From assembly GCA_025358515.1 (NCBI GenBank), contig JANYJG010000167.1, forward strand, positions 1-40,956: 40,956 nucleotides of DNA, in the 5' to 3' direction. The notes beneath the pieces were generated by a model. It made no database searches. It worked only from the letters and a program-made list of their open reading frames with translations, and was not told where the DNA came from. Each line of letters opens with the position of its first letter. Positions within the stretch are counted from its first letter, which is position 1. Of this stretch, positions 1-40,956 are shown piece after piece. A program made the position numbers and the translations under genes. The DNA comes from Chloroflexota bacterium. GTDB lineage: Bacteria; Chloroflexota; Limnocylindria; Limnocylindrales; CSP1-4.

Positions 1-93
1 CGCCCGCCCCGCCCGCCAGGCCGCGGCCTCGCCCTCGCCCGCCGGGTCCGCACCGCGCCGCTCAAGAGGGCCCTCGTCCGGTATCATCCGGGC
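1..93. other. Window edge, upstream region of gatC
   Basis: GC-rich sequence with no gene I can support. Forward frames stay open across the edge, so the tail of an upstream gene may end here. I cannot identify it. The only recognisable element is the -10 hexamer at 82-87, listed separately. Confidence 0.3.
82..87 (+). promoter_or_regulatory. -10 element of a leaderless promoter for gatC
   Basis: TATCAT ends 6 nt before the gatC ATG at 94, which puts the expected transcription start on or next to the start codon. There is no Shine-Dalgarno sequence. The same geometry recurs before dnaE, fpg, the C39-like peptidase, the HNH gene and uvrA. No convincing -35 element is visible. Confidence 0.55.
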
Positions 94-398
94 ATGGCCA
101 ATCTGACCCGTGCCGATGTTGAGCACGTCGCCCACCTCGCCCACCTCGGGCTGACCGAGGAGGAGCTGCGCGCCTCGAGGGGCAGCTCAACCATATCCTC
201 GACCAGTACACGATCCTCACGAACTTGGACACCGAGCATATTCCGCCCACGGCCCAAACCATCGAACTGGCGAACATCCTGCGCGATGACGTCGTGCAGC
301 CCTCATTCACCGTGGACGAGGCCCTATCAAACGCCCCGGAACGTAGCGTGGACCACTTCGTGGTGCCGGCGATTCTGGGTGGCGAGGGCGGCGCGTAA
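94..398 (+). CDS. GatC, Asp/Glu-tRNA amidotransferase subunit C, interrupted by a one-base frameshift
   Basis: GatC is the small stabilising subunit of the GatCAB amidotransferase. That complex converts Glu-tRNA(Gln) and Asp-tRNA(Asn) to their amide forms in the cytoplasm. The first 25 codons ([20 protein letters not shown] and following) are typical GatC. At about 168 the frame breaks. Continuing in the frame that ends at the TAA at 396-398 gives the rest of the protein ([10 protein letters not shown], then DDVVQPSF and [10 protein letters not shown]). One missing G between 168 and 169 would restore an intact protein of about 101 residues reading EELARLEGQL across the join. gatA follows after 2 nt. 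Because GatC is normally needed for the complex, a sequencing or assembly error is the likeliest cause. A true pseudogene or slippage cannot be excluded. Confidence 0.8.
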
Positions 399-400
399 CG

Positions 401-2008
401 ATGCCAGACCTGACCCGGCTCCACGCCCACGAGATGGCGGCACTCCTCCGCAAGGGCGAGATTTCGTCGCGCGATCTGACCGCAGCACACCTCGCCGCGG
501 CCGAGCGCCAGAACCACGCCCTCAACGCCTGGCTCGTCATCGACCGCCAGAAAGCCCTCGCCCAGGCCGACACCGCCGACGCCCGCATCGCCGAAGCGCG
601 CCGCGGGGGCGCTGCCGCCCTGGCCAACCTCCACCCCATGTGCGGAGTTCCGGTCGGACTCAAGGACCTGGTGTCGGTCAAGGGCGGCCAGGCTACTGCC
701 GGCTCCAAGATTCTCAAGGGTTACATCGCCCCGTTCGACTCTACGGTAACCGTGCGCCTGCGGTCCGTCGGGGCCGTGTTCATCGGCAAGACAAACATGG
801 ACGAGTTCGCCATGGGCTCGTCTACGGAGCATTCCGCCTACGGGCCAACCGCCAACCCGTGGGATCTCACCCGTGTCCCGGGCGGCAGCTCGGGCGGCTC
901 CGCGGCGGCGGTTGCCTCGTTCCACGCCCCCGTGAGCATCGGCACGGACACCGGCGGCAGTATCCGCCAGCCCGCGTCGCTGTGTGGCATCGTCGGTCTT
1001 AAGCCGACTTACGGCCGCGTCAGCCGCTTCGGCATCGTCGCCTTCGCCAGCAGCCTGGACCAGATCGGGCCGCTCGCTCGCGATGCCCGCGATGCCGCCA
1101 TCCTGCTGCACGCCGTCTCGGGCCGCGATCCGCGCGACGCCACTTCTGCGCCGGAACCCGTTCCAGCCGAGCTTTTGAGCCTTCTCCCCGGCGACGATGA
1201 AGCCGCTGCCTACGTCAAGGGCAAACGCCTCGCTCTCCCCAGGGAATACTTCGTCGATGGCATGGAGCCGGGTGTCGCGGCGCGCGTGCGGGAAGCGGTC
1301 GCAGCGATGGAGGCGGCCGGCGCCAGGGTCGAGGAAGTGTCGCTGCCCCACACTGACTACGGCCTGGCCACGTACTACATCATCGCCCCAGCCGAATGCA
1401 GCTCCAACCTGGCCCGATTCGACGGCGTCCGGTTCGGCCACAGCGATCGCACCTCCGGCGAGTACACCTCCGATTACCTGCGCACCAGAGGCGCCGGTTT
1501 CGGACCCGAGGTCAAGCGCCGGATAATGCTGGGCACCTATGCGCTATCGGCCGGTTACTACGACGCCTACTACCTGAAGGCGCAGAAGGTTCGGACCCTC
1601 ATCAAGGCGGATTTCGACGCGGTCTGGGCGGCCGGCTTCGACGCCATCTGCGCCCCGACCAGCCCCACGGTGGCCTTCCCGCTGGGCGCCAGGATGGACG
1701 ACCCAGTGTCGATGTACCTGTCCGACGCCTGCACTCTCCCGGTAAACATGGCGGGCCTGCCCGGAATGTCCATTCCCGCCGGCCTGTCGGACGGGCTGCC
1801 GGTCGGCCTGCAACTGATCGGCGCTCCGTGGCGGGAGTTGTCGATGCTCCGTCTGGCCCGTGGTTACGAAGCGGTCACGGCCAGAGCACCCTGGCGGGAC
1901 CTAGATCCCGCCGACCTGCATCTGACCGACGACCCGACGACGCCAAGCCCGATCGAGCGGAGCGAGCGCCAGAAGCGCGCCGCGACCGGCTTGCGCGACC
2001 AAGCCTGA
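401..2008 (+). CDS. gatA: GatA, Asp-tRNA(Asn)/Glu-tRNA(Gln) amidotransferase subunit A
   Basis: This is the 535-residue glutaminase subunit of GatCAB. It releases ammonia from glutamine for transfer by GatB. The amidase-signature fold is clear, with a catalytic Lys at K88 (GLKDL), the cis-Ser at about S163 in [10 protein letters not shown] and the nucleophile S187 in [10 protein letters not shown]. The spacing matches the known Lys-Ser-Ser triad of the family (about +75 and +99 from the lysine). The length is slightly above the usual 480-490, because of a charged tail after residue 500. It starts 2 nt after the gatC stop, so it is translationally coupled, and it is followed 11 nt later by an aminotransferase gene. 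Confidence 0.96.
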
Positions 2009-2019
2009 GGACCCACCCG

Positions 2020-3282
2020 ATGACATCCCAGACGACACGCCCCGGCAACCGCCTCACCGCCGATCCCTCGATCCTCAACTCGGAGGTCGAGCCGACCCGT
2101 CCGCCGCTCTCGACGCGCGTCCTGGCGCGCCGGGTGGACGAGGTGCCGCGCTCCGGCATCCGCCGCTTCTTCGACATCCTGGCCACGATGACCGATGTCA
2201 TCAGCCTGGGCGTGGGCGAGCCAGACTTCGATACTCCTCAGCAGGTCATCGAAGCCGGCCAGCACAGCCTGGCCGCGCGCCGGACTCACTACACCAGCAA
2301 CTACGGCACGATCGAACTGCGTCGGGCTCTGGCCCACCACATCGAGCGGCTGTACGGCGTGCGCTACGACCCGACCGAAGAGATCCTGATCACCGTCGGT
2401 GGCTCGGAGGCGCTGGATGTAGCGGTTCGGGCCACGATCGACCCTGGCGACGAAGTCATCGTCCACGAGCCTTCCTACGTCTCATATCGTCCGGCGATCA
2501 TCTTCGCCGGCGGCGTCCCGGTGGGCGTGCCGACCACGTGCGAGGAAGACTTCGCCCTGGACCCGGCCAAGGTCGAGGCCGCGATCACCCCAAACACCAA
2601 GGCCATCCTGCTCAACTACCCCTGCAACCCGACCGGTGCGGTCCTGCCGCCCGAAGTCCAGGACGAGATCGCGCGCATCGCCGTCCGACACGATCTGCTC
2701 GTCTACACAGACGAAATCTACGACCGCCTGGTGTACGGCGGCTACCAGATGCGGACCATGAGCTCCCTCCCGGGGATGCGTCGACGGACGGTCCTGATGG
2801 GCGGCTTCTCCAAGGCCTACGCCATGACCGGCTGGCGTATCGGCTACATCTGCGCCCCTTCGGAGATCCTCGAAGGCATCCTCAAGGTTCATCAATACGT
2901 GATCATGTCCGCGCCGACGGTGGCTCAGGACGCCGCGCTGGAAGCCCTCAAGACCGGCGAGCCGGACATTGCCCGCATGGTCGGGCAGTACGACAAGCGC
3001 CGCCGCCTGCTTGTAGACGGGTTCAACGCCATGGGCCTGCAATGCTTCGAGCCCCTCGGCGCGTTCTACGCTTTTCCAAAAATCAGTTCCACGGGTCTCT
3101 CCAGCGAGGCGTTTGCGGAGGCCCTGCTGCAGGAGGAGTCCGTGGCCGTCGTTCCGGGCACGGCGTTCGGCGCGGCCGGCGAAGGCCACGTGCGCTGTTG
3201 CTACGCCACGAGCGAAGGTGAGTTGCGCGAGGCCCTGATTCGGATCGAGCACTTCGTGACCCGCCGCCGAGCGAACACGTGA
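2020..3282 (+). CDS. PLP-dependent class I/II aminotransferase
   Basis: A 420-residue fold-type I aminotransferase of the aspartate aminotransferase superfamily. It transfers an amino group between an amino acid and a 2-oxo acid in the cytoplasm. Visible family marks are the substrate-loop sequence GVGEPDFDTP (about 65-74), NYPCNPTG, the Asp-Glu of YTDEIYDRL, the PLP-binding Lys K265 in SKAYAMTGWRIGY, and a C-terminal arginine context (GHVRCCYA). The chosen ATG at 2020 follows the gatA stop by 11 nt. An internal start nearer the conserved core is possible, because the first 35 residues are not conserved-looking. The stop overlaps the gatB start (GTGA). Substrate specificity cannot be read from sequence, and Asp/aromatic/PatA-like activities are all possible. 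Confidence 0.9.
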   Translation: MTSQTTRPGNRLTADPSILNSEVEPTRPPLSTRVLARRVDEVPRSGIRRFFDILATMTDVISLGVGEPDFDTPQQVIEAGQHSLAARRTHYTSNYGTIELRRALAHHIERLYGVRYDPTEEILITVGGSEALDVAVRATIDPGDEVIVHEPSYVSYRPAIIFAGGVPVGVPTTCEEDFALDPAKVEAAITPNTKAILLNYPCNPTGAVLPPEVQDEIARIAVRHDLLVYTDEIYDRLVYGGYQMRTMSSLPGMRRRTVLMGGFSKAYAMTGWRIGYICAPSEILEGILKVHQYVIMSAPTVAQDAALEALKTGEPDIARMVGQYDKRRRLLVDGFNAMGLQCFEPLGAFYAFPKISSTGLSSEAFAEALLQEESVAVVPGTAFGAAGEGHVRCCYATSEGELREALIRIEHFVTRRRANT

Positions 3283-4781
3283 CGGGTCCGGCCGCGGTTT
3301 CGACCTTGCGTGGCGCGCTGGAACGGTACGAGGCCGTCATCGGCATCGAGATCCACTGCCAGCTCCGGACCGCCAGCAAGATGTTCTGCGGCTGCTCCAC
3401 GGACATAGACGGAGCAAGGCCCAACAGCCACTGCTGCCCGGTCTGCCTGGGTCTACCGGGAGTTCTGCCGACGATCAACAAGAGGGCGGTCGAGTACGTC
3501 ATCGCCACCGGATTCGCCATCGAGGCGACGGTCGCCCACACCACTCGCTGGGATCGCAAGAACTACTTCTATCCGGATCTGCCGAAGGGCTACCAGATCA
3601 GCCAGTACCAGCTGCCTCTGGCAGCCAATGGGAAGCTCACTTTCGACACGAGTGCAGGGCCATTCACGGTCCGCATCAATCGCGCCCACCTTGAGGAGGA
3701 CACCGGCCGCCTGATCCACGCCGAACTGGACGGACGTCGAGTCAGCCTCGCCCGCAGGAGCCTGATCGACTTCAATCGCTGCGGCATTCCGCTCATGGAG
3801 ATCGTGACGGAGCCCGACATTCGCACGGCCGAGCAGGCCCGACGCTACGCCGAGGAGCTGCGCCTGCTGATGCAGACGATCGGGGTATCGAACGCGGAGA
3901 TGGAGAACGGCCAGATGCGAGTCGAGGCTAATGTCTCGATTCGGCCGATCGGCCGGGAAGCATTCGGAACCCGCGTCGAAGTCAAGAATATGAATTCGAT
4001 GAAGGCCGTGGAGCGGGCGATCAATTTCGAGATCGAGCGCCAGGCGGTGGCCATCGACTCGGGCGAGACGATCACGATGGAGACACGCGGCTGGGACGAG
4101 CCCAGCCAGTCCACGTACCACATGCGGCCCAAGGAAGAAGAGAACGACTATCGCTACTTCCCGGAGCCGGACCTTCCGCCGCTGATTACGTCGCCCGAAT
4201 GGCTGGCCGAGATCAAGGCCCGCCAGCCGGAGTTGCCGGCTGCGCTGCGAACGCGCTACCAGGACGAGTTCGGGCTCTCCGGGTACGACGCGGCGGTGCT
4301 GGTCAACGACTCAGCCGCGAGGACACTTTTCGAGCACACGCTTGCAGCCGGCACGGGCGCATCCGCCAAGCTTGTGGCCAACTGGGTTACGGGTGAGTAC
4401 ATGCGCCTGGCCAAGGGCGAGTCCGGAGCGGCGGGTCAGGTGGATCCGGCCGAGCTTGCCGTTCTAGTTAAGCTCGTCGCCGACGGTGTCATCTCCGGCA
4501 CAAACGCCAAGGAAGTCATGGCTGAGCATTTCGCCTCCGGCGCGAAGGTCGTCGCCATCGTGGAGGCTCGCGGCTTCCGCCAGATCTCGGATGCCGGCGC
4601 CTTGGACACTGCGATCGAAAGTGTTCTCGCCGCCAACCCGACAGCCGTGGCGGACTATCGAGCCGGCAAGGGTGCGGCCGTGGGGTTCCTCGTGGGTCAG
4701 GTCATGAAGGCAACACGCGGCCAGGCGAACGCGGTCATGGTCCAGACGGCCCTGCGCCAGCGGCTGGACAACGCCGAGTAG
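3279..4781 (+). CDS. gatB: GatB, Asp-tRNA(Asn)/Glu-tRNA(Gln) amidotransferase subunit B
   Basis: The 500-residue kinase/transamidase subunit of GatCAB. It phosphorylates the misacylated Glu or Asp on the tRNA and amidates it with ammonia from GatA. The N-terminal cradle domain begins YEAVIGIEIHCQL. A CGC and CPVC zinc-type cysteine cluster lies at about 38-60, and KNYFYPDLPKGYQISQ and DYRYFPEPDLPP are classic GatB motifs. The last ~150 residues form the helical and YqeY-like tRNA-binding region. The GTG start overlaps the aminotransferase stop by 4 nt, so translation is probably coupled. Confidence 0.97.
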   Translation: MTGPAAVSTLRGALERYEAVIGIEIHCQLRTASKMFCGCSTDIDGARPNSHCCPVCLGLPGVLPTINKRAVEYVIATGFAIEATVAHTTRWDRKNYFYPDLPKGYQISQYQLPLAANGKLTFDTSAGPFTVRINRAHLEEDTGRLIHAELDGRRVSLARRSLIDFNRCGIPLMEIVTEPDIRTAEQARRYAEELRLLMQTIGVSNAEMENGQMRVEANVSIRPIGREAFGTRVEVKNMNSMKAVERAINFEIERQAVAIDSGETITMETRGWDEPSQSTYHMRPKEEENDYRYFPEPDLPPLITSPEWLAEIKARQPELPAALRTRYQDEFGLSGYDAAVLVNDSAARTLFEHTLAAGTGASAKLVANWVTGEYMRLAKGESGAAGQVDPAELAVLVKLVADGVISGTNAKEVMAEHFASGAKVVAIVEARGFRQISDAGALDTAIESVLAANPTAVADYRAGKGAAVGFLVGQVMKATRGQANAVMVQTALRQRLDNAE

Positions 4782-4796
4782 GGCGGGCAGGGAGCG

Positions 4797-5072
4797 ATGG
4801 GACCGATCAACCTTCTGCTTTGGGGCCTTGGAGTTGTGCTCATAATCGCCGGCTACAACCGAGCCCGCGGCCCGTGGCACCGCTACCAGGCACTCAAGGA
4901 GCAAGAGGCGAACCTGGCCCGCTACGAAGGCTGGCGCGGCACACGCTTGCGCGACGATGGCCCCAGCGCGGCCACGCTGATGGCGGAGCGGATGCGCCGC
5001 ACCGCCCAGATCGGCGGCTTGGTGGCGATCGCGGGCTTCGTCCTGGTATTCGCGGGTTTCGCCGTCCACTAG
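4797..5072 (+). CDS. Small membrane protein of unknown function
   Basis: A 91-residue protein with two hydrophobic segments, at about 4-20 (LLLWGLGVVLIIAGY) and 70-90 (IGGLVAIAGFVLVFAGFAV). They flank a charged, Arg-rich middle, which suggests two transmembrane helices with a cytoplasmic loop. GGGAGCG upstream of the ATG gives a usable ribosome-binding site. It lies 15 nt after gatB in the same direction and is probably the last gene of that operon. It converges with the BMP-family gene, with 1 nt between stop codons. I recognise no family. Confidence 0.6.
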   Translation: MGPINLLLWGLGVVLIIAGYNRARGPWHRYQALKEQEANLARYEGWRGTRLRDDGPSAATLMAERMRRTAQIGGLVAIAGFVLVFAGFAVH

Positions 5073-5073
5073 C

Positions 5074-6213
5074 CTAGCTTGCTCGCATGACCGCCAGGGC
5101 TGAGTCGAGTCGAACCTGCAAACCGGTTGGCGCTGCAACGTGAAGGTCGGTCAGCTCGATCCCACGGCTGGCGACGTCACTCATCGTGGTCGTCTGGACC
5201 GGAGCGCCTGAGGCGTAGGCGAGGATCGCGGCCGAAACGACAAGGTCGTAGCGTTTGCGGACGCCAGCGATGAGGCATGGTCGCACGTCCGGCACCAACT
5301 GCCAGGCATCGGTATCGGCAGCGAGCACGAACGCGTGGCGAGCGCACGCCTCACGCATTGCACCGATCCCGCTGAGGCCGGGCATGGCCAGGACCACGTC
5401 CGAGCCACTCTTGACCAGCGCCGCGGTCGCGGTTCGGGCCGCTTCCAGGGCGGTGGCGGAGCCGGCGTATCCAACCGCGACGGTGGCCCCCGGGTTGCCC
5501 TCGCGCACCCCGGCGCGGAAGCCGGCGAGGTAGTTCTGAGAGCGCGCGTCCGTGGCGCTATCGCCGACCATCGCGACATGGCCGGTCCGGCTGTAGGCCG
5601 AGGCGACGATGCCGGCCAGGTAGCCGGCCTGGGCTTCGTCGAAGACGAGACCGCGCAGGTTGGCAGGAGCGCCGGCCGGCGTCGCCACATCCACCATGAG
5701 GAACTGCGTTTCGGGATGGCCGGCCGCGGATGCCGCCGCCTGCGCGGATGCGTCCCGGCCGACGGCGATCACGATGGTTGCGCCGCCCGCCGCAGCCGCA
5801 TCGACCTTGCCGGCGAGTTCGATCGCCGACGTGGGCGACACCAGCGTGGCCGGGACTCCGAGTGTCGTGGCCGCGTGCTGTGCTCCGTTCCAGACAAGGG
5901 CGCTGGCCGATTCGGCCGCATTTGCACCATCGTCGAATGCGGCCACCACAACGATCGACGTCACGGCTCGTGAGGACGGGCCGGGGCTGGCGGTGGGGGA
6001 GGACGTGGCGGCGGAGGTAGCCACGCCCGGGGCCACGCCGGTGGCCACGCCCGTGGTCGGCGCCACCGAGGAGGTCGAGAAGAGGCCGCACCCGGAGACG
6101 AAGACAGCGATTGCGATCGCGCCGGTCGCGCCGGTCGCGCGGGTCGCGCGGGTCGCGCCGGTCGCGCCGGTCGCGCGGGTGATGCTGGCCAGTCGGTCGA
6201 CTCGATTGTTCAG
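5074..6213 (-). CDS. BMP-family (PF02608-like) substrate-binding lipoprotein
   Basis: A secreted solute-binding protein of the basic membrane protein/Med family, which usually binds nucleosides for an ABC importer. Family features are NLRGLVFDEAQAGYLAGIVA, TGHVAMVGD, NYLAGFRAGVREGNPG and a C-terminal region ending in a short helix. Reading upstream of the first GTG (6066) reveals a lipoprotein signal in the same frame: hydrophobic AIAIAVFVSGC with a VSGC lipobox. The only start codon between that and the upstream in-frame TAG is a CTG at 6213, with AAGGAG exactly 6 nt before it, so I propose a non-canonical CTG start. The signal n-region contains a run of TGA/TRA triplets encoded by a 9-bp tandem repeat. 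No permease or ATPase gene is adjacent. Confidence 0.7.
   Translation of the reverse strand: MNNRVDRLASITRATGATGATRATRATGATGAIAIAVFVSGCGLFSTSSVAPTTGVATGVAPGVATSAATSSPTASPGPSSRAVTSIVVVAAFDDGANAAESASALVWNGAQHAATTLGVPATLVSPTSAIELAGKVDAAAAGGATIVIAVGRDASAQAAASAAGHPETQFLMVDVATPAGAPANLRGLVFDEAQAGYLAGIVASAYSRTGHVAMVGDSATDARSQNYLAGFRAGVREGNPGATVAVGYAGSATALEAARTATAALVKSGSDVVLAMPGLSGIGAMREACARHAFVLAADTDAWQLVPDVRPCLIAGVRKRYDLVVSAAILAYASGAPVQTTTMSDVASRGIELTDLHVAAPTGLQVRLDSALAVMRAS
6121..6180 (+). repeat. 9-bp tandem repeat in the signal-peptide region of the BMP-like gene
   Basis: Six consecutive units of GCSGGTCGC (S is C or G) at 6121-6174, plus a partial seventh unit to 6180. On the reverse strand they encode repeated Ala-Thr-Gly / Ala-Thr-Arg between the start and the hydrophobic core of the signal peptide. 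Unit number could vary without breaking the frame. Confidence 0.85.
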
Positions 6214-6338
6214 GGCAGGCTCCTTGCGCTCGGCTGCCTAGATTGTAAGGATGTGAGGTGCGCTCGACGGGCCGAATGCCGGACGAAGACCCGCCGAAGC
6301 CGCGACGCGGCCAGACTTGGCGTCACAGACTAGGATGC

Positions 6339-7280
6339 ATGGCGGAGGCGCGAGTGAACGGCCGGATCGAACCCCAGGATCAACGCATCAAGGTTGCTGA
6401 TGGCGTGGAGCTGCGCGTGCTGAGCTGGGAGCCCGCCCATGCGCCCGCTGACAGTGTCGTGCCACCGGGTCCGTTCATCCTGGTGCACGGCCTGGCATCC
6501 AACGCGCGGCTCTGGGATGGCGTCGCGCGCCGAATTGCGGCAGCCGGAGCCCGATCCGCAGCGGTGGATCTGCGCGGCCACGGCCACTCGGACAAGCCGG
6601 ACGGAGGCTACGACTTCGCCACCATCTCCGAAGACCTGCGTGGGTTGATAGCCGCGCTGGGCCCTTCATTCGAGCGGCCCGTTCTCGTAGGTCAGTCGTG
6701 GGGCGCGAACGTCGTCCTCGACTTCGCCGTCAGGTACCCGCAGCTCGCCCGAGGCATCGTCCTGGAGGACGGCGGCCTGACGGACCTTCAGGACGCGTTT
6801 CCGATCTGGGACATCTGCTGGGAGAGGCTCGCGCCCCCGCCCCTCGTTGGGGTGCCGCTGGCGTCGGTCGAGAGCTACTTCCGATCGTCGCACGCCGATT
6901 GGCCGGAGGAAGGCTTCGAGGGCTCCCTGGGCAACTTCGAGATTCGAGCCGACCGAACGATCGCGCCGTGGCTGACTCGCGCCCGGCACAAGCTCATCCT
7001 TCAGGCGCTGTGGGGACAGCGAACGGCGGACCTGTGGGCGCGGCTGGGCGTGCCGGTCCTCATCGTCCCGGTTGACGGCGCGGAGGCCGACTGGACGAAG
7101 GCCAAGCGCGCCGGCGCCGACGCGGCGGAAGAGGCAGCCCGAGCCTCCGGACTGCCGCTAAGGGTCAAGTGGTTCGAGGGCGACCACGATATCCACGCCC
7201 AGCATCCCGCTGAACTGGCCGAGGCAATTCTGTCGGCTGAGCGGGAGGGGTTATTCTCCGGGCCGACCGTCTCCCGATGA
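6339..7280 (+). CDS. Alpha/beta hydrolase
   Basis: A 313-residue alpha/beta-hydrolase fold enzyme, presumably cytoplasmic. Visible are the oxyanion-hole HGLASN (50-55), DLRGHGHSDKP typical of the family, the nucleophile elbow VGQSWG with S120, and a late GDHDIH with the probable catalytic H283. A lid insertion spans about 140-200. The ATG at 6339 is preferred because conserved sequence starts soon after it. CAGACT at 6326-6331 stands 7 nt upstream, as at other leaderless starts here. A GTG about 27 codons further upstream is the alternative. Its stop overlaps the next gene (ATGA), so the two are co-translated. The substrate is unknown. Confidence 0.85.
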   Translation: MAEARVNGRIEPQDQRIKVADGVELRVLSWEPAHAPADSVVPPGPFILVHGLASNARLWDGVARRIAAAGARSAAVDLRGHGHSDKPDGGYDFATISEDLRGLIAALGPSFERPVLVGQSWGANVVLDFAVRYPQLARGIVLEDGGLTDLQDAFPIWDICWERLAPPPLVGVPLASVESYFRSSHADWPEEGFEGSLGNFEIRADRTIAPWLTRARHKLILQALWGQRTADLWARLGVPVLIVPVDGAEADWTKAKRAGADAAEEAARASGLPLRVKWFEGDHDIHAQHPAELAEAILSAEREGLFSGPTVSR

Positions 7281-8569
7281 GCGACCTGCCGCGCATCCTC
7301 ACGATCATGGGCTCGGGCGAAACCACGCCAACCATGGCCCGCGTTCACCGCGCCGTGCTCGATCGGCTGGGGGAGCGGCCGGTCCCGGCCGTTGTCCTCG
7401 ACACGCCCTACGGGTTTCAGGAAAACGCCGCGGACATTACCGCGCGGGCCCTGGAGTACTTCCGAACCAGCGTGGGAACGCCGTTCTCGGTCGCGTCATT
7501 CCTCTCTGCCGATGGGGACGCGCTCACGCGGGAGACGGCGTTTCTGCGGATCCGCGACGCCCGCCTGGTCTTCACCGGTCCCGGCAGCCCGTCATACGCC
7601 CTGCAGCAGTGGGCGGGATCGGAGATTCCGCGCCTGCTTGCGGCCAAGCTGGCGGGCGGCGGCGCGGTGACGATGGCCAGCGCCGCGGCCCTGACCCTGG
7701 GTCGGTTCACGATTCCCGTGTACGAGATCTACAAGGTCGGTCAGGCGCCCCGATGGCTGCCCGGCCTTGATCTGCTCACCCCGCTGGGGCTGCCGGTTGC
7801 GGTCGTGCCCCATTACGACAACGCCGAGGGCGGCAACCACGACACGCGGTTTTGCTACCTGGGGGAGCGGCGGCTGCTGCTGATGGAGGCGGAGTTGCCG
7901 GCGGACGTCTTCATCCTGGGTGTGGACGGGCACACGGCCCTGGTGCTGGACCTGGACGCAGGACTGGCGTCCGTCGTGGGGTTGGGCACGGTCACGGTTC
8001 GAAAGGATGGTCGCAGCACGGTCTTCGCTGCGGGCACCCAGCTGGCGATCGCGGAACTGGTCGCGGCCGCTCGGGAGCCTGGCGCCCGTGGGGGGCCGGA
8101 ATCCCTTGCCACTACGCCCGCAGTCGCGTCCGCTGCGGCGGTCCTGGACGAGGCGCCGGCCTCGCGGCCCCTGCGCGAGGAAATCGCCACTCTGGAACGC
8201 GTCTTCGCGGCCTCGCTGGACGAATGCGATGCAACCGCGGCCGTTCGCGCCATCCTGGCGCTGGACGAGACGATCCAGGCCTGGGCCGGCGACACCGACC
8301 AATCCGATGCCTTGGGCGTGGCCAGGGCTGCGCTGAGGGCTGCCATCGTGAGCCTGGGCGAGATGGCCGAGGACGGCAGCCGCGACCCCCGCAAGCTCAT
8401 CGCTCCGTTCGTGGATGCGCTGCTCGCGGAACGAGTGCGAGTTCGCGCCGCTCGGGAGTGGGCCGCCGCCGATGCCATCCGCGATCGGCTGGTGGCCGCC
8501 GGTATCGAACTGCACGACTCGCCGGAGGGGACCACCTGGGAGATGAGTGCGGTCGGGCCGACGGGCTGA
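7277..8569 (+). CDS. Peptidase S51/type 1 glutamine amidotransferase-like protein fused to a CysRS-like C-terminal domain
   Basis: A 430-residue two-part protein. Residues 1-265 resemble the S51/cyanophycinase-type fold: MGSGETTP near the start, TGPGSPSYALQQW, and the probable nucleophile S135 in MASAAAL, in place of the usual GxSAGA. Residues about 298-430 resemble the tail of cysteinyl-tRNA synthetase. First comes a DALR-like helical stretch (ERVFAASLDECDATAAVRAI). Then comes a block that strongly matches the CysRS extreme C-terminus (REWAAADAIRDRLVAAGIEL, then HDSPEGTTWE). The catalytic Rossmann core of CysRS is absent. An Ala/Pro-rich linker (about 268-297) joins the parts. The ATG overlaps the hydrolase stop by 4 nt. 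Peptidase activity is plausible but unproven. The C-terminal part might bind tRNA or only act as a structural module. Confidence 0.75.
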   Translation: MSDLPRILTIMGSGETTPTMARVHRAVLDRLGERPVPAVVLDTPYGFQENAADITARALEYFRTSVGTPFSVASFLSADGDALTRETAFLRIRDARLVFTGPGSPSYALQQWAGSEIPRLLAAKLAGGGAVTMASAAALTLGRFTIPVYEIYKVGQAPRWLPGLDLLTPLGLPVAVVPHYDNAEGGNHDTRFCYLGERRLLLMEAELPADVFILGVDGHTALVLDLDAGLASVVGLGTVTVRKDGRSTVFAAGTQLAIAELVAAAREPGARGGPESLATTPAVASAAAVLDEAPASRPLREEIATLERVFAASLDECDATAAVRAILALDETIQAWAGDTDQSDALGVARAALRAAIVSLGEMAEDGSRDPRKLIAPFVDALLAERVRVRAAREWAAADAIRDRLVAAGIELHDSPEGTTWEMSAVGPTG

Positions 8570-8625
8570 GTCGTCGCGTCTTTCCAGTTCAACCGACCCG
8601 ACTCCGCCGTATACCCGACCGCCGC

Positions 8626-8631
8626 TAAACT
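8626..8631 (+). promoter_or_regulatory. -10 element of a leaderless promoter for dnaE
   Basis: TAAACT ends 7 nt before the dnaE GTG at 8639. No ribosome-binding site stands between them, so the mRNA probably begins at or next to the start codon. Confidence 0.55.
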
Positions 8632-8638
8632 AACCCCC

Positions 8639-12594
<3,956 letters not shown>

Positions 12595-12598
<4 letters not shown>

Positions 12599-13419
12599 CG
12601 GCGGCTCAGCCACTCGAGCGCCTGGCCGCGCCTCGTCCCAACCCAATGGTCGTAATTCAGCGGCGGGCGTTCGCGCTGGACGGCCCCGGCCCAAAGCTGC
12701 AACTGGTCGTGGCGGCGGCCGGTCCAATCGCCCTGGCCCTGTTGTGCTGGGAGCGAGTCCCGCCAATCGTGTTCGCGGCGGCCGTTCTCATCCCCTGCCC
12801 GGTGCTAATGGTCGGACTGGCGTTGCGCCTTAGGGACCGCTGGCCCTCTCAAGACGTGCTGTCCTGGCTGGACGAGAGCGTTCGCGCCGACTGGCCGACC
12901 CAAGACCTTGGAAAGCAGCCACGGAATCCCGCCGAGGCTCGCACCTGGTTGGCCGCACATGCTGAGGGAACTGCGCCGCCGTACTGGCGGGCAACAATGC
13001 TTATCGTCGCGGGACGCCTGGACGAAACCCGCGCCACGATCGCGGGCCTGCCCACCGCCACGCCCCGTGATCGCTCCCGCCGTCAAGACCTGGAGTTGTT
13101 GGCGAATGCATATGAGGGCCGGCCGATCGATACAGCCGCCGCCGATGCCGCGATCAGCTCGGATCCAGAAATGTCGCAGCTCCGAATTGCCGTCAGCCTG
13201 GCGTACCACGCCGCTCTCCGCTCGACCGCCGAAGGCGGCGACGGGCTGTCCCAACTGGCTGCCGTCCGGCCGGAAATCGGGCGACTTTCGAATTCCGTGC
13301 GGCGACGTCTGGCGCTGGTTCGGCTGCGATTCGCAATAATCTCCGCCCTCATAGGGGTCTGGGTGCTGGTGTCCGTGCTGGTCGCGCTGGCATCATCAAG
13401 CGGCCTCGTCTGGTTCTAG
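12595..13419 (+). CDS. Integral membrane protein of unknown function, coupled to dnaE
   Basis: A 274-residue protein. Two hydrophobic segments lie close together at about 38-52 and 57-78 (IVFAAAVLIPCPVLMVGLAL), and one lies near the C-terminus at about 246-268 (FAIISALIGVWVLVSVLVAL). The central ~165 residues are soluble, Ala- and Arg-rich and mostly helical in appearance, possibly TPR-like, although I see no clear repeat. The ATG overlaps the dnaE stop by 4 nt, so it is expressed with the polymerase, and no other function can be inferred. I recognise no family. Confidence 0.6.
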
Positions 13420-13573
13420 AAACGCCCGGAATGCCGCGACTACTCGTCACACCAGCATCTGCCGGCTCGTCCCACGCGGCTGGCCTGGACCGGCTCAGGC
13501 ATAATGACCCAGGCACGTACGATCTCTTCGTCGGCTGGCAAAGTACTGCGGCGTAACGGAGAAACCAAGACAG

Positions 13574-15313
13574 ATGCAGTTTCGGTCGCTGCTGCGAAAA
13601 CCCCTGGTCGCCGCCGCCATGTCGTTCCTGCTCCCAGGTTTGGGTCAGGCCGCCGCCGGCCGGCGATACCGCGGGGCTATCGTGGCCATCCCGGCACTGG
13701 CCATTCTCGGCGCCTTCGTCCTGCTTCTAGTCTTCGATCGCCATTCGATTCTCGATTCCGCGAGCAACCAGGGATGGCTGACCAGTCTGCTCATCCTCGA
13801 CGTGATAGCCCTCCTCTACCATTTGTGGGCGGTCGCCGACTCATACCTGTTGGCGAGCAGCGCATTCCCCCGAAAGCGTAGCCAGAGTCCGACTGCGAGG
13901 TCGTTCATGGCAACGGCCGGCATCGTCATCCTCCTCTCCGGCACGGTGTTGGTACACGCCGCTGTCGCTTCGGTGGACTTGAGCGTCAAGAACGGGCTCA
14001 ACTGCATCTCGTCTGCGACCGGCGCCTGCATGTTCGCCGGCGTGCCCACCGTCAGACCCGGCCAGACGTTGGCGATACCCACGGACGATCCCAACCAAGT
14101 GCTGGACAGCGGGTCACCCGGCGGATCGGGTGCGGGGCCAAGTCCATCCGGTCCCCTCGGGACCTTTGACCCATCGAGCCTGCCATCGTTCAACGTGCCG
14201 ACCAGCGCCACGAACTGGGCGGATGACGGCCAGCTGAACGTGCTTCTCGCCGGGATCGACGCGGGATCGGGCGGCGGGCGCAACCTGGGTCTGCGGCCGG
14301 ACACGATGATCGTCGTCCACATAGACCTCGCCACCGGCAGGGCCGCGCTGATCGGGATCCCTCGAAACACGATGTGCGTCCCGCTGCCCAGGGCCATTGC
14401 CGCGCACTACGCCACGAGCGCGAACGGCTGTCCGGCCAACACGTACCCGTACATGCTCAACTGGCTCGCCAACGACGCAGGCTGGAACCATCCAAGCTGG
14501 TTCCCGTTCTACCAGGGCTTGGACGCGCAAGGCAACGACCAGTCGTACATCCGCGCCATGACAGCCACTCAACAAGCCGTGGAGTCCCTCACGGGTCTGA
14601 CGATCGATGGCTTTGCCGTAATCAATCTCGATGGCCTCGTCAAGCTCATCGACGACATCGGCGGGATAGACATCACGGTGCCGGCCAACCTCACCGCCTA
14701 CGACATGCCATGCGGGAGGAAGGGCACCTGGGCCGCGAAGTACAAGGTCTGCAACGTGAGCCCGCCGCACACTGGGTACCCGATGTCAGATCCGTCCGTG
14801 ATCCCTCACATGATTGCCGACGCCGCCACGTCCGGTGGCTTGCAGACCATCACGGCGCAGGTGAACGGCGGCTACGACATTGGGTTCACAGTCAAGGCAG
14901 GCGCACAGCACATGGACGGGGATTGGGCGCTGGCCTACGCCCGGACTCGTATCTACACCTCGGACTACAGCCGGATGATGCGCCAGCAGCTGGTTCTAAA
15001 GTCGATGCGCCAGGCGATGAATCCCTGTGCGTTGCTGCCTCGGATGCAGCACATCCTCGACGACGTCGGGAAAGCGTTCTGGACCAATATGCCGTTGGGA
15101 GATGCCGTGCAATGGGCCGGCATTGCCAAGTACATCACGGGCGACAGAGTGAAGAGCGTCACGCTCGATCCCACGACCCTCGGATCAGGCAGCACCTATA
15201 TCAACCCGACGACATGGGCCAAGGCCAAGTACGTCGTGGCCCATAGCTTGGACACCGTTCCGCCGGCGGCCGGTGCCACGGGCGGGAGCAGCGGCGGCGG
15301 CTTCACCTGCTAG
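13574..15313 (+). CDS. LytR-CpsA-Psr (LCP) family protein, copy 1
   Basis: A 579-residue membrane-anchored LCP enzyme. The family transfers undecaprenyl-linked glycopolymers onto peptidoglycan outside the membrane. An N-terminal region with the motif SFLLPGLGQAAAGRRYRGA and two or three hydrophobic segments (to about 135) precedes a Pro/Ser linker. The LCP domain runs from about 217 (LNVLLAGIDAG). Visible are the conserved LRPDTMIVVHIDLATGRAAL, IPRNT, a DGFAVINLDGLVKLIDDIGG stretch, and ALAYARTR with SRMMRQQLVL. The C-terminus is Gly-rich and ends GGGFTC. A weak -10-like CATAAT at about 13499 gives a ~65-nt leader. A similar gene follows in tandem. Confidence 0.9.
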   Translation: MQFRSLLRKPLVAAAMSFLLPGLGQAAAGRRYRGAIVAIPALAILGAFVLLLVFDRHSILDSASNQGWLTSLLILDVIALLYHLWAVADSYLLASSAFPRKRSQSPTARSFMATAGIVILLSGTVLVHAAVASVDLSVKNGLNCISSATGACMFAGVPTVRPGQTLAIPTDDPNQVLDSGSPGGSGAGPSPSGPLGTFDPSSLPSFNVPTSATNWADDGQLNVLLAGIDAGSGGGRNLGLRPDTMIVVHIDLATGRAALIGIPRNTMCVPLPRAIAAHYATSANGCPANTYPYMLNWLANDAGWNHPSWFPFYQGLDAQGNDQSYIRAMTATQQAVESLTGLTIDGFAVINLDGLVKLIDDIGGIDITVPANLTAYDMPCGRKGTWAAKYKVCNVSPPHTGYPMSDPSVIPHMIADAATSGGLQTITAQVNGGYDIGFTVKAGAQHMDGDWALAYARTRIYTSDYSRMMRQQLVLKSMRQAMNPCALLPRMQHILDDVGKAFWTNMPLGDAVQWAGIAKYITGDRVKSVTLDPTTLGSGSTYINPTTWAKAKYVVAHSLDTVPPAAGATGGSSGGGFTC

Positions 15314-15417
15314 CGCCTTGTTGATCGTCGTCGACAGGATCGGGCATAGTACGATGGTTCGAACCCGCCGGACCAGCCGCCCGCCGTCCAGGCGGGCCAA
15401 GATGAGGGTCGACCAAG

Positions 15418-17046
15418 ATGCGCCTTAGGTCCCTGCTGCACTCGCCGGGCATGGCCGCGGTGCTGTCGTTCCTCTTGCCCGGACTCGGCCAGGCCGCCTC
15501 GGGGAGACTTCGCCGCGGAGCCTTGATCGCCATTCCGGCCGTGATCATCACCGTCGCCATTGCCGTGGTGTTGATCTTCTTCCGCCACGACATCCTCGAC
15601 GCGGCCCTTATGCCGCAATGGCAGATGGCCATTCTGATCGTCGACCTCATGGCCCTCGGATACCACACCTGGGCAATCGTGGACGCATATCTGGTGGCGG
15701 GCGGAACGTTCCGCGCTGTCGGCAGGGCATCGACGACGGCGCGTTTCGGAGCAGCACTGATGCTGGCGGCCCTGTTGACGACAACCGTCGGCATCCACGG
15801 CTACATCGCCGTCGCGGACGCCTCCGGACAGCAGGCGGTCAACTGCATCACCGATCCAAACGGGCCGGAGTGCATGTTCGCCGTGGACGCGACGCAGCCG
15901 CCCGGCGACCCCACGGTCCCGCCTTATGCGGACGACGCCACCGACACGCCGGCCCCGCCGACGGGGACCCCAACCAGCGGGCCCACGGCGTCGGGGACCG
16001 CCTCGGAGACGGCCTCGGACACTCCCTCGTCGAGTCCCGTCGGGGTCGTGGTCAAGGCGCCGACGTACCCGCTGGAAATGCTGCCGCCATCGACTGGTAC
16101 CGCCACGGATTGGGCTAACGACGGAATGCTCAACCTGCTCCTCATTGGCGCTGATGCGGGAGCGGGTCGCTGGAGCTTGCGCACCGACACCATCATCCTT
16201 CTCCAGGTGGACATTGCCACCGGCCGCTCGGCCATGTATGGCATCCCTCGCAACCTCTTCAATATCCCGCTCGCCCCAGAATCGGCCGCGGCCTTCGCCT
16301 GCCACTGCTTCCCGCAGTATCTGACCGCGTACGACGAGCGGCACAACTACCAGAACTACCTCTACGGGCTCTACGTCTACGCCGAAGCCCATCCCAAGTA
16401 CTTCCCGGGGGCTAACGGCGTCCGTGGCTTCAAAGCACTTGAAGGTGCGATCGGGCAACTGACCGGCGTCCACGTGGACGGCATGATTCTCGTCAACTTG
16501 ATGGGCTTCGTGCACCTGGTCGATGCCCTCGGCGGCGTTGACATGAATACGCCATATCGCGTCCAGACGCTGAAGGCGTTCCCGTACCCGGACGCCGATG
16601 GCAGCGGCCACACAGCCTTGAATATCGCCGCCGGTCAGCACCACTTCAACGGTGCGATGGCGCTGGCCTACGCCCGAGTGCGGCATGTCATCGGCTACGA
16701 CTCGGACTACTACCGCATGTCTCGTCAGCAGCTGGTGATCAAGGCTTTGCGCGATAACCTCAATCCGTGCGCGTTATTGTCGCGGATTTCGAGCGTCATC
16801 ACTTCCCTTGGCGGAACGTTTTGGACGGACATGCCAAAAGCCGACGCCTCAAAGCTCGCCGGTCTGGCCAGCAAGATCGCGGGCACCAACGTCAAGAGCT
16901 ACACGTTTACGCCCAGCAACGGTTACGCGGAATACCTGACCGTCGACCGCGTCAACAAGATCAGGAACGCCGTGGCGCATGGGCTCGACGGGGTTCCGGC
17001 CGGTTCCGGTTCCGGTGGTGGCGGTGGCGGGGGCGTCGGCTGCTAG
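15418..17046 (+). CDS. LytR-CpsA-Psr (LCP) family protein, copy 2
   Basis: A 542-residue paralogue of the preceding gene with the same plan. An N-terminal LSFLLPGLGQAASGRLRRGA membrane region (to about 140) is followed by a Pro/Thr/Ser-rich linker (about 160-205) and an extracytoplasmic LCP domain from about 235 (LNLLLIGADAG). The LCP domain carries LRTDTIILLQVDIATGRSAM, IPRNLF, ALAYARVR and YRMSRQQLVIKAL, with the conserved Arg and Asp residues present. The tail is a Gly-rich run ending in GVGC, again with a terminal Cys as in copy 1. It probably attaches a cell-surface glycopolymer. The 104-nt gap after copy 1 and the shared architecture point to tandem duplication. Confidence 0.9.
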   Translation: MRLRSLLHSPGMAAVLSFLLPGLGQAASGRLRRGALIAIPAVIITVAIAVVLIFFRHDILDAALMPQWQMAILIVDLMALGYHTWAIVDAYLVAGGTFRAVGRASTTARFGAALMLAALLTTTVGIHGYIAVADASGQQAVNCITDPNGPECMFAVDATQPPGDPTVPPYADDATDTPAPPTGTPTSGPTASGTASETASDTPSSSPVGVVVKAPTYPLEMLPPSTGTATDWANDGMLNLLLIGADAGAGRWSLRTDTIILLQVDIATGRSAMYGIPRNLFNIPLAPESAAAFACHCFPQYLTAYDERHNYQNYLYGLYVYAEAHPKYFPGANGVRGFKALEGAIGQLTGVHVDGMILVNLMGFVHLVDALGGVDMNTPYRVQTLKAFPYPDADGSGHTALNIAAGQHHFNGAMALAYARVRHVIGYDSDYYRMSRQQLVIKALRDNLNPCALLSRISSVITSLGGTFWTDMPKADASKLAGLASKIAGTNVKSYTFTPSNGYAEYLTVDRVNKIRNAVAHGLDGVPAGSGSGGGGGGGVGC

Positions 17047-17076
17047 CTCCTGACGGTCTGCCCTCGGCTGGGCGCG

Positions 17077-17360
17077 GTGGCGGTCGGCGATGAGTCGGAC
17101 GACTCGGTCATGCGGTCGCCGGCGGTGGCCACAGCGCTATCGTTCCTATTGCCCGGCCTGGGCCAGGTAGTTGTCGGCCGCCCACATCGGGGGGCTCTCG
17201 TTTCGATTCCGGCGATTCTCGTGGCCATCGTGCCGGCCTGGGTTTACCTGTTCAATCGGCGCGCGCCATCAGCACGGCGATTGTGTCGCCGGACATGCTC
17301 ACGGCATTTCTGGTGGTCGATCGTTGCTCTTTGCATATCACGTTTGGGCGCTGCTAGGGC
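17077..17360 (+). pseudogene. Relic of a third LCP gene (N-terminal region only, two frameshifts)
   Basis: The sequence encodes ALSFLLPGLGQVVVGRPHRG and an Ile/Val-rich helix ending YLFNR, clearly homologous to the N-terminal membrane region of the two LCP genes upstream. At about 17260 the homology moves to another frame (AISTAIVSPDMLTAFLVVD). At about 17320 it moves again (SLLFAYHVWALL), lining up with the HLWAV/HTWAI stretch of the intact copies. Homology stops there, close to the tRNA-Leu gene, and no LCP catalytic domain remains. This is a truncated, decayed copy. Confidence 0.75.
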
Positions 17361-17373
17361 AGGGAGCCCAAAC
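17342..17373 (-). terminator. Inverted repeat downstream of tRNA-Leu, possible terminator
   Basis: Perfect 8-bp arms GTTTGGGC (17342-17349) and GCCCAAAC (17366-17373). Within the 16-nt loop lie an inner CTGC/GCAG pair and a 4-nt loop. It lies 8 nt beyond the tRNA 3' end on the transcribed (reverse) strand. There is no U-tract, so intrinsic termination is uncertain. It may instead mark the rearrangement that truncated the LCP relic. Confidence 0.4.
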
Positions 17374-17380
17374 TGGCGCG

Positions 17381-17467
17381 TGGTGCCGAAGGCGGGGGTC
17401 GAACCCGCACGAGGTTGCCCTCAACGGTTTTTGAGACCGTCGCGTCTGCCTGTTCCGCCACTTCGGC
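17381..17467 (-). tRNA. tRNA-Leu (anticodon CAA)
   Basis: Read on the reverse strand, the acceptor stem GCCGAAG pairs with CTTCGGC, followed by discriminator A and an encoded CCA (17383-17381). The anticodon stem-loop is ACGGT-CTCAAAA-ACCGT, giving anticodon CAA (17433-17431), which reads UUG. A long variable arm (GAGGGCAACCTC region) marks a class II tRNA, as expected for Leu. The T-loop GTTCGAC is present. A -10-like TACCAT (17486-17481) sits just upstream. Confidence 0.95.
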
Positions 17468-17556
17468 ACGGCCAGCCGGCATGGTACAGCCTGGAGGGCC
17501 CTGCCCGCGTCGCATACGCTCACGTTGACCGTGTGGGAGTCGCGTACGGCGCATGC

Positions 17557-17562
17557 TATCCT
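17557..17562 (+). promoter_or_regulatory. -10 element upstream of the ECF sigma gene
   Basis: TATCCT would start transcription near 17569. That rules out the far upstream TTG at 17525 as translation start and favours GTG codons at 17594-17609. I see no clear -35. Confidence 0.35.
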
Positions 17563-17602
17563 CGCGCCGCCGCGGCCAATCCGCGCGCCGCCCGTGGGCG
17601 CA

Positions 17603-18250
17603 GTGACCGTGGATGAGAGTGTGGCTGACCGGCCCGTGACAACTCCCGAGGCACCGAAGGGACGTTCCGCCGACGATGCCAGCCAGGCTGTGGATGCGGC
17701 TCTGATCGAGGAAGCCCTGCGCGGCGAACTGGAGGCCTTCAATCAGCTCGTCCGGCGTCACCAGGACCACCTCTTTGTCCTGGTTTACCGCCTCGTTCCG
17801 GATCCCGACCAGGCGGCCGATGCGGTCCAGGAAGCTTTCTTCAGTGCGTATCGAAACCTGGCCTCGTTTCGGGGCGGCAGCGTCCGAAGCTGGCTCGGAC
17901 GGATTGCGGTAAACGCCGCGATGGATCTGCAGCGGGCGCGTCGGCGGCGGCCGTTCCAGCCCTACCCGGAACTGGAGGACGAGAGCTGGCAGCCTCCTGC
18001 CGGGCCCGAGGCCGAACCGGAACCGCGAGCGCTGATTGTCGAGCGGTCGCGGGCCCTGGCTGCGGCGCTGGAGGCGCTGCCGTTCGACCAGCGCAACTGC
18101 ATCGTGCTGTTCGACGTTCAGGGCTACGACTACGCGGAAATAGCACGGATCATGAGTGTCTCCGTGGGTACCGTGAAATCGCGGATCCACCGCGGCCGGG
18201 CCGCTCTTCGCAAATCCTTGGAACCAGTGAGGGAACTGTTCCGTGGTTGA
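17603..18250 (+). CDS. ECF-type RNA polymerase sigma factor
   Basis: About 215 residues. Sigma region 2 is clear (LVRRHQDHLFVLVYRLVPD, then AVQEAFFSAYRNLASFRG, then WLGRIAVNAAMDLQRARR). Region 4 carries a helix-turn-helix (LPFDQRNCIVLFDVQGYDYA, EIARIMSVSVGTVKSRIHRG). An acidic Pro-rich linker of about 35 residues joins them. Regions 1.1 and 3 are absent, as in the ECF class. It directs RNA polymerase to a small regulon, probably for envelope stress. The start is uncertain: GTG at 17603 is chosen because the promoter-like TATCCT lies upstream, with GTGs at 17594 and 17609 as alternatives. The next gene, 18 nt downstream, encodes its probable anti-sigma partner. Confidence 0.88.
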   Translation: MTVDESVADRPVTTPEAPKGRSADDASQAVDAALIEEALRGELEAFNQLVRRHQDHLFVLVYRLVPDPDQAADAVQEAFFSAYRNLASFRGGSVRSWLGRIAVNAAMDLQRARRRRPFQPYPELEDESWQPPAGPEAEPEPRALIVERSRALAAALEALPFDQRNCIVLFDVQGYDYAEIARIMSVSVGTVKSRIHRGRAALRKSLEPVRELFRG

Positions 18251-18268
18251 GATCGTCTGTGGGACGTA

Positions 18269-19072
18269 ATGGATAGAAGCGCCGCCTCGCACCGCAGCCA
18301 CGACGAGTCCTTGGTCGTCCGCCTCTTTGGAGGCGATGTGAACACGCGCGATCGCGAGCTAGCTCTGGCGCTTGTTGCGGACTGCGACTCTTGTGCCGGT
18401 CTGTTTGGCGACCTGGGTGCTATCGCCACCGCAACGATTGGGCTGCCCGTCCCGCCGCGTGCGCGTGAATTCACGCTTGGCGTAGACGACGTGGAGTTGT
18501 TGCGCCCTACCAGACGGCGCGAGCTCGGGCGGATTTTCGGGCTGGACCGAGTCAGGTCGCTGGGTGGCTCACTGGTGGCGATGGGTCTGGCCGGCATCAT
18601 ATTTGTGGCGGGTGCCTCCGCGGTCGCGCCGCAGGCCAGCACGATCGCCTCCCGATCCGGTCCCGCCGCCGCATACGTGGCCAATGCACCTGCAACGGAG
18701 AGCAGCACTGCGGTCCCGGTTCGTCCAGGGACGACCGCCACCACCGTGAATCCACCGTCACTGCCGGGCTTCGCCCCGGGCGGTGTCGGTTTCTCAGCCG
18801 CCGGGTCATCGGCTCAAGCCTTGACCCTGCCTGCCGGCGTATCCGTGGGCAGCGGCGACAACGGCAACGGGACTGGCAAGGGCTCGCAGCCGACGAGTCC
18901 CGCCAGTGGCGTCGCCGGAAACGTCAGCGTGGTCGGAAGCGCTACGGATCTCTCTGGGCCAATCGGCTTCGACTGGCGCCTTGTGGTGGGCCTGGGGTCC
19001 GTTGCGATCCTGCTGCTGGGGCTGCTGGTGCTGGTCATGCCGCGCCGGATGCCGCGCCGCTCCGGTCGGTAG
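18269..19072 (+). CDS. Probable membrane anti-sigma factor
   Basis: A 267-residue protein immediately after the ECF sigma gene. The first ~60 residues look like a zinc-finger anti-sigma domain (DESLVVRLFGGDVNTRDREL, then ADCDSCAGL). The CxxC pair is kept, but the His expected four residues before it is missing, so the zinc site is degenerate. A hydrophobic helix lies at about 97-118. A long Ala/Ser/Thr/Gly-rich stretch (about 120-235, presumably outside the membrane) follows, then a second helix at about 238-259 and a basic end. The usual role is to sequester the cognate sigma factor at the membrane until a signal arrives. Function is inferred from position and topology. Confidence 0.65.
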   Translation: MDRSAASHRSHDESLVVRLFGGDVNTRDRELALALVADCDSCAGLFGDLGAIATATIGLPVPPRAREFTLGVDDVELLRPTRRRELGRIFGLDRVRSLGGSLVAMGLAGIIFVAGASAVAPQASTIASRSGPAAAYVANAPATESSTAVPVRPGTTATTVNPPSLPGFAPGGVGFSAAGSSAQALTLPAGVSVGSGDNGNGTGKGSQPTSPASGVAGNVSVVGSATDLSGPIGFDWRLVVGLGSVAILLLGLLVLVMPRRMPRRSGR

Positions 19073-19144
19073 CTCGTCGGTCCCGGGTGGCGGGTACACT
19101 TGCCGGACCGGACAATCGCCCGCGTCCGACCGCCAGAGGCCCTC

Positions 19145-22132
19145 ATGACCCGCCTCATGCTGCTCGACAGCAACGGCCTCATCTACCGCGGATATCACGC
19201 CCTGCCGCCCCTGACCACCAGCAAGGGCGAGCTCGTGAACGCCGTTTTCGGGTTCTGCAGCATCCTGCTGCGCGGGATCCAGGACCTCCAGCCGGACTAC
19301 GTCGCGGCCTGCTTCGACCTGCCCGGCCCCACCTTCCGGCACGAGCAGTTCGCCGCATACAAGGCCACTCGAGCGGCCATGCCGGATGACCTGCGGGCCC
19401 AGTTTCCCAAGGTTCGGGAAGTGGTGGCCGCCCTGCGCATACCCGTGTATGAGATGGCAGGCTTCGAGGCGGACGACGTCATCGGTTCGATTACGCGCGA
19501 CGTCGACGCCCGCGGCATCGAGACCACGATCGTCACCGGCGACCTGGACATGCTTCAGCTCGTGACGCCCCGAACCCGCCTGATGACGACCCGCCAGGGC
19601 GTCGACTCAACGGTCTACTACGACCCGGCCAAGATTACGGAGCGGTTCGATCTGCGGCCGGATCAGATGATCGACTACAAGGCCCTCAAGGGCGATCCCA
19701 GCGACAACATTCCGGGCATTCCGGGTGTCGGCGAGAAGACCGCGGCAAAACTGGTTCGTGAGTTCGAGTCGCTCGAGGGTATCTACGGACGGCTGGATGA
19801 GGTCAAGCCGGACAAACTGCGCGAGAAGCTGATCGAGGCACGTGAGCAGGTCTTCATTAGCCGCGAGTTGTCCCGAATCGTGCGCGACCTACCGATTGCC
19901 ATCGATCTGGAGGCTGCCCGGCTGAGCGATTACGATCGCGCCGAGGTCGTCCGACTCTTCCGCGAGTTCGAGTTCCGAAGCCTCATCGACCGCCTGCCGG
20001 CCCTTACGGGCGAGTCGGCGCTGGACGCCGTTCAGACGCTGCGCAACGAGGCCGTGACAATGCCCGCGGCCCAGGTCCCCGGCCAGGCGCCGCGCGTCCC
20101 TGGAGAAGCGTGGCGAGGTTCCGGCGGTCCCCGGTACCGCGCTGAGGGAGGGCGCGGTTCGAGCCGCTCCCCGCTGGACGAAGGCGGGGAACTGCAACTA
20201 TCGATGGACTTCGGGTCGACGGGCTTGACCGAGCCCGGCCCGACCCCAGCGGCGGAACGGCGGCGCCCGGACCAGGCGGCGGACGGTCCCGTGGATCTGC
20301 CGGCGGCGTTGCGCGCGGCCGTGGCGGACCCGTCGCTGCTGGACCGTTTCGATGCTACGGACGCCGACGCGGAGGACGTAACCCACTGGCTGGCGGGGCA
20401 GCGCGAGGTCGGCGCCGCTCTCCTGATGGATGACCCGCGCCCGTTGCGCGGCATGCCGCAGGCACTCGCGCTGGCGGGCCCCGACGGCCGCGTCGTGGTG
20501 GCGGAAGGCCACGAGGCGGTGGCGCGGCTGGGCGATCTGCTGGTGCGCTCCCGCATCGGAATCGTGGGGCACGATACCAAGCAACTCGTCGTGGCGAACA
20601 TCGCCGGCGGGGCGACTGCGCCGATGTCCGTCGCCTTCGACACGCAGATTGCCGCCTACCTGCTGAACGCCGCGCTGCGTAGCCAGACCATCGCCGACAT
20701 CGCTCACGAGCGATTGGACGTGACCCTGCCCCCCGCCGGCGACGTGCCGCCTGCCGTACGGATCGGCCAGGACGCCCTGGCGGCGCTGGCGGTTCGCGAG
20801 CCGCTGGACGCGGCGCTGAAGGAGGCCGGCCTCGATCGGCTATTCCGCGAGATTGAGCTGCCGCTCATCCCGGTGCTGGCCGAAATGGAGGCGGCCGGCG
20901 TCGCCATCGACCGCGAGGCGCTGTCCAAGCTGGACGTCGAATTCGGCGCGGAGATGGCTCGACTTGAGTCGGAGATCTACCTGGATGTCGGCCACGAGTT
21001 CAACCTGGGATCGCCCAAGCAACTCGAGCAGATCCTCTTCTACGAGTTGAACCTGCCCAAGGGCAAACGTACCAAGACCGGCTATTCGACCGACGCATCG
21101 GTCCTGGAGGACCTCAAGCCGGCCCACCCGATGATCGCCAAGCTGCTCGACTGGCGGCTGTATTCCAAGCTGCGCTCGACCTATATCGAAGCCCTGCCGG
21201 CGCTGGTTTCCGACCGCGATGGCCGGCTGCACACAACGTTCAACCAGGCTGTCGCCGCCACCGGACGCCTGTCCTCATCCGATCCAAACCTCCAGAACAT
21301 CCCAATCCGATCGGACCTGGGCCGGCGCATCCGCCGGGCATTCGTCGCCGGCGACCCCGGCTTAACCCTGCTCGCCGCCGACTACTCGCAGATCGAGCTG
21401 CGCATCCTGGCCCATGTGTCCGGTGACGAGCATCTGCGCGACGCCTTCGCCCGCGGCGCCGACATCCACCGCGAGACGGCCGCCCTCGTCCTCCACAAGG
21501 CGCCGCAGGACGTCAACCACGATGAACGCTCGATGGCCAAGATGGTCAACTTTGGGCTGGCGTATGGGATGAGCGACTTCGGCCTGTCGTCGCGGGCCGG
21601 CATCTCGCGAGCGGAAGCGAAGGCGTTCATCGACAACTACTTCGCCACGTACAGCGGAATTAGCTACTACATGATCCAGATCAAGGATCTGGCGCGCCGG
21701 CAGGGCTTCGTGACGACGCTCCTTGGGCGGCGCCGCTTCATCCCCGAGTTGCACGCGTCCAACGCCTCGCTGCGCGGCGCCGGGGAGCGGATGGCTATCA
21801 ACATGCCGATCCAGGGGACCGCCGCCGACATCATCAAGATCGCCATGATCAGGCTGTCGGAGCGGCTGAGTCACGCCCGCGTTGCAGGCCGGCCGGTTCG
21901 GGCGCGCGTCCTGCTGCAGGTCCACGACGAACTCGTGCTCGAGGTTCCGCGAGACGAGCTGGACATCATCGTGCCGATCGTCCGCGAGACGATGGAGGGC
22001 GCCGTCGCGCTGGACGTGCCGCTCACGGTGGACATCAAAGTCGGCGATGACTGGGAGTCGATGCAGCCGCTCACCCGCGAGGATGCGGTGTTGGCGGAAC
22101 TCGGCGAGGTTCCGGCGGAAGTCTTGGGGTAG
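19145..22132 (+). CDS. polA: DNA polymerase I (PolA)
   Basis: A 995-residue repair and Okazaki-fragment polymerase. The 5'-3' exonuclease/flap domain (1-300) has LDSNGLIYRGYHAL, EADDVIGSI, TGDLDMLQL and DPSDNIPGIPGVGEKTA. A disordered linker (about 305-385) contains QLSMDF at 351-356, which fits a beta-clamp-binding hexapeptide. The 3'-5' exonuclease-like domain lacks the first DxE metal motif, so proofreading is probably lost. The polymerase domain has motif A DYSQIELR (D746), motif B KMVNFGLAYG and motif C QVHDELVLE (D928). The ATG at 19145 has AGAGG upstream. The TTG at 19100 overlaps a -10-like TACACT (19095-19100) and is rejected. Confidence 0.97.
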   Translation: MTRLMLLDSNGLIYRGYHALPPLTTSKGELVNAVFGFCSILLRGIQDLQPDYVAACFDLPGPTFRHEQFAAYKATRAAMPDDLRAQFPKVREVVAALRIPVYEMAGFEADDVIGSITRDVDARGIETTIVTGDLDMLQLVTPRTRLMTTRQGVDSTVYYDPAKITERFDLRPDQMIDYKALKGDPSDNIPGIPGVGEKTAAKLVREFESLEGIYGRLDEVKPDKLREKLIEAREQVFISRELSRIVRDLPIAIDLEAARLSDYDRAEVVRLFREFEFRSLIDRLPALTGESALDAVQTLRNEAVTMPAAQVPGQAPRVPGEAWRGSGGPRYRAEGGRGSSRSPLDEGGELQLSMDFGSTGLTEPGPTPAAERRRPDQAADGPVDLPAALRAAVADPSLLDRFDATDADAEDVTHWLAGQREVGAALLMDDPRPLRGMPQALALAGPDGRVVVAEGHEAVARLGDLLVRSRIGIVGHDTKQLVVANIAGGATAPMSVAFDTQIAAYLLNAALRSQTIADIAHERLDVTLPPAGDVPPAVRIGQDALAALAVREPLDAALKEAGLDRLFREIELPLIPVLAEMEAAGVAIDREALSKLDVEFGAEMARLESEIYLDVGHEFNLGSPKQLEQILFYELNLPKGKRTKTGYSTDASVLEDLKPAHPMIAKLLDWRLYSKLRSTYIEALPALVSDRDGRLHTTFNQAVAATGRLSSSDPNLQNIPIRSDLGRRIRRAFVAGDPGLTLLAADYSQIELRILAHVSGDEHLRDAFARGADIHRETAALVLHKAPQDVNHDERSMAKMVNFGLAYGMSDFGLSSRAGISRAEAKAFIDNYFATYSGISYYMIQIKDLARRQGFVTTLLGRRRFIPELHASNASLRGAGERMAINMPIQGTAADIIKIAMIRLSERLSHARVAGRPVRARVLLQVHDELVLEVPRDELDIIVPIVRETMEGAVALDVPLTVDIKVGDDWESMQPLTREDAVLAELGEVPAEVLG

Positions 22133-22437
22133 GGGACCAGCGCGATGTCGATGTCGCCGGCGGACTTCCGAACCCGCCACGCAGGCTGTTCTTGCTCAAC
22201 GCTCGCCGGGCGAGCACAAAGCACAGAATCCGCGCGGTTCCTGGGTACTCGGCCGGCGCCAAACCTGCGAATCGATCCGAATTCCTGCGAATCGGCCCGA
22301 ATTGGTGTCAACTCCGGGCGGTCTGAACCGGAATCCGGCCGGCTCGCAAGCCTGAGCGTCATTAGGCTCACCGCACGAGCAATCGACAAGATCTACCGCC
22401 CAAGTGGACAAGGGCGCGATCAAGGAAGGGTGCCCGC
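22133..22437. other. Intergenic region between polA and the RraB-like gene
   Basis: About 305 nt with no credible gene. It holds a short GC hairpin at 22201-22215 (GCTCG-CCGGG-CGAGC) without a U-tract, and the 20-bp tandem repeat listed separately. Both flanking genes point into it, so it is a convergent gap. Confidence 0.6.
22264..22303 (+). repeat. Tandem 20-bp direct repeat between polA and the RraB-like gene
   Basis: Two adjacent 20-bp copies, CCTGCGAATCGATCCGAATT and CCTGCGAATCGGCCCGAATT, differ at two positions. The period is close to two helical turns. No coding frame explains it. Confidence 0.8.
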
Positions 22438-22800
22438 TTAGCCGCCGGCGACTTCCACCTGCCAGCGGTCATAGACCCCGCCGAGCGGCTGGACCACAGC
22501 CTCGAATTGGCGGCGTAGGACGGCGATTGACTCCGGAGTTACCAGCATCGACTGCTCCACGACTACGAGCCAGTAGCCGGTTCGGGCGGAGGTATCGACC
22601 TCGATCTTGCGCGTCGGGTTCTTGAGGGCCCGGGCCGCCAGCTGGGCGTTCGCAACTCCGGGCAAGTACAAAAAGTGGCGCGTGCGGTGGGTAACCGTCG
22701 GATCGGCGCCGTCGCGGCGCATCTTTTCGACCGCGAGCACATCCGGATCGATGAGGGCACCCCGTTTTTCGACCGGTGGACGCCTGAGAAAACCCACCAT
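22438..22800 (-). CDS. RraB-like (regulator of ribonuclease activity B family) protein
   Basis: About 120 residues, reverse strand, converging with polA. It resembles the RraB fold family, whose E. coli member inhibits RNase E. Visible are DPDVLAVEKMRRDGADPT, RHFLYLPGVANAQLAARAL, VDTSARTGYWLVVVEQSMLV and a C-terminal YDRWQVEVAGG. The start is uncertain. GGAGGA abuts the ATG at 22800, so the GTG just after it at 22797 may be used instead. A -10-like TAATAT at 22847-22842 lies about 40 nt upstream and is divergent from the fpg promoter. Whether it targets an RNase E/G here is unknown. Confidence 0.75.
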   Translation of the reverse strand: MVGFLRRPPVEKRGALIDPDVLAVEKMRRDGADPTVTHRTRHFLYLPGVANAQLAARALKNPTRKIEVDTSARTGYWLVVVEQSMLVTPESIAVLRRQFEAVVQPLGGVYDRWQVEVAGG

Positions 22801-22933
22801 TCCTCCATTGTTTCGGCGCAGCGGGAGTCGACGCAGACACGATATTAGTCGCCCCGCTGGCAGTTCGGCTAGCAAATGCAGCGGCGAGATCGCCGCGCTC
22901 TATGCGCCTCAGACGCGACAGCGCCCGCGCCGC

Positions 22934-22939
22934 TAACCT
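22934..22939 (+). promoter_or_regulatory. -10 element of a leaderless promoter for fpg
   Basis: TAACCT ends 6 nt before the GTG start at 22946. There is no ribosome-binding site. It repeats the spacing seen at gatC, the C39-like peptidase and the HNH gene. Confidence 0.55.
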
Positions 22940-22945
22940 CTTGGT

Positions 22946-24085
22946 GTGCCCGAACTGCCCGAAGTCGAGACTATCGCGCGCGATTTGCGTCGTCTGATCG
23001 TGGGCGCGCGCGTTTCCGGTGTCAGCTCCAACTGGCCCAGGACGCTGCGCAGCCATGACCCGGAGACGTTCTCGGCAGTCCTGGTCGGCCGCCAGATCGA
23101 GAGCGTTGGTCGGCGTGGGAAGCAACTCCTCATTGCCCTCGGTTCGTCACACAGGGACCCGGCCCCTGCGGTCCTGACCGTTCACCTCAAGATGACGGGC
23201 CAGCTCTTCGTCGTGCCCGCCGGCACACTCGGGGACCGCCACGTCCACCTCGTGCTGGCTCTGGATGACGGCCGCGAACTGCAGTTCCGCGATATGCGCA
23301 AGTTTGGGCGGATCGGGCTGTATCGCCGGGACCCTGCCACTGGACTGCCGGTGGCAGGCGAGGCGGCCGGCGTACTCGCCTCCGGGGACGAGCCGCTCTC
23401 CGACGGTTTCACCGCGCGACGGTTGGCCGAGCTGCTCTCCCGCCGCTGGGGCCGGATCAAGACCCTGCTCATGAACCAGGACTTCCTGGCGGGCGTCGGC
23501 AACATCTACGCCGACGAGGCCCTGTGGCGGTCGCGGATTCATCCGCTTCGCGACGCCCACATGCTGCGGCCGGCCGACGCGCGCCGGCTCCACGCAGCCC
23601 TGCAATCGGTTCTGGCGGAGGCGGTAGAGCGGCGCGGCAGCTCGGTGGACGATTACACGGCGCCCGAAGGCGACGGCTCGATGCAGGAGCATCTGGACGT
23701 CTACCAGCGTGCCGGGCAACCGTGCCATCGCTGCGGCCGCCAGGTCCGCCGGATCGTGGTCGGCGGTAGATCGACGCACTATTGCGGCTGGTGTCAGCGG
23801 CTTCCGGCCGGACAGAAGCCCGGGGTGCCGGCGGAACCCGCGCCGCCGGTCCGCCGTGGTCCCCGTTGGACCGAATTCTCCGGCGAGGCCGCCCTCGGTC
23901 GAACCCGTGAAGAAGAAGCTGCCGTGGCCGATCGCCAGCGGCGCCTGGCGGCCACGCGCAAATCCGCTGCCACGAGGCGCGCCGCCGCCCGGTCCAGCGG
24001 GGCGCACGTCGCCGCGCCCAGCGCCGTGCCCAGCGCCGCGCCCAGCGCCGCGCCCAGCGGCGCCTCCTCCGAGGGCATCGCCTGA
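22946..24085 (+). CDS. mutM: Formamidopyrimidine-DNA glycosylase (Fpg/MutM)
   Basis: A base-excision repair enzyme that removes 8-oxoguanine and formamidopyrimidines and cuts the strand by its lyase activity. The N-terminal PELPEVETIARDL places the catalytic Pro right after the initiator, which fixes the GTG at 22946. KMTGQL and FRDMRKFGRIGLY, a helix-two-turn-helix with NIYADEALWRSRIHP, and a zinc finger CHRC-x16-CGWC complete the enzyme by about residue 287. It is 379 residues long, about 90 more than usual. The extra tail is basic and Ala-rich and ends in Ala-Pro-Ser-Ala repeats. The stop and the next start share TGATG. The polA-fpg-coaE neighbourhood is common in bacteria. Confidence 0.96.
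   Translation: MPELPEVETIARDLRRLIVGARVSGVSSNWPRTLRSHDPETFSAVLVGRQIESVGRRGKQLLIALGSSHRDPAPAVLTVHLKMTGQLFVVPAGTLGDRHVHLVLALDDGRELQFRDMRKFGRIGLYRRDPATGLPVAGEAAGVLASGDEPLSDGFTARRLAELLSRRWGRIKTLLMNQDFLAGVGNIYADEALWRSRIHPLRDAHMLRPADARRLHAALQSVLAEAVERRGSSVDDYTAPEGDGSMQEHLDVYQRAGQPCHRCGRQVRRIVVGGRSTHYCGWCQRLPAGQKPGVPAEPAPPVRRGPRWTEFSGEAALGRTREEEAAVADRQRRLAATRKSAATRRAAARSSGAHVAAPSAVPSAAPSAAPSGASSEGIA
24014..24061 (+). repeat. 12-bp tandem repeat in the 3' end of fpg
   Basis: Four units close to GCGCCCAGCGCC encode Ala-Pro-Ser-Ala repeats at the end of the Fpg tail. Confidence 0.85.
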
Positions 24086-26145
24086 TGTCGATAGTTCGAC
24101 TCGTTGGGGTCGTCCGCGAGGTGGGCGACTTCGTCATCCTCGATCACGTCGATGCAGCCATCACTGCCGGCGACCGGATCGGGCTGGTCGGGCCCAACGG
24201 CGCCGGCAAGACGACGCTTCTGCGACTCATCGGCGGCATGGACGAACCGGACCTGGGTCAGATCCAACGGAAACGCGGCCTGGCCATCGCCATGCTTCGC
24301 CAGGAAGCCAACGTCGATGCCGAATTCACCGGCGCCCCCAGCCTCAGGCTTGCCGTCCGTGCCGGCGCCAAGCGACTCGAGGAGTTGGAGCTGACGCTTC
24401 GCCGCCTCGAGCACGAGGGTCGTGTCATCGAACCGGAATACGAGGCGGTCCAGCACGAGTTCGCCGTTAAGGACGGCTACGCTCTCGACCAGCGCGTCGA
24501 GGAGGCACTCTCGGGTTTAGGCTTCGAGCGCGACCAGTGGGATCGGCCACCGACCGACCTATCGGGTGGTGAGCAGACGCGAGCTGCCCTGGCTCGGCTG
24601 CTGCTGGCGGACCCGGATCTCCTAATGCTCGACGAGCCCACGAACCACCTGGACCTGGCCGCGCTGGAATGGCTGGAGGAGCACCTCAATCGCCGACACG
24701 GCGGGCTAATCGTGGCATCCCATGACCGGGCCTTCCTCGACGCCACGGTCACGCGCGTCTGGGAGATGCGCGATCGACATCTAACGCCGTTCCGCGGCAG
24801 CTACTCCTCATATGCCCGCCAGCGCGCGGAACGTGACCTGCGAGCCGCTCAGGAAGCGGAGGATCGAGCCGGCGTGATCGCCCGCGAGAAGGAGTTGATC
24901 CAGCAGTACCGCCACCAGCGCAAGCACGGCAAGATGCACGAGCACGAGGCCCGCTTGGAGGCACTCGAGCCGATGGAAGTGCGGCGGAACGACGCGAAAC
25001 TGCGGCTGCCGACGTCGGCTCTCGCGGGCGGTGGTCCGGCTCGTTCACACGAGGTCGTTGTCAGGGCGGATGACCTGGTCGTGGGATACGGCGTCTTTTC
25101 GACAGACGCTCGGGTACCGGTTGCACGCGTCCCGTGGTTGGAGCTTCGGCGAGGCGAGCGCGTCGGGATCGTCGGACCAAACGGCGCCGGCAAGACCACG
25201 TTGCTGCGAACGATCACCGGCTCGCTGCCGCCACTGGACGGCGTTCTCGAACTGGGCAAGAACGTCCAGCCGAGTTACCTGGCTCAGCTTCGTGACGCGC
25301 CGATCCCCGGCGCAACGGTGCTGGACGCGCTGCTCGCGGAAATACCGCTCACGCCAGCGGCGGCGCGCGGCCACCTGGCGCGTTTCCTGTTCCGAGGGGA
25401 CGACGTTCTAAAGGAAGTCTCGGCCCTGTCCGGCGGCGAGCGATCGCGCCTGGAATTGGCGCTGCTTTTCCTGCTGCCGTCGAATCTGCTGCTGCTGGAC
25501 GAGCCGACGAACCACCTCGACATCCCCGCCCGGGAAGCCCTCGAGGCGTTCCTGTCCGACACGGAAGCGACGCTCCTGATCGTGAGCCACGACCGGCGGC
25601 TGCTGGAGAAGGTCTGCGATTCGCTGTGGGTCGTAGACGCCGGCCTGGCCGTTCCGTTCGAGGGTGGCTACCGGAAGTGGCGGGCGGCGGTCGCCGACGG
25701 CTGGACTGTGAAGGCAGCCGCGGAAAGCGAGGCAAGGCGGCTGCATGTTGGACGTACGGTGGAGGTCGGCGGTCGAGGCCGGGCGAACTCGGTCGGGAGA
25801 GTGGCTGCTTCCACTGCCCCGGAAGCCTCGGACGCCTCAGCGGACGACCTTGTAGGGTCGGCAGCGGTCTCGGCAGCAGTCTCGGCGACAGTCCGACCCG
25901 CGGCGGTTCGGCCACCGGTTGCCAAGCTCTCGAAGGACGACTATCGTCGGCGCAAGGCGATGGTCGACGAGGAGTTGGCCCGATTGGTCGGACTCAAGGG
26001 TTCGCTCGAGGCAGCTCTGGCGGACCCCGGCGTCCACGGCAACTTCCTCGAATTGCGGAGGGTCAGCGGCGACCTGGCACTCGTGAACGATGCTCTGGCC
26101 GTAGCGGAGGAAGCCTGGCTCGAGTTGGAGGAAGCGGCCCCGTGA
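24085..26145 (+). CDS. ABC-F family ATPase
   Basis: A 686-residue soluble protein with two ATP-binding cassettes and no membrane segments. ABC-F proteins act at the ribosomal E site in translation control or drug protection. Cassette 1 has GPNGAGKTT (about 36), LSGGEQTRAALARLLL and LLMLDEPTNHLDL. Cassette 2 has GPNGAGKTT (about 364), LSGGERSRLELALLFLL and LLLLDEPTNHLDI. Between them is a charged helical linker rich in Arg, Lys and Glu (about 240-310), the P-site tRNA-interaction region of the family. An Ala-rich spacer (about 560-610) precedes a C-terminal coiled coil (KDDYRRRKAMVDEELARLVG), as in Uup-type members. It overlaps fpg by one base and coaE by four. Confidence 0.92.
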   Translation: MSIVRLVGVVREVGDFVILDHVDAAITAGDRIGLVGPNGAGKTTLLRLIGGMDEPDLGQIQRKRGLAIAMLRQEANVDAEFTGAPSLRLAVRAGAKRLEELELTLRRLEHEGRVIEPEYEAVQHEFAVKDGYALDQRVEEALSGLGFERDQWDRPPTDLSGGEQTRAALARLLLADPDLLMLDEPTNHLDLAALEWLEEHLNRRHGGLIVASHDRAFLDATVTRVWEMRDRHLTPFRGSYSSYARQRAERDLRAAQEAEDRAGVIAREKELIQQYRHQRKHGKMHEHEARLEALEPMEVRRNDAKLRLPTSALAGGGPARSHEVVVRADDLVVGYGVFSTDARVPVARVPWLELRRGERVGIVGPNGAGKTTLLRTITGSLPPLDGVLELGKNVQPSYLAQLRDAPIPGATVLDALLAEIPLTPAAARGHLARFLFRGDDVLKEVSALSGGERSRLELALLFLLPSNLLLLDEPTNHLDIPAREALEAFLSDTEATLLIVSHDRRLLEKVCDSLWVVDAGLAVPFEGGYRKWRAAVADGWTVKAAAESEARRLHVGRTVEVGGRGRANSVGRVAASTAPEASDASADDLVGSAAVSAAVSATVRPAAVRPPVAKLSKDDYRRRKAMVDEELARLVGLKGSLEAALADPGVHGNFLELRRVSGDLALVNDALAVAEEAWLELEEAAP

Positions 26146-26876
26146 AGACACTCAAACTGGCCGATCGTCGCCGCGGCACCCTCGGCTCGAATGCGCCCCT
26201 GATCGGCCTGATCGGCCCGATCGGCAGCGGCAAATCCACGGTGGCCGGCTGGCTGATGGCCCGCGGCGCGGTCGTCGTGGACGCGGACCTGCTGACTCGC
26301 TCGCTGATGACGCCCGGGACGCCCGTTACGGAGGCGATCGTGGCCCGTTTCGGCGAGGAATTCCGCCATCGCGACGGCTCGCTGGACCGCGGCGGTCTGG
26401 GAAGGGTCGTCTTTGCCGACCCAATTCTGCTGGCCGACCTGGAGGCGATCGTCCACCCCGCCATAGGCGGAGTCCTGGAAGCTTCGATTCGCGCAGCGGA
26501 CATGAAACGTCCGCGGGCCATCGTGCTCGAGGCCATCAAGCTCGTGGAAGCGGGCCACGCGCCGTGGTGCGATGAGGTCTGGCTCGTCAATTGCAGCCAG
26601 GCAACTCAACTGGCGCGTCTGGTCCAGCGGGGGATGTCCATCGCGGACGCCCGCCAGCGCATCGCCGCGCAGGCGGCTTCGCTCCCGCTCTGGCGCGAGG
26701 CCGCGACTCTGATCGTCGATAGCGACGGCACTCGCGCCGAAGTCGAGAAGGCCGTGGACGCGGCGCTGGCGGCAGTGCGCAGCGAGCGGCGGGGGCCGGG
26801 TTCCCGGGACGCGGATTCGGCAAGGGCTCGGGGGCGGGCTCCAGTGCGTGGAACGAAGTCCGGATCGCATCACTAA
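26142..26876 (+). CDS. coaE: Dephospho-CoA kinase (CoaE)
   Basis: Catalyses the last step of coenzyme A synthesis, the ATP-dependent 3' phosphorylation of dephospho-CoA. The 244-residue protein has the P-loop IGLIGPIGSGKST (K31), DADLLTRSLMTPGTP, a lid-region stretch RFGEEFRHRDGSLDRGGLGR with FADP, and HPAIG. A late LVNCSQATQLARLVQRGMS follows, with the family's degenerate R-x-x-x-Q region. A 20-residue basic N-terminal extension precedes the P-loop, and the last ~30 residues are Arg-rich and non-conserved. The GTG start overlaps the ABC-F stop by 4 nt (GTGA). Confidence 0.93.
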   Translation: MKTLKLADRRRGTLGSNAPLIGLIGPIGSGKSTVAGWLMARGAVVVDADLLTRSLMTPGTPVTEAIVARFGEEFRHRDGSLDRGGLGRVVFADPILLADLEAIVHPAIGGVLEASIRAADMKRPRAIVLEAIKLVEAGHAPWCDEVWLVNCSQATQLARLVQRGMSIADARQRIAAQAASLPLWREAATLIVDSDGTRAEVEKAVDAALAAVRSERRGPGSRDADSARARGRAPVRGTKSGSHH

Positions 26877-26891
26877 GTTCGCGCACGTCGC

Positions 26892-26897
26892 TAGGTT
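26892..26897 (+). promoter_or_regulatory. -10 element of a leaderless promoter for the C39-like peptidase gene
   Basis: TAGGTT ends 6 nt before the ATG at 26904, with no ribosome-binding site between. It follows the coaE stop by 15 nt. Confidence 0.5.
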
Positions 26898-26903
26898 GGT
26901 GTC

Positions 26904-28235
26904 ATGAAGCAGTCCAGACAATCCAGGTCGCCGTCTCGGCCGCGCCCCGAACCGCCCCGCCAGCGGCGGGCCGGTCGAATTGCCGCGGTCCTCGTCGTGT
27001 GTCTGCTCGTTATCGGCGGGGCCGCCGTTCTCTCCGCGCCGCCAGGCAACGCCGGCCCGACCGGTACCGGCGCCGCCGACACCAACATCGGCGATGCGTC
27101 ACTGCCCGCGAGCGATACCGCCAGCCCGACCGCGGATCCCAGCCCGGGGCCGACGTTCGATCCGATCAACCTGTTCGCCACGCCCAGCCCGCCCCCGGCC
27201 AACGGCGCGCAACCCACGGACCCGGCATTCACTGTGGACCTGCGCCGACCTCTTCCGACGCAATCGTCGGATTGGCTCAATCTCAAGTCCGTCGGACGGA
27301 TGTCGTTGATTCAGGGCAAGGTCGTGACACTCGATCCGAACGTCGACCCGATGACGAATCCCTACACCGGCGCCGCGTTGCCGTCCGCGTTCACGCTCGA
27401 CACGACCTGGACTCGCTGGATCGTCGAGCCGACCGGATCCGGCAGCGACGAAAAGGGCAATCGGTACAGTGACACCAGCTACTGGAACCTGTGCGGGCCG
27501 GGTGCCAGCACCGTCGCCCTGTACTACTGGCAGCAGCTGACCGGCTTTCCCAACGTGACTGGGACAGCCGGCTACTTCCTGGATCCGTACGCTGGCGAGG
27601 GCGTCGCGTGGCCCAGTCCAGGGCCGGCGGTCGCGACATCCGGAAGCACGCGCATCGGGACGTATTGGTCCGGCACGGACAGAGTCAGCGGCTTCACCGC
27701 GAATGGCCGCGGATTCATCATGCATATGGCTATGGAAGCGCAGCCGCCCGGCTGGAAATCGGCCGGCATCGCCGTCTTCGCCAGCTCCGACGGCTCGGCC
27801 CTGTATCCCACCCGCGGCGCTCCTCGTACCAACATCATGACCGGGCTCAACTGGGAGGTCTCCAACCACAACCTCCAGAGCTGGTCGGAGAGCTGGTATG
27901 CGAGCGTCATCCGGGCCGATCCCACTCTCGCTCGCGATTTGCAGACGGCCGTGACCCTGGATGTCGGCCGCGACGGAATCCCGGTCGTCGCAGAGCTCGA
28001 TACGTTCGACCTTCCCAACTGGCAGGATGGCGCCAAGACGCCCCACACCCGCCACGCGGTAGCGATCATCGGTTACGACAACGCCGCGAACCCGCCCACG
28101 TACACCTACCTGGACACGTGCGGCCGGCAGTGCAACAACCGCGGCGGCAACACCAATGGGCAGATCCACATGATTCCGCAGTCGGCTATGGTCGCGGCCA
28201 TTCAAGATACGGTCGGGTCGGGCTTCGTCTGGTAG
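26904..28235 (+). CDS. Secreted or membrane-anchored C39/papain-like cysteine peptidase
   Basis: A 443-residue protein. A basic N-terminus and one hydrophobic helix (about 25-45, [18 protein letters not shown]) act as a signal anchor. A Pro/Ala/Thr-rich stretch follows to about 105, then a globular domain. The probable nucleophile is C197 in [17 protein letters not shown] and the probable base is H384 in [12 protein letters not shown]. An Asp follows in YTYLDTCG, the usual third member of a C39/papain-type triad. Two Cys near the end (CGRQC) could form a disulfide outside the cell. The activity is inferred from this residue order. The substrate is unknown. It stands between coaE and uvrB but has its own promoter. 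Confidence 0.7.
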
Positions 28236-28279
28236 AAGAGCGAGCCCGGGTCGTGGCATTGCGGAATTGCGGCACGATA

Positions 28280-28291
28280 GAACGGCCGTTC
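28280..28291 (+). promoter_or_regulatory. LexA-type SOS box upstream of uvrB
   Basis: GAACGGCCGTTC is a perfect palindrome of the Gram-positive SOS-box type (GAAC-N4-GTTC). Flanking bases extend it to AGAACGGCCGTTCT. It lies 18 nt before the -10 element TATACT, so it covers the -35 position. The uvrA box has the same spacing. Confidence 0.85.
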
Positions 28292-28309
28292 TATTACGGC
28301 CGAGAACGG

Positions 28310-28315
28310 TATACT
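28310..28315 (+). promoter_or_regulatory. -10 element of the uvrB promoter
   Basis: TATACT lies 26 nt before the uvrB start. Unlike most promoters here, it leaves a short leader carrying a ribosome-binding site (GGAGGG at 28331-28336). Confidence 0.7.
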
Positions 28316-28341
28316 CGAACCCCAAAAGTTGGAGGGTTGAC

Positions 28342-30711
28342 GTGCCCGATTTCCGTCTCGTTGCCGACTTCCAGCCGACCGGCGACCAGCCGGGAGCGAT
28401 ACAGAAGCTGAGCGAAGGCCTCGCGAAAGGCCTGCGCCACCAGACGCTGCTGGGAGCTACCGGCACCGGCAAGACTTACGCCATCGCCGCCGTGATCGAA
28501 AAGCACCAGAAGCCGACTCTGGTGCTGGCTCACAACAAGACCCTGGCCGCTCAGCTGTACGCCGAGTTCCGGGAGTTCTTCCCGGACAACGCCGTCGAGT
28601 ATTACGTCAGCTACTTCGACTATTACCAGCCAGAAGCGTACCTGCCGCGCTCGGACACCTATATCGAGAAGGACTCGAGTCGAAACGACGAGATCGACAA
28701 GCTCCGGCATGCGGCCACGAAGGCTTTGTTCGAGCGACGCGACGTGATCATCGTCGCCAGCGTGAGCTGCATCTACGGCCTGGGCGCTCCGGTCGACTAC
28801 GGTGCCACGATTCTCCGGTTGCGCGTCGGCGGGCAATATCGCCGCGACGCCGTGCTGCGCCATCTCGTGGATCTCCAGTACCAGCGCAACGATCAGGCCC
28901 TGACGCGGGCTCGGTTCCGCGTTCGCGGCGACACGCTCGAGCTAATTCCGGCCGCGGAGGACCACCTGGTCCGGGTCGAGTTCTTCGGCGACGAGGTCGA
29001 GAGGATCACGGAACTTGATCCGCTGACCGGTGAGCTGCTCGCAGAGCGGAAGGAAGTCAACGTCTATCCGGCCAGCCATTTCGTTACGCCGGCGGACAAA
29101 CTGGGCGCGGCGGTCAAGGCCATCGAAGCAGAGATGGAGGTCCGCGTCGGCGAGCTCGAGGCTCAGGGTCGGGAGCTAGAGGGGGCCAGGCTGCGGCAGC
29201 GGACGACGTTCGATCTCGAGATGATTCGCGAGCTCGGATATTGCACCGGCATCGAGAACTACTCGCGCCACTTGTCCGCGCGCGAACCCGGATCCCGCCC
29301 CTGGACGCTGCTCGACTACTTCCCGCCGGACTGGCTGCTGGTAGTGGACGAAAGCCACATGTCCATTCCGCAGGTCGTGGGCATGTATAAAAACGACAGG
29401 ACTCGCAAGGAGATTCTCGTAGATTTCGGGTTCCGCTTGCCCTCCGCGCTGGACAATCGGCCGCTCACGTTCGAGGAGTTCGAGTCGAGCGTGAACCAGG
29501 CAGTTTTCATGAGCGCAACACCAGGCCCATATGAACTGCAACGAAGCCAGCAGATAGTCGAACAACTTATCCGCCCGACGGGGGTCGTAGATCCACATAT
29601 CACGGTCAAGCCGACAACGGGCCAGATCGACGATCTCCTCGAACTCATACGCGGCAGAGTCGAGCGCGGCGAGCGTTCCATCGTTACGACGCTTACCAAG
29701 AAGATGGCCGAGGACTTGACGGACTACCTGCGCGAGCTCGGTGTAAAGGTTCAGTATCTGCATTCCGAAGTCGATACCCTCGAACGCGTCCAAATACTGA
29801 GGGATTTGCGTCTCGGCATATATGACGTGATCGTTGGTATCAACCTGCTGCGCGAGGGAATTGACCTGCCGGAAGTAACGCTCGTCGCGATCCTGGACGC
29901 CGACAAGGAGGGATTCCTCCGCAGTGCCTGGTCGCTGGTGCAGATGATTGGCCGGGCGGCTCGCAACATCGAGGGTGAGGTCGTCATGTACGCCGACCGA
30001 GTCACCGAGTCGATGCGAGTGGCCATCGATGAGACGAACCGGCGGCGGGCCGTCCAGGAGAAGTACAACCTCGACCACGGCATCACTCCGGTGACGATCG
30101 TAAAGGGCATTCGGGACATCAACGATCGGCTCAAGGCGGTCGCGGAGGCGAGCGGCTCGTACGACGGCGTCGGTCCGGGGCGGCAACGCGATCTCTCGGA
30201 GCTGGCCAAGGCCCAGGTCGAGAAGCTCGTGGCCCAGATGGAGGCCGAGATGCGGCAGGCCGCTCGCGACCTCGAATTCGAGCGCGCCGCCGCCCTCCGC
30301 GACGAGGTCCGGCAGATCCGGCTCCGCGTCCTGGAGGAGGACGCGTCGGCTGTGGTGGCCAGGGCCGCGGAGCGAGCCGCGAGTAGACCCGCGACCGCTC
30401 CGGCACGCTCTGGACGAGGGGCCAAGCCGGTTCGCGCGGGACAGCGGCGTTCTTCAGGGTCCGGGGATGCTGGCGCCGCGGAAGTCCAGGTGATGCAGGT
30501 ACGGGTTCTGCCGGCCGGCGAGGAGCCCGTTGAGGTTACCGCGGACACAGCTTCGGACTGGCTGCCCGGAATCAAGGATGAGCACGAAGACGATGGCTGG
30601 GCGGCTAAGTGGCTGGAACGTCCGACGTGGGACCATACCGTCACCCCGAACGTGATCAAGAGAACCGGCAGCCGGCCGCCCGGCCGGCGTGGCGGACGGC
30701 GGCGAGGATGA
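28342..30711 (+). CDS. uvrB: UvrB, excinuclease ABC helicase subunit
   Basis: The damage-verification helicase of nucleotide excision repair, which is loaded by UvrA and recruits UvrC. GTG at 28342 is fixed by GGAGGG 5 nt upstream and the conserved [19 protein letters not shown] start. Visible are Walker A GATGTGKT (K44), the beta-hairpin [25 protein letters not shown], helicase motifs such as [10 protein letters not shown] and QMIGRAARN, and the UVR motif [20 protein letters not shown]. That motif normally ends the protein near residue 665. Here about 120 more residues follow: an Ala/Arg-rich spacer, a conserved-looking block ([20 protein letters not shown], then [14 protein letters not shown]) and a basic tail. 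Expression is probably SOS-controlled. Confidence 0.97.
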
Positions 30712-30782
30712 CGGCGGAGCGCGCCATACTACGATCTTGTTAGCGGGCTGAGAGCACTCGCCCGTCGCATAGAGAAGCCGGT

Positions 30783-31946
30783 CTAGATCGGCGGCCGAGT
30801 CATGGCTCGATGCCCCGCCACGGCCAGAATCGCCAGCATCACCAGGATGATCGCCAGCGAACCACGCAGGCTCACGACCCCGGCTAAAGTCCCGATGATG
30901 GGCGGCCCGGCTAGGGAGCCCGCGTAACCCATCGTTGAAACGGCTGCGATTCCGGCGGATGACGGGATACCGGGCTGCGATCCGGCGGCCCGGAACAGAG
31001 TCGGGATAACCGCCGCGAGGCCCATCCCCATCAAGCCGAAGCCCACGATCGCCACCACGGGCGTGGCAACGCCGATCGCCAGACCCAGGCCTACGGCAGC
31101 CAGCGCGGCGCCGCCGCTGAGGAGGCGGCTGGGCCCCAGGACGATCGTGAGTCGGTCGCCGAAGAGACGCGCCAGGGACATCGAACCGGTGAACGTCGCT
31201 ACTGCCAGCGCTGCGGTGCCCTCGCTCGCCCCGAGGCTGCGACGGAGGTAGACACCGCTCCAGTCGGTCGCGGAGCCTTCGGCCAGCAACCCAAACAGCG
31301 CCAGAGAGCCAAGCAGGAGCAGGCGTCCGTTGGGTCGGCGGAGGCGGCCGCCCTCGGCGTGACGATCTGGCAGCATCGCGAAACGGACAAAGATTCCGCC
31401 GCTGGCTAGGGTCACTGCCACGACGGCGAACTCGGGCAGGACGCCGATACCGGCGGCGGCAACCTGAGCGCTGACCAGCGCGCCCGTAAAGGCGCCGATG
31501 CTCCACGTGGCGTGAAGGCGCGACATAATCGGGCCGGATCCGGCGCGCTCGACCGCGAGCCCGTTCGCGTTCATGCTGACGTCCATCGTTCCCTGGAAAA
31601 TGCCGTAAATGAACAGGCTGACCAGCAGGCTGGTGAAGTCCCACGCGGCGCCGATGAACGGCAGCGAGACAGCGCAACCGATGAGCGTGACCGAGGTCGT
31701 CACGTGCGTCCCAAACTTGCCGCCGAGGGCACCCCCGATCGACATCGTCAAGACAGCGCCGACCGCTGCTCCCAACAGGGCGAAGCCCAAGCCGGCCTCG
31801 TCCAGGTGCGTCTGCGCCTGAACCGCGGGAATCCGCGAGGCCCATGCCCCGAATGCCGCGCCGTTCAGCAGGAACGCGGTGGCCGTGGCGGCGGCGCGGA
31901 GACGCATTCGGTCCTGGCCGGGGAACTCCGTGGGGACGATGGTCAT
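30783..31946 (-). CDS. MFS transporter (YbjJ-like)
   Basis: A 387-residue major facilitator protein with about 12 hydrophobic helices. The N-terminal helix pair begins TATAFLLNGAAFGAWASRIP. Glycine-rich helices follow (LLGAAVGAVLTMSIGGALGG, GIFQGTMDVSMNANGLAVER), and HATWSIGAF resembles sugar or drug exporters of the YbjJ/fucose-permease type. The start MTIVPTEF at 31946 is chosen because the upstream extension is Arg-rich and unlike a transporter. CAAGAT lies 6 nt upstream, as at other leaderless starts here. The gene converges with uvrB and diverges from the glycosidase gene. The substrate is unknown. Confidence 0.85.
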   Translation of the reverse strand: MTIVPTEFPGQDRMRLRAAATATAFLLNGAAFGAWASRIPAVQAQTHLDEAGLGFALLGAAVGAVLTMSIGGALGGKFGTHVTTSVTLIGCAVSLPFIGAAWDFTSLLVSLFIYGIFQGTMDVSMNANGLAVERAGSGPIMSRLHATWSIGAFTGALVSAQVAAAGIGVLPEFAVVAVTLASGGIFVRFAMLPDRHAEGGRLRRPNGRLLLLGSLALFGLLAEGSATDWSGVYLRRSLGASEGTAALAVATFTGSMSLARLFGDRLTIVLGPSRLLSGGAALAAVGLGLAIGVATPVVAIVGFGLMGMGLAAVIPTLFRAAGSQPGIPSSAGIAAVSTMGYAGSLAGPPIIGTLAGVVSLRGSLAIILVMLAILAVAGHRAMTRPPI

Positions 31947-32168
31947 CGGCTCATCTTGCCCGATGGAGCGCCGGCGCGTTGAACCCACCCACTGGACGCG
32001 GCAGCGGTGTCCGGGCCGCGGCGCGGAGGCGTCATGGCCGGCCGCATCGCCGGGCGCATGTCCGGCATGCCGCGCAGTCACTCGCAGACGTACCATGGGC
32101 TGGCTTCACCGGCCGGGGTCGATCGGCCCGCCAATTCGACTGAATCGAGAGTGGATGGGAGTCGTGGG

Positions 32169-33506
32169 TTGTATCAGCCAAGCACCGGCCACAACCGCGT
32201 GGTTGCATTCGCGGCGGCCATGACGTTCCTCGTATCCGGTTGCGGGTCCGCGTCCGTCACGCCGACGCCCACGCCGACTCCGGCCCCGACGCCATCCGCC
32301 GGTCTATTCGTCGATGCCGGTTCTGATCAGGGCCTCATCAGCCCGCTCGTATACGGCACCAACACCGGACCGTGGTTGCCGGTTCCTTTCGACCTTCAGT
32401 CGACTATCGTCGCGGCCGGGCTGACGACCATCACGTTCCCAGGCGGAAACTGGGGCGATGAGAATGACGTCACCGAAGATCAGGTAGATCAGTTCATCGC
32501 GTTCTGCCGGCAGCTCAACGCCGCGCCTCGCATCGTAGTGCGCTTGAAGGGCGGTACGGCTGCGCAGGCCGCGGACCTGGTCAAATATGCGAATGTCACA
32601 AAGAAGTATGGCGTGAAGTATTGGGGAATCGGGAATGAGCCTGACCTTTATGTAGCTAACGGCCTAACCGGATACAACGTTGATCGGTACAACAAGGATT
32701 GGCGTGAGTGGGCCAAGGCCATGCTCGCCGTAGACTCGACCATCAAACTCGTCGGCCCAGACGTCAGTCAGTTCGTGGCGAACCCATCGGCCGACTATCT
32801 TCGGGCCAGGACAGATTGGCTGAGCTCTTTCTTGAAGGCCAACGGGGACTTGGTCGATATAGTTTCGATCCACCGATACCCGTTTCCTCTGGACCCGCAG
32901 GTTCCACCTGCCATCGACGATCTGCGCTCAAGCTCCAAGGAGTGGGACGACATCATTCCGGCCCTGCGAGCCGTCGTGAGGGCTCAGACCGGCCACGATC
33001 TCCCCGTCGCCGTTACCGAGGTGAACTCCAGCTGGGCGATGAACTCAGGCGGTGCAGCGACGATGGATTCGCACTACAACGCCATCTGGTTTGCCGATGT
33101 GCTCGGCCGGCTCATGGAGCAAAAGGTGACGATGGTCGATCAGTTCGCGCTGGCGGGCGATTGGGGCATCGTCGGGAGCAGCGCACCCAAGCCGATGTAC
33201 TACGACTTCATGATGTACCGGCGCTTCGGTACGAGGTTGGTGCGAGCCGCTTCGGACGATCCGCTGGTGAGGGTCTACGCCGCTACACGGGTCGATGGCA
33301 CGCTAACCGTCGTCATAGTGAATCTCGGCGACGCTTCAGCGACAAAGCCCCTGACCATCGTCGGCGGCACACCGGCAACGTCGGCTGAAACCTGGGTCTT
33401 CGACCAGGTCCATGCGGCTGAGAAAATCGCGGCGACTCCGCTTTCTGCCGGCGGGACGGTCACGGTTTCCGCCCAGTCGGTGACTCTGTTGGTGGTCGAA
33501 CAGTAG
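32169..33506 (+). CDS. Lipoprotein glycoside hydrolase, clan GH-A-like
   Basis: About 445 residues. A short signal ends in the lipobox LVSGC, followed by a Thr-Pro repeat linker, so it is a surface lipoprotein. A TIM-barrel domain follows, with the probable acid/base E157 in YWGIGNEPDLY and the probable nucleophile E284 in VAVTEVNSSW. That pairing is typical of GH39/GH51/GH44-like retaining enzymes. A C-terminal beta-rich domain ends VSAQSVTLLVVEQ. It is probably an exported glycan-degrading enzyme, perhaps of arabinofuranosidase type, and the exact family is unclear. TTG at 32169 with GGGAG upstream gives a signal peptide with a basic residue. A GTG at 32196 would lack it. Confidence 0.72.
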   Translation: MYQPSTGHNRVVAFAAAMTFLVSGCGSASVTPTPTPTPAPTPSAGLFVDAGSDQGLISPLVYGTNTGPWLPVPFDLQSTIVAAGLTTITFPGGNWGDENDVTEDQVDQFIAFCRQLNAAPRIVVRLKGGTAAQAADLVKYANVTKKYGVKYWGIGNEPDLYVANGLTGYNVDRYNKDWREWAKAMLAVDSTIKLVGPDVSQFVANPSADYLRARTDWLSSFLKANGDLVDIVSIHRYPFPLDPQVPPAIDDLRSSSKEWDDIIPALRAVVRAQTGHDLPVAVTEVNSSWAMNSGGAATMDSHYNAIWFADVLGRLMEQKVTMVDQFALAGDWGIVGSSAPKPMYYDFMMYRRFGTRLVRAASDDPLVRVYAATRVDGTLTVVIVNLGDASATKPLTIVGGTPATSAETWVFDQVHAAEKIAATPLSAGGTVTVSAQSVTLLVVEQ

Positions 33507-33524
33507 ACCCCGGTAGTCCGGCGG

Positions 33525-33860
33525 TCAGGCCGCGCCAATAGCTCGGGCCAGCGCAACCAGGATGACGGCAGCCGCCACACCGGGCAGCAGCGAGTGCGTT
33601 CTGGCGACTACGAGCACGCACAAGCCGACTGCCAGGGGCTCCACGCCGAGCAGGAGGTGGACCTGGTGGGTCTGTCCGTCGATCGTGAGCAAGCAGTTCA
33701 CGGCGGCAAGAGCTGCCAGTGCGGCCGGCCCGGCGAGGCGGAGGTACGTCACGGCCAGGGGTGGGAGACGTTCGATCCCGGGCGCCAGCATCGGCAGAGC
33801 CCGGGCCGGGTACGTAACCGCCCACATCAGGAATGCGAGGGGAATCAGGCCCAGGTTCAC
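33525..33860 (-). CDS. azlD: AzlD family branched-chain amino acid exporter subunit
   Basis: A 111-residue protein with about four hydrophobic helices. It has the AzlD-like start NLGLIPLAFLMWAVTYPARA and LPPLAVTYLRLAGPAALAAL, where an Arg precedes the helix. It forms the small partner of AzlC in exporting branched-chain amino acids. The GTG at 33860 overlaps the azlC stop by 4 nt, so the two are coupled. It converges with the glycosidase gene (18-nt gap). Confidence 0.85.
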   Translation of the reverse strand: MNLGLIPLAFLMWAVTYPARALPMLAPGIERLPPLAVTYLRLAGPAALAALAAVNCLLTIDGQTHQVHLLLGVEPLAVGLCVLVVARTHSLLPGVAAAVILVALARAIGAA

Positions 33861-34660
33861 GGCAGGCCCGCCATGGCGCTCGGCTCGGGCGTCTCCGGCG
33901 GGCGGTCCTTGTCCGTGGCGGAGGGCCGAACGGCCAGCCCGAACAGCGGGCCGATGACCGCTCCGGCCACGAGTCCAACCGAGGTACCGGCGAAGAGCCC
34001 GACGGCGACCGCGACCGCCACTGCGCCCAGGGCCGCCGCCACGTCGCGCCTGCCCGAAACCATTCCCAGGGATAGGCCGGCCATCGCCGCTGGAAAGGCC
34101 ACGTCCAGCCCCAGTTGCGCTATATCGACCGAGCCGGCCGCGAGATAGCCGATCGCGGAGCCGGCCGTCCACGGGACCAGGATGACCAGGGCCGCGATCC
34201 AGTAGCCGCGCCCGTCGAACCGCCCGATCCGCCGAAAATGGGCCAGGGACAGGGCGAACGTCTCATCGGTCAGCAAGTGGGCGAGAATGGCGCGCTCGCG
34301 TCTGGGCCGCTCGGCGACGTAAGGCGCGAGCGCCGCGGAGTAGAGCAGGTGTCGGGCGTTGACCAACGCCGTCACGCCTACGATTGCCAGCCACGACGCA
34401 CCGTCCTTGACGAGCCCAGCGGCCGCGAATTGAGCCCCGCCCGCCAGGACCACCACGCAACTTACGATCACGTCTGCGAGCGAAAAGTGGGCCTGCAGCG
34501 TGGCCAAGCCGTACACCAGTCCAACCGGCAGGGCGTATGCGGCGATGGCCACGGAATCGCGCATCAACCGCCGTCGGGACGCTGCGACATCCATCGCGAG
34601 GACCGCGGCTTCCGGTGCTTCGGCCGCGGCCTCTTCCGACGTGCCAGTCTGATCACTCAT
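33857..34660 (-). CDS. azlC: AzlC family branched-chain amino acid permease
   Basis: A 267-residue integral membrane protein, the large subunit of AzlCD-type branched-chain amino acid exporters. Family marks are the early ALPVGLVYG, FSLADVIVSCVVVLAGGAQF, NARHLLYSAALAPY and LLTDETFALSL. The first ~30 residues are acidic and the C-terminus is a charged tail. The ATG at 34660 has GGAAG upstream. It shares a 75-nt divergent intergenic region with the HNH nuclease gene, where an inverted repeat could be a regulator site. Confidence 0.9.
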   Translation of the reverse strand: MSDQTGTSEEAAAEAPEAAVLAMDVAASRRRLMRDSVAIAAYALPVGLVYGLATLQAHFSLADVIVSCVVVLAGGAQFAAAGLVKDGASWLAIVGVTALVNARHLLYSAALAPYVAERPRRERAILAHLLTDETFALSLAHFRRIGRFDGRGYWIAALVILVPWTAGSAIGYLAAGSVDIAQLGLDVAFPAAMAGLSLGMVSGRRDVAAALGAVAVAVAVGLFAGTSVGLVAGAVIGPLFGLAVRPSATDKDRPPETPEPSAMAGLP

Positions 34661-34675
34661 CTTCCGGCCTCACCA

Positions 34676-34694
34676 ATCAACGATCCAAGTTGAT
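34676..34694. promoter_or_regulatory. Inverted repeat in the azlC/HNH divergent promoter region
   Basis: ATCAAC (34676-34681) and GTTGAT (34689-34694) form perfect 6-bp arms around a 7-nt spacer. The site lies 16 nt upstream of the azlC start and 30 nt upstream of the HNH -10 element. A transcription-factor operator is possible, and the regulator is unknown. Confidence 0.4.
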
Positions 34695-34723
34695 CGTACC
34701 GGACGAAGGCACCGAGCCGTGGA

Positions 34724-34729
34724 TATGCT
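34724..34729 (+). promoter_or_regulatory. -10 element of a leaderless promoter for the HNH gene
   Basis: TATGCT ends 6 nt before the GTG at 34736. This supports that GTG as start rather than the internal ATG 18 nt later. Confidence 0.55.
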
Positions 34730-34735
34730 CTCCGT

Positions 34736-35641
34736 GTGAATGGTGACGGCGATATGCGCATCCGACTGGCCGCCTTCGATTGGCTGACGGAGCAAATCGA
34801 GCGCCACCCCGATGGTCTGCCGCGTGCCCGTCTCGCAGAGGGGTTCGTTTTCGAACGACAACGAGTGCCGCTGATTGGACCACAGGGGATTTTCAAGCCG
34901 AAGGCGTGTGAGTTGCCCCTGTCGATAACAACGATCCCCAATGGTCCCTATTCGGATGCAATGGTGGGCCCCCTGCTGCGGTACTCATACCGAGGCACAG
35001 ACGCGCTGCATCCGGATAACGTCGGTCTTCGATTGGCGATGAGGAGGCACGTTCCTTTGGCGCTCTTCTATCGAATGAGGCCGAGCCTGTACCTGTGCGC
35101 CCGACCCGTGTATGTCGTTGGGGATGATCCGGCCAGGCTGACTTTCGACGTGGCGGTAGACGACGTAGCTCAGCTCAACGAGCCCAGCGGCACCCCTGCC
35201 GCCAGCGAGGATCGCGCTGCTATCCGGAGGGAGTATGTGACGGCCTCATTTCGTAGAAGGCTTCACCAACAGGCCTTTCGTGAGCAGGTCCTCTCGGCTT
35301 ACCGAGACCAGTGCGCGCTCTGCCGACTCCGCCACCGGGAGCTGCTTGACGCCGCTCACATCACTGCCGACTCAGAACTCGAAGGGGAACCCAAGGTCAG
35401 CAACGGACTCGCCTTGTGCAAGCTTCACCACGCGGCCTTCGACAACTTCTTCTTGACCGTCCGGCCGGACTACCGGATAGAAGTCAAACGGTCGATCCTG
35501 GCCGAATCTGATGGTCCAATGCTGCTGGTCGGCCTCAAGCAGATTCACGGACAACTGATACAGCTGCCCCGCGCGGTCAGCGACCGGCCCGACCGGGAAC
35601 GACTCGAACGTCATTTCGAACGCTTCACGCGGGCTTCCTGA
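34736..35641 (+). CDS. HNH endonuclease of the COG3440 (predicted restriction endonuclease) type
   Basis: A 301-residue protein. Residues about 30-140 form an N-terminal domain found in predicted restriction nucleases: IGPQGIFKPKACELPLSITT, then PYSDAMVGPLLRYSYRGTD, LHPDNVGLR and a beta-rich end. It is thought to sense modified DNA or position the enzyme. The C-terminal HNH domain (about 193-245) has CALC, DAAHI, SNGLALCKLHHAAFD and all expected His, Asn and Cys residues. There is no partner methyltransferase nearby, which fits a modification-dependent or stand-alone restriction enzyme, but a repair-linked role next to uvrA is also possible. It starts at a leaderless GTG. Confidence 0.78.
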   Translation: MNGDGDMRIRLAAFDWLTEQIERHPDGLPRARLAEGFVFERQRVPLIGPQGIFKPKACELPLSITTIPNGPYSDAMVGPLLRYSYRGTDALHPDNVGLRLAMRRHVPLALFYRMRPSLYLCARPVYVVGDDPARLTFDVAVDDVAQLNEPSGTPAASEDRAAIRREYVTASFRRRLHQQAFREQVLSAYRDQCALCRLRHRELLDAAHITADSELEGEPKVSNGLALCKLHHAAFDNFFLTVRPDYRIEVKRSILAESDGPMLLVGLKQIHGQLIQLPRAVSDRPDRERLERHFERFTRAS

Positions 35642-35732
35642 CGCCGTTCTCGGGTAGTGCCGAGGCTCCGAAGCGCAGGCCATCGCTAGCGCGTTCGACT
35701 CCCGACGTTGCGCAGGTCGCCTGCAAGCTCCC

Positions 35733-35744
35733 GAACGGCTGTTC
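35733..35744 (+). promoter_or_regulatory. LexA-type SOS box upstream of uvrA
   Basis: GAACGGCTGTTC matches GAAC-N4-GTTC and lies 18 nt before the -10 element TACAAT, the same distance as at uvrB. The two sites share 15 of 16 bases over GAACGGCYGTTCTATT. LexA bound here would block the -35 position. Confidence 0.85.
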
Positions 35745-35762
35745 TATTTGGCGCGACTGTCA

Positions 35763-35768
35763 TACAAT
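35763..35768 (+). promoter_or_regulatory. -10 element of a leaderless uvrA promoter
   Basis: TACAAT ends 7 nt before the ATG at 35776. There is no ribosome-binding site, so the SOS-controlled uvrA mRNA is probably leaderless. Confidence 0.65.
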
Positions 35769-35775
35769 CTAGCCC

Positions 35776-38700
35776 ATGCCGCAGGAACACCTGGTCGTTC
35801 GCGGGGCGCGCGAACACAACCTCAAGAACATCACCGTCTCGATGCCGCGGGACCGATTGATCGTTATTACCGGCCTCTCGGGATCGGGCAAGAGCAGCCT
35901 GGCCTTCGACACGATCTACGCCGAAGGTCAGCGTCGCTATGTTGAGAGCTTGTCGGCCTACGCTCGCCAGTTCCTGGGCGAGATGCAGAAGCCGGACGTC
36001 GACCAGATCGACGGCCTGAGTCCGGCCATCTCAATCGATCAGAAGGGCTCGAGCCGCAACCCTCGATCGACTGTCGGCACGGTGACGGAGATCTACGATC
36101 ATCTGAGGCTCCTGTTCGCCAGAATCGGCCATCCCCATTGCCCAACCTGCGGGCGGGAGATCGAGCGGCAGAGCGTCCAGCAGATCGTGGACCAGATCTA
36201 CGATCTGCCGGAGGGGACGCGGCTGTTGGTTCTCGGTCCCGTCATCAAGGACCGCAAGACAGAGGGGGACCGGGTATTCGATCAGATCCGCCGCCAGGGC
36301 TACGCCCGCGTTCGGGTCGATGGGGAGCAGATGGACCTGGCCGAGACGAGGCAGCTGGACAAGTACCGGCGCCACACGATCGAGGTCATCGTGGATCGGT
36401 TCGTGGTTCGCCACGGCGATGACGAGGCCCCCGCCGCAACCGCGGGCCTCGCGGCCGCAACCGAGATCGCAGCCGCAACCGAAGCCGAGCCCGCAACCGC
36501 CGCCGCGGGCCTCGCGGCCGCCAGGCCCGATGCCACCCGCCTGGCCGATTCCGTGGAGACGGCCCTCAGGCTAGGGGAGGGCGTCGTCCTGATCGCACCC
36601 CTTCCACGGGAGGGCGAGCCGCCCTCGTTCGAGGAGCGTCGCTACAGTGAGCGCTACAGCTGCCCGTATGACGGCACAACCGTGGACGAGCTCGAGCCGC
36701 GCAGCTTCAGCTTCAACTCGCCCCACGGCGCCTGCCCAGCCTGCACCGGCCTCGGCAGCAGGCTGGAGGTGGACGCGGAACGGGTCATCCCCAACAGAAA
36801 TCTCTCCCTTGCCGGCGGCGCGCTGGCGCCGTGGTCCCGGCTGCCGATGGAGGCGTCCTGGCACGTCAAGATCATCGAGGCCGTCTGCGAGGAGCACGGC
36901 TGGGACGCTCGCGCACCTATCAAGGACCTGCCGCCAGAGGCGCTGCAATACATCCTGTTCGCCGGTCGCGGAGAAAAGGTGGTCATCGGCTACCGCAATG
37001 AGCGCGGCGAAAATACGTACGGCGCCACGTTCGAGGGCATCGTTCCAAACCTGGAGCGCCGCTTCCGGGAAACGGACTCGGACTACATCAAGTCAGAGCT
37101 CGAGCGCTATATGGTTGCCAGACCTTGCCCGGTATGCGAGGGCAAGCGTCTCAAACCGGAGGTCCTGGCGGTTACGGTCGATGGACTCAGCATCTGGCAG
37201 GTGTCCAACCTCTCGATCAGTTCCTGCTGCGAATGGGTGGGCGGCCTACTGGAGCACCTGACCGAGCGCGAACAAACAATCGCCCGCCAGGTCCTAAAGG
37301 AGATATCCGCCCGGCTGGGCTTCCTGCTCGACGTAGGGCTGAACTATCTCACGATCGACCGGACCAGTGCCACTCTCTCGGGCGGCGAAGCTCAGCGGAT
37401 CCGCCTGGCCACGCAGATCGGCTCCAGCCTGATGGGCGTCCTGTACATCCTGGACGAACCCTCGATCGGCCTTCACCAACGCGACAACGCCAAGCTGATC
37501 GCCACCCTCACGCGCCTGCGCGACCTCGGCAATACCGTGCTCGTCGTGGAACACGACGAGGAGACGATCCGGACGGCGGATTGGGTTATCGATATAGGGC
37601 CCGGGGCAGGGGAACACGGTGGCGAGGTCGTGGCGTCGGGGACCTTGGAGGCCATCCTGGCCGAACCGCGCTCCATCACCGGGGCGTACCTGCGAGGCGA
37701 GCTGGCCGTAACCGTGCCGGAGACCAGACGCACAGGCAGCGGCCAATCGATCGTCGTCCGCGGGGCGCGTGAACACAACCTCAAGAACCTGGACGTGGTC
37801 TTTCCGCTGGGCCGGTTCGTGGCCGTGACCGGTGTCTCCGGATCGGGCAAGAGCACCCTCGTCTCGGACATCCTTTTCAGGGCCCTCTCGCGCGAACTGA
37901 CCGGCTCCCGGGAACTACCGGGCGCCCACGATTCGATCGAGGGCATTGGCGCAGTCGATAAGGTCATCGACATCGACCAGAGCCCCATCGGGCGCACCCC
38001 GAGGTCCAACCCGGCCACTTACACCGGCTTATTCGCACCGATCCGCGAACTCTTTGCGGGAACTCAGGAGGCGCGCCTGCGGGGCTACAAGCCGGGCCGT
38101 TTCAGCTTCAACGTGAAGGGCGGCCGTTGCGAGAACTGCAAGGGCGACGGCATCCTCAAGATCGAGATGCAGTTCCTGCCGGACGTCTACGTTCCCTGCG
38201 AGATATGCAAGGGCAAGCGCTACAACCGTGAGGCGTTGGAGATCCATTACAAGGGTCGATCGATCGCCGACGTCCTCGAGATGACGATCGAGGATGCGCT
38301 CCAATTCTTCTCGCCGGTGCCATCGGTCCGCGCCAAGCTCCAGACTCTGTACGACGTGGGACTGGGGTACGTTCACCTGGGTCAGCCGGCCACGACGCTT
38401 TCTGGCGGCGAGGCCCAGCGCGTCAAACTGGCAACGGAGCTGTCGCGACGAGCGACCGGCCGGACCATCTACGTTCTTGACGAGCCGACGACCGGCCTGC
38501 ACATGGCCGATGTGGAGAAGCTGCTCCACGTCCTGCATCGCCTCGTGGATGCGGGCAACACGGTGGTGGTGATCGAGCACAACCTCGACGTCGTCAAGAC
38601 GGCGGACTGGATCGTGGATATGGGGCCCGAGGGCGGCGACCGGGGCGGCTACGTCATCGCCGAGGGGACGCCGGAGGATGTGGCCCGCGTCCCGGGCTCG

Positions 38701-38871
38701 GCTACCGGCGAGTACCTCGCCCGCGTTCTGCGGGGAGAGCCGCTGGTGCCCCTGTCGGCCGTCACTTTCGCGGACGAGGCGGGCCGTGAGACCAAGGCGC
38801 CGTCGCCGTCGCCGTCGCCGTATGCGCCCCGGAAACGTGCGGCAGCGGCGCCGGCTCCCGCCAGGGACTGA
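35776..38871 (+). CDS. uvrA: UvrA, excinuclease ABC damage-recognition subunit
   Basis: A 1031-residue dimeric ABC-type ATPase that finds bulky DNA lesions and loads UvrB. ATPase I has [14 protein letters not shown] and [16 protein letters not shown]. ATPase II has [11 protein letters not shown] and [15 protein letters not shown]. The second zinc module is intact (CENC then CEIC). In the first, the leading CxxC reads CPYD, so one ligand is missing there. Residues about 216-258 are an Ala/Thr-rich insert not found in typical UvrA. It sits at the end of the UvrB-interacting domain, just before [11 protein letters not shown]. The last ~25 residues are a Pro-Ser and Arg-rich tail. It is regulated by the SOS box upstream. 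Confidence 0.97.
36441..36521 (+). repeat. Direct repeat within the UvrA insert
   Basis: The 18-mer CGCGGGCCTCGCGGCCGC occurs at 36441-36458 and again at 36504-36521, 63 bp apart and in frame. It encodes Gly-Leu-Ala-Ala in the Ala/Thr-rich insert. Confidence 0.85.
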
Positions 38872-39011
38872 TCCATTCGGCTCGCCCATACGTACTAGCG
38901 GCAGACGAGCGCCCAGGAATGTCCCGGATCACCTGTCGAGGGGTACCACGAGGGAGGCATCAACCGATATGCGGATGGCCGCGCGTGGTACTACGTCTTC
39001 GGCGAGACCCG

Positions 39012-39017
39012 TATCCT
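39012..39017 (+). promoter_or_regulatory. -10-like element upstream of the LacI-type gene
   Basis: TATCCT would start transcription near 39024, which places the palindrome at 39031-39044 just downstream of the start site. A TTG at 39025 lies 7 nt after it, but the frame it opens before the LacI fold is Arg-rich and not protein-like. Confidence 0.35.
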
Positions 39018-39030
39018 CGTTTCGTTGGAA

Positions 39031-39044
39031 AACCGTGAACGGTT
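39031..39044. promoter_or_regulatory. Palindromic candidate operator for the LacI-type regulator
   Basis: AACCGT-GA-ACGGTT is a perfect 6-bp inverted repeat. A shifted palindrome, GTGAAC-G-GTTCAC, overlaps it (39035-39047). LacI-family operators are typically short palindromes with a central CG-rich core. It lies about 300 nt before the regulator gene, next to a -10-like element, which suits autoregulation. Confidence 0.5.
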
Positions 39045-39345
39045 CACTGCGAGACGAGAAAATTCTCTTGACGAACCTGCTAGAGTCCTGGTGTCGCGCA
39101 TGAGGCCCCTCTCTGGGCGACGAACCAGACTCCGAATGTCTGCGAGCCCAAGCGCATTTCGTCACGATCGACGAGGAGTCACCTCAGCGAGTCCCGATCA
39201 TAGTCGGGCGGCCGTGGAACGGGGAACAGCCATGGTGGGCGTCCCGGGCCTCATGCCATTAGTAGCGGACCACGGGGTCAGCGACGAGAGGGTTCGTCGC
39301 GACAGCCTCCGCGTTTCCGCCCGCCACAATGCTGGAGGTAAGTTG

Positions 39346-40377
39346 GTGCGATCTGCGACGCTCGACGAAGTCGCTCGAGCAGCTGGCGTTTCGCGCGCAA
39401 CCGCATCTCGGGTTGTAAATGGCACCACGACGGTACGAGTCGAGGCTCGCGAGTCCGTGGTGGAGGCGGTCGAACGCCTCGGCTACATCCCGAATCGCGC
39501 CGCGCACCGGCTGGCTAAGCGCCGCAGCGACTCCGTGGGGGTCGTCATCGCCGAGACGACAGCCCGCCTCTTCAACGATCCGTTCTTTTCGGAGGTGCTG
39601 CGCGGCATCAGCGCCGGCCTAGCCGCCCACAAGATGCAACTCGCGCTTCTAATGCCGCAGTCGGAGTCCGAGGAGAACCTCCTCGAACAGTATTTGGCCG
39701 GCGGGCACGTGGATGGGGCCATCTTCGTCTCCTTGCACGGCGATTACCCGCTCCCGGAGCGGCTGCATGCGCGCGGCGTCCCGGTCGTGGTGGCCGGCGA
39801 ACCGCCGCGGGGCTCCAGGGTGAGCTACGTAGATAACGACAACCACGGCGGCGCGATTGCAGCCGTGAATCACCTTCTTGAGAAGGGTCGCCGGACCATC
39901 GGGGTCATCAACGGCCCCCTGGAAATGACGGCAGCCGCTTCACGCCGCCTGGGTTATCTCGATGCCCTGCGTCTCGCCGGAATTCCGGCCAGAGCGGAGC
40001 TGGAGGCAGGCGGTGACTTCTCCCGCGAGGGCGGGGCTCGAGCGATGCGCGAGTTGCTCCAACGCTGTCCTGAGGTGGATGCGGTTTTCGTAGCATCCGA
40101 TCTCATGGCGGTTGGGGCACTCGAGGTACTGCGCACGGCGGGCCGAAGTGTCCCCGCGGAAGTTGCTATTGTCGGGTTTGATGACTCCGCCGTTGCCCTA
40201 ACGACTGATCCGCCGCTTTCCAGCGTGCGACAGTCGGTGGAGCTTATGGGTCGGGAGCTTGTCAGCGTACTGCTCCAAGCAGTCGAGGCCAGGGACCATG
40301 TTCTACGCCGTGTGATCCTGGCAACCGAGCTAGTGCCAAGGCAGTCAAGTGGAGGGTTGCCGACAGGGAAGAGCTGA
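39346..40377 (+). CDS. LacI family transcriptional regulator
   Basis: A 343-residue sugar-responsive repressor. The N-terminal helix-turn-helix is at about 6-30 (ATLDEVARAAGVSRATASRV), with a hinge helix region (IPNRAAHRLAKRRSD). The periplasmic-binding-protein-like core has GVVIAETTARLFNDPFFSEV, HVDGAIFVSL, VPVVVAGEPP, VDNDNHGGA and DAVFVASDLMAVGAL. GTG at 39346 has GGAGG 7 nt upstream. The TTG just before it is an alternative. A binding-protein gene of a sugar ABC transporter starts 105 nt downstream, so it probably controls that locus, with a sugar as effector. The identity of the sugar cannot be seen. Confidence 0.93.
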   Translation: MRSATLDEVARAAGVSRATASRVVNGTTTVRVEARESVVEAVERLGYIPNRAAHRLAKRRSDSVGVVIAETTARLFNDPFFSEVLRGISAGLAAHKMQLALLMPQSESEENLLEQYLAGGHVDGAIFVSLHGDYPLPERLHARGVPVVVAGEPPRGSRVSYVDNDNHGGAIAAVNHLLEKGRRTIGVINGPLEMTAAASRRLGYLDALRLAGIPARAELEAGGDFSREGGARAMRELLQRCPEVDAVFVASDLMAVGALEVLRTAGRSVPAEVAIVGFDDSAVALTTDPPLSSVRQSVELMGRELVSVLLQAVEARDHVLRRVILATELVPRQSSGGLPTGKS

Positions 40378-40386
40378 GCAAAGGGT

Positions 40387-40408
40387 CGTGTCGCAGACGC
40401 GGCACGAA
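40387..40408. other. Hairpin after the LacI-type gene
   Basis: TCGTGTCGC-AGAC-GCGGCACGA forms a 9-bp stem (one G-U pair) with a 4-nt loop, starting 9 nt after the stop codon. There is no U-tract. It could be a weak terminator, an RNA-processing site, or part of an operator. Confidence 0.45.
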
Positions 40409-40442
40409 GGGAATGGAACGTCCCAATAGCGATTTCGTCACA

Positions 40443-40460
40443 AGGGACCAAGGTGTCCCT
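40443..40460. promoter_or_regulatory. Inverted repeat before the sugar-binding protein gene
   Basis: AGGGAC (40443-40448) and GTCCCT (40455-40460) are perfect 6-bp arms around a 6-nt spacer, 22 nt upstream of the ATG. It might be an operator or an mRNA leader hairpin. Confidence 0.35.
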
Positions 40461-40482
40461 GGTGATTTGAGAAGGGAGCCCA

Positions 40483-40956
40483 ATGGGTAGGAGAGGGTTG
40501 CGCCTCATCACTCTGGCCGCGATTCCGGTGCTTGTTCTGAGCGCCTGCAGCACGGCCGTTACGTCCACCAGCCCGTCCGTCGCCCCGTCGAACTCGGTCT
40601 CCGCGACCGGTACGCCGGAGCCCTCAGTAGCTGCCGGCGTCACCAATGTCCGGTGGTTCATCGGCCTCGGTTCGGGCTCCCAGCCCGCCCAGATCGATCC
40701 CCAGAAGAAGTTCGTTGCCGACTACAACGCGAACACCAAAGACAAGGTCCACATCACTCTCGAGATCGTCCCGAACGCGAACGCGACGGACGTCCTCAAG
40801 ACCGAAATCGCGGCCGGCAAGGCGCCCGATGTCATCGGCCCCGTAGGCGTCAAGGGTCGCAATGGCTTCGAAGGCCTGTTCCTCGATCTAACTGCGCAGA
40901 TCGCGGCCCAAAACTTCGACCTCAGCGCCTACGATCCCGCGCTGGTCAAGTTCTTC
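40483..40956 (+). CDS. Sugar ABC transporter substrate-binding lipoprotein (3' end outside window)
   Basis: The first 158 codons of a longer gene that runs off the window. ATG at 40483 follows GAAGGGAG. The signal peptide ends in a lipobox LSAC at about residue 20, and a Ser/Thr/Pro linker follows. The mature domain begins VRWFIGLGSGSQPAQIDPQK and continues with FVADYNANTKDKVHITLEIV and EIAAGKAPDVIGPVGV. The pattern is that of family 1 extracellular solute-binding proteins, which capture sugars or oligosaccharides for import. Its position after a LacI-type repressor supports sugar uptake. The permease genes should follow. Confidence 0.88.
   Translation, partial: MGRRGLRLITLAAIPVLVLSACSTAVTSTSPSVAPSNSVSATGTPEPSVAAGVTNVRWFIGLGSGSQPAQIDPQKKFVADYNANTKDKVHITLEIVPNANATDVLKTEIAAGKAPDVIGPVGVKGRNGFEGLFLDLTAQIAAQNFDLSAYDPALVKFF

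What the first reader, a model, noticed from the sequence alone, without database searches (positions are those of the whole stretch)
7277..8569. Peptidase S51-like domain fused to a cysteinyl-tRNA synthetase C-terminal domain
The N-terminal half carries an S51/class-I-amidotransferase-like fold with a Ser nucleophile. The last ~130 residues strongly resemble the DALR and terminal segment of CysRS (AREWAAADAIRDRL, then HDSPEGTTWE) without the catalytic core. I know of no described function for this pairing. It might act on aminoacyl or peptidyl groups bound to tRNA, or use the CysRS tail to find tRNA(Cys). It is translationally coupled to an alpha/beta hydrolase.
Basis: partly seen in the sequence, partly recalled or inferred. 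Interest (0 to 1): 0.65.

Follow-up and report, generated by a model that had tools for sequence, protein, structure and literature searches.

The report
Hydrolase carrying a cysteine-tRNA-binding tail
This gene makes a peptidase-like enzyme joined to the tail that normally lets cysteinyl-tRNA synthetase read the anticodon of cysteine tRNA, and because that tail's anticodon-contact residues are kept in every tailed relative examined, the enzyme is probably tethered to or switched by a tRNA, although its substrate is unknown.

Summary
ORF 7277-8569 encodes an S51-like (peptidase E/cyanophycinase fold) domain joined to a CysRS DALR bundle and terminal CysS_C domain, without a CysRS catalytic core. 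A complete CysRS lies elsewhere in the same genome. The fusion is not local: 80 near-full-length relatives were retrieved from Chloroflexota, Actinomycetota and other phyla. In distant relatives the DALR bundle is lost, but the terminal mini-domain usually stays. Five tail residues are invariant in 104 of 104 tails; three of them (R423, R427 and D436 in E. coli numbering) contact G34 of tRNA-Cys in the E. coli complex, and position 432 is always aromatic. YqeB, a PH-domain protein with the same tail, has lost 427, 432 and 436 in 8 of 8 sequences, so the fold does not need them. A single origin of the tails is disfavoured (AU p = 0.01, 49 columns). The coupled alpha/beta hydrolase family is adjacent in 62 of 81 loci and also beside tail-less relatives, so the two hydrolases form the core and the tail is an add-on. 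Best reading: a Ser-hydrolase tethered to, or gated by, tRNA-Cys. Neither tRNA binding nor the substrate is shown. I found no description of this pairing in the papers searched.

The parts
6258..7280 (+). alpha/beta hydrolase CDS (GQSWG nucleophile elbow), conserved partner gene
   Evidence: Pfam Abhydrolase_6 E 3.7e-20. Family directly upstream in 62 of 81 loci examined, the window included (some loci are cut upstream), mostly with a 4-nt overlap. True start may lie downstream of the first GTG.
7277..7280 (+). 4-nt stop/start overlap of the two genes (translational coupling)
   Evidence: ORF ends and starts; same spacing in most relatives
7277..8569 (+). S51-like hydrolase / CysRS anticodon-domain fusion CDS, 430 aa
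   Evidence: full-length relatives
7289..8065 (+). S51-like domain, residues 5-263
   Evidence: AlphaFold2 plus Foldseek to 6nqc, PepE and CphB
7679..7681 (+). S135, putative nucleophile in ASAAA, at a strand-to-helix turn
   Evidence: invariant in 67 of 67 aligned sequences and 80 of 80; model strand 129-134 then helix 135-139
7724..7726 (+). E150, candidate substrate-amine or supporting acid (TIPVYEIYK motif)
   Evidence: invariant; role inferred from D147 of Orf2 (PMC11078827)
7811..7813 (+). H179, putative catalytic histidine
   Evidence: invariant
7925..7927 (+). D217, candidate third triad residue (G[VI]D.HTA motif)
   Evidence: 80 of 80, at least 90%; position inferred from the S-H-D/E triads of MccG, PepE and Orf2
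8078..8167 (+). disordered Ala-rich linker, residues 268-297
   Evidence: pLDDT below 50 at 272-295
8168..8398 (+). CysRS DALR-like helical bundle, residues 298-374
   Evidence: hhalign E 6e-5 alone, 5e-22 together with the tail, shuffled controls
8399..8548 (+). CysS_C anticodon-binding mini-domain, residues 375-424
   Evidence: Pfam PF23493, 1LI5, hhalign E 1e-20
8432..8434 (+). R386 = E. coli CysRS R423 (G34 hydration network)
   Evidence: 104 of 104 tails; PMC12684709
8444..8446 (+). R390 = E. coli CysRS R427 (H-bond to G34)
   Evidence: 104 of 104 tails
8459..8461 (+). W395 = E. coli CysRS W432 (stacks on G34)
   Evidence: aromatic W/Y/F in 104 of 104 tails
8471..8473 (+). D399 = E. coli CysRS D436 (H-bond to G34)
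   Evidence: 104 of 104 tails

Best explanation
The protein is a probably cytosolic S51-type serine hydrolase that works with a co-transcribed alpha/beta hydrolase. Its CysRS-derived tail still binds the G34-containing anticodon loop of tRNA-Cys and so tethers or gates the hydrolase on that tRNA. Shown here: the architecture, the fold, conservation of the putative catalytic S and H and a candidate acid, conservation of the G34-contact residues, the conserved gene pair, a separate full-length CysRS, and a tail history that disfavours a single origin. Inferred: catalytic activity, tRNA-Cys binding, and that binding positions or switches the enzyme. The tether or gate reading is preferred over a fixed deacylase geometry because the DALR spacer is dispensable. 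The substrate is unknown; S51 precedent points to an amide bond after an acidic residue, or an aminoacyl-nucleotide.
For: The CysRS tail is homologous over 127 columns. R423, R427 and D436 are invariant and position 432 is aromatic in 104 of 104 tails; the three are among the five strictly invariant positions of the tail. R427 and D436 hydrogen-bond G34, W432 stacks on it and R423 lies in its hydration network (PMC12684709). YqeB tails of the same Pfam family lost 427, 432 and 436 in 8 of 8, so the fold does not demand them. A single origin of the S51 tails is rejected at AU p = 0.01, with tail-less relatives nested among tailed ones, which suggests repeated recruitment. S51 fold. S135, E150 and H179 are invariant. 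The hydrolase pair is conserved.
Against: No binding or activity data. The same retained residues occur in the tails of GT2 glycosyltransferases (12 of 12), where a tRNA role is not obvious, so the residues may serve another ligand. Four tail-less relatives exist. The nucleophile motif is ASAAA rather than G-x-S-A-G, so catalysis could be altered. The tail tree rests on 49 columns and the tested group was named after a first tree had been seen.
Confidence: 0.42

Rival explanations
1. The CysS_C mini-domain is a general interaction or folding module (protein-protein, or nonspecific nucleic acid) that was cut loose from CysRS and reused. The hydrolase pair has nothing to do with tRNA-Cys.
For: The domain is also on YqeB PH-domain proteins and on GT2 enzymes. 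The DALR bundle is lost in several lineages. The hydrolase pair also occurs without the tail (L140, L146).
Against: G34-contact residues are retained in 104 of 104 tails but lost in YqeB.
Confidence: 0.33
2. It is a tRNA-Cys quality-control hydrolase that removes a wrong aminoacyl or peptidyl group from the 3' end while the tail holds the anticodon.
For: The CysRS DALR plus tail are collinear with CysRS in the window's clade, with a Ser-hydrolase domain in place of the catalytic core.
Against: Several lineages have no DALR bundle and only a short linker, which makes reaching from anticodon to acceptor end uncertain. No S51 member known to me deacylates tRNA (own knowledge).
Confidence: 0.12
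3. It is a protective enzyme against Trojan-horse aminoacyl-nucleotide inhibitors of tRNA synthetases, in the manner of the S51 enzyme MccG.
For: MccG, an S51 enzyme, cleaves isoaspartyl-nucleotides that block AspRS, and many MccG homologues are stand-alone genes (PMC9239234).
Against: No PADLOC match and no biosynthetic cluster noted in the immediate neighbourhood. It is found in 19 of 20 other genomes of the window's genus like a core gene. No tRNA-binding tail is described for MccG in the passages read.
Confidence: 0.08
4. The fusion is an assembly or gene-calling artefact.
For: The window comes from a fragmented assembly (264 contigs).
Against: Continuous frame in many independent contigs, a Phytohabitans chromosome and annotated Streptomyces plasmid CDSs.
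Confidence: 0.01

Closest known systems
Peptidase family S51 (PepE, cyanophycinase CphB, MccG; acI-B1 actinobacterial peptidase 6nqc)
   Same: Fold (Foldseek E 5e-14, TM 0.81 by target to 6nqc), Ser nucleophile at the strand-helix turn, His and candidate Asp
   Different: Motif ASAAA instead of G-x-S-A-G, GPGSP loop, below the Pfam S51 cut-off, C-terminal CysRS domain, conserved alpha/beta hydrolase partner
Cysteinyl-tRNA synthetase (CysRS), C-terminal anticodon-binding region (PF23493 CysS_C, DALR)
   Same: Collinear DALR plus CysS_C, identical G34-contact residues
   Different: No class I catalytic core, no HIGH or KMSKS motif; the genome has its own full CysRS
YqeB (bPH_10 plus CysS_C)
   Same: A non-synthetase protein ending in CysS_C
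   Different: PH-like N-terminal domain; its tail lost the equivalents of R427, W432 and D436
MshC and CysRS* (known CysRS paralogues)
   Same: Derived from CysRS
   Different: They keep the catalytic core; CysRS* lacks the anticodon domain (PMC9437257) and MshC lacks it too (own knowledge). Here it is the reverse

Membership tests
Peptidase family S51 | S51 (class-I-amidotransferase-like) fold | tested here: met
   AlphaFold2 pLDDT 88.6; Foldseek 6nqc, 7ffp, 3en0, 6a4r
Peptidase family S51 | Pfam Peptidase_S51 score above cut-off | tested here: not met
   12.4 bits against 23.9, N-half scanned alone
Peptidase family S51 | Ser nucleophile and His of the triad | tested here: met
   S135 and H179 invariant; identity with the triad inferred from fold and order, not by superposition
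Peptidase family S51 | G-x-S-A-G nucleophile motif (own knowledge) | tested here: not met
   A/S-S-A-A-A in the near relatives instead
Peptidase family S51 | third triad residue Asp/Glu after His | tested here: inconclusive
   D217 conserved; no residue-level superposition available
Peptidase family S51 | Asp-X peptidase activity | not testable with these tools
   needs biochemistry
CysRS | C-terminal CysS_C domain | tested here: met
   PF23493 above cut-off
CysRS | DALR helical bundle | tested here: met
   hhalign E 6e-5 alone and 5e-22 with the tail; controls; absent in distant relatives
CysRS | class I catalytic core (HIGH, KMSKS) | tested here: not met
   no match to the core; CysRS profiles match only from residue 291 on
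CysS_C domains that bind the tRNA-Cys anticodon | R423/R427/aromatic 432/D436 for G34 | tested here: met
   104 of 104 tails, contacts from PMC12684709
CysS_C domains that bind the tRNA-Cys anticodon | actual tRNA-Cys binding | not testable with these tools
   needs a binding assay
YqeB | bPH_10 domain before CysS_C | tested here: not met
   only CysS_C found in P0001; the YqeB control has bPH_10 E 5e-56
MccG (S51 clade V) | cleaves processed microcin C-like nucleotides | not tested
   no assay possible; clade placement not computed

The most novel reading that the evidence does not exclude
The CysRS anticodon mini-domain is a detachable tRNA-Cys address tag, put more than once onto an S51 hydrolase and also onto a GT2 glycosyltransferase. 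It makes these enzymes tRNA-Cys-guided or tRNA-Cys-gated and links cysteine or tRNA-Cys status to a hydrolase pair outside translation.
Probability: 0.3. Interest if true: 0.85.

Novelty: new variant of a known kind. Interest (0 to 1): 0.56.

Why it matters
Known CysRS offshoots (MshC, CysRS*) keep the catalytic core and lack the anticodon reader. Here the anticodon reader is kept with its G34-contact residues and the core is replaced by an unrelated hydrolase. If the tail binds tRNA-Cys, this would be a family of anticodon-addressed hydrolases spread over Chloroflexota and Actinomycetota, outside the usual list of tRNA-dependent enzymes. It is easy to test, because the tail is about 50 residues, the contact residues are known, and a natural negative control (YqeB) exists.

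Tried and rejected
Artefact: rejected, since the fusion recurs in independent contigs, a chromosome and annotated plasmid CDSs. Mycothiol link: 16 of 30 surveyed Chloroflexota genomes carry a second CysRS-like protein whose match stops before the tail (MshC-like), and a seventeenth (G012) a shorter partial one. But a CysRS scan of the window's genome found no second CysRS-like protein, and several other genomes with the fusion have only one CysRS, so the link is rejected for this gene. Replacement of a lost CysRS tail: rejected, because the genome's own CysRS is complete with its own tail. Phage or defence gene: no PADLOC match and only weak PHROG matches to the tail. Paper searches for cyanophycinase plus CysRS, for domain fusions and for CysRS plus glycosyltransferase in Chloroflexi found nothing; subscription papers are mostly not in that library. 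The first AlphaFold2 model (16 sequences) was weaker, pLDDT 74, and was replaced. A first family alignment was spoiled because minus-strand loci were not turned; redone. One Actinomycetota search failed on the 'of' argument and was rerun.

Full report
CHECK OF THE OBSERVATION. The ORF 7277-8569 (+) encodes 430 residues without interruption. Its last 130 residues are homologous to the C-terminal half of cysteinyl-tRNA synthetase. Pfam CysS_C matches 379-421 above its cut-off, NCBIfam cysS profiles match 291-422 and 316-422 at E 3e-7 and 8e-7, and the E. coli CysRS chain 1LI5 matches 375-422 at E 9e-9. A profile-profile alignment of 81 relatives against CysRS sequences of related genomes is collinear over 127 columns, probability 99.4 and E 5e-22. 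The DALR part alone gives E 6e-5 and score 32, while 20 column-permuted controls reach at most 16.6. There is no CysRS catalytic core. A complete 464-residue CysRS with its own tail lies on another contig of the same genome.

THE N-TERMINAL DOMAIN. By sequence it is below Pfam's S51 cut-off (12.4 against 23.9 bits), but a profile of 24 relatives finds 6nqc (cyanophycinase-like exopeptidase) at E 1e-15. AlphaFold2 on 67 sequences gives pLDDT 88.6 and pTM 0.77. Foldseek ranks 6nqc (E 5e-14, TM 0.81 by target), Xenopus and Salmonella dipeptidase E and cyanophycinase first. S135 sits at a strand-helix turn (strand 129-134, helix 135-139). S135, E150, H179 and D217 are 80 of 80 among the closer relatives, and S135, E150 and H179 are invariant in the wider set. 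The order Ser-His-Asp matches the triads of MccG (S133-H168-D196) and Orf2 (S134-H170-D198) (PMC9239234, PMC11078827). The equivalence of D217 is inferred, not superposed. The nucleophile motif is ASAAA instead of G-x-S-A-G, so the substrate may differ from that of classical S51 peptidases.

SPREAD. Of the 20 other genomes of the window's genus that were searched, 19 have a match. In 18 of them the tail is seen; in one (G011) the contig ends within the N-terminal domain. The fusion is also in another genus of the family (58% identity), and in a family with reduced genomes where only the CysS_C mini-domain remains. That set is ranked by full-length similarity and so favours tailed members. A profile search of 151 Chloroflexota genomes found the N-domain in 39. 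Of the relatives read out in full from that survey, 18 have the tail, 4 do not, and 2 are more distant paralogues without it. Among 149 Actinomycetota genomes, 10 have the whole form. Of 30 Chloroflexota genomes with the gene, 28 have a CysRS above the family cut-off; the other two have a fragment or none, which fits gaps in draft genomes. Annotated plasmid copies are called 'hypothetical protein'.

THE TAIL. In 104 tails of S51-like proteins exactly five positions never vary: R423, R427, D436, R439 and D451 in E. coli numbering; position 432 is always W, Y or F. In the E. coli complex G34 is hydrogen-bonded by R427 and D436, stacked by W432, and R423 takes part in its hydration network (PMC12684709). 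The same residues are in 14 of 14 CysRS (432 being W or F). YqeB proteins, which carry the same Pfam domain behind a PH-like domain, lost 427, 432 and 436 in 8 of 8, although they match the Pfam model well. The fold therefore tolerates their loss, and their retention in the S51 proteins suggests selection for binding a guanine-bearing ligand, most simply the tRNA-Cys anticodon. This is indirect. Against a simple story, the tails of GT2 glycosyltransferases keep them too (12 of 12).

HISTORY. Tails fall into several places of a tail tree, and holding all S51 tails together is rejected (AU p = 0.01, 49 columns, group named after a first tree). In the N-domain tree tail-less lineages lie inside the tailed clade B. 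Repeated acquisition or exchange of the tail is likely; repeated loss also contributes or cannot be excluded.

NEIGHBOUR. The alpha/beta hydrolase gene overlaps the start by 4 nt. A member of the same family sits directly upstream in 62 of 81 loci examined, the window included, some of which are cut too short upstream to tell; most have the same overlap, and the Ser and His are conserved. It is also next door, in other orientations, in distant relatives (L135, L145) and in tail-less ones (L140, L146). The two hydrolases are therefore the conserved unit and the tail is an accessory. Other neighbours differ between groups of loci.

HOW IT MOST LIKELY WORKS. A Ser-hydrolase works with an alpha/beta hydrolase and is tethered to, or switched by, tRNA-Cys through the tail. 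A tether or gate is preferred to a 3'-end deacylase because the DALR spacer is dispensable. Steps shown: architecture, fold, residue conservation, gene pair, separate CysRS. Steps inferred: tRNA binding, catalysis, regulation. The substrate is open.

COMPARISON AND NOVELTY. A review of duplicated synthetases lists MshC and CysRS* as CysRS paralogues (PMC9437257); they keep the core and lack the anticodon reader (for MshC from own knowledge), and the present protein is the reverse. I found no description of an S51-CysRS tail fusion. It is a new variant of known parts, with an interesting and testable hypothesis, not yet a demonstrated new system.

Noticed in passing
L154, L155, L156, L161, L162 (Chloroflexota genomes); L120:1182-2351 (-) in the window's own genome (contig C75): A CysRS with its catalytic domain is fused at its C-terminus to a GT2 glycosyltransferase (about 800-850 aa). 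Elsewhere, including the window's genome, a CysS_C mini-domain alone precedes the same kind of GT2. Tail residues for G34 are kept in 12 of 12. I found no description of it.
   Followed up: partly
Second CysRS-like hits in G050, G118, G103, G114, G175, G156 and others: Many Chloroflexota genomes carry a second CysRS-like protein whose match stops before the CysS_C tail, as in MshC. This suggests mycothiol-type ligases outside Actinomycetota; MshC identity was not tested.
   Followed up: no
window 8639-12598 (+): A DNA polymerase III alpha-like gene (dnaE, by eye) starts about 70 bp downstream and carries a low-complexity Asn-Gly/Asn-Ala repeat near its C-terminus.
   Followed up: no
phrog_36975, phrog_30090: Two phage protein families of unknown function match the CysS_C tail weakly (E 0.005 and 0.009), so the mini-domain may also travel in phages.
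   Followed up: no
L140:2488-3435, L146:2231-3163, L135:4323-5291, L145:4275-5198: The alpha/beta hydrolase partner stays next to the S51-like gene even when orientation differs or the CysRS tail is absent.
   Followed up: yes
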